From assembly GCA_017650905.1 (NCBI GenBank), contig JAGCDZ010000085.1, forward strand, positions 1-54,163: a stretch of 54,163 nucleotides of DNA, written 5' to 3'. This DNA comes from Prevotella sp. (GTDB lineage: Bacteria > Bacteroidota > Bacteroidia > Bacteroidales > Bacteroidaceae). This document shows positions 1-54,163 of the stretch, piece by piece. The notes beneath the pieces are model-generated. The model did no database searches and was not told where the DNA came from. It saw nothing but the letters and a program-made list of their open reading frames with translations. The first letter of the stretch is position 1, and each line of letters opens with the position of its first letter. The position numbers and the translations under genes are program-made.

Positions 1-1809
1 AACATCCGTTCGATGGGAACCCATCATCTGGGCATCAGCTACGATGGTATCCAACTTGGCAATGCCCAGAACGGACAGATAGACCTCGGACAGTTTTCGC
101 TTGATAATGTGGAGGAAATAACCCTCTATAATGGACAGAAAAGCGCCATCTTCCAGCCTGCCAGCGACTTTGGCCATGCTGGGGCGATTTATATCCGTAC
201 CAGGGAGCCAGAATTTGGAAGGTGGACGTTGGAAGGTGAAAGGTTGAAGGCGATTACCAACCTTCGCTTGAAAGCGCAATATGGGAGTAGTGATATGTTC
301 CGGTTTTCAACACTTTGGGAGCAGAAACTATCAGAAACGATGAGTTCATCCGTGAGTGCAGGTTTTCTGACGGCGAGTGGCAAGTACAAGTTCCGTTATG
401 AGCGTCGTTATCCCAATGGTGAGACTGCTTGGGATACGACGGCCGTCCGTCAGAATGGAGATATCCATGCGGAGCGCATTGAGGCTAATCTCTTTGGAAA
501 GCTCTATCAGGGCAGTTGGCAATTGAAGGGTTATCTCTATAACTCTGCCAGAGGCATCCCTGGTGCCATCGTCAATAATGTGTGGCGACGGGGCGAGCGT
601 CAGCAGGACCTGAACACCTTCGTACAGGCCGCTTTCGATAAGAATATCGGCGATGGTTTCAGCACGCGTTGGCTGGCAAAGTATGCCTACTATAACACCC
701 ACTATGTAAACAAAGACTCTACCCAATTGCCTGTGGATAATCGCTATAAACAGCAGGAGGTGTATCTCTCAACGGCCAATGTTCTCGAATTGCTACCCAA
801 CTGGAGTGCCTCGCTGAGTTATGACTTCAAATGGAACAAGCTGAATGCTGACACTTACAACTTTGCCTTCCCCACACGAATTTCAAACCTCGTGAGTCTC
901 GCAACAGCCATTGATTACAAGCATCTGAAGGCGCAAGGCTCTATCTTGGCGACTTTCATCAATGACAAGACGCATCGTCGTGGTGAGTTTGCTGGTATGG
1001 ACTCCAATAATTCCCTCACGAAGTTCACACCTGCCCTTTTTGTCAATATCTACCCCTTCCGGGGTACGTTCTTCTCGCTGAGGGCCTATGTGAAGAAGAG
1101 TTTCCGTATGCCGACCTTCAACGACCTTTATTATACGGATATGGGTAATGCTAACCTCGTGCCGGAGAGCGCCTTGCAATACGATGCTGGCTTTGCGCTG
1201 AATAAACATTTCGAAAGCGGTATTGTCCGTCATGCTGAGATGCACTTCGATGCCTATTATAATACGGTGCACGACAAGATTGTGGCCTATCCCAAGGGTC
1301 AGCAGTTCCGTTGGACGATGCTCAATCTGGGCAAGGTGCATATCAAGGGTATTGATGTCGAGGCTGAGGCTGATTTCCAGGTGGGCAAGGATCTGGTGGC
1401 GACGGCACGCGCCCAGTACACCTATCAGGATGCCCGTGATGTGACAGACCCTGGCGATTCCTACTACAAGCACCAGATACCCTATATCCCCTGGCATTCC
1501 GGCTCTGCCATCGTGGGCCTGAGTTATAAGAAATGGGATTTGAACTATTCTTTCATCTATGCCGGCGAACGCTACGACGAGCAGGAGAATATCATTTATA
1601 ATCACATGGAACCCTGGTACACCAGTGACCTGAGCCTGAGGCATAAGTTTAGAGTTCTTCGCAAAGCGAAGCGGCAAAGCCGAGCGAATTATTTAGAGTT
1701 TACAGCACAGGCGGAGGTCAACAACCTGTTGGATCAGGATTATGAGGTTATCGTCAACTACCCTATGCCTGGCCGTAATTATGCCCTCACTTTAAGCGTT
1801 GAGATATGA
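1..1809 (+). CDS. btuB: TonB-dependent receptor, BtuB-like, 5' end cut by window
   Basis: This outer-membrane transporter is open from the first base of the window, with no start or signal peptide visible, so it is partial. The first ~65 residues are the end of a plug domain (VEEITLYNGQKSAIF, then GAIYIRTREPEF). The rest is beta-barrel with alternating aromatic strands and the usual 'NNLLDQDYEV...PGRNYALTLSVEI' end. Its stop overlaps the start of the next gene by 4 nt (ATGA). The following genes are a propeller lipoprotein, a DUF4465-like lipoprotein and a BtuF-like binding protein, which is the make-up of Bacteroidetes cobalamin loci; the substrate is therefore inferred from context. A GCGAAGC-rich hairpin insert lies near the 3' end. 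Confidence 0.75.
   Translation, partial: NIRSMGTHHLGISYDGIQLGNAQNGQIDLGQFSLDNVEEITLYNGQKSAIFQPASDFGHAGAIYIRTREPEFGRWTLEGERLKAITNLRLKAQYGSSDMFRFSTLWEQKLSETMSSSVSAGFLTASGKYKFRYERRYPNGETAWDTTAVRQNGDIHAERIEANLFGKLYQGSWQLKGYLYNSARGIPGAIVNNVWRRGERQQDLNTFVQAAFDKNIGDGFSTRWLAKYAYYNTHYVNKDSTQLPVDNRYKQQEVYLSTANVLELLPNWSASLSYDFKWNKLNADTYNFAFPTRISNLVSLATAIDYKHLKAQGSILATFINDKTHRRGEFAGMDSNNSLTKFTPALFVNIYPFRGTFFSLRAYVKKSFRMPTFNDLYYTDMGNANLVPESALQYDAGFALNKHFESGIVRHAEMHFDAYYNTVHDKIVAYPKGQQFRWTMLNLGKVHIKGIDVEAEADFQVGKDLVATARAQYTYQDARDVTDPGDSYYKHQIPYIPWHSGSAIVGLSYKKWDLNYSFIYAGERYDEQENIIYNHMEPWYTSDLSLRHKFRVLRKAKRQSRANYLEFTAQAEVNNLLDQDYEVIVNYPMPGRNYALTLSVEI
1657..1695 (+). repeat. in-frame GC hairpin insert near the 3' end of the TonB receptor
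   Basis: CTTCGC-AAA-GCGAAG (1657-1671) is a perfect hairpin with an AAA loop. A second small one, CGGC-AAA-GCCG, follows at 1672-1682. The stretch encodes a basic patch (RKAKRQSRA) that differs from the surrounding barrel sequence, so it looks like an inserted small repeat that kept the frame. Confidence 0.5.
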
Positions 1810-2984
1810 AAAGATACTTGCTCTACATATGGCCCCTGTTGATGCTCACTGCTTGTCGCAACGATGTGATGGTGGTGCCGATGGAGGATATCGATACGGG
1901 AGGCAAGACGGTGAAGAGCGAGATAGTGGGCATGTATCTGTTGAATGAGGGGAATATGGGCTCGAACAAATCCTCCCTCGATTATCTTGATCTTTCTGGT
2001 AGTGACTCTACCGTCCACTATCTGCGCAATATCTATTCTGAGCGCAATCCCACTACGGTGATGATGCTGGGAGATGTGGGTAATGACTGTCAGATTTACG
2101 GTTCGCGTCTATGGTTGGTTATCAATTGCTCCAACAAGGTTGAAGTGGCTCGTGCGGAAGATGCTGTGAGAATCGGCAAGGTTGACATTCCCAATTGCCG
2201 TTATGTGACATTTAAGGACGGCTTTGCCTATGTGTCTTCCTATGTGGGCTCTGTGGCGGACACAGGCTCCAGTCCGTTGGGTAGCATCTACAAGGTGGAT
2301 ACTCTCTCGCTTCAGAAGAGGGACTCCTGTTCCGTAGGCTATCAGCCTGAGGAAATCGCCATCCTTGGCGACCAGCTCTTTGTTGCCAATAGTGGCGGCT
2401 ATCAGGGTATGACGGGCCAGGGTTATGAGAGTACGGTGAGTGTGGTAGATTTGAAGACCATGCAGGAGGCGGATAAGATAGAAGTGGCCCCAAATCTGCA
2501 TCGCCTTAGGGCTGACAAGTATGGTCAGCTGTGGGTGACATCCAGAGGCAACTACATGGATAATAAATCATCCATTTACTGGTTGGTGAAGGATGCGACA
2601 GGCAGGATGACGGTGGGTGGCTATTTGGATCAGCCCGTCAGTGATCTCTGCATCGTGGGCGACTCCCTTTATTTCTATGGTAGTCAGTGGAGTGAGGTGA
2701 CGATGACAAATACTGTTACCTATGGCATCATCAATGTGCGTACCCATGAGATTGTCAGTACCTCACTCTCTGATGCGCCAGAGATCGGTAAGATTCGTAT
2801 GCCATACGGCATCATTGTGAATCCCATCCATCGTGATTTCTATCTGATGGATGCCAAGAACTATGTTTCGAGTGGAGAATTGCTACATTTCTTACCTGAC
2901 GGTACCTTCGATTGGAAGGTCAAGACGGGCGATATCCCAGCCCATGCGTGCTTTTTATTTAAGAATGAAAAAATGAAAGAATGA
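1806..2984 (+). CDS. btuG: surface beta-propeller lipoprotein, BtuG-like
   Basis: A predicted lipoprotein of 392 aa: the signal peptide ends in a lipobox, LMLTAC, with the lipidated Cys at residue 17. The body has repeats of YncE/DUF5074-like propeller blades (for example 'GDQLFVANSGGYQG', 'TVSVVDLKTMQEADKIEV', 'GQLWVTSRGNY'). In Bacteroides, BtuG proteins of this architecture sit on the cell surface, bind cobalamin very tightly and cap the BtuB receptor. The 4-nt overlap with the upstream receptor gene fits the same complex. The last residues (FKNEKMKE) and the stop codon lie inside an 8-bp tandem repeat, so the C-terminus may have been trimmed or rewritten by repeat change. Function is inferred from fold and location. 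Confidence 0.72.
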   Translation: MKRYLLYIWPLLMLTACRNDVMVVPMEDIDTGGKTVKSEIVGMYLLNEGNMGSNKSSLDYLDLSGSDSTVHYLRNIYSERNPTTVMMLGDVGNDCQIYGSRLWLVINCSNKVEVARAEDAVRIGKVDIPNCRYVTFKDGFAYVSSYVGSVADTGSSPLGSIYKVDTLSLQKRDSCSVGYQPEEIAILGDQLFVANSGGYQGMTGQGYESTVSVVDLKTMQEADKIEVAPNLHRLRADKYGQLWVTSRGNYMDNKSSIYWLVKDATGRMTVGGYLDQPVSDLCIVGDSLYFYGSQWSEVTMTNTVTYGIINVRTHEIVSTSLSDAPEIGKIRMPYGIIVNPIHRDFYLMDAKNYVSSGELLHFLPDGTFDWKVKTGDIPAHACFLFKNEKMKE

Positions 2985-3000
2985 AAAAATGAAAAATAAA
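2961..3000 (+). repeat. 8-bp tandem repeat spanning the btuG stop codon
   Basis: Units AAGAATGA / AAAAATGA alternate four times and then decay. They contain the btuG stop and the possible ATG at 2989. Bases 2972-2986 form a perfect 15-nt inverted repeat with 3076-3090 in the next gene's signal-peptide region. Confidence 0.7.
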
Positions 3001-3033
3001 ATAATGAGAATTATTAGCAAGGAAAAAAATAGT

Positions 3034-4167
3034 ATGACGATGAAGGTTTCGTTGGTGATCTTCATTCTTTCTTTCTTTCATTCTTTCATTGTTTTTTCCT
3101 CGGCTCAGCGGATGGACAATGTACTAGAGCATTCGAAATATATCCAGGCGGTCGACGAATACCGCCCTGCCCCAGGACAATATGTCAACGACATCCCTGA
3201 ATACGAGGAGGGCGATACGGAGGCTACAATGGTGCAGAAATGTACGGAAATGATTGCAGGCGACTATCAGAATACCCACCTCATCGCATTAGGTGGCTGG
3301 GGCGGCTATGTCACCTTCCACTTCGACCACTCTATCGCCAACATCCATGATCAGCGCGATTTCGCTGTCTGGGGTAATGCCTATCAGGAACAGACTAATC
3401 AAGTGTTTGGCGGCATGAACGAGGCAGGCATCGTTATGGTGTCGAAAGATGTAAACGGCAATGGTCTACCTGACGATCCTTGGTATGAGATCAGTGGTAG
3501 TTGTGATGTGGACAGTATCGGCAAGGTGATTTATAACTATGAGGTGACCTATCAGCGTAACCCCATGGGTAATATTCCTTGGATAGATAATCAGGGGCAT
3601 AGTGGAACTATCGACCGTGTCAACCAATGGCATCCACAGGAGTATTATCCGGAATGGTTGCCTGACGGCCTTACCTTCCGAGGTACACGACTGCCAGACA
3701 ATATGTTAGACCTCTCAGAAACCGTTGAACGTACTTGGAGCCAGTGGTATTATGTGCTGGTTGGTTTCCGCTATGGCTATGTTGATAACCTTGCAAACTG
3801 GACAGACAAGGCCGATGCTAATTCGTGGAACTATGAGGGGTGTGGTATTGATATCTCGTGGGCTGTGGATGAGAACCGTCAGCCCGTCAATCTTGATTTC
3901 ATCGACTTTGTGAGGGTGTATACAGGATTGAACCAGAAGTGTCCGGCTCCCAACTGGTGGGGAGAGACTTCTACGGAAATCCAGTGCGCGGAGGATCTTC
4001 ACCTCGATGCTTCGCTCGATGCCATCCGTCAGGCCACAGCAATCAAGGCAAATGATAATGGACAATTGATAATGGATAATTATATCTATAACCTCTTGGG
4101 CCATAAGATATCACCAAAACAGAAGGGTATCTATATACAAAACGGAAAGAAAATAATCATTCAATAA
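3034..4167 (+). CDS. secreted surface protein of the cobalamin-type locus, T9SS-like tail
   Basis: A protein of 377 aa from ATG 3034, chosen because AAGGAAAA precedes it and a signal peptide (MTMKVSLVIFILSFFHSFIVFSSAQ) follows directly; ATG 2989 would add 15 residues. The mature part is rich in Trp, Tyr and Asp (GGWGGYVTFHFDHS, FAVWGNAYQEQ, DVNGNGLPDDPWYEISG) and resembles the uncharacterised 'cell surface protein' found in Bacteroidetes B12 loci. The C-terminus 'YNLLGHKISPKQKGIYIQNGKKIIIQ' resembles the short T9SS type A sorting tail. No catalytic motif is recognised. It probably contributes to ligand capture at the surface, inferred only from neighbours. Confidence 0.65.
   Translation: MTMKVSLVIFILSFFHSFIVFSSAQRMDNVLEHSKYIQAVDEYRPAPGQYVNDIPEYEEGDTEATMVQKCTEMIAGDYQNTHLIALGGWGGYVTFHFDHSIANIHDQRDFAVWGNAYQEQTNQVFGGMNEAGIVMVSKDVNGNGLPDDPWYEISGSCDVDSIGKVIYNYEVTYQRNPMGNIPWIDNQGHSGTIDRVNQWHPQEYYPEWLPDGLTFRGTRLPDNMLDLSETVERTWSQWYYVLVGFRYGYVDNLANWTDKADANSWNYEGCGIDISWAVDENRQPVNLDFIDFVRVYTGLNQKCPAPNWWGETSTEIQCAEDLHLDASLDAIRQATAIKANDNGQLIMDNYIYNLLGHKISPKQKGIYIQNGKKIIIQ
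3061..3091 (+). repeat. 8-bp tandem repeat encoding a signal-peptide core
   Basis: ATTCTTTC units run in frame through the hydrophobic core FILSFFHSFIV. They are the reverse complement of the repeat at 2961-3000. Confidence 0.7.
4051..4085 (+). repeat. 7-bp degenerate tandem repeat inside the coding region
   Basis: Five 7-bp units (AATGATA, ATGGACA, ATTGATA, ATGGATA, ATTATAT) are read in frame as NDNGQLIMDNYI, just before the sorting-tail motif YNLLGHK. Confidence 0.6.
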
Positions 4168-4196
4168 ACATGTTTCATTTTAAAACAAAAAGCATT

Positions 4197-4955
4197 ATGA
4201 AAACAAAAAGTATTTTTGCAATTGCAGCCATCGTATGTGGCGTCGTGTTAATGACATCTTGTAATGGTAAAAGCGACATGCCCATTACCAAGCAGACTTA
4301 CACCATCTCCTTCGAGGGCCAGACCTTGAATGCTGACGGTTACTGGTGTGGTGATGAGACGGGCGAACCCTTCGAGAACTATGGCTCTCCAGCTTTCAGT
4401 TGCGTCTATCAGGAGGCCGGCACAAAGTTTGTTGCCAACTACACACCCGCTTGGGGTAGTTGGTCAGGCTTTGCTATCTCCAGCCGCACAGCCACAACCT
4501 ATAATAGTGCCACGATGACGCCCGACCAGTTCAATAACATCGCTGGTACCGCCCGTAGCGGCAAGAACTTCTGCGTGGTCTACACCTTTGGCGAGAGCAT
4601 CGATTTCGGCAGTGCTGTCACGGTGAAGGGTTTCTGGTATACTAACAATGCCTGGACTGTCGATGCTATTCTCAATGGCGACGGCATGTCACCTGGAAAG
4701 TTCGAGGCTGATGACTTCCTGACATGTATCCTTTATCCGACTCCAGCAGAGGGTCTGGGTGGTGCCCGCTATGAACTTCCCCTTGCCCAGGGTGGTGACT
4801 ATGTGAAGGGTTGGCAGTATTGTGACTTGAGCAATGTCGATGCCTTTAAGGATATTAAGAGTATTTCGTTCGGCTTCGAGGGTTCCAAGAAGAATGACTG
4901 GGGTCTGACCACACCGACCTATATCTGTATCGACGACATCGTAATTGAGAGGTAA
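4197..4955 (+). CDS. DUF4465-type cobalamin-locus lipoprotein, BtuH-like
   Basis: A protein of 252 aa from ATG 4197; the in-frame ATG at 4170 would put nine extra residues before a complete signal peptide, so 4197 is preferred. The lipobox is VVLMTSC, Cys at residue 22. The rest is one beta-sandwich-like domain with 'SFEGQTLNADGYWCGDE', 'SGFAISSRTATTYNS' and a terminal 'FGFEGSKKNDWGLTTPTYICIDDIVIE', typical of DUF4465. Family members in Bacteroides B12 loci (BtuH) are surface cobalamin-binding lipoproteins; I recall this link from the literature and cannot test it here. It sits 29 nt downstream of the surface-protein gene and 12 nt before the binding-protein gene. Confidence 0.7.
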   Translation: MKTKSIFAIAAIVCGVVLMTSCNGKSDMPITKQTYTISFEGQTLNADGYWCGDETGEPFENYGSPAFSCVYQEAGTKFVANYTPAWGSWSGFAISSRTATTYNSATMTPDQFNNIAGTARSGKNFCVVYTFGESIDFGSAVTVKGFWYTNNAWTVDAILNGDGMSPGKFEADDFLTCILYPTPAEGLGGARYELPLAQGGDYVKGWQYCDLSNVDAFKDIKSISFGFEGSKKNDWGLTTPTYICIDDIVIER

Positions 4956-4967
4956 AAAATCTATCGA

Positions 4968-6119
4968 TTGAAATACATTCAATTATTCATCCTATCTGTA
5001 TTAGTTCTCTCCTGCGGAGGCCATCAGACGGTTTCTCCGCAGGAGGAGGGCGATACTGTCCATTTCAAGTACGCCACGCAACTTAGTGTGGTGCGCTACG
5101 ATGGCTATACGGTGGCCACGCTGAAGAATCCTTGGAAAGAAGGTCTGATCCTGCACCAATATGTGCTGGTACCTGCCGATGCTGTAGAAATGCCTGCTGC
5201 CATTCCCCAGGGAACCATCATCCGCACCCCACTTAGCCGCTCGATGATATTCTCTACCGTTCACTGCGCTATGCTGATGGATTTTGGTAAGCAGGACTGC
5301 ATCGCCGGTGTGGCTGATCTGAAGTACATTAAGATACCCTGGATTCAGCAACAGGTTCAGCAAGGTAAGATCAGCGATGTGGGTGATGGCTTAAGTCCTG
5401 TCGTCGAGAAGATCATCGACCAACGACCTGACGCCTTGTTCCTTTCGCCTTTCGAAAATAGTGGTGGCTATGGCAAGCTTGAGGAAATCAATATCCCCAT
5501 CGTGGAGTGTGCGGAATATATGGAATCTACACCCTTAGGCCGGGCCGAGTGGCTGCGTTTCTATGGCATGCTCTTTGGTTGCGAACAGAAAGCCGATAGT
5601 CTGTTCGATGCCATCGACAAGAACTACAATACGCTTAAGGCTCTCGTTAAGAATAACTCACAAAAGGTGCTGCTTGACAAAATCACGGGTAGTGTGTGGT
5701 ATGTTCCTGGGGGCAAGAGTACTATCGGCCAGATGATTCAAGATGCTGGTGGCAACAACCCTTGGAATGGCGATAAGCACAGCGGTTCCGTATCCCTGCC
5801 TTTCGAGAGTGTTTTGGAAAAAGCTGGTGATGCCGATGTCTGGCTCTTCCGTTATAGCAGTGACCACGATATCACCTACGACGAATTGCGCAGTGAGCAT
5901 CACGGCTACAACCAGTTTAAGGCTTTCCGCGAGCATCAGGTCTATGGTTGCAATGTGGAACAAAGTACATTCTATGAAGAGACTCCCTTCCGTCCAGATT
6001 GGCTGCTCAACGATTTCATCCGCATCCTCCATCCAGAACTGAACCGCTCGACCTCTAGTAGCTTGCTACCGGAGGGAAGCAAGAACCTTGCTCCGCTTCG
6101 ATATTACAAAAAACTTTAG
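4968..6119 (+). CDS. btuF: ABC transporter substrate-binding lipoprotein, BtuF-like
   Basis: A protein of 383 aa from a TTG start. No ATG fits and the signal peptide begins exactly there (MKYIQLFILSVLVLSC, lipidated Cys 16). It has the class III binding-protein fold used for corrinoids and siderophores: an N-terminal lobe with 'MLMDFGKQDCIAGVAD' and 'KIIDQRPDALFLSPFENSGGY', a long helix, and a C-terminal lobe with 'VWYVPGGKSTIGQMIQDAGGNNPW'. It would hand substrate to a BtuCD permease, which is not in this window. The C-terminal ~25 residues (STSSSLLPEGSKNLAPLRYYKKL) come from a hairpin-like repeat insert and are probably not part of the fold. Confidence 0.78.
   Translation: MKYIQLFILSVLVLSCGGHQTVSPQEEGDTVHFKYATQLSVVRYDGYTVATLKNPWKEGLILHQYVLVPADAVEMPAAIPQGTIIRTPLSRSMIFSTVHCAMLMDFGKQDCIAGVADLKYIKIPWIQQQVQQGKISDVGDGLSPVVEKIIDQRPDALFLSPFENSGGYGKLEEINIPIVECAEYMESTPLGRAEWLRFYGMLFGCEQKADSLFDAIDKNYNTLKALVKNNSQKVLLDKITGSVWYVPGGKSTIGQMIQDAGGNNPWNGDKHSGSVSLPFESVLEKAGDADVWLFRYSSDHDITYDELRSEHHGYNQFKAFREHQVYGCNVEQSTFYEETPFRPDWLLNDFIRILHPELNRSTSSSLLPEGSKNLAPLRYYKKL
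6062..6092 (+). repeat. hairpin insert at the 3' end of the BtuF-like gene
   Basis: CTTGCT (6062-6067) pairs with AGCAAG (6078-6083) across a 10-nt loop, and a second CTTGCT follows at 6087-6092. It encodes low-complexity residues at the extreme C-terminus. Confidence 0.45.
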
Positions 6120-6128
6120 GAAAACGAC

Positions 6129-6740
6129 TTAGTTCCAAGCGCGAAGGATGGAACCGTCGAACGAACAGAAGTAGCGCATGAGCGATGAACCCTCATCACC
6201 ACTGCTAATGGCTCCTGTTTCCAATTCGTACGTACGTTGGCAGCGGGAGCAAATTACCTGCTGACGGTTGCCCGTCCAGTTCATAGCCTGCAGGTTACTG
6301 CAATTCGGACAAGCGCGGTCGTATGCCCAAAGGCCGTTGAAATTGGTGGTGCCGATAAAGAGCCCGATACTGTTGCTGGCACCAAGCACGTAGCTGGAAT
6401 AGTTCTCGAGGTCGGTGGTAATGATGTTGTCTTCTTGGGGCGTTTTGCCGTCGTTGCTATTCACATAGACGTGGCGGACGGTGTTCTTACCATCGCCCTT
6501 AGTGGTCACATAGACATAGGTACCAGGATTCTGTGCAGCAGCAAAGAGCAGGCTGGTGGAGTGGTCTCTGTAACTGAAGACAAAGCGACAGACGTATTTT
6601 CGGCTCACTGGTGCCTCGGCCTCACAGGAAATGAAAAGAAAAGAGGTAAGAGAAATGATAGAAGAAAAGAACAGTAAGCGAAAGAGTATGCTTCCGATAC
6701 CCTTTCGCTTATTTCTCAAGAATCCTTTATCTCCCATCAT
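6129..6740 (-). CDS. lipoprotein with CxxC...CxxC (Rieske-like or zinc-ribbon) C-terminal domain
   Basis: A protein of 203 aa with a long basic N-terminus, a hydrophobic stretch and the lipobox LFISC (Cys 39). The C-terminal half has 'ACPNC' about 19 residues before 'CSRCQRTYELETGAISSG...LMRY'. The layout, with a G-A-x-SG turn after the second pair, resembles a Rieske domain, but the His ligands (CxH, CxxH) are replaced by Cys, which suggests zinc or a structural iron site. No function is recognised. It follows argH by 23 nt and may be the last gene of the pyrE-SRPBCC-argH run. Confidence 0.6.
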   Translation of the reverse strand: MMGDKGFLRNKRKGIGSILFRLLFFSSIISLTSFLFISCEAEAPVSRKYVCRFVFSYRDHSTSLLFAAAQNPGTYVYVTTKGDGKNTVRHVYVNSNDGKTPQEDNIITTDLENYSSYVLGASNSIGLFIGTTNFNGLWAYDRACPNCSNLQAMNWTGNRQQVICSRCQRTYELETGAISSGDEGSSLMRYFCSFDGSILRAWN

Positions 6741-6763
6741 TTCAATTTTCCGTTGCTATTCTC

Positions 6764-8107
6764 TCAATCCTCACTTCTAAGAAGTTTACATTCGGCATCG
6801 GTCATACGTTGGAAGTTGAATCCTGCAATTGTCTCCCGCATGAGCGCTTCGATTTGGTCGTTGCAGAGATTGCCGATGGAGCCTTCATGGGTGTGGTGGA
6901 TATCGTGATTAGCCTTGAAATTGCCTGCCTCGATGTCGAGCCCCACCTTCTTGTAGGCATCGCGGAAAGGCATACCGTTGGCGGCGAGACGATTCACTTC
7001 CTCAACGCTGAACATCGGATCGTACATCGGATTGTCGAGGATGTGCTCATTCACTTCTATCTTATTAATAATGTAAGCCGCCATCTGTAGACAATCCTTC
7101 AGTTCGCCAAAAGCAGGTAAAAAGACTTCCTTGATAATCTGCAAGTCGCGGAAATAACCCACGGGCAGGTTGTTCATAATCAGTGTCACCTGCTGGGGCA
7201 GAGATTGGAGTTTATTGCATTTCGCACGAATCAGTTCGAATACGTCGGGATTTTTCTTATGCGGCATGATCGACGAGCCTGTGGTACACTCCTTTGGCAG
7301 TTTCACAAATGAGAAGTTCTGTGAGTTGAATAGACAGGCATCAAAGGCCATTTTGGCAATCGTACCTGCGATAGTAGCGATAGCGAAACCTACGTTGCGC
7401 TCCATTTTTCCTCTACCCATCTGTGCATACACCACATTGTAATCCATGGAGTCGAACCCCAGCAGTTCTGTCGTCATCGTGCGGTTCAGAGGGAACGAAG
7501 ACCCATAACCGGCAGCGGAGCCGAGAGGATTGCGGTTGGTCATCTTATAGGCGGCTTGCAAGAAAAGCATATCATCAGTAAGACTCTCTGCATAGGCGCC
7601 GAACCAAAGTCCAAACGAAGAGGGCATCGCAATCTGCAGATGGGTGTAGCCAGGCATTAGGACATCCTTATACTGGTTGCTCTTTTGAATCAGTTCGTCG
7701 AAAAGGATTTTTACCTCATCGGCGATTTCCTTTAATTCATGACGGGTGAAGAGTTTGAGGTCGACGAGTACTTGGTCATTGCGTGAACGGCCCGAGTGGA
7801 TCTTCTTGCCCATGTCGCCCAGTTTGCGGGTGAGCAGCATCTCTACTTGAGAATGTACGTCCTCCACATCGTCCTCGATGATGAACTCACCGCGTTCTGC
7901 CAAGTGGTAGATGTTCTTCAACTCAGCCAGCAGTGCTGTCAGCTCGTCTTTCTCTAGAAGTCCGATACTTTCGAGCATGGTGATGTGGGCCATCGAACCC
8001 AAGACGTCGTATTTTGCCAGATAAAGGTCCATTTCGCGGTCTCTGCCTACAGTAAACCGCTCAATCTCCTTGTTAATCTCAAAGTTCTTCTCCCAAAGTT
8101 TGCTCAT
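6764..8107 (-). CDS. argH: argininosuccinate lyase
   Basis: This enzyme converts argininosuccinate to arginine and fumarate, the last step of arginine synthesis, in the cytoplasm. It is 447 aa, normal for the family. The fumarase/ASL signature GSSIMPHKKNPD is present, as are 'HSGRSRNDQV' near residue 110 and 'GYTHLQIAMPSSFG'. It follows the SRPBCC gene with a 37-nt gap that holds a 7-bp tandem repeat. The arrangement with pyrE upstream recurs in Bacteroidales as I remember it; there is no other arginine gene here. Confidence 0.96.
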   Translation of the reverse strand: MSKLWEKNFEINKEIERFTVGRDREMDLYLAKYDVLGSMAHITMLESIGLLEKDELTALLAELKNIYHLAERGEFIIEDDVEDVHSQVEMLLTRKLGDMGKKIHSGRSRNDQVLVDLKLFTRHELKEIADEVKILFDELIQKSNQYKDVLMPGYTHLQIAMPSSFGLWFGAYAESLTDDMLFLQAAYKMTNRNPLGSAAGYGSSFPLNRTMTTELLGFDSMDYNVVYAQMGRGKMERNVGFAIATIAGTIAKMAFDACLFNSQNFSFVKLPKECTTGSSIMPHKKNPDVFELIRAKCNKLQSLPQQVTLIMNNLPVGYFRDLQIIKEVFLPAFGELKDCLQMAAYIINKIEVNEHILDNPMYDPMFSVEEVNRLAANGMPFRDAYKKVGLDIEAGNFKANHDIHHTHEGSIGNLCNDQIEALMRETIAGFNFQRMTDAECKLLRSED

Positions 8108-8112
8108 ACCAT

Positions 8113-8141
8113 CTTTAAACTATAAACTCTCAACTATAAAC
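8113..8141. repeat. 7-bp degenerate tandem repeat (AACTATA type)
   Basis: TTTAAACTATAAACTCTCAA and the following CTATAAAC fill the gap between argH and the SRPBCC gene. Related tracts lie at 9256-9288 and 11544-11575. Confidence 0.65.
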
Positions 8142-8144
8142 AAA

Positions 8145-8576
8145 TTATACATAGTGTACTTGTGCAAGGGCATCGGCAATCTTCTCGACACCATCCTGCA
8201 GGGGTTTCTCTACCATCGCCTTGATAAAGGGATTGAGTTCAGCCTTCAGCGTCACCTTCATTTTCGAGTTCAGCTCGTCGACGGGCAGAACCTGAATCCA
8301 CACGTTGAAGGGCACGGGCGACTGTACCGTCTCAAATTTCACACATTTGGGTTCCTCGCGGTCGCAGATGCGTAGCTTCAGTTCACCCACAGGGGCAACG
8401 TTAAGACTGACGGTATCCTCATCATATGTGAAGTCGTTGACTTTATCTTCAGGCACACGATCCTGTATTTTAGCAAGATTACGCAGGTCGCTGATGTTAT
8501 CATACACGGCCTCTTGAGGGTAGGGTATTTGCTTTACGCTACTCTCAAATTTGCTTTCACTTCCAAATAATCCCAT
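8145..8576 (-). CDS. SRPBCC (START-like) family protein
   Basis: A protein of 143 aa, cytoplasmic, no signal peptide. The start 'SKFESSVKQIPYPQEAVYDNISDLRNL', the middle 'VKFETVQSPVPFNVWIQVLPV' and the final long helix 'NPFIKAMVEKPLQDGVEKIADAL' are typical of the helix-grip fold seen in polyketide cyclase-like and SRPBCC proteins, which bind hydrophobic ligands. The specific role is unknown. It starts 12 nt after pyrE, so it is almost surely co-transcribed with it. Confidence 0.8.
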   Translation of the reverse strand: MGLFGSESKFESSVKQIPYPQEAVYDNISDLRNLAKIQDRVPEDKVNDFTYDEDTVSLNVAPVGELKLRICDREEPKCVKFETVQSPVPFNVWIQVLPVDELNSKMKVTLKAELNPFIKAMVEKPLQDGVEKIADALAQVHYV

Positions 8577-8588
8577 ATTTCCTTGGTT

Positions 8589-9218
8589 TTATTGTTTCCA
8601 CGTCTCTGGGCTCTTGCGCCATTCGGCAAGTACAGCCTTATCTTCTTCTTTGATATAACCGGTCTTCGCGGCTTCTTCTACCACCGCCTCGTAGTTGCTC
8701 AGTGTGATAAGTTTTACGCCCGCCTCTTCAAAAGCTTTCTCAGCTACGGGGAAGCCGTAAGTGAACGATGCCACCATACCTACTACCTCAACGCCATATT
8801 CGCGCAAAGCAGCAACGGCCTTCAGCGATGAACCTCCCGTAGAAATCAGATCCTCGACAACCACCACTTTGGCACCCTTTTCGATTTCACCTTCTATCTG
8901 ATTGCCCATGCCGTGATCTTTCGGCTTCGGACGCACATACGAGAAAGGCAGTCCCAGCTGGTCGGCTACAAGCGCGCCTTGGGCGATGGCTCCTGTGGCA
9001 ACGCCAGCCACAGCTTCGGCCTCAGGAAAATTTTCCTGAATGGCGTGACAGAGTTCGAGTTTCACAAACGAGCGCACATCGCTGAACGAGAGCGTCTTGC
9101 GGTTGTCGGTATAGATGGGTGATTTCCAGCCTGAGGCCCATGTAAACGGATCGTTGGGCTGTAACTTGATGGCCTTGATATCCATCAGTTTTCGTGCTAA
9201 TTGATGCTTGATATCCAT
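8589..9218 (-). CDS. pyrE: orotate phosphoribosyltransferase
   Basis: Joins orotate to PRPP to form OMP in pyrimidine synthesis. It is 209 aa from ATG 9218; a longer frame to 9263 would begin upstream of the TACCTTTG promoter box, so it is rejected. The PRPP-binding loop is VVVVEDLISTGGSS, and 'GVATGAIAQGALVADQLGLPFSYVRPKPKDHG' is the usual orotate/PRPP segment. It is the first gene of a minus-strand run with the SRPBCC gene and argH, and it is divergent from the esterase gene. Confidence 0.95.
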   Translation of the reverse strand: MDIKHQLARKLMDIKAIKLQPNDPFTWASGWKSPIYTDNRKTLSFSDVRSFVKLELCHAIQENFPEAEAVAGVATGAIAQGALVADQLGLPFSYVRPKPKDHGMGNQIEGEIEKGAKVVVVEDLISTGGSSLKAVAALREYGVEVVGMVASFTYGFPVAEKAFEEAGVKLITLSNYEAVVEEAAKTGYIKEEDKAVLAEWRKSPETWKQ

Positions 9219-9240
9219 AATTGAATGAATTATTTGCGTG

Positions 9241-9248
9241 CAAAGGTA
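9241..9248 (-). promoter_or_regulatory. -7 box of pyrE (TACCTTTG)
   Basis: Bacteroidetes -7 motif TAnnTTTG on the minus strand, about 23 nt before the pyrE ATG. Confidence 0.65.
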
Positions 9249-9255
9249 CAAAAAA

Positions 9256-9288
9256 ACTATCAACTATCGACTATAAACTATAAACTTT
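9256..9288. repeat. 7-bp degenerate tandem repeat between divergent promoters
   Basis: ACTATCA, ACTATCG, ACTATAA, ACTATAA, ACTTTTT: five units lying exactly between the pyrE and esterase -7 boxes, where both -33 elements should be. Confidence 0.7.
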
Positions 9289-9291
9289 TTG

Positions 9292-9299
9292 TATCTTTG
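9292..9299 (+). promoter_or_regulatory. -7 box of the esterase gene (TATCTTTG)
   Basis: TAnnTTTG motif 40 nt before ATG 9339; the predicted leader is about 35 nt. Confidence 0.65.
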
Positions 9300-9338
9300 C
9301 ACCCAGATATAGATAACCATAACTTATTATTAGCAATT

Positions 9339-10829
9339 ATGAAAAGGATTTTGTTTTTAATAACGTTGTTCTGTGCAGCACTGATGGTGCAGGCGCAGAG
9401 ACCACAGATGATGCGGATGGCAGAGCCCGGACTCACCGACCAGACCGCGAGGAAATTCACGCTTGACCTGACTGAAGATGGTAAGGCACAGATGGTGTGC
9501 TTTCTGCCAACAACATCGACAGGTAAAGCCATCGTTGGTGTTCCTGGTGGTGGCTATTCCGTACTCTCCAACACTCACGAGGGAACGATGGCGGCTGATT
9601 GGCTCAACAAGAAAGGCATTGCCTATTTCGTGGTGAACTATCGTATGCCCGAAGGTGACCGTACCATTCCAATGGGCGATGTATCAAAGGGTATCCGTAT
9701 TGTCCGTGACTCTGCAGCTGTTTGGGGCATCAATCCTGACGACGTGGGCATCATGGGCTTCTCGGCAGGTGGTCACTTGGCATCTGTCATCTCCACCCTT
9801 ACCGAGTACGACGTGCGTCCCAACTTCACCATCCTGTTCTATCCTGTCATTTCGATGGATGAGCGCGTGTCTCACATGTGGTCGTGCCGCAACTTCCTTG
9901 GCGAGGATCAGAAGAATCCTGAGATGGTCCGCAAGTTCTCGACCAACAATGCTGTACGCCGCCACCTTACACCGCCTGCCTGTATCATTATGTCGGGCGA
10001 TGATAACTTGGTACCACCGCTCACCAATGGTTTGACTTACTATACCGCTATGCGTAATGCCGGCAACGACTGCGCCCTGTTCCTCTATCCTTCAGGCGGT
10101 CATGGCTATGGCTTCGCTCCTTTCTTCGCTTATCACGATGAGATGCTCGCCAACCTTGGCAAGTGGCTCGACCAGTTGAAGGCACCCAAACCTGATGCTA
10201 TCAAGGTGGCCTGCATCGGCAACAGCATTACTGATGGTCATGGCATCGATCTCGCACCCCGCAACGGCTATCCCGCCCAGTTGCAGCGGATATTGGGCAA
10301 TGATTATAATGTGAAGAACTTCGGCGTAAGCGCCCGCACCATGCTTAACAAGGGTGATTATCCTTATATGAACGAGCTGGCTTGGCGTGATGCCCTTGCC
10401 TTCAAGCCCGATATTGTTATCATTAAGTTGGGAACCAACGATTCGAAACCAGAGAATTGGAAGTACAATGCCGAGTTCAAGCAGGATCTTGAGCAGATGA
10501 TTACCTCTCTCTGTCCGTCTTTGGCTCAGCCCGCCAAGAAGGGAAAGAAAGCCAAGAAAGGTCAGACCGTAGAGCCTGTGAAGCCTCAGATCTATCTCTG
10601 CACGCCTATCCCCGCCTTTAAGTCTACATGGAATATCAATGATTCTGTGATTGTCAACGGTATCATTCCTATTCAGAAAGAGGTGGCTGCGAAATACGGT
10701 TTGAAGATTATCGACCTCCACACCCTTTATGCCAATGATGGCGACAAGATGCTGACCGACGGTATCCATCCCGACGATAAGGGTGCACGCCGAATGGCTC
10801 AGATTATTGCGGGAGAACTGAAGAAGTAA
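9339..10829 (+). CDS. two-domain esterase: alpha/beta hydrolase fused to SGNH hydrolase
   Basis: A secreted protein of 496 aa; start chosen at the signal peptide MKRILFLITLFCAALMVQAQ. Domain 1 (~35-280) is an alpha/beta hydrolase: oxyanion segment VPGGGY, nucleophile Ser142 in GFSAGG, probable Asp222 in SGDD, His255 in GGHGYG. Domain 2 (~288-496) is an SGNH/GDSL hydrolase: Ser296 in IGNSITDG, Asn367 in LGTND, Asp474-x-x-His477 in DGIHPD. Such pairs in Prevotella commonly act as acetylxylan or other carbohydrate esterases; the substrate here is unknown and no glycoside hydrolase is adjacent. A Lys-rich loop (about 400-409) interrupts domain 2. It stands alone on the plus strand between comF and pyrE. 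Confidence 0.85.
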   Translation: MKRILFLITLFCAALMVQAQRPQMMRMAEPGLTDQTARKFTLDLTEDGKAQMVCFLPTTSTGKAIVGVPGGGYSVLSNTHEGTMAADWLNKKGIAYFVVNYRMPEGDRTIPMGDVSKGIRIVRDSAAVWGINPDDVGIMGFSAGGHLASVISTLTEYDVRPNFTILFYPVISMDERVSHMWSCRNFLGEDQKNPEMVRKFSTNNAVRRHLTPPACIIMSGDDNLVPPLTNGLTYYTAMRNAGNDCALFLYPSGGHGYGFAPFFAYHDEMLANLGKWLDQLKAPKPDAIKVACIGNSITDGHGIDLAPRNGYPAQLQRILGNDYNVKNFGVSARTMLNKGDYPYMNELAWRDALAFKPDIVIIKLGTNDSKPENWKYNAEFKQDLEQMITSLCPSLAQPAKKGKKAKKGQTVEPVKPQIYLCTPIPAFKSTWNINDSVIVNGIIPIQKEVAAKYGLKIIDLHTLYANDGDKMLTDGIHPDDKGARRMAQIIAGELKK

Positions 10830-10848
10830 AATGTAAGAGGGTCTTCCC

Positions 10849-11544
10849 TTACGATTTTGCGAAACCGAGGGCGAGCACGCTGATTTTCACGTTGCTCGCC
10901 TTCTGTATTTCTTTGGCACAGGCAATAATGGTGGCACCCGTGGTCACCACATCGTCGATTAAAAGCAGATGCTTTCCATTGATGCTGTTGCCATCAGTGA
11001 GCTCAAACACATCTTCCACATTCTCATTGCGCTCCCAACGGCCACGCTGTGTCTGGCTCCCTGCAAACTTTGTGCGCCTAATCACTTTGTCGGCAATGGG
11101 AAGACTCGTCACTTCGCTCACGCCTTTTGCCAGCATCATACTTTGGTTATAGCCTCGCTCGCGCTCTCGTTTCTTGGCCAACGGTATGGGCACGAGGACA
11201 TCGATGTCGTCAAAAAGACCACTACGCATCAGTTCCATAGCCATCATCCTTCCCATCACCACGCCAATCTCAGGGTGGTTCTTGTATTTCAGTTCATAGA
11301 GGATATTGGCTGTCTCGGCATGCGGCTCGTAGTAGAAAAGGGCAGTGGCTTTCTCGAGGACGATTTGTCCCCAGAACAGCTTGGCCATCACATTCTCATA
11401 GAGATCACGGCCGAAGTCTGTGCGCGGCAGATGCAGATAACACTTGCTGCACAATGTTTCTTCAGTCACAGCGAGCCGCTCGCCACAGACGACACACAGT
11501 CGTGGCGATATCAGGTCGAGCAATCGGCTCCAGAAACTAATCAT
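10849..11544 (-). CDS. comF: ComF family phosphoribosyltransferase-like protein
   Basis: A protein of 231 aa. The N-terminal zinc-ribbon pair (CVVCGERL, then CSKCYLHLP) is followed by a PRTase fold with 'LVPIPLAKKRERERGYNQS' and the PRPP-loop-like 'LLLIDDVVTTGATI'. ComF proteins support DNA uptake or processing in naturally competent bacteria, but the exact biochemistry is poorly defined. It is the last gene of the prmC-recX-comF run, 21 nt after recX with a 7-bp repeat tract in the gap. Confidence 0.9.
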   Translation of the reverse strand: MISFWSRLLDLISPRLCVVCGERLAVTEETLCSKCYLHLPRTDFGRDLYENVMAKLFWGQIVLEKATALFYYEPHAETANILYELKYKNHPEIGVVMGRMMAMELMRSGLFDDIDVLVPIPLAKKRERERGYNQSMMLAKGVSEVTSLPIADKVIRRTKFAGSQTQRGRWERNENVEDVFELTDGNSINGKHLLLIDDVVTTGATIIACAKEIQKASNVKISVLALGFAKS

Positions 11545-11575
11545 CTATAAACTCTAAACTTTAAACTATAAACTC
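11544..11575. repeat. 7-bp degenerate tandem repeat (AACTATA type)
   Basis: CTATAAACTCTAAACTTTAA and the following ACTATAAACTCT fill the recX-comF junction and enter the last codons of recX. Confidence 0.65.
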
Positions 11576-12057
11576 TCTTCTTCCATCTCTTCCATATCCT
11601 CCACGTTCAAGCATTGGCGGATGATGTCGAAGGTAAAGCCCCGACCAAGGGCAAAACGAACCAGTTTCCGGTTGCGTTCGTAGTCGCTCTCAGCCTTAAT
11701 ACTCTTGCTCTTCTGTTTCAGCAGGGGTTTGAGCACTTTCAAGTATTCCTCGTCGCTGATCTCGTCAAGCACCATCTGTTGGATATCATTGTCGATACGT
11801 TTCATCCAAAGGGCCTGCTGCACCTTACGGCGACCCCATTTGTTGTAGCGGATCTTGTCCTTCACAAAAGCACGGGCATAACGCTCATCGTCCACATAGC
11901 GCTCCTTCACGAGTCGTGCCATCACTTTGGCTTGTACGGCTTCTGATAGCTCCCATTTCCGCATTTTCTCGAGCATCTCATACTGACAGTGTTCAGCATT
12001 GGCGCATAATGAGGCCAGTTGGAGGAAAGCCTCCTGTTCGGTCATTTCTTTTTTCAT
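11566..12057 (-). CDS. recX: regulatory protein RecX
   Basis: A protein of 163 aa built from three-helix RecX repeats. The signature 'LVKERYVDDERYARAFVKDKIRYNKWGRRKVQQAL' is clear. RecX modulates RecA filament growth in recombination and the SOS response. Its ATG overlaps the prmC stop by 4 nt, implying coupled translation. The last codons run into a 7-bp repeat. Confidence 0.93.
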   Translation of the reverse strand: MKKEMTEQEAFLQLASLCANAEHCQYEMLEKMRKWELSEAVQAKVMARLVKERYVDDERYARAFVKDKIRYNKWGRRKVQQALWMKRIDNDIQQMVLDEISDEEYLKVLKPLLKQKSKSIKAESDYERNRKLVRFALGRGFTFDIIRQCLNVEDMEEMEEESL

Positions 12058-12947
12058 ATCTTTTTAGCTTTAAGGAATCGTTGTTTACCAAACATGTCCA
12101 GTTTGATTTCTGTTTCTGAGAAGCCCAACTCGCGCACCATCGCTTCTGTTTCACAAGCATACAGCGGGTTCAGTTCAAAATAGAGCAGACCATTGGGTTT
12201 TAAGGCTTCTTTTGCAAAGTGGGTGATGGCGCGATAGAAAAGCAACGGAACGTCATTAGGCACAAACAGCGCCAGATGGGGCTCATGCTCCAGTACATGC
12301 CGTTCCATCGTCGCTTTCTCCCGATTGCAGATATAGGGCGGGTTGCTGACGATGAGGTCGAATGATTTAGAGGTAAGAGGTGAGAGGTGAGAGGTGAGAG
12401 ATATGTTTTGTGCCTCTAAATGTGACTCAAACTCAAGGATATCATGTTGTTCGAAAGTCATATCAGCGGCGAGGGTATCTGCATTTTTCTTGGCGATGCG
12501 GAGCGCTTTCTCGGATATATCCCACGCCGTCACATTTGCTTGAGGCATCTCCAGCGCCAGCGTAATGGCAATACACCCGCTCCCAGTTCCTATGTCGAGT
12601 ATCTGGTAATCTCTTACCTCTCTCCTCTTACCTCTTACCTCTAAAATCATCTCACACAACTCCCCCGTTTCCGGCCTCGGAATCAGCACCCCAGGCTCCA
12701 CATGAAACCGTCTTCCGCAGAACTCAGCAACGCCCATTACATACTGCACGGGTTCACCCTTTTCGAGCCGTTGCATCATCCCTTCCAGTTCTGCGCACTC
12801 TTCCTCGTTCAGTTCATCCGTTTTCCCACAGACAATATCCGTCAGCGAGAGGCCGAACCTGACGTCAAGCATCCAACGGACGATGGCTTTCGCCTCGTCC
12901 GTATCATAGATGCTTGCCAGTCTGCGCCAGAGTGTTTCGTATTTCAT
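12054..12947 (-). CDS. prmC: peptide chain release factor N5-glutamine methyltransferase
   Basis: PrmC methylates the GGQ glutamine of release factors using SAM. It is 297 aa from ATG 12947; the longer frame to 12965 begins inside or above the promoter box. SAM motif DIGTGSGCIAITLAL and catalytic NPPY (DLIVSNPPYIC) are intact. Two short segments are foreign to the family: 'EVRGKRREVRDYQ' just before motif I, and 'SLTSHLSPLTSKS' just before NPPY. Both are encoded by 7-bp CTCTTACC/GAGGTGA repeats in opposite orientation. Both sit at loop positions flanking the cofactor strand, so activity may be kept. Confidence 0.93.
   Translation of the reverse strand: MKYETLWRRLASIYDTDEAKAIVRWMLDVRFGLSLTDIVCGKTDELNEEECAELEGMMQRLEKGEPVQYVMGVAEFCGRRFHVEPGVLIPRPETGELCEMILEVRGKRREVRDYQILDIGTGSGCIAITLALEMPQANVTAWDISEKALRIAKKNADTLAADMTFEQHDILEFESHLEAQNISLTSHLSPLTSKSFDLIVSNPPYICNREKATMERHVLEHEPHLALFVPNDVPLLFYRAITHFAKEALKPNGLLYFELNPLYACETEAMVRELGFSETEIKLDMFGKQRFLKAKKI
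12370..12401. repeat. 7-bp tandem repeat in frame in prmC (GAGGTGA)
   Basis: One GAGGTAA unit and three GAGGTGA units, read from the minus strand as SLTSHLSPLTS. Confidence 0.75.
12611..12642. repeat. 7-bp tandem repeat in frame in prmC (CTCTTAC, inverted)
   Basis: CTCTTACCTCTCTCCTCTTA and the following CCTCTTACCTCT, read from the minus strand as EVRGKRREVRD. The orientation is opposite to the tract at 12370, so AGAGGTAAGAG and CTCTTACCTCT are complementary. Confidence 0.75.
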
Positions 12948-12954
12948 TTGAGTG

Positions 12955-12962
12955 CAAAGATA
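12955..12962 (-). promoter_or_regulatory. -7 box of prmC (TATCTTTG), near-leaderless
   Basis: The motif ends 8 nt before the prmC ATG, so the expected transcript starts only about 3 nt upstream of the start codon. Confidence 0.6.
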
Positions 12963-13046
12963 CAATATTTTTAAAAAAACACTGCATAATTACAGAAAAA
13001 TGAAATAAAAAGGCATTCTTTGCGACAGATTATCGTGAAGTTCTAA

Positions 13047-13358
13047 TTACTTCTTGTTCTTTTCTGCAGGCTTCTCCGCCTTGATTTCAGTGGCTTTATA
13101 GCCGAACTTGCCGAAACTCTGGATGATGGCATTGGAGTTGGTCTTGTCAGCATCGTAGGTGATGGTGACACGCTGCTCGTCGATATTGCACTCAATCTGC
13201 TTGACACCCTTCTCGAATCGGAGGTTACCCTTGATTTTTTTCTCACAGCTCTCGCAGTGCATCACTGGCTGAGTGGTAACAACGACGGTCTTAATGTCCT
13301 TTGCCATACTAACCACAGCGGTCAGCATCATGGCGCTTAATACTAATACTTTTTTCAT
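13047..13358 (-). CDS. exported heavy-metal-associated (HMA) domain protein
   Basis: A protein of 103 aa: a signal peptide (MKKVLVLSAMMLTAVVSMA) and one ferredoxin-like HMA domain with the metal site MHCESC and 'CNIDEQRVTITYDADKTNSNAIIQSFGKFGYKA'. Such domains bind Cu(I) or similar soft metals through the two Cys. Unlike CopZ it is predicted to be periplasmic. It ends in a Lys/Glu-rich tail. It is the last gene of a three-gene operon with a TonB receptor and a Cys-containing secreted protein, which suggests metal acquisition or handling. Confidence 0.85.
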   Translation of the reverse strand: MKKVLVLSAMMLTAVVSMAKDIKTVVVTTQPVMHCESCEKKIKGNLRFEKGVKQIECNIDEQRVTITYDADKTNSNAIIQSFGKFGYKATEIKAEKPAEKNKK

Positions 13359-13376
13359 AATTCCTATTTTTTTGAT

Positions 13377-13411
13377 TATTCACTATTTACTTTAAACTAT
13401 TCACTATCACA
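13377..13411. repeat. 7-bp degenerate tandem repeat
   Basis: ATTCACT, ATTTACT, TTAAACT, ATTCACT fill the gap between the TonB receptor stop and the HMA gene. Confidence 0.6.
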
Positions 13412-15374
13412 GTCTTCCGAAATTCACGCGGATGCCGGCATAGAACATGGCACCGTGAACGGGTCCCCACACCATCGTGGGATCGAAGGTGGCGCTCCAT
13501 GGATCTTCGGCATTGATGATGGTCTTCTTCTGGCGGAAGGCTGTCAGGTTCTCTCCGCCGATATAGACGGAGAAATGGCGGAACCAGCGGGTAATCTGCG
13601 CTGACACCTGCTCATAGGCTTGGAAATGCTCGTCCCAAAGACCATTAACAGGAGTAGGCATTCGTCCGCCACCGTTGAGTTGCAGCGTGGCATCCACCTG
13701 CCAGAGGCCGAGGGGTGTCTTATAGCTGGCGGTGACGAGACCTTTGTATCGGCTCGTCAGCGGCTTCTCCATCAGTTCGCCGCCATAGGTACATTTCACA
13801 TCGTTCCAACGCCAGGCGGCTGTCAGCTCCAGTCCTTGTACGACGGGATAAGTGGCATCAATCTGAATGGTGTTCGAATACGACTTACCGTTGAGGTTGG
13901 TGATTCGTATCAGTGAGGGATTGCTGTCGTAGTCGATGACGGCCTGCTGACTGAAATTCGTGTGATAATACTCGGCATTCAGCTTCAGCGTTTTTCCGAA
14001 CAGGGGGATATAGAACGAACTGCTGATGCCGTAGTTCCAGGCACGCTCCTGCTCCAGATCATCAATCACTAACTGGCGTCCGCTGGCCAGCAGATTATTG
14101 TTCTCTGCCAATGCATGCACGGTACGATAGCCCTTGCCTGCTGAGAGACGCAGGCTGACAATCTCGCTGGGAGTGAGTTTCAGATGGAAACGGGGTGTGA
14201 CGAATGTGCCGTAGCGGCTACTATGGTCTGCTCTAATACCAGCCATTGCCACCACCTTGTCGTTCAGGTTGTAGGTGTACTGGACATAGGCGCCAGGTGT
14301 TGTCTCTTTGTCCTCCTTCGTCAGATAGTCGTAGTTCAGCGAGAGACCCGTTGAGAGGTTATGCTGTTCAGTAAAGTTGGTCTCAAACAACAGTTGGGCA
14401 TAGGCATTCTTCTGGTTCACGCTGTAGTGTTTGTTGCCATAATTGGCATCCAACAGATGCATCGAGGCATTGCCCATGACAGCGATGTTCGTGCCATGCT
14501 CTGGGTCGAGGATGAAGGCGTGCTTCATATAACCCTCATAACGCTCGGTCTCGACGCCGATTTTATAGAGGTGAGAGGTATGAGGTGAGAGGTGAGAGGA
14601 ATGTTCAGTCTGTCCGCCCTCACGTTTCTCCTTCACCATACCAAAGCCGCCGTGGAACAGATAATGGTCGCCCTTCCACTTCCAACGGTTCTGAAGGTTC
14701 CACTGGCGCACGTTGGGCTGATCAAGGAATCCGTCGTTGTTCACGTCGTGGTGTCCGAAGTCATCCTGATAATGAACGAGCACCTCCGTACTCAGTTTGT
14801 CATCGAGATGGACATTGGCATCGGCATTGGCCTCCAGACGTCCTAAGGTGCCACCATATAGGTTTACCGTCACACCCTCGTCGTTATCAGGCTTCAGATA
14901 CTCTATGTCGATCTGGCCCGTGATACTCTCATAGCCGTTGCGGACAGATGAGGAGCCCTTCGACACCTGTATGCTGTTCATCCAAGGACCAGGCACATAG
15001 TCGAGCGAGTAGGGAGCTGCAGCCCCACGGAAGTTGGGCAGGTTTTCTGTAAGCATCTGTACATAGGTGCCGCTCAGTCCCAAGAGCTTGATTTGCTTGG
15101 CACCTGTCGCAGCGTCACTATAGTTCACGTCGACAGAGGGGTTCGTAGTGAAGCTCTCGCCTAAGTTGCAGCAGGCAGCCTTAAATAGTTCCTCGCGGTT
15201 GATGAGCACACCGTTCACGGCGCCACCCATCCTTCGGGTACCAGAACGGCGTGAGGTGATCGTCACGTTGTCGAGGCTCTGCGTCATCATCGTGTCGGCC
15301 TGCAACGAGTCGATATCCTGTCCAAAAGCAGACAGGCTTAGCATCGTTACGATGCTTGTCAATAATAATCTCAT
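13407..15374 (-). CDS. TonB-dependent receptor, probable metal or metallophore
   Basis: A protein of 655 aa from ATG 15374, chosen for the signal peptide MRLLLTSIVTMLSLSAFGQ. A plug domain (~25-170: 'LDNVTITSRRSGTRRMGGAVNG', 'FTTNPSVDVNYSDAATGAKQIKLLGLSGTYVQML', 'NGYESITGQIDIEY') is followed directly by the barrel, with no carboxypeptidase-like N-terminal domain. The barrel ends 'GAMFYAGIRVNFGRL'. Its operon partners are an HMA protein and a Cys-rich exported protein, so copper or a related metal is a reasonable guess and no more. A loop (TEHSSHLSPHTSHL) is encoded by a 7-bp repeat. Confidence 0.85.
   Translation of the reverse strand: MRLLLTSIVTMLSLSAFGQDIDSLQADTMMTQSLDNVTITSRRSGTRRMGGAVNGVLINREELFKAACCNLGESFTTNPSVDVNYSDAATGAKQIKLLGLSGTYVQMLTENLPNFRGAAAPYSLDYVPGPWMNSIQVSKGSSSVRNGYESITGQIDIEYLKPDNDEGVTVNLYGGTLGRLEANADANVHLDDKLSTEVLVHYQDDFGHHDVNNDGFLDQPNVRQWNLQNRWKWKGDHYLFHGGFGMVKEKREGGQTEHSSHLSPHTSHLYKIGVETERYEGYMKHAFILDPEHGTNIAVMGNASMHLLDANYGNKHYSVNQKNAYAQLLFETNFTEQHNLSTGLSLNYDYLTKEDKETTPGAYVQYTYNLNDKVVAMAGIRADHSSRYGTFVTPRFHLKLTPSEIVSLRLSAGKGYRTVHALAENNNLLASGRQLVIDDLEQERAWNYGISSSFYIPLFGKTLKLNAEYYHTNFSQQAVIDYDSNPSLIRITNLNGKSYSNTIQIDATYPVVQGLELTAAWRWNDVKCTYGGELMEKPLTSRYKGLVTASYKTPLGLWQVDATLQLNGGGRMPTPVNGLWDEHFQAYEQVSAQITRWFRHFSVYIGGENLTAFRQKKTIINAEDPWSATFDPTMVWGPVHGAMFYAGIRVNFGRL
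14567..14601. repeat. 7-bp tandem repeat in frame in the TonB receptor
   Basis: GAGGTGA-type units (AGAGGTGAGAGGTATGAGGT, then GAGAGGTGAGAGG) encode SSHLSPHTSHL on the minus strand. It is the same family and orientation as the tract at 12370 in prmC. Confidence 0.72.
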
Positions 15375-15461
15375 GGTGTTATTCTTTGATATTAATATGA
15401 TACGAAAGAAAGTCAGGACACAGCAAAAAGCCATCCCCTGAAACACGGAATCACATTAAAA

Positions 15462-15848
15462 TCAAATCAACAGCACTTGTATGATGTTCAGATAGTCGCG
15501 AGGTGGACTTTTCCAGACCTCTGGAACAAACTGAACATCGGCCTTGTTCTCTGTCGTTACCTGCCATTCTGCGACAAGGTTTGGCAGAATGGACAAAAGG
15601 GGTTGGAAGACGTGGAAGTCATAGTTTACGGTCTGCGCTATATTTGTTGGCGACAGTTCCACATGCTCCACCGACATACAGTCGGCGTTCATATTACAAC
15701 TCATACCGTCCATACCGCCGCTATTGAAAACGGTCATTACCTTGAGCGTTCCTGTATGAGCACAACGCGTAATGGTAACACCGCTTCCGATAAACAACAG
15801 CGTCACCGAAAGCAGCATCGACAGTAGGATATGACAGAACTTCTTCAT
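15462..15848 (-). CDS. small Cys-containing exported protein of the metal operon
   Basis: A protein of 128 aa: a signal peptide (MKKFCHILLSMLLSVTLLFIGSG), then 'ITRCAHTGTLKV' and a Cys/Met-rich stretch 'GGMDGMSCNMNADCMSVEHVELSP'. The layout recalls the HYC_CC_PP family of Bacteroidetes, small periplasmic proteins that often precede TonB receptors, though the HYC triad reads RCAH here. Met, Cys and His in this spacing could bind soft metal ions. It is the first gene of the operon with the TonB receptor (88-nt gap) and the HMA protein. Confidence 0.6.
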   Translation of the reverse strand: MKKFCHILLSMLLSVTLLFIGSGVTITRCAHTGTLKVMTVFNSGGMDGMSCNMNADCMSVEHVELSPTNIAQTVNYDFHVFQPLLSILPNLVAEWQVTTENKADVQFVPEVWKSPPRDYLNIIQVLLI

Positions 15849-15856
15849 TCCGGCTG

Positions 15857-15864
15857 CAAAGATA
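15857..15864 (-). promoter_or_regulatory. -7 box of the metal operon (TATCTTTG)
   Basis: Minus-strand TAnnTTTG, 8 nt before ATG 15848, giving a leader of only ~4 nt. It is divergent from the thioredoxin promoter. Confidence 0.6.
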
Positions 15865-15913
15865 CATTTTTTTTCAGATATAAGTACATAAGAACATATT
15901 TTTTTATGTTTCT

Positions 15914-15943
15914 TTTGTAATTGGAAGATTTTTGTTATCTTTG
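15914..15943 (+). promoter_or_regulatory. promoter of the thioredoxin-like gene
   Basis: TTTG at 15914-15917 and TATCTTTG at 15936-15943, 18 nt apart, match the Bacteroidetes -33/-7 pair. The predicted leader is ~23 nt. Confidence 0.7.
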
Positions 15944-15970
15944 CACTCAGTTTAGGAAAGTTATAAGATT

Positions 15971-16480
15971 ATGATGAAAAGAAGCGTATTATTCGGCTTA
16001 ATAGCCCTGTTCATATCATTATCCGTTCAGGCTCAGACGGCGCTGAAAAAGGTATATAACGAAGATATCAACCCCCTCGAACAGATTGACCAGGCAGTCT
16101 TCAAAGCCAAGGCTAGCGGAAAGCTCGTTATCTGTCAGGTGGGCGGCAACTGGTGTCCCTGGTGCCTGCGCTTTGCCGATTTCATCACAAACGACACCAC
16201 CATCAGCAAGCTCATCAACGACAACTTTGAGTATATCCACGTGAACTACAATCCTCGCAAATCAGGCGGAGAGGAGAAAGAAAAGCAGGCTGCTGCATTG
16301 ATGAAGCGATTGAATAATTGCGGTCGCTTTGGCTTCCCCGTATTCGTTATTCTCGATGATGCTGGCAAGGTGATTCACATTCAGGATTCAAGTTTCCTTG
16401 AAGAAGGGCAGGGCTACAACCAGGAGAAAGTGCTGCAATTCTTCAAGAACTGGACGCCCCAAGCCGTCAAGAACAGCTAA
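15971..16480 (+). CDS. exported thioredoxin-fold protein (CPWC)
   Basis: A protein of 169 aa (an ATG at 15974 is equally possible). The signal peptide ends SVQAQ; the redox site is 'VGGNWCPWCLRF', and the cis-Pro loop is 'FGFPVFVILDDAGKVI'. It belongs to the DUF255/thioredoxin_7-like group of periplasmic disulfide proteins. It is monocistronic from its own promoter and convergent with the TfoX-N gene 4 nt downstream. Its redox partner is not evident, although many Cys-rich secreted proteins are encoded nearby. Confidence 0.85.
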   Translation: MMKRSVLFGLIALFISLSVQAQTALKKVYNEDINPLEQIDQAVFKAKASGKLVICQVGGNWCPWCLRFADFITNDTTISKLINDNFEYIHVNYNPRKSGGEEKEKQAAALMKRLNNCGRFGFPVFVILDDAGKVIHIQDSSFLEEGQGYNQEKVLQFFKNWTPQAVKNS

Positions 16481-16484
16481 ATAT

Positions 16485-16802
16485 TTACTTCTTCTTTGGC
16501 TTTGGCATAGGAAGTTCCTTACACGTCTCGCGGACAAGTTCTGAGAGATAGTCGCTGTCGTCTACATCGCCAATGTAGAAGTAATCCTTGGCTCCTTCGT
16601 AAGGCGGACGCATATCCACCACTCGCAACAGTTTCCGGCCAGCCTCCGTCGGCTTTAGATAGAAACAATCGTCGCAGATGAGCCCGAAGATTTTCCCGTT
16701 ACAATAAATACCATAGTCGCCAAACATCTTCTTGGCCACTATCTCTCCCGCACCGCTACACTGATCGGTGATGTACTGTACAAAATCCGCATTACTTGCC
16801 AT
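16485..16802 (-). CDS. TfoX N-terminal domain protein
   Basis: A protein of 105 aa covering just the TfoX/Sxy N-terminal domain: 'VAKKMFGDYGIYCNGKIFGLICDDCFYLKPTEAGRKLL' and 'YFYIGDVDDSDYLSELV'. In Proteobacteria full-length TfoX promotes competence; stand-alone N-domain proteins are common in Bacteroidetes and their role is undefined. It ends in a basic KPKKK tail. Confidence 0.85.
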   Translation of the reverse strand: MASNADFVQYITDQCSGAGEIVAKKMFGDYGIYCNGKIFGLICDDCFYLKPTEAGRKLLRVVDMRPPYEGAKDYFYIGDVDDSDYLSELVRETCKELPMPKPKKK

Positions 16803-16821
16803 TGTCTTTTGATTTTTGGTG

Positions 16822-16829
16822 CAAAGATA
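16822..16829 (-). promoter_or_regulatory. -7 box of the TfoX-N gene (TATCTTTG)
   Basis: Minus-strand TAnnTTTG 20 nt before the ATG at 16802. Confidence 0.6.
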
Positions 16830-17394
16830 ATAAAAAACCCAAAACCGACAAAACGATTGAGGGGGTTTTATTTAAGGGCTGCAATCCTTACGGACTGCAA
16901 CCCTTTTACATACCCCCCTTGAAAAATAAACTGTGAATTGTGAATCTGTGAATGGTCATTGGTCAAACCCTGCGGAAGGATATCATTTTTGCGCCCTAAC
17001 TATGCAACAATTGTTCCCTAGGCAGGCAGCAAATCTTTCCCAGGCAGGGAACAATCGCTATTATTAATACTTGCAATTGTTACTATTAATATTCGCAAAA
17101 ACCCCCGTTTTCGCCGATTTACATATTTTAACACGCATATTTTCCCCCCTCAAAACACCTCATTTTCGCTCACAATCACGCATATTTCCCTTCCTTTCGA
17201 CTATTTATGAGGACTATTCTCGCTGCCTTCGAGAACTATTCAATCTACCCGCGAGAATACTTCAATCTCATTCTCGCACGACTGCAGCATTCTTTTTGCG
17301 GCCTTGCAGACCGTAAAACAAGAAAAAAAGTTAAAAATCGCGTGATTCATGCAGTCATCTTGGCGTTTTTTTATCTATTATAGAAAAACATTCT
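16830..17394. repeat. gene-free, repeat-rich intergenic region
   Basis: About 565 bp with no convincing gene. It holds a long imperfect palindrome (16859-16920, arms ~28 nt around CCTTACGG), an 8-bp CTGTGAAT repeat (16931-16965), a perfect 10-bp inverted repeat ATTGTTCCCT/AGGGAACAAT (17010-17019/17046-17055) overlapping a direct repeat TTCCC(T)AGGCAGG, twin TATTAATA(C/T)T(T/C)GCAA motifs (~17059-17100), and repeated CTATTC/TTCAATCT/TCTCGC words (~17212-17278). It looks like decayed mobile or regulatory repeats. Confidence 0.5.
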
Positions 17395-17402
17395 TATATT
17401 TG
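17395..17402 (+). promoter_or_regulatory. -7 box of the serpin operon (TATATTTG)
   Basis: Plus-strand TAnnTTTG 28 nt before ATG 17430. It is the only good promoter seen for the four-gene operon that runs to 23565. Confidence 0.65.
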
Positions 17403-17429
17403 CAGATAATAACAAAACAGAGAGGCATT

Positions 17430-19943
17430 ATGAAGAAAATTGTACTCATAGTCTTTTCCATCCTTATGGTAACAACGGCTTTCGCTCAGGGTGGTGGGCA
17501 GAAGACGATAACATTGACTGATGCAGAGCGTAAGCTGGTGGAGCAAAACAGCGATTTTGCCTTTAACCTGTTTCGCAAGACGCGCGACACAGAGAGCCAC
17601 GTTATCTCGCCACTGAGCATCACCTATGCCCTTGGCATGCTCAACAACGGTGCTGACGGCATCACCCGCGAGGAGATCTGTCAGGTGCTGTCGGGTGGAC
17701 AACAGACCGATTATGCCGATGTGGCGACGATGAACGCCTTCTGCCGTAAGATGCTCACGGAGAGTGCCCTGTTGGACGAGGATACACGCGTGGCCATTGC
17801 CAACACCATCTTCTTCAACGGCGACCGTAAGGACATCACATTGAAGTCGGCCTTCAAGGATGCCGCAGCGACCTATTACGACGCTTCGCCCTTCGTGCTC
17901 AGTTTCAGCGACGAGGCCTCGTTGGGCATCATCAACCAGTGGGCCACCGACCAGACTGATGGCATGATCCGCGACCTGCTGAAGCCTGAGGACATGCAAG
18001 ACCCGAACCTTGTGAGTTTCCTGCTGAATGCCATCTGCTTCAAAGGTGCATGGGCCTATCCGTTCGACAAAACGTATACTTTTAAATCGTATTTCGATCA
18101 GAAGAAGCGCACAGCCATGATGATGACACAAAATCAGGACTTCCTTTATGCATCGACCGACCTCTACCAAAGCGTCATCCTGCCCTACGGCAACGGCTCC
18201 TACCAGATGACCGTCTTCCTGCCACAGTATGGGACGCTCGACGATATGCTGGAAGCCATGAACGGCAAGAACTGGAACACTGCCGAATATAAGAACTATC
18301 ATGTGATATTGGCTATGCCTCGCATCGAGACCGACACCAATCAGGATCTGGAAGAAATCATGGCCTCGCTGGGTATGAAGGATGCCTTTCTGAAATACAA
18401 TGGTCACGGCTTTATAGATTTCTGCTATGCAGGTGACAATGAGGCAAACTCCGACCCGTGCTGGATCAGCCTGATGCGCCAGAAAGCCCATCTGAAGCTC
18501 GATGAGAAAGGCACGGAGGCAGCTGCTGCGACTGTCATTGGGGTGGCAGACAAAGCCTCGCCCCAATATTACGCAGAGTTTATTGCCGACCGCCCATTCC
18601 TCTACATCATCAGCGAACGCTCCACTGGCAGCATCTTCTTCATCGGCCAGTATATGGGCGAGCCTATTGAGAATTTGCGCCATGACATCAGCCTTACCGA
18701 CGAAGAAAAGCAACTCGTGGAGAGTAACAACGAATTTGCCTTCCGCCTTTTCCGTGAGGCACGCGATGAGAAGAGCAGCATCCTGTCACCATTGAGCATC
18801 ACCTATGCCTTGGGTATGCTGAACAACGGTGCAGCTGGCAAGACACAGCAGGAAATCAACGATGTATTAGGTTTCGGCGAGGCCGGTGCTGACGGCATCA
18901 ACCAGTTCTGCCGGAAGATGCTCAACGAGGCACCAACACTCGACCAGGAGACCAAAGCCGAGATTGCCAACACTGTCTTCGTAAACAGTCATTGGGGCTT
19001 TGAGCTGAAGGAGCCGTTTGTGCAGAAAGCCAACGACTATTACGACGCACAGCCTGAGGCACGCGACTTCTATGACGGCTTGACGCGCGACGTCATCAAC
19101 CAATGGGGCAGCGACCATACGCAAGGCATGATCAAGGAGGTGCTCACAAAGGATGAGTTCAATATAGATGCCGTGAGCTATCTGCTAAATGCCCTTTATT
19201 TCAAAGGGGCGTGGGAGAATAAGTTTAATCCTGACAATACGAAAGACGAACCGTTTAACGGTAGCAATGTCGTGCCCATGATGCACATCTATCATGAGTT
19301 CCAGTATACCGACAACGACCTGTATCAGGCCGTGAGGCTGCCCTACGGCAACGGTGCCTACCTGATGACCGTCATCCTGCCTCGTGAAGACAAGACCATC
19401 GGTGACGTGCTCAGTCAGATGGACGGCAAGAACTGGCGGTTCAAGGATGGCTGTCCGCAAGTGGACCTGAAACTGCCACGCTTCGAGATCGATACGAACC
19501 TCGACCTGAAGCCCATCATGTCGGCATTAGGCATGCCTACGGCCTTCCGTTATGAAGCAGATTTCTCGGAATTCTGTAACGTTCCAACCTATATCAGCCT
19601 CATGAAACAGGTGGCGAGGATCATAGTCAATGAGGAAGGCACAGAGGCAGCCGCTGTCACCATCATAGGTACAGCGGCTGCGAGTGGGCCCCATTATAGC
19701 ACACATAGCACATTCCATGCCAACCGCCCGTTCCTATACATCATCAGCGAACAGTCTTCGGGCTGCATCTTCTTCATCGGCCAGTATATGGGCGAATCTA
19801 CCAGAAGCACAGATCATATTGAGAACCCAACCATCACAACAGACAATCCAATGATATATGATCTGCAAGGCCGTAAAGTGGTCAATGGCCAATTAAAGAA
19901 GGGACTTTACATTGTTGATGGTAAAAAGGTAGTGATTAAGTGA
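17430..19943 (+). CDS. secreted tandem serpin (two inhibitor domains) with T9SS-like tail
   Basis: A protein of 837 aa from ATG 17430 (signal peptide MKKIVLIVFSILMVTTAFAQ). Two full serpin domains follow one another (~25-405 and ~412-790), each with 'SPLSITYALGMLNNGA', 'NAxxFKGAW' and 'RPFLYIISE.S.G.IFFIGQYMGE'. Both hinges are of the inhibitory type: EKGTEAAAAT (359-368) and EEGTEAAAVT (735-744). Counting from the hinge, P1 is about Lys375 in domain 1 (trypsin-like target) and Ala751 in domain 2 (elastase-like target), within one to three residues. The end 'YDLQGRKVVNGQLKKGLYIVDGKKVVIK' is a T9SS-type tail. It is the first gene of a tight operon. Confidence 0.92.
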   Translation: MKKIVLIVFSILMVTTAFAQGGGQKTITLTDAERKLVEQNSDFAFNLFRKTRDTESHVISPLSITYALGMLNNGADGITREEICQVLSGGQQTDYADVATMNAFCRKMLTESALLDEDTRVAIANTIFFNGDRKDITLKSAFKDAAATYYDASPFVLSFSDEASLGIINQWATDQTDGMIRDLLKPEDMQDPNLVSFLLNAICFKGAWAYPFDKTYTFKSYFDQKKRTAMMMTQNQDFLYASTDLYQSVILPYGNGSYQMTVFLPQYGTLDDMLEAMNGKNWNTAEYKNYHVILAMPRIETDTNQDLEEIMASLGMKDAFLKYNGHGFIDFCYAGDNEANSDPCWISLMRQKAHLKLDEKGTEAAAATVIGVADKASPQYYAEFIADRPFLYIISERSTGSIFFIGQYMGEPIENLRHDISLTDEEKQLVESNNEFAFRLFREARDEKSSILSPLSITYALGMLNNGAAGKTQQEINDVLGFGEAGADGINQFCRKMLNEAPTLDQETKAEIANTVFVNSHWGFELKEPFVQKANDYYDAQPEARDFYDGLTRDVINQWGSDHTQGMIKEVLTKDEFNIDAVSYLLNALYFKGAWENKFNPDNTKDEPFNGSNVVPMMHIYHEFQYTDNDLYQAVRLPYGNGAYLMTVILPREDKTIGDVLSQMDGKNWRFKDGCPQVDLKLPRFEIDTNLDLKPIMSALGMPTAFRYEADFSEFCNVPTYISLMKQVARIIVNEEGTEAAAVTIIGTAAASGPHYSTHSTFHANRPFLYIISEQSSGCIFFIGQYMGESTRSTDHIENPTITTDNPMIYDLQGRKVVNGQLKKGLYIVDGKKVVIK

Positions 19944-19955
19944 AGACAGATAGTA

Positions 19956-20981
19956 TTGAATAGAATTATAATCGCCGCTTGTTTGATCGTGGTCTTCTGT
20001 TGCGCTGCCAGCGCACAGGAGGCCACGGGGCATGTTCATGCCGTCATCATTAGCGGTGGCAAGAATAAGCTGATGAACCATGAGCGCTATTGGAATGACT
20101 GCGCCTTTCTCTACCGCACCCTACGCGAGGACTACCAATTCTCAAAACAAGACATCACACTGCTCATTAGCGACGGTGGTGAAGCAGGCCGTGACATGCT
20201 CCTTGCCGATGGCAGCGGCTTTGTCACATCTCCCGCAGACCTTGATGGCGATGGTGAGCGCGACGTCTGGCTGCCTGCCACACTGGAACAAGTGGATGCC
20301 ACGCTGACGGAATTGGCTTCAAAGCTCACCACCAACGACCGGCTGTTCCTCTTCATGATTGATCACGGTGACAGTGAAGATGATCTGAGGGAGTCGTATG
20401 CCTTTATGTGGGGTGGCGGACGGCTCTATGATACCCATCTGGCCCAGCTGCTCGATGCCTTTCAGGTTGCATCGATGAGTTTGTGTCTGGGTATGTGTCA
20501 TTCAGGCGGCTTTATTGATGACCTGCAACGTGAGAACCGCATTATTGCCACCAGCTGCGCAAGCAACGAGGATTCATGGGCATGTCGCGATAAGCCATAC
20601 GATGAGTTTGTTTATCAATGGACGTGCGCAGTAGCCGGTCATGATCCGGAGGGTCATGCGATTGATGCGGATACTGATGGCGATGGTCAGATATCAATGG
20701 CAGAGGCTTTCAACTATGCCTATCAACACGACCGACGGGAAGAAACGCCACAATACAGCTCCACGCCAGCAACACTGGGCGAGCAGTGGTCACTCGTGCA
20801 AACGCCAAGAAACGGCATCGGTGGAACACGAATTGAAAAGAGTGACTTTGCCAATTGCCGATTCTATGACTTGCAGGGCCGGCTTATCCCCAAACCCTCG
20901 GGAACAGTGAGAAAAACTATAAAAAAACTTAATGCGAAGCAGTCTTTTGGGCTTTCGCCTATCATAATAGTAAAACCATAA
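19956..20981 (+). CDS. secreted legumain-like cysteine peptidase (C13, clan CD)
   Basis: A protein of 341 aa from a TTG start, the only codon that precedes the signal peptide NRIIIAACLIVVFCCAASAQ. Clan CD features: 'HAVIISGGKNKLMNHERYWNDC' like the legumain N-terminus, catalytic His137 in 'FLFMIDHGD', Cys181 in 'CLGMCHSGGF', then 'IIATSCASNEDSW'. An EF-hand-like 'DADTDGDGQISMAEAF' follows. Legumains cut after Asn or Asp; specificity here is untested. The C-terminus begins like a sorting tail (FYDLQGRLI) but its second half is replaced by repeat-derived sequence (NAKQSFGLSPIIIVKP). It starts 12 nt after the serpin. Confidence 0.8.
   Translation: MNRIIIAACLIVVFCCAASAQEATGHVHAVIISGGKNKLMNHERYWNDCAFLYRTLREDYQFSKQDITLLISDGGEAGRDMLLADGSGFVTSPADLDGDGERDVWLPATLEQVDATLTELASKLTTNDRLFLFMIDHGDSEDDLRESYAFMWGGGRLYDTHLAQLLDAFQVASMSLCLGMCHSGGFIDDLQRENRIIATSCASNEDSWACRDKPYDEFVYQWTCAVAGHDPEGHAIDADTDGDGQISMAEAFNYAYQHDRREETPQYSSTPATLGEQWSLVQTPRNGIGGTRIEKSDFANCRFYDLQGRLIPKPSGTVRKTIKKLNAKQSFGLSPIIIVKP
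20934..20958 (+). repeat. GCGAAGC hairpin insert in the C13 peptidase tail
   Basis: GCGAAGC pairs with GCTTTCGC (one bulge) around a loop of about 10 nt. It encodes AKQSFGLS, replacing the usual KGIYI part of the tail. Confidence 0.45.
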
Positions 20982-20986
20982 AGATA

Positions 20987-22063
20987 ATGGACATGAAGAA
21001 GACTTTCATAGTAGTGATGATGGCTTGTCTGCCTATCCTGTCACAAGCGCAAACCAAAGAGTTTGTGTGTTGGAATACCTATGGCCAGCAAATGAAACTG
21101 GCCGCAGAAGAAATGCTTCTGAAAGTACCCGATATGGTTGCTGCCATCGACCTGCGCAATGTTGAAGCCATAACGTTGGACTGCACTTCGGCCAACCCCA
21201 ACTGCCTATACTATACTAATGGTGCGACGTCTGTTGAGGGCTTACCGGGTGCCAATGTGGTGTGTGATGGCGTCTGCGACGGTCTGCTGCTCACCGACGA
21301 GGCCTGTTTCTATTGCCCCATGGCCTTCACGGCTACCGATGCCATGCTGCGGTTTACACCCCGGAGAGATGACGGAGAGGGCGAAGCATACTTCTATCAA
21401 CCATGCTATGAGACGGTCGTATTGCCCTTCGAAGCCGACTTGGTGATTCCTGCCGATGCAGACGGGCCTATGCCCAAAGGATGGTTTCAGGCGGGGAATT
21501 ATTGCGGATATGAGGACAAGATGCTGTTATTCAACCTGGCGAATGCGGAACGATTGACAGCCGATGTGCCCCACATGGTGAAATTCGAATACGCAGCCTA
21601 CGGTTCGCAGATACTTTTCTGCGGAGAGAACAAAACCGTGAAAGAAACAAAGGCTGCCATTACCAGCGGATCGCCTTTTAGTTTCGTAGGAATCACCACA
21701 TCAGCATATGAAGAAACTCTCGATTTCCGTTATTACAGGGGGCAGGAGCAATACTTCATCCACACTGGCAAAAAACAGTTGATGGAACCTTTCAGATGTT
21801 ATATAACCATCGGACTTCTGAATGAGAATGAATTCGAAAAATTGGTAGCCGAAAACCCGGGTTCCATATTTGGAACTGGCGATGGTGATGGTCCTGAAAA
21901 GGTTTTGAGATATACTATTGCTACTGAAGAAGCAACCGGTATCGATACGCGCAACAATCATCGCCCTTCAAAGATGCACTTCGACCTGCAAGGCAGACCA
22001 TTGGGAAATGGCAACAGAAGTAAGGGTATCTATATCATAGATGGCATAAAAGTCATAAAGTAA
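20987..22063 (+). CDS. unknown Cys-rich secreted protein with T9SS-like tail
   Basis: A protein of 358 aa (a Met at residue 3 is an alternative start). The signal peptide ends LPILSQAQ. The N-terminal half is Cys-rich ('FVCWNTYG', 'LDCTSANPNCLYY', 'NVVCDGVCDGLLLTDEACFYCPMAF'), and the middle is beta-rich ('ETVVLPFEADLVIPADADGPMPKGWF'). The tail 'FDLQGRPLGNGNRSKGIYIIDGIKVIK' is a clear sorting-type end. I recognise no enzyme motif. It lies 5 nt after the C13 peptidase gene and overlaps the sigma-barrel gene by 1 nt (TAATG), so it is made together with both and could be a substrate, ligand or partner of either. Confidence 0.72.
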   Translation: MDMKKTFIVVMMACLPILSQAQTKEFVCWNTYGQQMKLAAEEMLLKVPDMVAAIDLRNVEAITLDCTSANPNCLYYTNGATSVEGLPGANVVCDGVCDGLLLTDEACFYCPMAFTATDAMLRFTPRRDDGEGEAYFYQPCYETVVLPFEADLVIPADADGPMPKGWFQAGNYCGYEDKMLLFNLANAERLTADVPHMVKFEYAAYGSQILFCGENKTVKETKAAITSGSPFSFVGITTSAYEETLDFRYYRGQEQYFIHTGKKQLMEPFRCYITIGLLNENEFEKLVAENPGSIFGTGDGDGPEKVLRYTIATEEATGIDTRNNHRPSKMHFDLQGRPLGNGNRSKGIYIIDGIKVIK

Positions 22064-23565
22064 TGGAGGAGTTGATTCGGCGATGCCAGCAGGGTGATAG
22101 AGCGTCCATGGGACAGCTCTATACAGCCATGCATGACGAACTATTGGCACAATGTCGCAAATATGCTGCCAACGACAACATCGCCAAAGATCTGCTTCAC
22201 GATGCCTTCCTGCTGATATTCAGTAACATCGATCAGTTACGCTCGGCCAAGAAGGGTGTACAATGGATGCATAAGGTTGTCAAAAACGTATGCCTGCTCT
22301 ATGTACAGAATCGGCAGAATCATACTTTGGTATCCATTGATGAGGTCCGGGAGACATCACTTGGACCTGAGCCGGATATTGCTGTCAGCTACGATGATAT
22401 TCTGAACGCCATCGATCATTTGCCAAATGGCTACCGTCAGGTGTTCCGTTTGTCAGTGCTCGAAGGCCTGACACACCCAGAGATAGCCGAACTGTTAGGC
22501 ATCGAGCCTCACACCTCATCATCACAACTGCTCAGAGCTAAAAAACAATTGCGCCATTTGTTGCAAGTGCTGATGCTTTCACTGCTCGCAGCAATACCTT
22601 TAGGAGGGTATTATCTCTGGTCATTGCAAAGAAACAAGCAAAATGTGGCTGAAACTTCTGAGGTCAAGCCTACAGACATCATTGCTATTACTGACACTAC
22701 TGGCAGTTTGCCTACAGTAGACATGCATCATGAGGCCTCCGTAAAAGGCCAGAATACTCACAAAGTGAAAGAAATCGGTTTGCCGCTTGACACCATCGGG
22801 ACACAAGCAACCGCAAATGCACTTACTACTGAAGAGGCGCAAGTAACTGAGAATGTGCTTGCTACCGAAGGGACGCAAAAAAGCAGTCATGATGTGGCTG
22901 CGGATGATAAGAAAGCCGATGATCACGAAATAACGATAAACGAGGCCGTTGTGGCTCACTCAAACCTCTCACTATCTCTTGCGTATAACGGACTTCCTAA
23001 TGGCACAGGTAGATCTTTGCCTTATGGCGTTGATGGTATAAACGGAGATATTGATTCTGTGACTCACCATCGAATGCCGATTACTATCGCATTGAATGCC
23101 CGCTACCACTTGGGCTCACACTGGTGGTTTGATGGCGGACTTCGTTATACACAACTCTCCTCAGAGACGCAAGTAGGCAACACGTTCTTATTTATGGAAC
23201 AACAACAGCGTCTTCGCTACTTGGGACTCTCCCTTGGAATCGGCCACAATCTATGGCATCGCCAGAAATGGAGTCTTTATGCCACCACTTCGCTGACTTT
23301 CGAACTTCCACTGCATAGCACCGTAGAGACGTCGTATTGGAAGGGAGGTCAGTTAATCGATTCGGAAAATAACAAGCTCTCTCCACATCCACAGTGGTCT
23401 GTAGGTATTGGCATGGGTCTGCAATACAACCTGACACCAACCATCGGATTCTTTGCCGAGCCAAGTCTGCAATATTATTTCCACAATTCCGATGGCATCA
23501 ACACATGGCGCACAGAGCATCCATTTACCCCCATCCTGCCATTTGGCATAAGAATAACATTTTAG
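22063..23565 (+). CDS. sigma-70 (ECF) factor fused through a TM helix to an outer-membrane beta-barrel
   Basis: A protein of 500 aa in one uninterrupted frame. Residues ~9-75 are sigma region 2 ('LLHDAFLLIFSNIDQLRSAKKGVQWMHKVVKNVCL'). Residues ~111-165 are region 4 ('LPNGYRQVFRLSVLEGLTHPEIAELLGI...SQLLRAKKQLRHLL'). Residues ~166-187 form one hydrophobic helix ('QVLMLSLLAAIPLGGYYLW'). Residues ~188-298 are a polar Thr/Glu/Asp-rich linker. Residues ~299-500 alternate hydrophobic and polar strands ('ITIALNARYHL', 'WWFDGGLRYTQL', 'LGLSLGIGHNLW', 'QWSVGIGMGLQYNL') and end in Phe, as outer-membrane barrels do. The predicted topology is sigma in the cytoplasm, helix in the inner membrane, barrel in the outer membrane. 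The start overlaps the previous stop (TAATG). No separate anti-sigma gene is present. Confidence 0.88.
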   Translation: MEELIRRCQQGDRASMGQLYTAMHDELLAQCRKYAANDNIAKDLLHDAFLLIFSNIDQLRSAKKGVQWMHKVVKNVCLLYVQNRQNHTLVSIDEVRETSLGPEPDIAVSYDDILNAIDHLPNGYRQVFRLSVLEGLTHPEIAELLGIEPHTSSSQLLRAKKQLRHLLQVLMLSLLAAIPLGGYYLWSLQRNKQNVAETSEVKPTDIIAITDTTGSLPTVDMHHEASVKGQNTHKVKEIGLPLDTIGTQATANALTTEEAQVTENVLATEGTQKSSHDVAADDKKADDHEITINEAVVAHSNLSLSLAYNGLPNGTGRSLPYGVDGINGDIDSVTHHRMPITIALNARYHLGSHWWFDGGLRYTQLSSETQVGNTFLFMEQQQRLRYLGLSLGIGHNLWHRQKWSLYATTSLTFELPLHSTVETSYWKGGQLIDSENNKLSPHPQWSVGIGMGLQYNLTPTIGFFAEPSLQYYFHNSDGINTWRTEHPFTPILPFGIRITF

Positions 23566-23647
23566 CCGCTACTAATGTCGTGAGACATAATATATAATTT
23601 ATTGTCAATTATTACTAATAAATACCATCAATTTGAAATAAAAACAC

Positions 23648-23655
23648 TACCTTTG
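23648..23655 (+). promoter_or_regulatory. -7 box of the histidine kinase gene (TACCTTTG)
   Basis: TAnnTTTG 17 nt before ATG 23672, so the kinase is transcribed separately from the sigma-barrel operon. Confidence 0.6.
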
Positions 23656-23671
23656 CAAAAAAGAGATAAAT

Positions 23672-24589
23672 ATGGGGACAGACGACGTAAAACAACTTCA
23701 TGCGCAACTGCAAGAACTGCGCGAAGATTACGAGGCCCTGAAACATAATTTCGACATTATGTCGGATGGTTATCAGGAATCGCTTTTGCTTTATGACAAG
23801 TTGATGGAAACCTACCACGAACTGGAGGAGTCCAACAAGCAGTTGGATATTGCCCACCATCGCGCAGAAGAGGCCTCACGTATGAAGACTTACTTCATCC
23901 AGCAGATATCCCACGAAATCAGGACACCTCTCAACATCTTGAGTGGTTTTACGCAAGTGCTCACCATGCCAGACATGGAACTTGACAATGCCACGAAAGA
24001 AGAGGTGGCCAAGGGTATCGGCGACAATACTGAGCGCATCACGTCGCTGGTGAACAAGATGTTGGAACTGGCCGATGCCAAAAGCAGCGATGGACTGGAA
24101 CGCAACGATGATGTGCCGGCCGTACAGATTGCTGCACAGGCTGCCGATGAGAGCCGCATCACTCTGGCTTCTCACCTTACTTTCGACATCGACCTAGCTG
24201 AGGGTGCCGATATGGCTATGCTCCACACCAACCTGCATCAGGCCACTCGTGCCCTTTCGCTTCTTCTGGACAACGCCATGAAGTTCACCCATCCTGCCGA
24301 AGCGGCTGGTGGAGCCGCAGCTGTGAAGGAGAAAGCGCGTGTGATGTTACGGCTCTCTCTGACAGCAGAACAACAGATAGCCTTCGCCGTTGAGGATACA
24401 GGTATCGGAGTGCCCCCAGAGGAGGCCGAACATATCTTCGAAGAGTTCGTACAACTTGACGATTATTACGACGGAACCGGTATCGGCCTCACTGTAGCCC
24501 GCAGCATTGCCCGCCGTTTAGGAGGCGACATTGTGCTCGACACTGACTATACTAATGGGGCACGCTTTGTGTTCACTCTGCCAATATAA
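23672..24589 (+). CDS. soluble sensor histidine kinase
   Basis: A protein of 305 aa, no membrane segment. Residues ~5-70 form a charged coiled coil. HisKA has the phospho-acceptor His81 in 'FIQQISHEIRTPLN'. The ATPase domain has the N box 'LLLDNAMKFT', G1 'VEDTGIGVPPEEAEHIFEEF' and G2 'GTGIGLTVARSIARRLGG'. There is no PAS, GAF or receiver domain, and no response regulator next to it; the orphan regulator at 32978 lies 9 kb away. The input could be through the coiled coil or a partner protein. It lies directly after the sigma-barrel gene but has its own promoter. Confidence 0.92.
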   Translation: MGTDDVKQLHAQLQELREDYEALKHNFDIMSDGYQESLLLYDKLMETYHELEESNKQLDIAHHRAEEASRMKTYFIQQISHEIRTPLNILSGFTQVLTMPDMELDNATKEEVAKGIGDNTERITSLVNKMLELADAKSSDGLERNDDVPAVQIAAQAADESRITLASHLTFDIDLAEGADMAMLHTNLHQATRALSLLLDNAMKFTHPAEAAGGAAAVKEKARVMLRLSLTAEQQIAFAVEDTGIGVPPEEAEHIFEEFVQLDDYYDGTGIGLTVARSIARRLGGDIVLDTDYTNGARFVFTLPI

Positions 24590-24614
24590 TACCCGCCATT
24601 TTTATATAAAAGCG

Positions 24615-25160
24615 CTACTCCCACACTTTCCATTTGTCGATTTCCTGACGAAGGCGGCTGATGGCTTGTTCGCAATCTTCTGGATAAGTTAATGACTGCA
24701 CGAACCAGAGTTTGCGGTGTTGTACGAATTTGGCATAGTATCGACGGCCTGCGATTTCTCCGCTGTCCGTATGGAGCGAGCCAGAAAGAATGAAGTAATC
24801 GTCGCCTTTAATCTGCTGCGAGGCATGAAGATCTGAAGCATATTTCTGCATGGCCTGTTCAACGGTGAGCGAGTCAGGATTGGGCTCTACAAAGGCCGTC
24901 TGAACAATCTCGGTACTATCCTGCCAGAAACTGAAACGACAACAGCCTTTGTCCAACAGCGAGTCGTCTGTCTGCTCAAAGAACTTTGGATAAAGGACGG
25001 TGTAATCATAGTCGTCATCCTGATATGACATCATCTGTGTGAGCCTCATCGCCCGCTCCAGTTTCTGGGGTATGGTCTTGTCGTCCTCACGCTCATAGAG
25101 GGACACGATTGCCATGATGACGAGAAACACAATCACAGACAGGAAAAGAAATCTCTTCAT
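24615..25160 (-). CDS. membrane-anchored protein of unknown function, end of ECF operon
   Basis: A protein of 181 aa with one N-terminal hydrophobic anchor (MKRFLFLSVIVFLVIMAIVSLY) and a polar extracytoplasmic domain with paired Cys (KGCCRFSFW). No family recognised. It starts 2 nt after the barrel gene stop, so it belongs to the five-gene operon headed by the sigma factor at 29384. The position suggests an envelope role with the barrel protein. Confidence 0.65.
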   Translation of the reverse strand: MKRFLFLSVIVFLVIMAIVSLYEREDDKTIPQKLERAMRLTQMMSYQDDDYDYTVLYPKFFEQTDDSLLDKGCCRFSFWQDSTEIVQTAFVEPNPDSLTVEQAMQKYASDLHASQQIKGDDYFILSGSLHTDSGEIAGRRYYAKFVQHRKLWFVQSLTYPEDCEQAISRLRQEIDKWKVWE

Positions 25161-25162
25161 AG

Positions 25163-27370
25163 CTATTGTCCTTTGGTGATGCCTCCTACCACATCGTCGT
25201 TGTCGATGCTATGTTCTGCCTTCTTGACACTGGCCTTCAGAGAGCCAAAGCGCCATGTGACAGAGAGACTGAACGAGCGTCCGCGATTCCATGATGTCTG
25301 ATAGTCACGATAATCACCGTTCACGGTTTCAGCCTCAGATAACACGTATTTGTCGAAAGGCGTATTCATGCCGAATCGTACTGTCAGACGGTCATCCTTG
25401 AGGAAAGAACGCTGCAACGAGGCGTAATAGTCGAAATAGGAATACTGCATATAGTAGATTCCCGATGGGCTATGCCCGATTTTGCCATAGGCACTCAGAT
25501 TGAGTTTTAACTTCCAGGGCAATTGTTGCGAGAGGTTGACGTAATAGTTGTCTGACCATCCAAAAGTGCGATAGCCCAGATTGGGATTCTCATTGTGTTC
25601 ATAACGGAGGTTGTTGTTGATGACGAGCGTGGTCGCATCGAAAGGCTTCCATTGCACATATTGCTCTATCGAGAAACGACGATAGCGCAAGATATTGTCG
25701 TAGGTGTAATAGCGCACATCATTCTTGGCTGTCTGTATGGAACTGATACCGCCCGAACTGAAGTTATAGGCCGGTGCTATCTGCAGCGTCAGTTGCGGAA
25801 GGATATAGAAATAGATGAGGCTAATGCGCTGGGTGTGCGAGCTCGATAACTGCGGATTGCCCTGCTGAACGATAGTCGGCGATGTGACCACAGCAGGATT
25901 CAGATAGGAAATGCCTGGTCGGTTGATACTGGTGGTGTAGTTCAGTTTCAGCGACTGCGCGTCTGTGAGTTGATACTTTAGACTGGCCTGTGGCACCCAG
26001 TCACCCAAATGCTTGTCGAATGATTCGTGGCTGTCGTCAGGATAACTGCCCTTCATAAAACTGTATTCATAGCGTAGTCCGGCTCGCGCCGACCATTTCT
26101 CTTTATTATAGATGTAGTCTGCATAAGCTGCCAATACGCGGGTGGTATGGTAGAATTCATCGTTGGTCGTCATATCGATACCATAGAAATCCTGTGTGTT
26201 CTGGCTGTTGTTGTTGCGGTCGATGTACTTTGTTCCCACTTCCAACTGATGCCCCTTGCCCAAAGGGCGCAGCCAGTCGGCTTGCAGGGTATGTTCCGTA
26301 AACCGCTCACGCTCCTGTTGCAAAGACCATGTATAAGCAAAGGGCGCATTCACCAAGTCCGAATAAGTATTCTCCTGATCAGTATGCTGACGCGTCAGGG
26401 CGAGCATGTAAGAGAGAGTGAACCGCTCGCCCTTCCGACGCGTCTTATGTTCATAGTCTAATCGTCCGTTCCACGAGTGATGGCTATAGCCAGGCATCCA
26501 GTAGTGGTTGCCGAAGCTATAGAGGGTACTGCCGGCACCGTCATAGAATGCCGACTTACTGTCTCCCTGCACATTCAGTTTGTAGAAGTAGCCGCCAAAC
26601 GAGGCCGAGAGCAGATTCAGCGAGTCGATATCGTAGCTGGCATTGAGATTGGTGTAATGGATGCCACCGGGGTTGGTACCGTCAGAGTGGACTAATAGAC
26701 GGTTGCCCGTCTCGAGGAAGGTACGGTCTGTTTCCGTGATGCTCTCCGTCTCACGTTTCGCCATACCGCCATAGCCATAATCAACAGACATCAGCAACTT
26801 GCCCATCTGCCCTGTCAGTGAGGCGTAGAAGTTGGGATGATTCAGTGACGTATAGGTAGCAGACACCACACCCGTCATACCCTGCATCTTGGAACCATCG
26901 ACCATCACGATATTCAGGATGGCATCCACACCCTCTGCATCCTCACGTGCTCCTGGGTCGGTAATTACTTCGATGCGTTTCACCATCGAGGCGGGCATGG
27001 CTTTCAAAACTTCTTTTGCATTCTTGGTCAGGCTGGGGTCAAGGTGTCCATTCTTATAGATCTTGAAATTGCTGTTGCCTTTGACGAGAATATTATCCTG
27101 CCCGTCTACTGTTACCATCGGCACCTTGCGCAACATGTCCATCACGGTCAGTGTCTTCGATTCCTCATCGGTCTGCACATCGTAGCCTATACGGTCTATC
27201 TCCTGCTTGATAAGCTGCTTTTGCGCTTTGATAACGACACCTTCCAGTTCCTTGTTCCATGTGATGGAATCGTTCTGAACATTGGTTGAATCGCTCTGTG
27301 TTTGTGCTGTAGTTATCCCTACTCTCGTTGCCAGAAGCAGCGAGAGGAAAACAATCTTACTATATTTCAT
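25163..27370 (-). CDS. TonB-receptor-like outer-membrane beta-barrel protein
   Basis: A protein of 735 aa. The signal peptide ends GITTAQ; a plug-like domain (~30-165: 'ELEGVVIKAQKQLIKQEIDRIGYDV', 'MDMLRKVPMVTVDGQDNILVKGNSNFKIYKNGHL', 'PASMVKRIEVITDPGAREDAEGVDAILNIV') precedes a large barrel. This is the OMP_b-brl_3 type of Bacteroidetes, which resembles TonB receptors but lacks the CarboxypepD-like front domain here. Its ligand is unknown. It sits in an ECF sigma/anti-sigma operon, so its level is probably set by an envelope signal, or it may itself supply that signal. Confidence 0.85.
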   Translation of the reverse strand: MKYSKIVFLSLLLATRVGITTAQTQSDSTNVQNDSITWNKELEGVVIKAQKQLIKQEIDRIGYDVQTDEESKTLTVMDMLRKVPMVTVDGQDNILVKGNSNFKIYKNGHLDPSLTKNAKEVLKAMPASMVKRIEVITDPGAREDAEGVDAILNIVMVDGSKMQGMTGVVSATYTSLNHPNFYASLTGQMGKLLMSVDYGYGGMAKRETESITETDRTFLETGNRLLVHSDGTNPGGIHYTNLNASYDIDSLNLLSASFGGYFYKLNVQGDSKSAFYDGAGSTLYSFGNHYWMPGYSHHSWNGRLDYEHKTRRKGERFTLSYMLALTRQHTDQENTYSDLVNAPFAYTWSLQQERERFTEHTLQADWLRPLGKGHQLEVGTKYIDRNNNSQNTQDFYGIDMTTNDEFYHTTRVLAAYADYIYNKEKWSARAGLRYEYSFMKGSYPDDSHESFDKHLGDWVPQASLKYQLTDAQSLKLNYTTSINRPGISYLNPAVVTSPTIVQQGNPQLSSSHTQRISLIYFYILPQLTLQIAPAYNFSSGGISSIQTAKNDVRYYTYDNILRYRRFSIEQYVQWKPFDATTLVINNNLRYEHNENPNLGYRTFGWSDNYYVNLSQQLPWKLKLNLSAYGKIGHSPSGIYYMQYSYFDYYASLQRSFLKDDRLTVRFGMNTPFDKYVLSEAETVNGDYRDYQTSWNRGRSFSLSVTWRFGSLKASVKKAEHSIDNDDVVGGITKGQ

Positions 27371-27377
27371 TGGTGAT

Positions 27378-28271
27378 TTACTTATCTAACCTTTCAATGC
27401 TCATATTGAAAAGTTTCCGAATGAATTCGTCTGTGGTTTCTATATATAGTTTCAGAATCTCGGATTTTACAAGTTTCTTCTCCACTTCGTCCATTTTATC
27501 AACATTCTTGCAGAGTCCGTAAATCTGTGTGGCATAATAGCTGGCGGCTGCACCATCGGGGTTCTTCAGGAAGAGATTCTTGTAAGTATTGAATTTGCTG
27601 AGCCATGATTCGGAACTCATTTCACGATTGAGGAATACTGAGTCAACGCCAAACACTGAGTTCATATCGAATGGGAGTCCATTGCCAAAAGAGATACTCT
27701 GCCCATCCACATCGATTTCATTTCCGTTGATAATCACTCTACGGATGTTATTCCCACTTTGACGATATTTCTGCGTCGTCGCATATGTAATAGCCAGACG
27801 GACCTGTGTCTTCTTATCTTTCTCAGCCCACTCTATGGCGTATGCATAACGATATTTTTTCTCGGGATCGTCCTTGTCGAGGAAGCAGGCATAGATATAA
27901 TCAGAGCCCTTTATCTTGCCAATAGCCACCGACTGGGATTTGCCGTCGCCAACGGCCAAAGACATGTAATCGCTTCCGGGATGACTGACCGTCCTATATT
28001 GATAGGCGGCCTCCTTGTCTTTCTCGAAAGCCTTCTGGACGGCTTTGATACGAGTAAGACCAGTGGGGCTTGACACCACAAAGTCATAGACATCTGCCTG
28101 AGCCGTTTTCTTGCCTGTCTCAGGGTCACGCTCCAAGGAGTGTTGAGTCTTTATTTCAACATTCTTTTCATTCAGCAGTGCTTCGAATGCTTTCTCGATG
28201 TTCTGCTGTGCCATCAAAGCTGAGGGCAGTGCCATCAGCATGGCGGTTAGGATCATGTTTTTACTCTTCAT
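27378..28271 (-). CDS. exported protein of unknown function in ECF operon
   Basis: A protein of 297 aa; the signal peptide ends PSALMAQQ. The N-terminal part 'IEKAFEALLNEKNVEIKTQHSLERDPETGKK' resembles the opening of DUF6108-like Bacteroidetes periplasmic proteins that accompany sigma factors, but I am not sure of the family. The middle holds 'YRTVSHPGSDYMSLAVGDGKSQSVAIGKIKGSDYIYACFLD'. The C-terminus is helical and charged. It overlaps the anti-sigma gene by 11 nt and is followed by the barrel gene after 7 nt. Confidence 0.65.
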   Translation of the reverse strand: MKSKNMILTAMLMALPSALMAQQNIEKAFEALLNEKNVEIKTQHSLERDPETGKKTAQADVYDFVVSSPTGLTRIKAVQKAFEKDKEAAYQYRTVSHPGSDYMSLAVGDGKSQSVAIGKIKGSDYIYACFLDKDDPEKKYRYAYAIEWAEKDKKTQVRLAITYATTQKYRQSGNNIRRVIINGNEIDVDGQSISFGNGLPFDMNSVFGVDSVFLNREMSSESWLSKFNTYKNLFLKNPDGAAASYYATQIYGLCKNVDKMDEVEKKLVKSEILKLYIETTDEFIRKLFNMSIERLDK

Positions 28272-28893
28272 ATGCTATAAATTCTGTTTGTTCATTAATA
28301 TATATAATGGTACCATCTTCTTGCATCACGGGAATATAGCCGTAGGCAGCCAACTGGGCCTCAATGATTTCCTGCTGGGCCTGCTCTATCTCTCGTTCCA
28401 CCTCCATCCGTTCCTGCTCTGCCTGAGCCATCAGCGCGTAAGCCTTGTCGTAGTCGTGGATAGTGGGTTCCAACTTGCGGAAACGTCTCTTCTTGGATTG
28501 AACAGGCTGGACTTCGATTTTGCGTAGGGAGGCCGTATCAGATGATAACTCCTTTGCTTGTTCTTTTGGCTGTTGTGCCTTAATCGTGTCTGATTGTGCT
28601 ATTAGCGGCTTTGTCTGGGGCTCCTCCCTTTGCAGCCACTGAGTCGTAGCAAACAGAATGACAATGCCAGCCACAGCTGCAGCCACACTCCAACCAATCC
28701 ACTTATGCTTGGGTTTGGCTGATGGCTTCATCGACTCTATCTCTTGGAACAGCTGCCGATAGTCCTCCCATTCCTGAGGTATGTCTTTACCTCGGAAGTA
28801 TCTGGCAAGGATATCTTCTTCCTCCAACGTCGATGTGCCCGCCATATATTTGTCGAGCAACTGACTGATGTATGCCTTGGTGTACTGTATCAT
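28261..28893 (-). CDS. probable single-pass anti-sigma factor
   Basis: A protein of 210 aa. The N-terminal ~60 residues are a small helical zinc-finger-less anti-sigma-like domain ('ISQLLDKYMAGTSTLEEEDILARYFRG'). One membrane helix follows at ~68-85 (WSVAAAVAGIVILFATTQWL). The periplasmic part contains a Glu/Gln-rich coiled coil ('MAQAEQERMEVEREIEQAQQEIIEAQ'). It overlaps the sigma gene by 4 nt (ATGA), the usual sigma/anti-sigma coupling. It lacks the FecR domain common in Bacteroidetes anti-sigmas. Confidence 0.72.
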   Translation of the reverse strand: MIQYTKAYISQLLDKYMAGTSTLEEEDILARYFRGKDIPQEWEDYRQLFQEIESMKPSAKPKHKWIGWSVAAAVAGIVILFATTQWLQREEPQTKPLIAQSDTIKAQQPKEQAKELSSDTASLRKIEVQPVQSKKRRFRKLEPTIHDYDKAYALMAQAEQERMEVEREIEQAQQEIIEAQLAAYGYIPVMQEDGTIIYINEQTEFIAYEE

Positions 28894-29384
28894 ATCTTTT
28901 TCCTACGTTTTATTTCTTCCAATAATGTTCGTCTTGCCCTTGCTAAGAGTGTGCTGACGGATGTGATCTCTATGCCCAATAGTCGGGCTATCTCTTCGTG
29001 ACTTCGCCGCTCCACCTGTCGCATATATAATAACGTGCGTTGTGTGGTAGGCAGTTGTTGCAGGCGGTTCATAAGCCATTGTTCGTCCTCCTTTATCTCC
29101 AATATGTCGTGAGGACTGGTATTGATGCTGACCGTTATTGCCTCGTTGAGCGCCTCTGGTGTTCGTCGCCTCTGGTGATTCCTCAGCAGATGTTTTGCCA
29201 TCAGTGCTGTGAGTGCCTCCACAGAGTCGTAGCGGTCCAGTTCGTCGTGCATCTGCCACAAGTGAAGCATCACATCCTGTGCGATGTCCTCTGCTTCGTC
29301 TTTGCCCGCCCCATAGTGTATGCTCACGTCTAGAGCCTTATTCCGCCACGTGCGGGCCATACGTTCAAATGCATTTCTATCCAT
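28890..29384 (-). CDS. ECF RNA polymerase sigma factor
   Basis: A protein of 164 aa. Region 2 'DEAEDIAQDVMLHLWQMHDELDRYDSVEALTALMAKHLLRNH' and region 4 'LPTTQRTLLYMRQVERRSHEEIARLLGIEITSVSTLLARARRTLLEEIKR' are intact and of normal length. It heads a five-gene operon (sigma, anti-sigma, exported unknown, barrel, anchored unknown). The leader is ~110 nt and contains one arm of a 13-bp inverted repeat whose other arm covers the -7 box. Confidence 0.93.
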   Translation of the reverse strand: MDRNAFERMARTWRNKALDVSIHYGAGKDEAEDIAQDVMLHLWQMHDELDRYDSVEALTALMAKHLLRNHQRRRTPEALNEAITVSINTSPHDILEIKEDEQWLMNRLQQLPTTQRTLLYMRQVERRSHEEIARLLGIEITSVSTLLARARRTLLEEIKRRKKI

Positions 29385-29473
29385 CTATTTGTTTCGCGCT
29401 ACATCTATTAGACACATCAAACTGTCAAAACCAAACAAGCTTTAGCATAACTTAACTTTTCTCTGAAAATAAA

Positions 29474-29518
29474 AATCTCTTCATACTTGCTTTTTTGCTG
29501 CAAAGGTATGAAGAGATT
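29474..29518. promoter_or_regulatory. ECF operon promoter inside a 13-bp inverted repeat
   Basis: AATCTCTTCATAC (29474-29486) and GTATGAAGAGATT (29506-29518) are perfectly complementary, and an inner TTGC/GCAA extends the pairing. The minus-strand -7 box TACCTTTG (29508-29501) overlaps the right arm. It could be an operator, or a hairpin terminator for the gene ending at 29589. Confidence 0.55.
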
Positions 29519-29588
29519 CTATTTAAGGCAAATATATTGCCTGACATTTGTCTGACAATTTGCTGACAGATGCCTAACTATTTGATTT

Positions 29589-30284
29589 TCAGTCGAGTTC
29601 TTTGGCTTTCAGTTCGTAGGCTTTTCCTCTGTCCACTTCGATTTTCAGGTCCGAATGTTGCTCGATGATGGGCTTCAGCCTACGGATGAGGGTGTAGAGC
29701 GTCTCGCTGGCATCCTCTTTCTTGGGCCAAAGGGCCTCACAGATCTCGGTCTTCGAGAGCGTATGGTTGGGCGCTTGGAAGAACAGTTCCATCAGTTGAT
29801 GCTGCATAGGTGTGAGTTTCACGTGTTGACCTTCTGCATCGAAGAAACGTGCTTCTGATTCGGAATAGCGCAGACCGCCATAATGAGACAAGCCTGCCGA
29901 TAGTGGCATTTCCTGTTTGCGCCGGTAGAGGCAGAATACAGCCCAGAGCATCGCCAATGTCCAAAGCGCTAAGGCTGGCCGTTGTTCTGACATCGAGAAG
30001 ATAGTCGCTGTTGCGCATTTGGCTTCACAGCGGAAGCCCTTTTGTCGTGTATCGACTGCCAACATCGCATGACCACGCAACCGTTCTAATTGAAGATGGC
30101 TGTTGAACACTCGGATGGTGTCGGCACTGATTACGTCGCTCTGCTGTTCGTCGAGGGCCAATGCCAATGCCTGATTCATATCGTTCTCAACCAAACGCTC
30201 CGTTGCACGATAGCTGCTGAAACTCGTCAGTCCCGATGCTGCTATCAGCGCAAAGAATACAATGACTGCATATTTCTGTTTCAT
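29589..30284 (-). CDS. membrane-bound winged-helix transcriptional regulator
   Basis: A protein of 231 aa from ATG 30284; a longer frame to 30308 would begin within the promoter box. TM1 ~5-22 (YAVIVFFALIAASGL), a ~75-residue periplasmic segment with 'CEAKCATATIF', TM2 ~102-118 (ALALWTLAMLWAVFCLY), then a cytoplasmic OmpR/ToxR-type winged helix (~135-231: 'HVKLTPMQHQLMELFFQAPNHTLSKTEICEALWPKKEDASETLYTLIRRLKPII'). The DNA-binding domain lies after the membrane segments, opposite to ToxR or CadC. It would link a periplasmic signal directly to transcription. Its target may be the adjacent ECF operon, which is only inference. Confidence 0.82.
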   Translation of the reverse strand: MKQKYAVIVFFALIAASGLTSFSSYRATERLVENDMNQALALALDEQQSDVISADTIRVFNSHLQLERLRGHAMLAVDTRQKGFRCEAKCATATIFSMSEQRPALALWTLAMLWAVFCLYRRKQEMPLSAGLSHYGGLRYSESEARFFDAEGQHVKLTPMQHQLMELFFQAPNHTLSKTEICEALWPKKEDASETLYTLIRRLKPIIEQHSDLKIEVDRGKAYELKAKELD

Positions 30285-30305
30285 ATCTTCTGTCAATTTT
30301 GGCTG

Positions 30306-30313
30306 CAAAGATA
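30306..30313 (-). promoter_or_regulatory. -7 box of the membrane winged-helix regulator (TATCTTTG)
   Basis: Minus-strand TAnnTTTG; it sets the start at ATG 30284. A 7/8-bp repeat (30319-30357) lies where the -33 element should be. Confidence 0.6.
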
Positions 30314-30318
30314 AATAA

Positions 30319-30357
30319 TAAAAATGAAAAATGAAGAAATGACGAAGTGAAAATCAG
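30319..30357. repeat. 7/8-bp degenerate tandem repeat (AAAATGA)
   Basis: AAAATGAA, AAATGAAG, AAATGACG, AAGTGAAA: decaying units between the divergent promoters of the winged-helix regulator and sodB. Confidence 0.5.
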
Positions 30358-30363
30358 TAAAGA

Positions 30364-30395
30364 TTTGGATTATTAGTGATTTTTAATTATCTTTG
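30364..30395 (+). promoter_or_regulatory. sodB promoter
   Basis: TTTG at 30364-30367 and TATCTTTG at 30388-30395, 20 nt apart. The predicted leader is ~23 nt. Confidence 0.7.
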
Positions 30396-30422
30396 CATCA
30401 GTAAAACCAAAAGAATCATTTT

Positions 30423-31004
30423 ATGGGAAAATTCAATTTGATGGCGCTGCCGTATGCGCCGGAGGCTTTAGAGCCAGTGATTAGCAAAGAGACGATCGGT
30501 TTCCATCACGGAAAACATTTGGCTGGGTATGTGAATAATCTGAATGCCCTGTTGGAGGGTAGTCCGTTACAAGATCTTCCGTTGGAGGAGATTGTATTGA
30601 AAGCGGAGGGTGGTGTGCTCAATAATGCAGGCCAGATTCTGAACCATAACCTGTACTTTGGACAGTTCTGTGCACCCAAGGCAGACAATCAGCCTATTGG
30701 CAAACTTGCTGAGGCTATCGTTCGTGATTTCGGCTCATTCGAAGCGTTCAAGGAAGAGTTTCAGAAGAAGGGTGCCACGCTCTTCGGCTCAGGTTGGGTA
30801 TGGCTTTCTGCTGATAAGGATGGTAAACTCGTTATCACGCAGGAAACGAATGCTGCCAACCCCATTCAGCGTGGGTTGAAGCCTTTACTGACGTTTGATG
30901 TCTGGGAGCATGCTTACTATCTGGATTATCAGAATCGCCGCCCCGATCACCTCGCTGCCCTCTGGCAGATTATCAACTGGGAGGTTATCGAACAGCGTTA
31001 TTAA
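30423..31004 (+). CDS. sodB: superoxide dismutase (Fe/Mn)
   Basis: A cytoplasmic protein of 193 aa; dismutates superoxide. Metal ligands are visible in 'GFHHGKHLAGYVNNLN', 'NHNLYFGQF' and 'FDVWEHAYYLDYQNRRPDHL' (Asp and His). 'LFGSGWVWL' is the standard core. Whether Fe, Mn or either is used cannot be told from sequence alone; Bacteroidetes enzymes are often cambialistic. It is monocistronic and convergent with the MGMT-like gene (4-nt overlap of stops). Confidence 0.95.
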   Translation: MGKFNLMALPYAPEALEPVISKETIGFHHGKHLAGYVNNLNALLEGSPLQDLPLEEIVLKAEGGVLNNAGQILNHNLYFGQFCAPKADNQPIGKLAEAIVRDFGSFEAFKEEFQKKGATLFGSGWVWLSADKDGKLVITQETNAANPIQRGLKPLLTFDVWEHAYYLDYQNRRPDHLAALWQIINWEVIEQRY

Positions 31005-31339
31005 AGAATATCTGGTTCCCAAAGGTGCTGCTGCATATCCACGTGGCCGTTGGGTTTGAAGGTGACGCCTTCGGATTCTAAAAGCGGGCGTTGGCGACTC
31101 CAGCCAGGGGCAGTACGGCCAGCATTGTTCACGACGCGATGACAGGGGAGCAATTCGGCTCCAGGCGTATAGCGCAGGGTGCGGCCCACCATCCGTGAGT
31201 GGCTTGGCCAGCCTGCCAATGCAGCAATATAGCCATAAGTTGTAACATAGCCACGAGGAATCTGGCTGACGATGTTCAGTACATCGTCTTTGAACATACG
31301 CGCTTGCTCTGGCGTCATTTTATCGGGATAGTCTTTCAT
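31001..31339 (-). CDS. O6-alkylguanine-DNA alkyltransferase-type (MGMT) protein
   Basis: A protein of 112 aa containing only the MGMT DNA-binding/active-site domain: 'VLNIVSQIPRGYVTTYGYIAALAGWPSHSRMVGRTLR' (helix-turn-helix) and 'LLPCHRVVNNAGRTAPGW' with the acceptor Cys66. Because the Cys is kept, it is not an Atl1-type protein with Trp. ATG 31339 overlaps the upstream stop in ATGA, so it is translationally coupled to the AlkD-like gene, which supports a role in alkylation repair. Confidence 0.88.
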   Translation of the reverse strand: MKDYPDKMTPEQARMFKDDVLNIVSQIPRGYVTTYGYIAALAGWPSHSRMVGRTLRYTPGAELLPCHRVVNNAGRTAPGWSRQRPLLESEGVTFKPNGHVDMQQHLWEPDIL

Positions 31340-32106
31340 TTGCTCATCCACTCCTTGCGCTCGCTGTCGGGCATCTTTTCGATGGCATAGCGGAGCATAG
31401 TACGGGGCATCTCGTGGGCGTGCTGGCGGAGGAAGTCACGAAGCAGATCCATAGAACATCTTTTGCCCATTTCACGGAGCATCCAGCCAACAGCCTTGTG
31501 CATAAGATCATGAGAATGGTGAAGGTGGATCTCGGCATAGCGAAGACACCATGAGGGGTCGCCCATCTGCGAGGTCTTCCAAGAACAGACAATGCTCATG
31601 CGTTGCTTCCAGAGATTGTTGCTGGCAGCGAGGTCGTCGAGTAACTTTATCTTATAATCCTTGTCGCCCAAGTTTGAGGGCAGGAGCAGCCAATGGCCGA
31701 GAATCTTATGCACGGAGAGATCAACCAAATCCCAATTGTTTGCCTGTTCGGCATATTGCAGATACATCGTTACAATCTCATCTCGTTTAATGATAGCCTC
31801 AGCATTGTTTTCTAATCGCTTTGTCGCCAGCTTTTCAAACTTTGCCACGAGAATCAGGAAACCACAGAGCCTCACTTCGTGCCAACGGTTCATCAGCAGC
31901 GTAGGCACTTCGTTTAGCGGGAAGTCCGAACCAGCAGCCTTGACCACCTCTCTCGTCTGCGGCACCTTCAGCCCCAGGAACTCGTCGCCATAGCCATATT
32001 CACCAGGGCCCGTCTTGAAGAAACCCATGAGTATCTTTCGTTGCTCATCGTTTTGCGACGACTCCATGTATTCAATAATCTGCTGAGCGTTCGTATTTTT
32101 AGCCAT
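31336..32106 (-). CDS. DNA alkylation repair protein, AlkD-like
   Basis: A protein of 256 aa from ATG 32106, downstream of the -7 box at 32126-32133; the longer frame to 32247 starts outside the transcript. It is all-helical HEAT-like: 'FFKTGPGEYGYGDEFLGLKVPQTREVVKAAG', 'NNWDLVDLSVHKILGHWLL', 'MHKAVGWMLREMGKRC' are typical of the AlkD/DUF (alkylation repair) family. AlkD glycosylases remove bulky or cationic N3/N7-alkyl purines. It is paired with the MGMT-like gene. Confidence 0.9.
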   Translation of the reverse strand: MAKNTNAQQIIEYMESSQNDEQRKILMGFFKTGPGEYGYGDEFLGLKVPQTREVVKAAGSDFPLNEVPTLLMNRWHEVRLCGFLILVAKFEKLATKRLENNAEAIIKRDEIVTMYLQYAEQANNWDLVDLSVHKILGHWLLLPSNLGDKDYKIKLLDDLAASNNLWKQRMSIVCSWKTSQMGDPSWCLRYAEIHLHHSHDLMHKAVGWMLREMGKRCSMDLLRDFLRQHAHEMPRTMLRYAIEKMPDSERKEWMSK

Positions 32107-32125
32107 AAAAACCTTCTTTTGGCTA

Positions 32126-32133
32126 CAAAGATA
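32126..32133 (-). promoter_or_regulatory. -7 box of the alkylation-repair operon (TATCTTTG)
   Basis: Minus-strand TAnnTTTG 20 nt before ATG 32106. Confidence 0.6.
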
Positions 32134-32178
32134 GTGTTTTTTCCTGAATAAGTAGCTAATGAATCGGTTCTTTTTGCA

Positions 32179-32200
32179 AAATACCATACTGATGGTATTT
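32179..32200. promoter_or_regulatory. 9-bp palindrome upstream of the SDR promoter
   Basis: AAATACCAT-ACTG-ATGGTATTT, perfect arms, ending 20 nt before the SDR -7 box, so it overlaps the expected -33 element. It is typical of an operator for a dimeric winged-helix repressor or activator. Confidence 0.55.
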
Positions 32201-32219
32201 CTATTTCCGCAAATCTTTG

Positions 32220-32227
32220 TACCTTTG
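32220..32227 (+). promoter_or_regulatory. -7 box of the SDR gene (TACCTTTG)
   Basis: Plus-strand TAnnTTTG, about 44 nt before ATG 32271. Confidence 0.6.
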
Positions 32228-32270
32228 CACCGCGTTTTATCAAACACGATGACTATTCAAGATTAAAATT

Positions 32271-32981
32271 ATGAAAGAAAAGATTGTTTTAGTAACGGGT
32301 GCCAACAAGGGCATCGGATTCGGAATTGCCAAGCACCTCGGAAAGAGCGGTTGGCAGGTGATTATCGGCGCACGCAACGAAGAGCGGGCAGAGAAGGCTA
32401 TCAGCGAACTGAAATCGGTTGGTGTCGATGTATTAGGTTGGGTGAATATCGAACTGCGCGACCTTGCTAATATTGAACAGGCTGCCAAGGAGATCAATGC
32501 CAAATATCCTGCATTGACACTGCTGGTGAATAATGCCGGCATCCCAGGCGATATGAGTGTGGACAGTCTGCACACAGAACTCAGCGAGATTAAAGAGACG
32601 CTCGATGTGAACTTCATCGGCACCTTTGCCCTCACCAAAGCTCTGATGCCGCTGCTCACCAAGAATGAAGGCCGCATCGTCAATGTGACCGTTCCCTCAG
32701 AAATCAGTCCTTATTGGCATCCTCTGGCCTATGTCGCCAGCAAGGCTGCCCAGAATGCAATGATGGGCGTGATGGCTATTGAGTTACAACAGAGCAACAC
32801 ACCATTGGAGGTTTTCTCCGTTCACCCAGGTCCCACCACTACTGATCTGAACGGTAACATGGCACTGCCCGGTTTCCACGATATCGAAACCGTAGGCGAG
32901 AAGATGGCAGAGCTTATCAACGACGGTCAGAACCATCAGGGTGAGTTCATCGAGCTCTACCCGATTGTCAAGGAAGACTAA
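32271..32981 (+). CDS. short-chain dehydrogenase/reductase
   Basis: A cytoplasmic protein of 236 aa. Rossmann motif TGANKGIGFGIA near the N-terminus, 'LVNNAGIPGD', catalytic YxxxK in 'YVASKAAQNAMM' and 'VFSVHPGPTTTDLNG'. It resembles carbonyl-reductase-like SDRs that use NADPH, since a basic residue follows the second strand (GARNEER). The substrate is unknown. A palindrome over the promoter suggests regulation by a dedicated factor not encoded beside it. It is convergent with the response-regulator gene (4-nt overlap). Confidence 0.92.
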   Translation: MKEKIVLVTGANKGIGFGIAKHLGKSGWQVIIGARNEERAEKAISELKSVGVDVLGWVNIELRDLANIEQAAKEINAKYPALTLLVNNAGIPGDMSVDSLHTELSEIKETLDVNFIGTFALTKALMPLLTKNEGRIVNVTVPSEISPYWHPLAYVASKAAQNAMMGVMAIELQQSNTPLEVFSVHPGPTTTDLNGNMALPGFHDIETVGEKMAELINDGQNHQGEFIELYPIVKED

Positions 32982-33622
32982 ATATAGAATTCAGAAGGAT
33001 CTATCAACCCCGCACGGAGCGCGTACTTTACCGCTTCGTGCGCTGTGTTTATGCCCAGTTTGCGGAAAATATTCTTGCGATGGGTGGTGACGGTATGGAT
33101 GCTCGAGAAGCGCTCAGCGGCAATCTCTTTCGTGGTCTTGCCCAGAGCGATGGCTTTCACGATCTCAGTCTCTGTCTGCGTCAGGATGCTGGGCGCCTCA
33201 TCTTCCTGCTGCTGGGTGATGATAGTCTCTAACGCCCGCTGACTGAGGTATCGCGTATGACGGCCCACAGCGCCCAAAGCCTCGCGTACCTCGCTCAGGG
33301 GTCCATCTTTGAACACCACGCTGAACTGATGGGAAGAATAAACCACGCGGCGGATAAACTGAGGGGTGAGTTCGTCGCTGATGAGAATCCAATCTGACAG
33401 GCTGAAACGCTCGGCAATAATCAGAAGCTGGTCTTCATCGGCAAAGTCGAATAGCGTATAGTCGAGCAGCACCACAGCATTCTCATGCTCTTTGAGCAGT
33501 GCTATCAGTCCAGCTCTGTCATAAGCACGGAACACAACATTTTCCTCGCCTTCTTTTTGGAGAAGACTCTCCAACGCGAATCGCGTCAGTTCCTGATTGT
33601 CGGCTATGATATAATTCCTCAT
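32978..33622 (-). CDS. orphan NarL/LuxR-type response regulator
   Basis: A protein of 214 aa. The receiver domain has phospho-acceptor Asp54 (VVLLDYTLFD), but only one of the usual two acidic residues at the start (IIADNQE). A LuxR-type HTH lies at ~147-205 ('LTQTETEIVKAIALGKTTKEIAAERFSSIHTVTTHRKNIFRKLGI'). No kinase is adjacent; the soluble kinase at 23672 is the nearest. The -7 box (33643-33650) is 21 nt upstream. Confidence 0.9.
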   Translation of the reverse strand: MRNYIIADNQELTRFALESLLQKEGEENVVFRAYDRAGLIALLKEHENAVVLLDYTLFDFADEDQLLIIAERFSLSDWILISDELTPQFIRRVVYSSHQFSVVFKDGPLSEVREALGAVGRHTRYLSQRALETIITQQQEDEAPSILTQTETEIVKAIALGKTTKEIAAERFSSIHTVTTHRKNIFRKLGINTAHEAVKYALRAGLIDPSEFYI

Positions 33623-33642
33623 CTTTGTCGATTATACGAGTG

Positions 33643-33650
33643 CAAAATTA
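33643..33650 (-). promoter_or_regulatory. -7 box of the response regulator gene (TAATTTTG)
   Basis: Minus-strand TAnnTTTG, leader about 16 nt. Confidence 0.55.
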
Positions 33651-33722
33651 CGAAATTTAGAGCAATCTGCCAAATCTATTAACGGATTTGACAGATTACT
33701 CTATCAATATTAATGTGGTTGA

Positions 33723-35012
33723 TCAAATCTGATCGAGAGCCTGCTTCAGGTCGTCGATGATGTCGTCGATATGCTCTGTACCAATGCTCAGACGGACGGT
33801 AGCGGGCGTGATGTGCTGCTCAGCCAGTTCCTCAGGCGAGAGCTGTGAGTGGGTGGTGGTGTAAGGATGAATCACCAGACTCTTCACATCGGCCACGTTA
33901 GCCAGCAGCGAGAAAATCTGCAAGGCATCGATGAACTTCCAGGCCTCTTCCTGTCCGCCCTTCACCTCGAAGGTAAAGATGCTGGCGCCACCATTGGGAT
34001 AGTACTTCTTGTAGAGAGCGTGGTCGTGATGGCTCTCGAGCGCAGGATGATGCACTGCAGCTACCTTCGGATGCTTGGCCAGGAAATCGACCACCTTCAG
34101 GGCATTCTCTACATGACGCTCCACACGCAGACTCAAGGTCTCGACACCCTGCAAGAGGATAAAGGCGTTGAAGGGAGAGATGGCAGCACCGGTATCGCGC
34201 AGGATGACGGCACGGATGCGGGTGACGTAAGCTGCAGCCCCTACTGCATCGGCAAATACGATGCCGTGATATGAGGGATCGGGCTTGGCGAGTGTGGGGA
34301 ACTTGTCAGGATTGGCCTTCCAGTCAAACTTGCCACCATCGACGATGACTCCGCCGAGTGAGCTACCGTGACCGCCTAAGAACTTCGTTGCAGAGTGCAC
34401 CACGATGTCTGCGCCGTGCTCCAACGGACGAATCAGATAGGGTGTACCGAAGGTGTTATCAACGATAAACGGGATACCGTGCTTGTGGGCCACAGCAGCC
34501 ACACCTTCGAGGTCGAGCACATCAGAGTTGGGGTTACCGAAAGTCTCGGCATATATTACTTTTGTGTTGGGTTGGATGGCGGCATCGAGGGCCTCGAGAT
34601 CGTTCACATTAATAATCGTATTGGTGATGCCCTGTGTAGCCAGCGTGTGGGTAATCAGGTTGTAGGAACCACCATAGAGGTTATCGGCAGCCACGATATG
34701 ATCGCCAGCCTGCACGATATTCTGCAAGGCATAAGTGATAGCAGCAGCACCAGAAGCTACTGCCAGACCGGCCACACCACCCTCGAGGGCAGCAACACGA
34801 TCCTCAAATACACCCTGTGTGGAATTGGTCAGACGACCATAGATATTACCTGCATCGCGGAGGCCAAAACGGTCGGCAGCGTGCTGAGAGTTATGGAACA
34901 CATAACTTGTGGTCTGATAGATGGGCACGGCGCGAGCGTCGGTTGCGGGGTCAGCCTGTTCCTGGCCTACATGAAGTTGTAAAGTCTCAAAACGATAGTT
35001 CTTTGTACTCAT
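33723..35012 (-). CDS. metY: O-acetylhomoserine aminocarboxypropyltransferase (sulfhydrylase)
   Basis: A PLP enzyme of 429 aa making homocysteine (or methionine) from O-acetylhomoserine and sulfide. 'FETLQLHVGQEQADPATDARAVPIYQTTSYVF', 'YGRLTNSTQGVFEDRVAALEGG' and the PLP Lys in 'VHSATKFLGGHGSSLGG' are diagnostic, as is the family length of ~430. It is divergent from an Lrp-type gene, and its leader of ~85 nt carries a repeated AGACATAAGAA motif, so Lrp-type control is plausible. Confidence 0.95.
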   Translation of the reverse strand: MSTKNYRFETLQLHVGQEQADPATDARAVPIYQTTSYVFHNSQHAADRFGLRDAGNIYGRLTNSTQGVFEDRVAALEGGVAGLAVASGAAAITYALQNIVQAGDHIVAADNLYGGSYNLITHTLATQGITNTIINVNDLEALDAAIQPNTKVIYAETFGNPNSDVLDLEGVAAVAHKHGIPFIVDNTFGTPYLIRPLEHGADIVVHSATKFLGGHGSSLGGVIVDGGKFDWKANPDKFPTLAKPDPSYHGIVFADAVGAAAYVTRIRAVILRDTGAAISPFNAFILLQGVETLSLRVERHVENALKVVDFLAKHPKVAAVHHPALESHHDHALYKKYYPNGGASIFTFEVKGGQEEAWKFIDALQIFSLLANVADVKSLVIHPYTTTHSQLSPEELAEQHITPATVRLSIGTEHIDDIIDDLKQALDQI

Positions 35013-35059
35013 AACCTTATCCTTTCTTTAATTTTTGATGTTATTATTATGTTCTTTTG

Positions 35060-35109
35060 TTCTTATGTCTAAAAACTTCTTCTTATGTCTTTTCGACGGT
35101 GCAAAGGTA
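35060..35109 (-). promoter_or_regulatory. metY promoter and leader repeats
   Basis: Minus-strand -7 box TACCTTTG (35109-35102). In the leader, AGACATAAGAA occurs twice (plus-strand TTCTTATGTCT at 35060-35070 and 35080-35090), spaced 20 bp apart, about two helical turns. Confidence 0.5.
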
Positions 35110-35160
35110 CGAACTTTAGAAATATCTTCCAAATTTCTTGCAAGATTCAGAAAATATACC

Positions 35161-35168
35161 TATATTTG
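35161..35168 (+). promoter_or_regulatory. -7 box of the Lrp-RND operon (TATATTTG)
   Basis: Plus-strand TAnnTTTG, leader about 65 nt to ATG 35238. No other promoter is seen before the efflux genes. Confidence 0.6.
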
Positions 35169-35237
35169 CACCCGAAAAAGAAAATCTTTCTGCAAAAGGC
35201 CCTTTTGAGCGCCTCAAACAGAATAAAACTCTAAAAT

Positions 35238-35702
35238 ATGGCGGAAATTCTCGACGAAACCGACTTGCAGATCCTAAAAACACTGCAAAAAAACGCGAAA
35301 CTGACCACAAAAGAGCTGGCCGATGCCGTCCATCTGACCCCAACACCCGTGTTTGAACGTCAAAAACGGTTGGAAAAGAAAGGCTTTATCAAGAAGTATG
35401 TCGCTATCCTCGATCCGGAGAAGCTGGATAGAGGTCTCTTGGTGTTCTGCAAGGTCAAACTCCAGCAGATTAATCACGATATGGCTGATGCTTTCACCCG
35501 TCGCATCATGCGTATCCCAGAGGTCACTGAGTGTTATAATACCTCGGGTGCCTATGACTATTTATTAAAAGTACGCGCACGTGATATGAAACAGTATCAG
35601 GAGTTTGTGCTCAACAAACTGGGCGATATCGAGAACATCAGTGCTATCGAGAGTACTTTTGTGATGAGTGAGGTGAAACAAAACTACGGAATCAATATAT
35701 AA
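35238..35702 (+). CDS. Lrp/AsnC family transcriptional regulator
   Basis: A protein of 154 aa: an N-terminal HTH ('LDETDLQILKTLQKNAKLTTKELADAVHLTPTPVFERQKRLEKKGFI') and a C-terminal RAM ligand domain ('RRIMRIPEVTECYNTSGAYDYLLKVRARDMKQYQEFV'). Lrp-type regulators bind amino acids and form octamers on spaced DNA sites. It is divergent from metY and only 12 nt ahead of the RND adaptor gene, so it probably controls one or both, possibly linking sulfur amino-acid levels to export. Confidence 0.94.
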   Translation: MAEILDETDLQILKTLQKNAKLTTKELADAVHLTPTPVFERQKRLEKKGFIKKYVAILDPEKLDRGLLVFCKVKLQQINHDMADAFTRRIMRIPEVTECYNTSGAYDYLLKVRARDMKQYQEFVLNKLGDIENISAIESTFVMSEVKQNYGINI

Positions 35703-35714
35703 AGACAACGCGAT

Positions 35715-36734
35715 ATGAAAAAGAGCATTTGGATACTGCTGGCCATGGTGTTGGTTAGCAGTTGCGGACAGAAGAAGGAACACAACACGAAGGCTCCGAC
35801 GAGAGTGAAGACGCAGGTGGTGTCGCCTGGCATGGTGGATAACGCCCAGACGTATGTAGGCATTGTCGAGGAGCGCGAGGCGACGGCAGTGAGTTTTACC
35901 GGCATGGGCGTGGTGAAACGTATGCTGGTCAGTGAAGGACAGGCTGTGAGTCGAGGACAGCTGATTGCCGAGATGGACGACACGCAGGCCCGTAATCTGC
36001 TTGTTGGCGCCGAGGCTTCGATGATACAGGCTAACGACGCATTGGAGCGCTATAAGATGCTGCACGATAATTGGTCGCTGCCGGAGGTGCAGTGGGTGGA
36101 GGTCCAGAGCAAGGTAGCTCAGGCAAAGTCACAGCTCGAAGTAGCCAAGAAGAATCTTGCTGACTGCAGACTGACAGCCCCTGTGGGCGGTATCATTGGA
36201 AAGAAGTTGGTAGGAGCTGGCGAAACAGCCCTCCCCTCGCAGGCAGTGGTGAGTATCCTCGACATTTCAGCGGTAAAGGTAAAGGTGTCCGTACCAGAGG
36301 CTGAAATAAGTAGCATTCATGCCAACACCCCTACAAGCATCAAGGTGGAAGCCATCGACGGTAGTTATCAGGGTGGCAGGATAGAGAAAGGTGTTGAGGC
36401 TGATGCTCTCACACATACATACGATATTAGAATTAATGTGGCCAATAGTGGAAGGAAACTTCTCCCAGGCATGGTGGCCAGTGTCCGCTTCATTTCAGAG
36501 GGTTCACAGGCTATCGGCAGCAGGATGATTCCTGTGACATCGGTGCAGAAGAGGGCTGATGGAAGTCTTTTCGTCTGGACTGTGGATCAGAAAAAGACAG
36601 CCCATCGCACCACGGTGACTATCGGTCAGACACAGGGGAACTATATACTCGTTATTGACGGAGTAGGCATTGGCGACCGTATTGTCACTGAGGGATACCA
36701 AAAACTGAGCGAAGGAACGAATGTTGTCTATTAG
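35715..36734 (+). CDS. RND efflux periplasmic adaptor lipoprotein
   Basis: A protein of 339 aa; lipobox LVSSC (Cys 15). HlyD/AcrA layout: 'VGIVEEREATAVSFTGMGVVKRMLVSEGQAVSRGQLIAEMDD' (lipoyl half), a short coiled coil, 'NLADCRLTAPVGGIIGKKLVGAGE' (second lipoyl half), then beta-barrel and membrane-proximal parts. It bridges the inner-membrane pump and the TolC-like channel encoded next. It begins 12 nt after lrp and ends 6 nt before the pump gene. Confidence 0.94.
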   Translation: MKKSIWILLAMVLVSSCGQKKEHNTKAPTRVKTQVVSPGMVDNAQTYVGIVEEREATAVSFTGMGVVKRMLVSEGQAVSRGQLIAEMDDTQARNLLVGAEASMIQANDALERYKMLHDNWSLPEVQWVEVQSKVAQAKSQLEVAKKNLADCRLTAPVGGIIGKKLVGAGETALPSQAVVSILDISAVKVKVSVPEAEISSIHANTPTSIKVEAIDGSYQGGRIEKGVEADALTHTYDIRINVANSGRKLLPGMVASVRFISEGSQAIGSRMIPVTSVQKRADGSLFVWTVDQKKTAHRTTVTIGQTQGNYILVIDGVGIGDRIVTEGYQKLSEGTNVVY

Positions 36735-36740
36735 TGAATA

Positions 36741-39700
36741 ATGAATATGGGAAATAGAATGGAGTGGCTGAAATGGCCATTGGAACATTACTCGATATCG
36801 CTGCTCATCATAGGTATCCTGTTTGTGCTGGGTATCTTCGGTATGTGGGACATGCCGAAAGATGAGTTTCCACATGCCACCATCCGTCAGGGTGTGGTTG
36901 TGGCCGTCTATCCTGGCGCTACCTCAGAAGAAGTAGAGCAACAGGTGGCTCGTCCTTTGGAGCGTTACCTTTTTACTTATGGTGAGGTGAACCGTGTGAA
37001 GACCACCACGCAGTCGCAGAATGGTATGTGTATTGTGATGGTCAAACTGAACGACGATGTGAATAACAAGGATGAGGTTTGGAGCAAAATCAAGCATGGC
37101 CTGAATGGCTTCAAGGCTCAATTGCCAAGTGGTGTGCTGGCCATCGTAGTGAACGATGATTTTGGAAACACCTCTGCCCTGCTTATTGCCATTGAGAGCG
37201 ACCAGCGCAGCTATCATGAGTTGAAACAATACGGCGACGACCTTTCTGACCGTCTGCGACGCATCCCTTCGGTAGCCAACGTGAAGATGTTTGGCGAACA
37301 GAAAGAACAGATCTCACTGTATATCGATCGTCAACGGCTTCAGGCCTATGGCATCGGTCAGCAGATGCTTTTCTCCCGTCTTCAGGCTCAGGGCATCACA
37401 ACGATGGCAGGCAGCATTAGCGACGACGACCAGCAAATCCCCATCCACGTTGAAGCGATGGAGAATTCTGAAGAGGAGATAGCCAACCAGATTATCTTCT
37501 CAGACCCCGTAACGGGCAAGGTGGCTCGTGTGAGAGATGTGGCTCGCGTGGTAAGGGAGTACGATCCGATGTCGAGCCGTATCGAACAAGACGGTCATCC
37601 GTGTATGTTGTTGTCGATGGAGATGACGCCAGGCAACAACGTGGTGCAATATGGTCGTGAAGTTGACCAAGTGCTGAACGACTACCGCAAGAACGAACTG
37701 CCTGAGGACGTGAACGTTACCCGCATTGCCGATAAACCCAAAGTGGTGGCAATGAGCGTGAGTGACTTCTTGCGCGACCTGCTCATCTCGATGCTGATTA
37801 TTATTCTGGTGATGATGGTATTGTTCCCCCTGCGCTCAGCCATTGTAGCAGCTATTACCATCCCGTTGACGACGTTTGTCTCGGTATCCATCATGTATAT
37901 GGCTGGCATCGAATTGAACATCGTGACGTTGGCAGCACTGATTGTGGTGTTGGGAATGGTGGTTGACAATGCCATCGTGGTCATCGACGGCTACTTGGAG
38001 TATCTCAGCAAAGGGTACGAACCCAAGAAAGCAGCCATAGATTCTGCCAAGCAGTATTTTATGCCGATGCTGCTGGCTACTATCTGCATCTGTGCCATCT
38101 TCTACCCCTTCCTCATTACCATGAAGGGTATTTTCCACGATTGTCTGGAGGACTTTCCCGTTACCATCACCATTAATCTGATGGTGTCGCTCTTCTTGGC
38201 CGTTTCGGTGATTCCATTCTTAGAAGTGCGCATCATCAAACCTGACAAGGTGAAGACTGGTGGAAATGCGATTACCAATTGGGTGCAGAAGACTTATGAT
38301 AAGGTGCTCGACTTCACCTTTGCCCATCCTTGGGTGACAATTGGTGGCGGTATCGCTGTAATACTGCTATCATCTCTTATCGCCCCAACGTTGAAGATAC
38401 GTCTCTTCCCTTACGCTGACCGTGACCAGTTTGCAGTGGAAATCTTCCTGCCCGACGGCAAGGGTATGGCAGAGACGGAGCTGATAGCCGACTCAGTGCA
38501 GCACGTTTTAGAGAAGGACGAGCGCATCACGGGCATCACAAGTTTCATCGGCTGTTCGTCGCCCCGCTTTATGGACGCCTATGCACCGCAGATGGCAGGT
38601 AAGAACTATGCACAGTTTATCGTGAACACCAAAAGCAACAAAGCAACGCTCGAACTGCTCGGAAAGTATCAGCCCGTGCTGGGTGAGGCCTTCCCCAATG
38701 CCTATGTGAAATTCAAGCGGTTGGACTACTTAGAGGTGACGGAGTTGGAATACCGTTTCTATGGCGAAAACCTCGACTCGTTGCATGTAGTGGCAGAGCG
38801 GCTGATGGAGCGTATGCGCCTGATGCCAGAATTGGAATGGGTGCATACCGACTATTTTCAGCCTTATCCCATCATCAATGTACAGCTTGACCCAATAACA
38901 ACAGCACAGTTGGGCATTACCCGCACTACGGCACAGCTGGCATTGAGTGCTACTTCGTGTGACCTACAGGTAGGACAGATATGGGAAGGAAACTATGACT
39001 TGCCCATTGTGGTAAAGGATGATACCGACATGACCTTCTCAGATATCGCTAATCTCGGCATTACATCACCGATGTCAATTGTTTCCTCTGGCGTCCAGCA
39101 GACAAACAGCACAGTACCCCTTCGTCAGATAGCAAAGGTGAGGCCCGAATGGAGCGAGAGTCGTATCATGCATCGTGGCGGCGAACGCTGTATCACCGTA
39201 ACGGCCCAGTTTGCACAAGGTGTCTATACGGCTCCTCTCGAAAAGGAGATTGCACGTATCATGCAGGAGGAGATTGATTTGCCTCAGGGTGTGCGCTCGG
39301 AGGTGGGTGGTGAAATAGAGTATGGCGATGAGGCACTGCCACAGATATTCGGAGGTATTATTATCGCTATGATTATCGTCTTTTTCTTCCTGTTGTTCAA
39401 CTTCAAGAAATATGGTGTTACTACTATTTGTATGGTAGCCTTAGGTCTGATGATTCCTGGTGCGTTAATTGGTCTCGGACTGATGAATCGTGCCCTTGGT
39501 CTCACCTCCATCTTCGGACTTATCACCTTAATGGGTATGATTATGCGTAACGAGATTCTGATTTTTGAGCATGCTATCGACCTTATCAAGAAATATGTTG
39601 CAGAACATGGCAACTGGACTGTGGACCGTGATGGATATAACGCCGCAGTTAAGCAGGCAGCTTACGAAGCAGGCAAGCGCCGTATGGTGCCCATCTTCCT

Positions 39701-39860
39701 CACAACGGCTACTACTGCCGTTGGTGTGGTGCCGATGATTATTGCACAATCCAGTTTCTGGATGCCTGTAGGTGTCACCATCTTTGCAGGTGGCATTGGC
39801 TCGCTCATCATGGTGGTTAGCATGTTGCCTGTCATTTATTGGAAAGTTTCGACAAAGTAG
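36741..39860 (+). CDS. RND efflux pump, inner-membrane subunit
   Basis: A protein of 1039 aa (ATG 36747 also possible), with the usual 12 TM helices and two large periplasmic loops. N-terminal 'LIIGILFVLGIFGMWDMPKDEFPHATIRQGVVVAVYPGATSEEVEQQVARPLE' is standard. The TM4 proton relay reads 'VVLGMVVDNAIVVIDGYLEYL': one Asp followed by Asn, where AcrB has Asp-Asp, as in other single-Asp RND branches. The substrate is not predictable. It is in an operon with Lrp, adaptor and outer-membrane channel. Confidence 0.94.
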   Translation: MNMGNRMEWLKWPLEHYSISLLIIGILFVLGIFGMWDMPKDEFPHATIRQGVVVAVYPGATSEEVEQQVARPLERYLFTYGEVNRVKTTTQSQNGMCIVMVKLNDDVNNKDEVWSKIKHGLNGFKAQLPSGVLAIVVNDDFGNTSALLIAIESDQRSYHELKQYGDDLSDRLRRIPSVANVKMFGEQKEQISLYIDRQRLQAYGIGQQMLFSRLQAQGITTMAGSISDDDQQIPIHVEAMENSEEEIANQIIFSDPVTGKVARVRDVARVVREYDPMSSRIEQDGHPCMLLSMEMTPGNNVVQYGREVDQVLNDYRKNELPEDVNVTRIADKPKVVAMSVSDFLRDLLISMLIIILVMMVLFPLRSAIVAAITIPLTTFVSVSIMYMAGIELNIVTLAALIVVLGMVVDNAIVVIDGYLEYLSKGYEPKKAAIDSAKQYFMPMLLATICICAIFYPFLITMKGIFHDCLEDFPVTITINLMVSLFLAVSVIPFLEVRIIKPDKVKTGGNAITNWVQKTYDKVLDFTFAHPWVTIGGGIAVILLSSLIAPTLKIRLFPYADRDQFAVEIFLPDGKGMAETELIADSVQHVLEKDERITGITSFIGCSSPRFMDAYAPQMAGKNYAQFIVNTKSNKATLELLGKYQPVLGEAFPNAYVKFKRLDYLEVTELEYRFYGENLDSLHVVAERLMERMRLMPELEWVHTDYFQPYPIINVQLDPITTAQLGITRTTAQLALSATSCDLQVGQIWEGNYDLPIVVKDDTDMTFSDIANLGITSPMSIVSSGVQQTNSTVPLRQIAKVRPEWSESRIMHRGGERCITVTAQFAQGVYTAPLEKEIARIMQEEIDLPQGVRSEVGGEIEYGDEALPQIFGGIIIAMIIVFFFLLFNFKKYGVTTICMVALGLMIPGALIGLGLMNRALGLTSIFGLITLMGMIMRNEILIFEHAIDLIKKYVAEHGNWTVDRDGYNAAVKQAAYEAGKRRMVPIFLTTATTAVGVVPMIIAQSSFWMPVGVTIFAGGIGSLIMVVSMLPVIYWKVSTK

Positions 39861-39862
39861 AT

Positions 39863-41227
39863 ATGGATATGAAGAAGATTTTATCAATGATAGCCTTTGG
39901 TTGTGTGATATCAGCCTCGGCCCAGACTTACACCCTCAAGCAGATTAAGGATTCTGCTCTCCAAAACAATTTTGCCATCCGCAGTGCCAGATACAATATC
40001 GAATCCGCCCAACAGCAGCGTAAGGAGGCTTTCACCAAGTATTTTCCCAGTGTAAGTGGCACAGGGCTCTGGTTTAATGCCAACAAGGGCATGGCCAAGA
40101 TGGATATGAACCCTTCTGAGTATATTTCACCAGAGTTAGGAGCCGTTCTCGCGCAATCGTTTCCTCCCGAAGCTCTTGCTGCTTTAGTCAACCCTGTCAG
40201 TATCTCGATGATGAAGAACGGCACCATCGCTGGTGTGCAGGCTGTACAGCCCGTTTTTGCAGGTGGTCAGATTATCAACGGCAATAAGCTCGCTAAAGTG
40301 GGTGAAGATGTCAGTCGACTGCAGCTACAGCTCTCAGAGAACGAAGTTGAGAAAACGGCTGAGCAATATTTCTGGCAATTGGCCTCGCTGCAGGAAAAGA
40401 TGAATACTATCAATGCAGCCGATGCCCTGCTCGCTGATATCTATAAGGATGTGGATGTAGCAATCCGTGCTGGTGTAGCCCTGCGTAACGACTTGCTCAG
40501 AGTGCAACTGCGTCAGAACGAGATAGCCAGTCAGCGTTTAAAACTGCAGAATGGTCTCTCGCTGGTTCGTCTGTTGCTCTCGCAATACTGTGGTCTACGC
40601 GATACGTCGTTTATCATCACCTATCAAACTGATGCAGCCAAGCCGTCGATAGCCAAACAAGACCACAATCAGGCATTACCGGCAACAGCTGAATATCAGT
40701 TGCTTGATAAGCAGGTTGAAGCGACTGCTCTTCAGAAGAAGATTGCTGTTGGACAAAATCTGCCATCTGTTGCGGTTGGTGCAGGTTACAACTATCATAC
40801 CCTCTTGGATAATGACCATACCTTTGGCATGCTCTTCGCCACAGTCAGTGTACCTATCTCCGATTGGTGGGGTGGTTCGCATGTAATTAAACGTAAGAAG
40901 ATTGAGCACCAGCAAGCCCAGGAACAACTCATCAATAATGCTGAACTGCTACATATCCGTATGCAGAATGCTTGGAATGGTGTCGAGGAAAGTTATCAGC
41001 AGTTGTTATTAGCCCAGCGTAGCATCGAACAGGCCGAGGAAAATCTCCGTCTTAACCGTAATTACTATAATGCTGGCACCTCGAAAATGAGTGATCTGCT
41101 CGAAGCCCAGATGCTCTACCAACAAGCTTGCGACAAACGCACTGATGCTTTTGCCGACTATCAGAACAAACTACTCGAATACCGTCAGTCAGTAGGTGTA
41201 ATTACTTCTTCCAGAAGCGGGCGGTGA
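39863..41227 (+). CDS. TolC-family outer-membrane efflux protein
   Basis: A protein of 454 aa from ATG 39863 (or 39869); ATG 39839 lies inside the pump gene and would precede the signal peptide KKILSMIAFGCVISASAQ. Two OEP repeats of long helices and strands ('SALQNNFAIRSARYNIESAQQQRKEAFTKYFPSVSG', 'EENLRLNRNYYNAGTSKMSDLLEAQMLYQQA'). It forms the outer-membrane duct of the RND system. Its 3' end overlaps the convergent nrdG 3' end by 26 bp. Confidence 0.92.
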   Translation: MDMKKILSMIAFGCVISASAQTYTLKQIKDSALQNNFAIRSARYNIESAQQQRKEAFTKYFPSVSGTGLWFNANKGMAKMDMNPSEYISPELGAVLAQSFPPEALAALVNPVSISMMKNGTIAGVQAVQPVFAGGQIINGNKLAKVGEDVSRLQLQLSENEVEKTAEQYFWQLASLQEKMNTINAADALLADIYKDVDVAIRAGVALRNDLLRVQLRQNEIASQRLKLQNGLSLVRLLLSQYCGLRDTSFIITYQTDAAKPSIAKQDHNQALPATAEYQLLDKQVEATALQKKIAVGQNLPSVAVGAGYNYHTLLDNDHTFGMLFATVSVPISDWWGGSHVIKRKKIEHQQAQEQLINNAELLHIRMQNAWNGVEESYQQLLLAQRSIEQAEENLRLNRNYYNAGTSKMSDLLEAQMLYQQACDKRTDAFADYQNKLLEYRQSVGVITSSRSGR

Positions 41228-41669
41228 TGTCCTCGAAGTCGCCCTCGTCGGTACGGCGGTAGAGGCGCTGATTAGTAGTAGGCTTCTTTAGGGGACCTAA
41301 GTGCTTGATGAAGGGCCCGATCTTGATGTAGTCGAAGTTGTCTTTGTTAATGACGGCGGAGATGACAGTGCGCCCGCTGTACCAGGCGACGCGCATCTCG
41401 GGATATTCTTCATGGATATACTCTGCTAGGTGGTCGACGCCCCTTGGATCGTTATCGCCTCCCATGAAGGCGATGCAGGTGAGGTTAGAGCCGTATTTAC
41501 CGACGAAATCGTCAATGGCATCGGTGCTTAGCGGCAAGCCGACATCCTCCCAGAGGTAATGGCTATGACAACCCGGGCAGTGACACGGGCAATTACTGAT
41601 GTTAATCGCCAGTGTCACTTCGTCGGGTATCTCCTGGAATACTATTCCGGTATTGACGTATTTCAGCAT
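41202..41669 (-). CDS. nrdG: anaerobic ribonucleotide reductase activating enzyme
   Basis: A radical SAM protein of 155 aa with Cys27-xxx-Cys31-xx-Cys34 in 'SNCPCHCPGC' for the 4Fe-4S cluster. It makes the glycyl radical on NrdD. 'CIAFMGGDNDP' and 'VAWYSGRT' fit NrdG. It starts 6 nt after nrdD, so the two are co-transcribed. Confidence 0.92.
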   Translation of the reverse strand: MLKYVNTGIVFQEIPDEVTLAINISNCPCHCPGCHSHYLWEDVGLPLSTDAIDDFVGKYGSNLTCIAFMGGDNDPRGVDHLAEYIHEEYPEMRVAWYSGRTVISAVINKDNFDYIKIGPFIKHLGPLKKPTTNQRLYRRTDEGDFEDITARFWKK

Positions 41670-41675
41670 GACGGG

Positions 41676-43775
41676 TTAGTCTGCCATAGCGTAGTATCGG
41701 CGGGCGGCTTCCTCCTGACGGGCCTGAGAGAAGTTGCTCACGCGTTTCAGATAGCCGATGATACGCGTCATGTAATCGACGTTCTTTGAATGGCAGTGGG
41801 GGCACTCTTTCAAATAGCGCTTGTCGATATAACCGCAGTCGTTGCAGACAGTGTTGGGGATGTTGAAGGTGAAGTAGTTGCATCCTTCCTGTGCGGCTAC
41901 CTTCAGCAACTGCAGGTACTGCTGCTTGGTGAGGTGTTCCTCGAGGTTCATGTGAAGGGCTGAGCCACCGGTAAGGTGCTCGATGTAGGGTGCGCCATGC
42001 AGCTTGAACTTGTCGATGACCGACAGTGAGTCGTCCTCAACCACGTAGAAGTAGCTGTTGTAGCAATCGCGGGGTACAACGTAGCCATCCTCACGGTCCC
42101 ATTTGGCGTGTTTCACGCCGACATTCTCGGCAGGAATCATCTCGCAGTTGAACATTACGTCCTTTGTGCGATACTGCTTGTTGTACTTCTCAATGAGTCC
42201 GAGAATGCCTTGTACGAAGTGCAGATAATCGTCGTTGGGGGTAATTTTCAGCCCCATGAACTCTGCAGCTTCCACCAGTCCGTTGATACCGATGGTAAGG
42301 TACTGGCGTCCGATGTTGATATAGCCTGCATCGAACAACGGCAGCATACCATGTGCCTGCAACTCTTTGAGATTCTCGTTGTAGGCCAGTTGTACCTTAT
42401 GGCAGAGGTCGATGATAGAGCCAAGGTAATCGAGGTAGTTGAGTTCGTGGTTCACAGCAAACTGGATACAACGGTTCAGATTGATGGTGAGCACGCTCTT
42501 CGAACCAGTCGACACACCGCCGGCACCGAGGGTGTAGCTGAAGCCATTGTCGGTGATCTCATTACGCAGACGGCAGCAGGAGCTCAGCGAATCAGCGTTA
42601 TTGCTCATATAAGTGAAGAACGAATGTCCCTCGCTGTACATCTCGGCCGTGAACTCGCCCCACTCGGGATCCTTGCAATCGCCGTTCTCGTCGGTGAGCA
42701 GTGCCATCGTCTCCACGGGGAAAGTGAGCAGGGTCTTTGTGCGTTCCTTGTTGAACCACTTCATGAAGCGTTTCTGCAGCCAAGAAAGGCCATCCCAGTC
42801 GGGTTTCGAACCATCGGGGAAGTAGAAGTCGCCGAAGATGGACTCAAAGTAGTAACGGTCGTAGTAGGCAATGTTCCAGAATACGGCCTGATAGTTACGG
42901 GCTCCTGTGGGTTGGTTCAGCGTGTAGACAATCTGCTCGAAATAGTCGGTGATGACCTTGTCGATGCTTCGCTTCTTCAAACTGAGGTCAGCTTGATCGT
43001 TCGGGCGTTTCCAGTAGTCCAAACCATACTCTTTGCCGATGAAATAGTTCATGTACATCAGGAATTCCGGTGTAGCACAGGCGCCGCTGAGCATTGAGCT
43101 GACCATGAACACCATGTTTACAAAACCACCAGCAAACGACTTGAGGTTGGTGGGGGCTGTGGAGTTGCCACCAATGCTGGTGGTACCGCCGATGAGCCAG
43201 GGATACATTGTGATTGAAGCACAGTAGTTGGCCAGCGAAGTTTCATCATTTTTATAAATGAAATGGTGAGTCAGTTTGTTAATATATTCATCGGCCAATT
43301 CCTTGCCGTACATTTTTTTGATACGGTCGGTCAACAGTCGGCGGTTCAAACGGATAAAGTTTGACTTGGGCAGTTCGCCGATCAGTGTGGCGATGTTTTT
43401 GTGTTCTACGTTGGCATTGGCATCGTACTTCGAACCTGTGGCAGCATTCACCGATTCGGTGTATTCTGACAGGAACATCATCTTCTCAAGGGTGTCACGA
43501 TCCTCGGTGTGTGTCTGACGGTAGAGAATGAACGACTTAGCCACATGGTAGAAGCCTTCGCGCATCAAGGCTTCCTCCACCTGGTTTTGAATGTTTTCTA
43601 CAGTAATATCGTCGTGGATATCCAGATGACTGATGATCTTTGAGATAGTGCTGAGATCGGCTGGTTCATTCACACTATCGAATGCCTTGACGATGGCATT
43701 CATGATCTTGTCTAAAGAAAATTGGGCTTGTGACCCGTCACGTTTCGTGATTGTAAAGTTTTTAATTTCCATCAT
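41676..43775 (-). CDS. nrdD: anaerobic ribonucleoside-triphosphate reductase
   Basis: A class III enzyme of 699 aa from ATG 43775 (43772 possible). The N-terminal ATP-cone ('ITKRDGSQAQFSLDKIMNAIVKAF') senses nucleotides; the catalytic barrel follows. The C-terminal zinc site 'CNDCGYIDKRYLKECPHCHS' is next to the glycyl-radical loop 'RIIGYLKRVSNFSQARQEEAARRYY'. It supplies dNTPs without oxygen, fitting an anaerobe. Its promoter region holds duplicated boxes. Confidence 0.95.
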   Translation of the reverse strand: MMEIKNFTITKRDGSQAQFSLDKIMNAIVKAFDSVNEPADLSTISKIISHLDIHDDITVENIQNQVEEALMREGFYHVAKSFILYRQTHTEDRDTLEKMMFLSEYTESVNAATGSKYDANANVEHKNIATLIGELPKSNFIRLNRRLLTDRIKKMYGKELADEYINKLTHHFIYKNDETSLANYCASITMYPWLIGGTTSIGGNSTAPTNLKSFAGGFVNMVFMVSSMLSGACATPEFLMYMNYFIGKEYGLDYWKRPNDQADLSLKKRSIDKVITDYFEQIVYTLNQPTGARNYQAVFWNIAYYDRYYFESIFGDFYFPDGSKPDWDGLSWLQKRFMKWFNKERTKTLLTFPVETMALLTDENGDCKDPEWGEFTAEMYSEGHSFFTYMSNNADSLSSCCRLRNEITDNGFSYTLGAGGVSTGSKSVLTINLNRCIQFAVNHELNYLDYLGSIIDLCHKVQLAYNENLKELQAHGMLPLFDAGYINIGRQYLTIGINGLVEAAEFMGLKITPNDDYLHFVQGILGLIEKYNKQYRTKDVMFNCEMIPAENVGVKHAKWDREDGYVVPRDCYNSYFYVVEDDSLSVIDKFKLHGAPYIEHLTGGSALHMNLEEHLTKQQYLQLLKVAAQEGCNYFTFNIPNTVCNDCGYIDKRYLKECPHCHSKNVDYMTRIIGYLKRVSNFSQARQEEAARRYYAMAD

Positions 43776-43813
43776 ATTGTTTTTTATTATTTTAAGCTGA
43801 TTTTGCCAACGGA

Positions 43814-43896
43814 AGTTGTCCATTTTGGGAAACTTTTTCCGCTCGGTTCAAAAAAAAGTTGTCCGTTTTGGAAAACCCGAACCGAGCGCAAAGATA
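43814..43896 (-). promoter_or_regulatory. nrdD promoter with duplicated boxes and inverted repeat
   Basis: The -7 box TATCTTTG lies on the minus strand (43896-43889). AAGTTGTCC(A/G)TTTTGG occurs twice (about 43813-43828 and 43857-43872). CGCTCGGTTC (43840-43849) and GAACCGAGCG (43879-43888) form a perfect 10-bp inverted repeat next to the -7 box. The leader is ~109 nt. It may be an operator array or a leader hairpin for nrdDG control. Confidence 0.55.
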
Positions 43897-43990
43897 CAAA
43901 AATTCCCCAAAACGCCAATATTTCAAATCTAAAAAAAGTTTAAAATGCATTATTTCTTGTTTTGGCCCCGAAAAAAAATTAAAAAACTCC

Positions 43991-44029
43991 AAATAAAAAG
44001 AAAAGCCCCAGCGCTTCACAGCGTGGGGA
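43991..44029 (-). terminator. intrinsic terminator of a small minus-strand transcript
   Basis: On the minus strand, CCCCA-CGC...GCG(C)-UGGGG forms a stem closing a UGUGAA loop, followed by CUUUUCUUUUUAUUU. It lies ahead of the nrdD promoter and so ends a separate upstream transcript. Confidence 0.65.
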
Positions 44030-44036
44030 CTCCTAC

Positions 44037-44068
44037 ATTTTCATTTTCCAATTTTTAATTTTTCACCT
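44037..44068. repeat. degenerate short tandem repeat (ATTTTC / AATTTTT)
   Basis: ATTTTCATTTTCCAATTTTT, then AATTTTTCACC, within the small transcript between the sORF and its terminator. Confidence 0.4.
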
Positions 44069-44102
44069 TATAGGTCTTTTTATGAAGTGTGTTTGATTAT
44101 TA

Positions 44103-44150
44103 TTATTTAAATAGCCAATACATGTATTCCTGAATGAAATACTTCATCAT
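44103..44150 (-). CDS. candidate 15-residue small protein, aromatic-rich
   Basis: ATG 44150 to TAA 44103 reads MMKYFIQEYMYWLFK. Six of 15 residues are aromatic, with Lys at both ends, so it could form a short membrane-seeking helix. It sits inside a ~200-nt transcription unit with its own promoter (TAATTTTG at 44206-44199) and terminator (44029-43991). No other ORF fits this unit. I know no family for it. The transcript could equally be a non-coding RNA. Confidence 0.4.
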   Translation of the reverse strand: MMKYFIQEYMYWLFK

Positions 44151-44198
44151 AATTACATGGTAATGGGATCTGCTAAGTAATTTTAATCTATTCGTTTG

Positions 44199-44206
44199 CA
44201 AAATTA
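44199..44206 (-). promoter_or_regulatory. -7 box of the small transcript (TAATTTTG)
   Basis: Minus-strand TAnnTTTG followed by CAAACG; a TTTTTG stretch lies upstream at about -33 spacing. Confidence 0.5.
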
Positions 44207-44301
44207 GAACATTTTATATCAAAAAGCAAGAAATAATAGTTAAAATATTTAAATGTACAAAAAAAAAGTATGTAACCCCTCAATGAGTGGATGGAAATGA
44301 C

Positions 44302-44309
44302 TATTTTTG
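44302..44309 (+). promoter_or_regulatory. -7 box of the ribD-porUV-ispF operon (TATTTTTG), leaderless
   Basis: The motif ends 4 nt before ATG 44314, so transcription should begin at or beside the start codon. Confidence 0.55.
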
Positions 44310-44313
44310 CATC

Positions 44314-45231
44314 ATGAACGATGAAATATATATGCGACGATGCCTTCAGTTGGCCCAAAACGGACAGCAGAATGCGAAGCCCAACCCGATGGTGGGTGCA
44401 GTGATTGTGAGCAGTGATGGGCGAATTATCGGCGAGGGCTACCACGTACGTTGTGGCAAGGCCCATGCTGAGGTGAATGCCTTCGCTGCAGTTCGCCCGG
44501 AAGACGAGATATTGTTAAAGGAGGCGACTCTCTATGTGTCGCTTGAGCCTTGTTCACATTACGGTAAGACACCTCCATGTGCTGACCTGATCATCGAGAA
44601 AGGTATAAAGCGTGTGGTGGTGGGTTGTGTTGATGCCTTTGCCGAAGTGCAGGGCCGAGGTATCAAGAGGCTGCAGGAAGCAGGTATAGAGGTGAAAGTG
44701 GGTGTGCTTGAAGCCGAATGCCAGGCTTTGAACCGTTGTTTTTTCACTTATCATCGTAAGCAACGGCCTTACATTATATTAAAATGGGCGCAGACGGCTA
44801 ATGGTTTTATCGACGATGACTTCAAACCTGTGCAGATATCGAATGCTTTTACAAAAATGCTCAGTCACAAGCTGCGTTCTGAAGCCGATGCCATTCTCGT
44901 GGGTCGCATCACCGAGGAGCGTGATCATCCGCAGTTGACTGTGCGTGACTGGAAAGGCAATAGTCCCAAGCGCCTCGTGATAGACCACGCCCATCCGCTG
45001 AATATCGAGAGCCTGCATGCTCATCATATTCAGTCGCTCATCGTAGAGGGTGGGGCACAGACTTTGCGTTCTTTCTTGGTGCAAGGACTCTGGGATGAAA
45101 TCCGCGTGGAGACGAACACAACAATGACCGTAGGCGGTGGCACCCGTGCTCCTCAGATACCAGCTAATGCAGTAGTGACCAAAAGTAACAACTACGACGG
45201 TAACCAAATTATCATCTACCAAAGGAAATGA
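44314..45231 (+). CDS. ribD: bifunctional riboflavin deaminase/reductase
   Basis: A protein of 305 aa; ATG 44314 is chosen because the -7 box ends at 44309. The N-terminal deaminase has zinc ligands in 'CGKAHAEVNAF' and 'SLEPCSHYGKTPPCADLI'. The C-terminal reductase has 'ILKWAQTANGFIDDD', 'AILVGRITEERDHPQLTVRDW' and 'SLIVEGGAQTLRSFL'. It catalyses two middle steps of riboflavin synthesis. It is the first gene of a five-gene plus-strand run; its stop overlaps the next ATG (ATGA). Confidence 0.94.
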   Translation: MNDEIYMRRCLQLAQNGQQNAKPNPMVGAVIVSSDGRIIGEGYHVRCGKAHAEVNAFAAVRPEDEILLKEATLYVSLEPCSHYGKTPPCADLIIEKGIKRVVVGCVDAFAEVQGRGIKRLQEAGIEVKVGVLEAECQALNRCFFTYHRKQRPYIILKWAQTANGFIDDDFKPVQISNAFTKMLSHKLRSEADAILVGRITEERDHPQLTVRDWKGNSPKRLVIDHAHPLNIESLHAHHIQSLIVEGGAQTLRSFLVQGLWDEIRVETNTTMTVGGGTRAPQIPANAVVTKSNNYDGNQIIIYQRK

Positions 45232-45845
45232 AGATTTTTGCTATCGGCATGAACTATGCCGCCCACAATCAGGAATTGCATGGAACCCTGAAGCGCCCTG
45301 ATGAGCCTGTGATTTTCACCAAAGCCGACTCCGCCATTCTCAATCAAGGTAAGCCCTTTTTTATTCCCGACCAATGGGGACGCATCGACTATGAGACAGA
45401 AGTAGTAGTGCGTATCTGTCGATTGGGGAAGAACATCCCTGTACGCTTCGCACATCGTTACTACGATGCTGTGACCGTAGGCATCGACTTTACGGCTCGT
45501 GACCTGCAGCGAAAGGCCTCAGAAGCAGGACAGCCGTGGACCATCTGTAAGGGTTTCGACGGCTCTGCTGCCATCGGCGAATGGGTGCCGAAAGAGAAGT
45601 TCCTCGATATCCAGCGCATCCACTTCCACCTTAATATAAATAATGTGACGGTTCAGGAAGGTTGTACCTCCGATATGCTCTATAGCGTGGATGAAATCAT
45701 CGCCTACATCTCGCAGTTCTTCACCCTCAAGACGGGCGACCTGCTCTATACAGGTACACCTGCCGGCGTGGGACCTGTCCATATCGATGATCATCTCGAA
45801 GGCTGGCTCGAAGAGCGCAAAGTGCTCGAGTTTAACTGCAAGTAA
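45228..45845 (+). CDS. fumarylacetoacetate hydrolase (FAH) family protein
   Basis: A cytoplasmic protein of 205 aa. It is a short FAH domain: 'IGMNYAAHNQEL', metal-binding 'IDYETEVVVRICRLGKN', 'VGIDFTARDLQRKASEAGQPWTICKGFDGSAAIGEW', 'GDLLYTGTPAGVGPVHIDDHLEG'. Such short members include oxaloacetate tautomerase/decarboxylase and acylpyruvate hydrolases; which one cannot be said. It overlaps ribD by 4 nt and precedes porU by 24 nt. Confidence 0.9.
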   Translation: MKIFAIGMNYAAHNQELHGTLKRPDEPVIFTKADSAILNQGKPFFIPDQWGRIDYETEVVVRICRLGKNIPVRFAHRYYDAVTVGIDFTARDLQRKASEAGQPWTICKGFDGSAAIGEWVPKEKFLDIQRIHFHLNINNVTVQEGCTSDMLYSVDEIIAYISQFFTLKTGDLLYTGTPAGVGPVHIDDHLEGWLEERKVLEFNCK

Positions 45846-45869
45846 TCCCCTTTGATACAATAAAAACGT

Positions 45870-48800
45870 GTGCGTATACGTTATTATCTTGTGAATATTC
45901 GCAAGATAGGAATACTGAGCGTGCTGCTCTTGTGCTGTCTCCTGAATGTGGGAGCACAGGGTTTTATAGACCTGACCGCTGATGAGGTCAGGATTGATTC
46001 TTTGTTGCCTGTCTATTCCTGGCAGAAATCTTTAGGCCGCAACTATGCCGATTCCACCTATTTTGTAAGCATCGAATACCCAGAGTTTGAGGAGATGTCG
46101 AAGGCCGAGATGGCACGCTATCAGGCTATTAGTGGTAAGTCTTTAAAAGAATTACCTGAGATTACGCAGACCATCAGCGTCTCGCGCAAGCAGGGCATAC
46201 TTGATGTTTCGTTTGTTCCCCTTGTGTTCCGCGATGGGAAGTATCAGAAACTGGTAAGTTTTAAATTGAATGTGCAGGCAAAGGCCATCAATAGACCGCA
46301 GAGGCGTGCTGGCGATGGTGAAAGCGAACAAGGTCCGGGAACGCGTTATGCAGAGCACTCTGTGCTCAAAGAGGGCAGTTGGGCGAAGATCAGCATTCCT
46401 GAGAGCGGCATCTACCACCTCTCTGACGCACTGCTGAAAAAGGCTGGTTTTTCAAATCCTTCACGTGTAAAAATCTATGGTTATGGTGGAGCTCTGCAGC
46501 CAGAGAAGTTGACGGGTGAATACCTTGTTGCAACAGATGACCTGAAGGAAGTACCCACCCTTACCGTCGGTGGCCGTCGACTCTTCTATGGTGTGGGACC
46601 TGTGACGTGGGCAACGAAGAATGCCTCCACGCGTACGCGCAATCCTTATTCAGATAGTGGCTGTTATTTCCTGACAGAGAGTGATGGAGAGCCCTTGACC
46701 GTTGATAGCGCGGCCTTTATAGCAGCCTATTATCCTTCGAACAACGATTATCATTCGCTTTATGAGGTTGACGACTTTGCCTGGTATCATGGGGGAAGGA
46801 ACCTTTACGACAGGACTCTTTATAAGATAAACACCCCGCAGTCATACACCTTGAATTGTAATGATACGCAGGGAACACTGACCGTGGTGTTGAGCTACGA
46901 CGGCAACTTCGGGGCAGATGTGGCGGTGAATGACTCTGTGGTGGACGAGCTAAGCGTCAGCGTTTCGCTCGACTCATATACAGAGGCTGCTGCCCGCACC
47001 TGGACTTATCGTTTGGACAACTTGAAAGAGGGCGACAATACAGTGACCATCACCCAGACCAAAGGCAACAACCTGCGACTTGACTATCTGGCACTGACCT
47101 GCGACACACCAACGCCGATGCCCAGTCTTTCGAAGACGACTTTTGCAGAACCCTCGTTTGTATATCGCATAATGAATCAGGATCACCACTCTGATTCGGC
47201 AGTGGATATGGTTATCATTATTCCCACCACGCAGAAATGGTTGAGTCAGGCAGAACGTATCAAACAGTTACACGAACAGCGCGACGGTCTGACAGTGCGC
47301 ATCGTGCCTGCTGACGAACTCTATAATGAGTTTAGTAGCGGAACTCCTGATGCCACCGCTTACCGTCGATATATGAAGATGCTCTATGACCGTGCCCAGA
47401 CCGACGAGGAGATGCCCCGTTATTTGTTGCTCTTTGGCGATGGTGCCTACGACAACCGGATGCGGACATCAGAATGGAGCAACTGCAACCCTGACGACTT
47501 CCTGCTCTGCTTCGAGAGCGAAAACTCGTTCAGCCATGTTTATTGCTACGTTAGTGACGACTTTTACTGTCTGCTTGACGATGAGGAGCAAATTGAGGAG
47601 AGTACAGGCAGCAGATTGTATCTGGGCAAGCCCGATGTGGCTGTGGGACGCTTCTCCGCTCGTACGCTCGAAGAGGCAACGGTACTCGTAGACAAGACCA
47701 TTAGCTATGCCAATAATGAACAAGCGGGTGCTTGGCAGAATACCGTTTGTGTGATGGGCGATGATGGTAACAACAATTCGCACATGGCAACGGCCGATCG
47801 TGTGGCCAACCTCGTGCTGAATAACTACCTAGGCTATAACGTTCAGAAAATCTACTGGGACGCTTATACACGCACCACCACATCGACAGGAAACAGCTTC
47901 CCCGATGTGACACGTCTAATCAAACAGCAGATGGCCGATGGGGCATTGGTGATGAACTATTCCGGTCATGGCGCTGCCTATTCCCTCTCGCATGAGATGG
48001 TCTTGAAGACCCCTGACTTCGCGGAGGCTACCTCGTTGCGTCTGCCTCTATGGATCACCGCCTCATGTGACATTATGCCTTTTGATGGTCAAGAGGAAAA
48101 CATCGGTGAGACGGCGATGAATAACCAAAGAGGAGGGGCCATTGCTTTCTTCGGTACTACGCGAACGGTGTATGCCAACTATAATGAAGCGATGAACCTG
48201 ACATTCATGAAATATGTTTTAAGCACAGACGAGCAGGGACGACCGATGCCCATTGGTGAGGCTGTGCGCAGGGCGAAGTGCGATTTGGTGAATCAAGGTA
48301 GGGATACTTCACCCAACAAACTGCAATATACCCTGCTGGGTGATCCTGCCCTCGCATTGGCTACTCCGCAGATGGGCATTACCATCGACCGGATAGGTGG
48401 TCAGACAGTGGCGTCGGGTGACACCATCCGCTTAGCAGCAGGCAGTGTCATAGAAGTGACGGGTCATATCACAGGTGAACAGACGATGGCCGACAACTTC
48501 ACAGGTGTAGTGACAGCCACCATCCGTGATGCCGAGGAGACCATTACTTGCAGATTGAACAACACCACCAGCGAGGGCGCTGATACGGCTTTCGTCTATC
48601 AGGATCGTACAAAGATTCTTTATCACGGTTCCGACAGTGTGAGAAACGGACAGTTCTCGTTTACTTTCGCTGTGCCCAAGGACATTAGTTATACGGAAGG
48701 CTCAGGTCTGATGACGCTTTATGCTGTAAACAGCAGTAAAAGTTCGGAGGCTCACGGCCTCTGCGACCGTTTCGTCCTTAATGGCAGTAGTGCACTGGCT

Positions 48801-49466
48801 AACGATTCCATTGGGCCGAGCATCTATTGTTATCTGAACAGTTCGTCGTTTACGAATGGAGGTAGGGTGAATGCGACACCTTATTTTGTAGCTGAGCTTT
48901 ATGATGATAGTGGTATTAATGCTTCAGGCAGCAGTGTCGGACATGACCTGGAACTGGTAATCGATGGTGATATGTTGAAGACCTACAACTTGAATAGTTA
49001 TTTCACTTACGACTTCGGCGACTATCGCAGCGGACAGGTAAGCTTCAGCATACCGGAGTTGTCGGAAGGCAAGCATCAATTGCTGTTCAGGGCTTGGGAT
49101 GTCATGAACAACTCGTCGACAACGGAACTCTCGTTTGAGGTGGTGAAGGGAGAGCCTGGCAGCATCACTATCGACTGCAGACGGAATCCCGGCAGCAATC
49201 TCGCCACCTTCATTATCACCCATGACCGTGTGGGTACGCAACTGGATGTACAGCTTGATCTCTATGATACTTCAGGTCGTCAGATCTGGCGACATCGGGA
49301 GAGTGGGGTGGCTTCTGGCAATGTCTATACGATGGATTGGGATATGAGTATCAGTGGCGGCAGACCATTGATGACGGGTGTCTATATTTATCGCATCTCC
49401 GTCAGCAGCGAAGGTGGCAGTGAGGTGTCTCAGGCCAAGAAAATGATTATCACAGGCAATAAATAA
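45870..49466 (+). CDS. porU: T9SS sortase-like gingipain-family peptidase PorU
   Basis: A protein of 1198 aa from a GTG start (GTG 45891 is an alternative); the signal peptide ends NVGAQ. The N-terminal propeptide and beta domains precede a C25 caspase-like domain with catalytic His700 in 'VMNYSGHGAAYS' and Cys733 in 'WITASCDIMPF', 33 residues apart. PorU removes the C-terminal sorting domain of T9SS cargo and attaches the cargo to surface lipopolysaccharide. It carries its own C-terminal domain ('DLYDTSGRQIWRH...TGVYIYRISVSS'). It is followed by porV and ispF, the same order as in Porphyromonas gingivalis. Confidence 0.94.
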   Translation: MRIRYYLVNIRKIGILSVLLLCCLLNVGAQGFIDLTADEVRIDSLLPVYSWQKSLGRNYADSTYFVSIEYPEFEEMSKAEMARYQAISGKSLKELPEITQTISVSRKQGILDVSFVPLVFRDGKYQKLVSFKLNVQAKAINRPQRRAGDGESEQGPGTRYAEHSVLKEGSWAKISIPESGIYHLSDALLKKAGFSNPSRVKIYGYGGALQPEKLTGEYLVATDDLKEVPTLTVGGRRLFYGVGPVTWATKNASTRTRNPYSDSGCYFLTESDGEPLTVDSAAFIAAYYPSNNDYHSLYEVDDFAWYHGGRNLYDRTLYKINTPQSYTLNCNDTQGTLTVVLSYDGNFGADVAVNDSVVDELSVSVSLDSYTEAAARTWTYRLDNLKEGDNTVTITQTKGNNLRLDYLALTCDTPTPMPSLSKTTFAEPSFVYRIMNQDHHSDSAVDMVIIIPTTQKWLSQAERIKQLHEQRDGLTVRIVPADELYNEFSSGTPDATAYRRYMKMLYDRAQTDEEMPRYLLLFGDGAYDNRMRTSEWSNCNPDDFLLCFESENSFSHVYCYVSDDFYCLLDDEEQIEESTGSRLYLGKPDVAVGRFSARTLEEATVLVDKTISYANNEQAGAWQNTVCVMGDDGNNNSHMATADRVANLVLNNYLGYNVQKIYWDAYTRTTTSTGNSFPDVTRLIKQQMADGALVMNYSGHGAAYSLSHEMVLKTPDFAEATSLRLPLWITASCDIMPFDGQEENIGETAMNNQRGGAIAFFGTTRTVYANYNEAMNLTFMKYVLSTDEQGRPMPIGEAVRRAKCDLVNQGRDTSPNKLQYTLLGDPALALATPQMGITIDRIGGQTVASGDTIRLAAGSVIEVTGHITGEQTMADNFTGVVTATIRDAEETITCRLNNTTSEGADTAFVYQDRTKILYHGSDSVRNGQFSFTFAVPKDISYTEGSGLMTLYAVNSSKSSEAHGLCDRFVLNGSSALANDSIGPSIYCYLNSSSFTNGGRVNATPYFVAELYDDSGINASGSSVGHDLELVIDGDMLKTYNLNSYFTYDFGDYRSGQVSFSIPELSEGKHQLLFRAWDVMNNSSTTELSFEVVKGEPGSITIDCRRNPGSNLATFIITHDRVGTQLDVQLDLYDTSGRQIWRHRESGVASGNVYTMDWDMSISGGRPLMTGVYIYRISVSSEGGSEVSQAKKMIITGNK

Positions 49467-49491
49467 ATACGCGAAAACGTTATTAGATAGT

Positions 49492-50685
49492 ATGAACAGA
49501 CAGAATAATAGAAACTTGTGGATGTTGAGAGTGGTCGTACTACTTCTCACTTTTCACTTTTCACTTCTCACTTCTTCCGCTCAGGATGATGACAAGGTGA
49601 CAATGTTCAACCCCGTTGAGCACGCTGTCATCTCGCAAACCATCGCTCCTGACGCACGAGGTGCTGGTATGGGTGACGTGGGTGTGGCCACCGATCCTGA
49701 TGTCGCCTCACAATACTGGAACCCTGCCAAGTATCCTTTCTGCATTAGCAGGGCGGGTGTTTCGCTGAACTATACTCCTTGGCTGCGACAGCTCGTGAAT
49801 GATATCGACTTGGCCTATCTCTCCGGATACTATCGTATCGGTGATTATAGTGCCGTATCTGGTTCACTGCGTTACTTCTCGTTAGGTGAGGTTTATACAG
49901 ATTACGGTACCAGCGATATGACGGTAAAGCCCTACGAGATGTCGCTTGATGTGGCTTATTCAATGATGCTGAGTGAGAGTTTCTCATTAGCAGCAGCCAT
50001 CCGATGGATTTACAGTGATCTGCGCTATGATTATAGCGAGGATTCTAAGCCGGCCTCCGCTTTTGCTGCTGACCTGGCGATGTATTATAATAAATATGTA
50101 ATGCTGGGTGGTCGCGAGTGTCAGTTGGGATTAGGTATGAATATCTCCAACGTGGGTAGTAAGATTTCCTTCTTTGGCGATGAGGAGTCGCAGTTCCTGC
50201 CTGCTAATATGCGTCTGGGCTTATCGCTGATGGTGCCCGTCGATGAATACAACCGCTTCTCAATCTCCGCTGATGCCAACAAGTTGTTGGTTCCCACCGT
50301 TCCCCTTCAGGAAGAAGGGGAGTCGAATACCGACTATCAGGACCGTGTGCGTCGTGAATATGCCGATGTCAGTGCCATCAGTGGTGTCTTCAAGAGCTTC
50401 AACGATGCACCTGGAGGTTTCAAGGAGGAGTTGGAGGAGATTCAGTGGAGCGTTGGTGCCGAGTATGTCTATCATGACCAGTTCTCATTGCGTGCCGGCT
50501 ACCATCATCAGGCAGAGTCGAAGGGTAACCTGAAGTACTTCACCGTAGGTGGCGGTTTCCGCATGAACGTGTTCTCGCTCGATGTGGGTTATGTCATCTC
50601 CACGGCTCGTACGAATCCCCTCGACCAGACTCTTCGTTTCACCCTCGCCTTCGATATGGATGGCATTAAGGATCTGTTCAAATGA
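49492..50685 (+). CDS. porV: T9SS outer-membrane protein PorV (LptO)
   Basis: A protein of 397 aa. A 14-strand FadL-like barrel typical of PorV: 'FNPVEHAVISQTIAPDARGAGMGDVGVATDPDVASQYWNPAKYPF', 'GVSLNYTPWLRQLVNDIDLAYLSGYYRIGD', 'GGGFRMNVFSLDVGYVIST...NPLDQTLRFTLAFDMDG'. PorV shuttles cargo from the translocon to PorU. The signal peptide core (LLLTFHFSLLTSSAQ) is encoded by a 7-bp tandem repeat. The stop overlaps the ispF ATG by 4 nt. Confidence 0.94.
   Translation: MNRQNNRNLWMLRVVVLLLTFHFSLLTSSAQDDDKVTMFNPVEHAVISQTIAPDARGAGMGDVGVATDPDVASQYWNPAKYPFCISRAGVSLNYTPWLRQLVNDIDLAYLSGYYRIGDYSAVSGSLRYFSLGEVYTDYGTSDMTVKPYEMSLDVAYSMMLSESFSLAAAIRWIYSDLRYDYSEDSKPASAFAADLAMYYNKYVMLGGRECQLGLGMNISNVGSKISFFGDEESQFLPANMRLGLSLMVPVDEYNRFSISADANKLLVPTVPLQEEGESNTDYQDRVRREYADVSAISGVFKSFNDAPGGFKEELEEIQWSVGAEYVYHDQFSLRAGYHHQAESKGNLKYFTVGGGFRMNVFSLDVGYVISTARTNPLDQTLRFTLAFDMDGIKDLFK
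49543..49575 (+). repeat. 7-bp tandem repeat encoding the PorV signal-peptide core
   Basis: CTTCTCAC, TTTTCAC, TTTTCAC, TTCTCAC, TTCT read in frame as LLTFHFSLLTSS, just before the Ala-Gln cleavage site. Confidence 0.75.
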
Positions 50686-51161
50686 AGATAAGGGTAGGAA
50701 TGGGCTATGATGTCCACCAGTTGGTGGAAGGCCGTGATTTGTGGATGGGTGGCATTCGGATTGATCATAACAAGGGATTGTTAGGACACAGTGATGCTGA
50801 TGTGCTGTTGCACGCCATCTGTGATGCCCTGTTGGGTGCAGCAAATATGCGTGACATCGGCTATCATTTCCCTGACACTTCGGCAGAGACTGACGGAATG
50901 GATAGTAAGATTATCCTTCGCAAGACCATCGAACTGATTGCAACCAAGGGTTATCGCGTGGGTAATATCGATGCCACCATCTGTGCGGAGCGTCCGAAGA
51001 TGAATCCCCATATTCCTGCGATGAAAGCTTGTATGGCAGAGGTCATCGGCTGTGACGAGGACGCCATTTCCATCAAGGCGACCACCACTGAGAAACTTGG
51101 CTTCACGGGTCGTGAAGAAGGTATCAGCGCCTATGCCGTCGTGCTGATAGAAAAAGATTAA
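50682..51161 (+). CDS. ispF: 2-C-methyl-D-erythritol 2,4-cyclodiphosphate synthase
   Basis: An enzyme of 159 aa of the MEP isoprenoid pathway. Zinc ligands lie in 'GYDVHQL' and in 'LGHSDADVLLHAICDALLGA'; 'NIDATICAERPKMNPHIPAM' and 'IKATTTEKLGFTGREEGISAYAV' are diagnostic. It has a 4-nt overlap with porV, and is convergent with the sulfatase maturase (4-nt overlap). Confidence 0.96.
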   Translation: MKIRVGMGYDVHQLVEGRDLWMGGIRIDHNKGLLGHSDADVLLHAICDALLGAANMRDIGYHFPDTSAETDGMDSKIILRKTIELIATKGYRVGNIDATICAERPKMNPHIPAMKACMAEVIGCDEDAISIKATTTEKLGFTGREEGISAYAVVLIEKD

Positions 51162-52357
51162 AGATACATGAGATTGGCAGGCGAGCGACCCGCGTCGAGT
51201 TCTGCTTTCATAAAGTCCATGTCGGCGGCGACGTGGGCAAAGAATTGTTTGTAACCTTTACAAAGATAGTTTAAACCAGGCTCTCCATAGGAGTCGCGAA
51301 GGAAACGGTTTTTGGGACATTCCCCATGACAGGCAAACAGGAACAGGCATTCCCTGCACTGACGGGGAAGGCTTGCGCTCTTATCGCGCCCGAACTGCTG
51401 CTGACGCTCGCCATAGAGCATCTCCGTAAGTGACTGCTGACGGATATTCCCCAAACGATATTCAGGAAACACAAAGTGGTCACAGCAGTAGATATCGCCG
51501 TTGCTCTCCATTGCTGCTGCTCTTCCGCAAGTGGGTGACATCGAGCAGATGCCTGGTGACTCGCCGACCCAGTTGGCAAGTGTGGCATCGAAGAGTTGTA
51601 CGAACACTTGACCGATATCTTCTTTCACCCATTCATCGTAGACCCCACAAAGGAATCGACCCCATTGTTCCGGTGTAACAGAGAAATCAGCTACAGAAAT
51701 CCCGATAGGATCTTGCTGCTGCGCCGAGGCAAGGGTAAGACCATCAGGCCGCAGGGCGATGCGCTCTACCACAGGGGTAAATTGGAGATACTGACAACCG
51801 ATCTCTTTAAAGAATCGATAGAATTCCTTTGGATGGTCTGCATTCAGGTGGTTGACAGTCGCCATCGCATTCCACTCGACACCGTGTTTTTGTAAAAGAC
51901 GGATGCCTCGCATCACCTTTTCAAAGGATGAGTTGCGATAGGCATCATGAAATGCTTGGGGCCCATCGATGGAGATACCTACTAAGAAATGGTTCTCGTG
52001 CAGGAATTCGCACCACTCATCTGTGAGCAATGTGCCGTTGGTTTGCAGGCAATTGTCAATCTGCCGTCCTCGCGCATATTTCTGTTGTAACGCCAGTGCT
52101 TTGCGATAGAAAGAGAGCGGACGCAGCAAGGGTTCGCCTCCGTGCCAGGTGAATAAGACCTGTGGCATGGTCTGAGCCTCGAGATACTTACGGATGAAGG
52201 TTTCCAACAGCTCCTCGCTGAGGGTCTGTTGGTCCTTTTCCGGATAAAGATGGCTCTTCTCCAGATAATAGCAATATCGGCATGCCAGATTGCAATGGGA
52301 GCCAATAGGCTTCAGCATCACATAGAGCGGACTTCCAAAGGGAATGGCTATATTCAC
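51158..52357 (-). CDS. anaerobic sulfatase-maturating enzyme (radical SAM/SPASM)
   Basis: A protein of 399 aa. Radical SAM motif Cys22-xxx-Cys26-xx-Cys29 in 'GSHCNLACRYCYYLEKS'. The SPASM domain has 'CSMSPTCGRAAAMESNGDIYCCDHFVFPEYRLGN' and a later 'CRECLFLFACHGECPKNR'. anSMEs oxidise the active-site Ser or Cys of sulfatases to formylglycine without oxygen. The upstream neighbour is a Ser-type sulfatase that it overlaps by 4 nt (ATGA), so that sulfatase is its likely client. Confidence 0.93.
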   Translation of the reverse strand: MNIAIPFGSPLYVMLKPIGSHCNLACRYCYYLEKSHLYPEKDQQTLSEELLETFIRKYLEAQTMPQVLFTWHGGEPLLRPLSFYRKALALQQKYARGRQIDNCLQTNGTLLTDEWCEFLHENHFLVGISIDGPQAFHDAYRNSSFEKVMRGIRLLQKHGVEWNAMATVNHLNADHPKEFYRFFKEIGCQYLQFTPVVERIALRPDGLTLASAQQQDPIGISVADFSVTPEQWGRFLCGVYDEWVKEDIGQVFVQLFDATLANWVGESPGICSMSPTCGRAAAMESNGDIYCCDHFVFPEYRLGNIRQQSLTEMLYGERQQQFGRDKSASLPRQCRECLFLFACHGECPKNRFLRDSYGEPGLNYLCKGYKQFFAHVAADMDFMKAELDAGRSPANLMYL

Positions 52358-53775
52358 TTCTTGCGTTCTTTGTCTTCAGGAATCGGATAGTTCTCCGAGG
52401 GCTTATGTAGACGACGCATGATTTGGTCGAATTCCTTCACTTTCTCAGGATACTCCGAAGCCAGATTATGTTCCTCGCGTGGGTCGTCGGTAATCCTATA
52501 CAGTTCCAAGGGTGCATCTTTCTTGACCGTCACGCATTTCCAATCACCGAAACGGACGGCACGTTGCTTGCCAGGGAATTCCCAATAGAGATAGCGGTGG
52601 TCTGTATCCACCTCGCCGCCAAAAAACAATGGAGAGATGTCAATTCCGTCCGTCTGTGGAACAGCCTTCTCGCTACCCGTCAGCGCAGCGAGGGTGGGCA
52701 TGAAGTCAGGGAAATATACCTGATTGCTGATTTGTCGGGCTGGCACACGTCCTGGCTGATTCACGATGAGCGGCACCTTAATACCCCCTTCGTAGAGCTG
52801 GCCCTTCCGGCCCTTCAGCCCGGCATGACAATTCAGTTCGCTGATGGGGGCCATCACCGCAGCTCCATTGTCGGAGGCGAAGATAATCAGGGTATTTTTA
52901 CGCAGACCCAAGTTGTCGAGGGCCCCCAGCAGACGACCGATATGATAGTCCATGTGGGTGACGAGGGCTGCATAGCGCTTTGTGTTCATCGACCACTCGC
53001 CATGCTCGTCATACCATGAGGTATCATCTATGTTATAAGGCTCATGCGGGGCATCGTAACCGAGGAAGAGGAAGAACGGATTATTTTTGTTACGATGGAT
53101 GAAGGCGATGGCATCGTCAGTAGAAATCTCCGTATTGTGACGCACATGGGCATCGTGGGCATTCTCCTCGATATGGATGAGGCTGTCACCCCAAAGACGG
53201 TAGTAAGGGTAATAATAAGGCGAATTGCTGTGGACAGTGGAGATGGTCCAGCCGTAGAACTCGTCAAAACCGCGATGGTTGGGGGCAGAGCCTGGGTCAT
53301 AGCCGTCGAGATGCCATTTGTTCACTAAACAGGTACGATAGCCTGCTGTGCCGATGACCTTGGCGATGGTGGTGTCTTGTGGCAAAAGATTAGCCCGTCG
53401 CACAATGGTGGTGTCGCCCTTGGGGTTAATCTTCAGCCCCGTCATTCCTCCCGCATAACACTGATTATCGCGGATGCGGGTATTACCGCTGTTGCGACCC
53501 GTCATCAGTGAACAGCGTGAGGGAGAACTGATACCACTACCGGCATAGGCCTGTGTGAAGCTTGTGCCTGTGGCTGCCAGACGGTCGATATTCGGTGTCT
53601 TGATATATCGGTTACCGTAGCACGACAAATCGCCATAGCCCATATCATCTGCTAAAATAAAGATGATGTTCGGACGCTCAGGTGTCGCCTGCTGTTCCGG
53701 GCGCTCAGCGGCTGAAGCCTGTTGGGTAATCATCGCACCAATCGTCAGCAGTATTTGTTTCGTCTCTTTGCCCAT
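52354..53775 (-). CDS. exported Ser-type sulfatase
   Basis: A protein of 473 aa from ATG 53775; ATG 53805 lies inside the -7 box. A weak signal sequence (TKQILLTIGAMITQQASAAE) suggests export to the periplasm. The metal site begins 'NIIFILADDMGYGDLSCYGN'; the active-site motif is S-S-P-S-R (Ser83 to Arg87) in 'GISSPSRCSLMTGR', so Ser, not Cys, must become formylglycine. 'FASDNGAAV' and 'HAGLKGRKGQLYEGGIKVPLIV' complete the S1 sulfatase core. Likely substrates are sulfated host or dietary glycans; the exact one is unknown. No glycoside hydrolase is next to it. Confidence 0.92.
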   Translation of the reverse strand: MGKETKQILLTIGAMITQQASAAERPEQQATPERPNIIFILADDMGYGDLSCYGNRYIKTPNIDRLAATGTSFTQAYAGSGISSPSRCSLMTGRNSGNTRIRDNQCYAGGMTGLKINPKGDTTIVRRANLLPQDTTIAKVIGTAGYRTCLVNKWHLDGYDPGSAPNHRGFDEFYGWTISTVHSNSPYYYPYYRLWGDSLIHIEENAHDAHVRHNTEISTDDAIAFIHRNKNNPFFLFLGYDAPHEPYNIDDTSWYDEHGEWSMNTKRYAALVTHMDYHIGRLLGALDNLGLRKNTLIIFASDNGAAVMAPISELNCHAGLKGRKGQLYEGGIKVPLIVNQPGRVPARQISNQVYFPDFMPTLAALTGSEKAVPQTDGIDISPLFFGGEVDTDHRYLYWEFPGKQRAVRFGDWKCVTVKKDAPLELYRITDDPREEHNLASEYPEKVKEFDQIMRRLHKPSENYPIPEDKERKK

Positions 53776-53802
53776 GTCTTGTTGTTCTTTGGATTGATGG
53801 TG

Positions 53803-53810
53803 CAAAGATA
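53803..53810 (-). promoter_or_regulatory. -7 box of the sulfatase operon (TATCTTTG)
   Basis: Minus-strand TAnnTTTG with a leader of about 23 nt to ATG 53775. Confidence 0.6.
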
Positions 53811-53827
53811 GGACTTTTTTCTGAAAT

Positions 53828-54066
53828 AAAAAAGAAATGCCGCAACTCTCACGAGCAGCGGCATTAAAAAAGCCTATGTTTAACTAAAAATCCTTTTCTC
53901 TAAAAGAAATTTTAAGCTCACAAGAGCTAAAATTTTGAAAGTTTAAAAGGGAGCTTCACAGCGACCTCCTGTTATCCACAGCTGAAAACTTTCTTTTACC
54001 AATAACTAAAAACCTAAAACTATAAATATTACTACTAACCTAAAACAATCTATTAACCTTTTGACG
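53828..54066 (-). ncRNA. candidate structured non-coding RNA, ~235 nt
   Basis: The minus-strand unit starts just after a TAATTTTG box (54077-54070) and ends in a strong terminator (53865-53831). No ATG-led frame exists before the terminator. Stems visible: AAAGUUU with AAACUUU around an inner GGAG/CUCC hairpin (about 53938-53994), and AAUUUUA-GCUC-UUGU-GAGC with UUAAAAUU (about 53909-53935). The 5' half is AU-rich, and TAACTAAAAA recurs (53881 and 54003). The size and isolated location resemble the Bacteroidales-1 class, which has been suggested to be a 6S RNA; that assignment is a guess. Confidence 0.5.
53831..53865 (-). terminator. intrinsic terminator of the candidate ncRNA
   Basis: AATGCCGC (53836-53843) and GCGGCATT (53858-53865) form a perfect 8-bp stem; on the minus strand it is followed by TTTCTTTTTTATTTC. 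Confidence 0.8.
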
Positions 54067-54069
54067 ATG

Positions 54070-54077
54070 CAAAATTA
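54070..54077 (-). promoter_or_regulatory. -7 box of the candidate ncRNA (TAATTTTG)
   Basis: Minus-strand TAnnTTTG followed by CATCG; TTGCAAAA lies about 20 nt upstream as a possible -33 element. The rest of the window (54078-54163) shows no gene. Confidence 0.55.
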
Positions 54078-54163
54078 CAACGAAATTTCATTTTTTGCAA
54101 GAAAAGTAATGTATTAAGTGTATAAACACCCCTTATTCTTGACATAAATCAAGTGATTGTGTG

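Follow-up and report, generated by a model that had tools for sequence, protein, structure and literature searches.

A Dma3-like sigma factor joined to a predicted outer-membrane barrel in Prevotella, and the promoter-like site that accompanies most of its relatives

FecAIR-type cell-surface signaling, in which the state of the outer membrane controls an ECF sigma factor, uses three separate proteins, whereas the system described here consists of one. Its nearest described counterparts belong to the Dma family, reportedly introduced by the PNAS 2024 paper on Dma1. According to the accessible part of PMC13088901, the Dma1/Dma2 type has a separate sigma factor and an anti-sigma domain in the membrane protein. 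In Dma3 of B. thetaiotaomicron (locus bt_2778-2779), the cognate sigma factor is described there as the protein's own N-terminal domain (PMC13088901). By the authors' account very little is known about Dma3; it is induced when dma1 or dma2 is mutated, and the hypervesiculation of these mutants does not depend on it (PMC13088901). The accessible part of that article contains no mention that we could find of a Dma3 promoter, of its regulon, or of a loss of the anti-sigma domain, and in the open-licence PMC literature we found no report on what promoters or regulon sigma-fused Dma proteins have. Fusions of a sigma factor with a membrane anti-sigma part are also described in the accessible part of PMC8999054, namely IutY (ECF243), which is freed by Prc and RseP, and ECF48, ECF52, and ECF53.

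The window analyzed here, a stretch of 54,163 nucleotides from Prevotella sp., encodes a Dma3-like protein at 22063..23565 on the forward strand. A sequence-only reading of this DNA had seen sigma-70 regions 2 and 4, a helix, a polar linker, and a barrel-like domain ending in Phe within one frame, and the open reading frame, the Pfam matches, and the hydrophobicity profile all agree with that description. The frame starts at an ATG and encodes 500 amino acids with zero internal stops. Region 4 is clear (Sigma70_r4_2, aa 111-163, 22393..22551, 3.4e-15), and region 2 (Sigma70_r2, aa 19-85, 22117..22317, 1.3e-4) scores 22.1 bits in the protein search, below the cut-off of 24, and 26.3 bits, above it, in a six-frame search of the genome. 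Directly after region 4 comes the most hydrophobic 19-mer of the protein, aa 163-181 or 167-185 according to which of two sigma models is followed, and we place there a single predicted transmembrane helix with a proline inside (about aa 167-185, 22561..22617). The polar tether behind it (about aa 186-298, 22618..22956) is presumably periplasmic, and the linkers of its relatives are under weaker constraint. It leaves about 113 residues between the helix and the first barrel strand, as read from the sequence; a linker of this length, if extended, could cross a periplasm. The remainder (22957..23562) is predicted to form an outer-membrane beta-barrel of perhaps 8 strands, again as read from the sequence, and its C-terminal residue is Phe. 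OMP_b-brl (PF13505) matches aa 316-469 with 2.2e-5 and 25.1 bits, below the cut-off of 28.7, and the residue-by-residue alternation of hydrophobicity averages 2.39 over aa 299-500 and 0.91 in both the sigma part and the linker, on a scale with raised aromatics that favors barrels.

Relatives carry the same domains. When fused relatives were aligned (43 members, E up to 0.01), Sigma70_r2 and Sigma70_r4_2 matched all 43, and OMP_b-brl and OMP_b-brl_2 each matched 39. These domain assignments confirm that the window protein joins an ECF sigma factor, a helix, a polar linker, and a predicted OMP-type barrel in one frame. A profile search of PDB sequences with the fused family matched only sigma factors (24 sequences) and no barrel. 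PhyR-type mimicry was considered and rejected, with a weak match in one of the 43 members (E up to 0.01) and a value of 0.092 for the window protein.

The sequence-only reading had allowed that this domain order might be absent from relatives, or that a frameshift might separate the sigma factor from the barrel. Instead, reading the open frames yielded 76 distinct fused proteins, the window's included, that keep the same order in a single frame; they span 15 sampled genera, a few are shortened at the 5′ end (e.g., L055 and L066), and the gene occurs in at least 34 of the 100 genomes of the genus sample. Excluding the window itself, the single-frame relatives found in this sample by protein search reach at most 58% identity over almost the full length. 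Two named rumen Prevotellaceae MAGs have contig-encoded relatives; the best segment is 59% identical, and identity over an alignment amounts to 62-63%. Among the 151 genomes of the family sample, at least 30 have a row matching nearly the whole model and at least 14 of the 30 genera have the fused gene; G201 has an internal TAA in its row, G185 lacks the first 53 positions, and reading of the open frames confirmed further fusions in G107, G239, and G225. The order sample (247 genomes) added a genome of another family, G856, with two fused genes, both read as open frames, and in the phylum sample (395 genomes, three candidates scored per genome) no fused frame from outside the order was found among the matches listed.

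Both ends of the protein are conserved by selection. Among the 60 closest pairs, which share 70-97% identity and are not independent of each other, median dN/dS is 0.125 in the sigma part (57 usable pairs), 0.122 in the barrel (57), and 0.244 in the linker (59), after leaving out three, three, and one pairs, respectively, with unusable dS. These values show purifying selection on the sigma and barrel ends, as far as sequence comparison can tell. Because 76 distinct proteins keep the order in one frame and dN/dS is low, the fused frame is no frameshift artifact. Only extracted open frames were counted as fused, and further candidates in G206, G248, G154, G172, G593 (twice), G136 (with stops), G064, and G058 were rejected since their open frames are separate neighboring genes. 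Loci L009-L038, which duplicate longer extracts save for L012 and L021 (further fused genes), were excluded from the tree, neighbor, and promoter counts. A 407-aa frame at L146:2104-3327 (reverse strand) has this type of sigma factor at its N terminus, no barrel match, and another C-terminal extension.

Homologous split pairs are common. They consist of a sigma gene (about 175-235 aa) and a second gene, mostly of 380-460 aa, that overlaps it or comes shortly behind it; the product of the second gene has a short N-terminal anti-sigma-like domain followed by a helix, a linker, and a barrel homologous to the fused one; we call these proteins Dma-like from their layout, rather than from comparison with named Dma sequences. 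Two such pairs (L116 and L117) and a second fused gene (L074) occur in the genome to which the window belongs. In the sigma tree (115 rows plus four outgroup rows), the window's sigma factor groups with the sigma genes that neighbor Dma-like genes, for which the label ECF21 is taken from the accessible part of PMC13088901. The 76 fused rows, together with the frame-broken L113 and L115, form one group against the 37 split ones; its support is 100/100 in this tree and 100/98 in that of the barrel part (115 rows, midpoint root). Since both trees unite the fused proteins in a single clade, one origin of the fusion is the simplest reading of these phylogenies. The region 2 Trp is invariant across fused and split forms and the region 4 motif LPxGY...SHxEIAxxLGI...QLxRAK is strongly retained in both, while region 2 diverges between the two over much of its length.

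What distinguishes the fused proteins is the junction. In every one of the 76, the sigma domain is followed by the helix after -1 to 9 residues, with no anti-sigma domain between the two, and the N-terminal anti-sigma domain of the Dma1/Dma2 type is likewise absent from all 76. From the helix to the barrel model they span 130-224 residues (median 197.5, n = 76). The helix segment contains a proline in 69 of the 76, against 8 of the 37 Dma-like proteins of split pairs. The fused form hence looks like a Dma protein with a sigma factor in place of the anti-sigma domain. Its predicted helix-tether-barrel layout resembles that of the Dma family, from whose Dma1/Dma2 type it differs in having the sigma factor within the chain, and its N-terminal sigma domain in a Dma-type chain is what is described for Dma3, a likeness drawn from the description of Dma3 in the accessible part of PMC13088901 and not from its sequence. 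The architecture is therefore not new, having already been described as Dma3 (PMC13088901). Like IutY, ECF48, ECF52, and ECF53, the fused proteins have a sigma factor covalently joined to a membrane segment; those proteins differ in having anti-sigma-like parts, and the accessible part of PMC8999054 does not mention an outer-membrane barrel of their own. In the fused proteins an IutY-like anti-sigma domain between sigma factor and helix is absent.

One could still attach no signaling meaning to the fusion and suppose that the barrel works like any ordinary outer-membrane protein, and the broken frames between sigma and barrel in L113 and L115 would suit such a view. The 76 fused frames in 15 sampled genera speak against it, and so does the disappearance of the anti-sigma-like domain from the fused form, which fits a covalent link having replaced that domain. 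We consider this explanation hardly credible. As to the two loci themselves, both lie in the fused clade with the break between the sigma-helix part and the barrel, and the two frames of L115 overlap by 4 nt, so that this could be a secondary re-split.

The upstream regions of the fused genes bear on whether the sigma part still works. A conserved putative ECF-like promoter, TGCAGT...GGAC or TATC, precedes most fused genes or their operons, and often the next gene too. Of the 76 fused genes, 60 have TGCAGT in the 350 nt before them, at -49 to -74 in 59 of them and at -136 in L066, usually in the form TGCAGTCTTTT, and a GGAC/GTATC-like element begins 21 or 22 nt past it in 52 of the 60. For the other 16 genes no TGCAGT occurs within 350 nt upstream, and 14 of these closely follow another gene; the 16 are nine window-type operons, four loci with a common gene directly in front (L059, L073, L079, and L158), L074 with other genes in front, L055, whose 5′ end is lost, and L111. 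A strict bipartite pattern found 54 sites in the 100 genomes, against 12 for the reversed control. Genomes with a fused gene (34, a minimum count) hold 44 of these sites, and the other 66 hold 10. Thirty-seven of the 54 lie next to a fused gene, whole or truncated, with 21 before it and 16 after it, one operon-start site and one more distant site being included; the site-to-gene list comprises the truncated sigma stretches G034:C6 and G034:C73, and its approximate start for G078:C31 affects no site. When the site before the fused gene was compared with the following one, the -10 class was the same in 43 of 43 comparisons (28 GAC/GAC and 15 TATC/TATC), drawn from 34 of the 76 loci, the other 42 being untypable or lacking a second site, and amounting to fewer independent events since the loci are related. 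Together, these patterns show a promoter-like site made of TGCAGTCTTT and a clade-specific -10-like element.

Because this site travels with the fused gene, the sigma part looks functional. The sigma domain could conversely have ceased to drive transcription and serve as a decoy for anti-sigma proteins or RNA polymerase; in the sigma tree the fused clade stands on a long stem (0.85), a sign of fast early change that could be read in this way. Such a decoy would hardly be expected to retain the signatures of regions 2 and 4 at a dN/dS of 0.125, nor to be accompanied by a promoter-like site whose -10 changes with the clade, and we deem it very improbable.

Part of the promoter may be older than the fusion. 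In the last 150 nt before split loci, a script found TGCAGT in 7 of 39, one of which, L113, is a broken fused gene, and the occurrence at L085 (-18) is probably due to chance. Five of the 37 split loci (L104-L107 and L149) have sites of the form TGCAGTATTT with another -10, and L147 and L123 have sites similar by eye; the remaining 30 of 37 have no such site in the last 150 nt, some of them sitting inside operons. Given these five loci and the two similar ones, the -35 recognition may have been inherited from the soluble sigma factor. That region 4 kept its target and region 2 changed it fits the promoter data in only a part of the split family. Away from fused genes, L166 (reverse-strand motif at 966) and L169 (forward motif at 623) have unlinked sites before small putative lipoprotein genes, homologous by eye to one that often follows the fused gene; these are candidate trans targets. 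L074 (contig C49 of the window's own genome) has a TGCAGTCTTT site 644 nt upstream, before a 184-aa frame on the same strand.

In the window, the sigma-barrel gene is the last of four forward-strand genes, separated by gaps of 12, 5, and -1 nt. The first encodes a double serpin, a protease inhibitor (17430..19943; Pfam Serpin, 2e-170, two stretches), for which the ATG at 17430 was preferred over the start of the open frame at 17349. It is followed by a C13-type cysteine peptidase homologue (19956..20981; Pfam Peptidase_C13, 1.2e-9) and by an uncharacterized protein with a signal-like N terminus and no Pfam match (20987..22063), whose gene overlaps the start of the sigma-barrel gene by one base. 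This operon sets the window copy apart from the two-gene locus of Dma3 (PMC13088901, accessible part). A pattern search predicts an ECF-type promoter at its start, TGCAGTCATCTTGGCGTTTTTTTATCT at 17350..17376 (forward strand), with a TGCAGT -35-like and a TATCT -10-like element, and the serpin ATG lies 80 nt downstream. The strict pattern misses this site; the looser one, TGCAGTNNTN{11,14}TATCT, which was chosen after the site was seen, has two matches in the 2.9-Mb genome, both in the window, against one for the reversed control.

The arrangement is shared by related loci. In all nine window-type loci (blastp clusters), homologues of the C13 peptidase and of the uncharacterized protein directly precede the fused gene, a serpin homologue lies before or after it in 7 of 9, and the nine aligned C13 homologues all keep one His and one Cys, the presumed dyad. 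Six window-type loci reach past the operon start, and four have the loose site there (the window, L046, L048, and L052), while L045 and L047 have none. In other fused lineages the neighbors are a putative lipoprotein, a radical SAM/SPASM enzyme with a Gfo/Idh oxidoreductase, or a methyltransferase. No cognate ECF21 sigma gene adjoins the window copy, which is flanked by the C13 peptidase, the uncharacterized protein, and a histidine kinase; the nearest other sigma frame (28890-29384, reverse strand) lies more than 5 kb away on the opposite strand. The histidine kinase (23672-24589), with HisKA and HATPase_c as its only matches, begins 106 nt after the sigma-barrel gene, and the gap between them has no TGCAGTCTTT-like site with up to 2 mismatches. 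The serpin and several of the window-type C13 and uncharacterized proteins end in a similar tail, YDLQGR...KGIYIVxGKK-like (window 17430-22063). The similar tails prompted a search for Type IX secretion cargo, and no sorting domain was found with NCBIfam. Elsewhere in the window, at 12977-12986 on the reverse strand, TGCAGTGTTT followed by TGTATCTTTGCA precedes a 303-aa frame, possibly by chance; we take this site to resemble the common Bacteroidetes -7 element.

The explanation we favor, with a probability of about 0.68 for the whole, is that this Dma3-like ECF sigma factor spans both membranes, drives its own expression, is braked by its tether, and is released by a change in the barrel. The sigma part would be a working promoter-recognition factor acting on its own gene and its neighbors, in a positive feedback. 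The tether itself would likely be the brake, holding region 4 against the inner membrane, because no anti-sigma domain is left and region 4 lies at most 9 residues from the helix. A change in the barrel, such as assembly failure, ligand binding, or proteolysis at the surface, would then end the restraint, most simply if a cut in the periplasm were followed by cleavage of the proline-containing helix within the membrane, which would set a soluble sigma factor free. The proline is a weak cue for such cleavage. The genome has one homologue of the M50 site-2 protease, and its presence says little, since an M50 match was also found in 14 of 14 control genomes. In the window lineage the signal may concern cell-surface proteolysis, given the serpin and the C13-type protease encoded in the operon; this is the weakest step of the scheme.

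ToxR/CadC-type proteins are one-component regulators, and they provide a model for another possibility, that the sigma factor is active while anchored in the inner membrane, with the barrel only tuning its conformation or position and no cleavage taking place. The lack of any remaining anti-sigma domain is compatible with this, and the promoter evidence fits a bound and a freed sigma factor alike. Still, with region 4 at most 9 residues from the helix there would be little room for a whole RNA polymerase, and the proline-bearing helices favor cleavage somewhat, so that we regard permanent anchoring as unlikely, while keeping it in view. The broader interpretation of the sequence-only reading, a tethered sigma factor that signals from the envelope to the polymerase, is in our judgment partly supported: the joining of the sigma factor itself to helix, tether, and barrel is borne out by the domain order in a single frame.

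Carrying the tether-brake explanation further, we tentatively suggest, at slightly less than even odds, that the fused proteins are a clade of sigma factors without an anti-sigma domain, silenced purely by their covalent tie to the barrel. They would run small, self-feeding regulons, and loss of the outer-membrane end would be read directly as transcription, with no partner. Such a regulon would comprise the gene itself and the next operon, and sometimes a putative lipoprotein gene elsewhere.

What is new here is the evidence that the sigma part works, through the conserved promoter-like site. With this site, a reporter and a few candidate target genes are at hand, which makes the mechanism directly testable. 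In the window lineage, a serpin and a cysteine-protease homologue are linked with the sigma-barrel regulator as well. Should the tether act as the brake, the route from the outer membrane to RNA polymerase would be about as short as it can be, a single protein.
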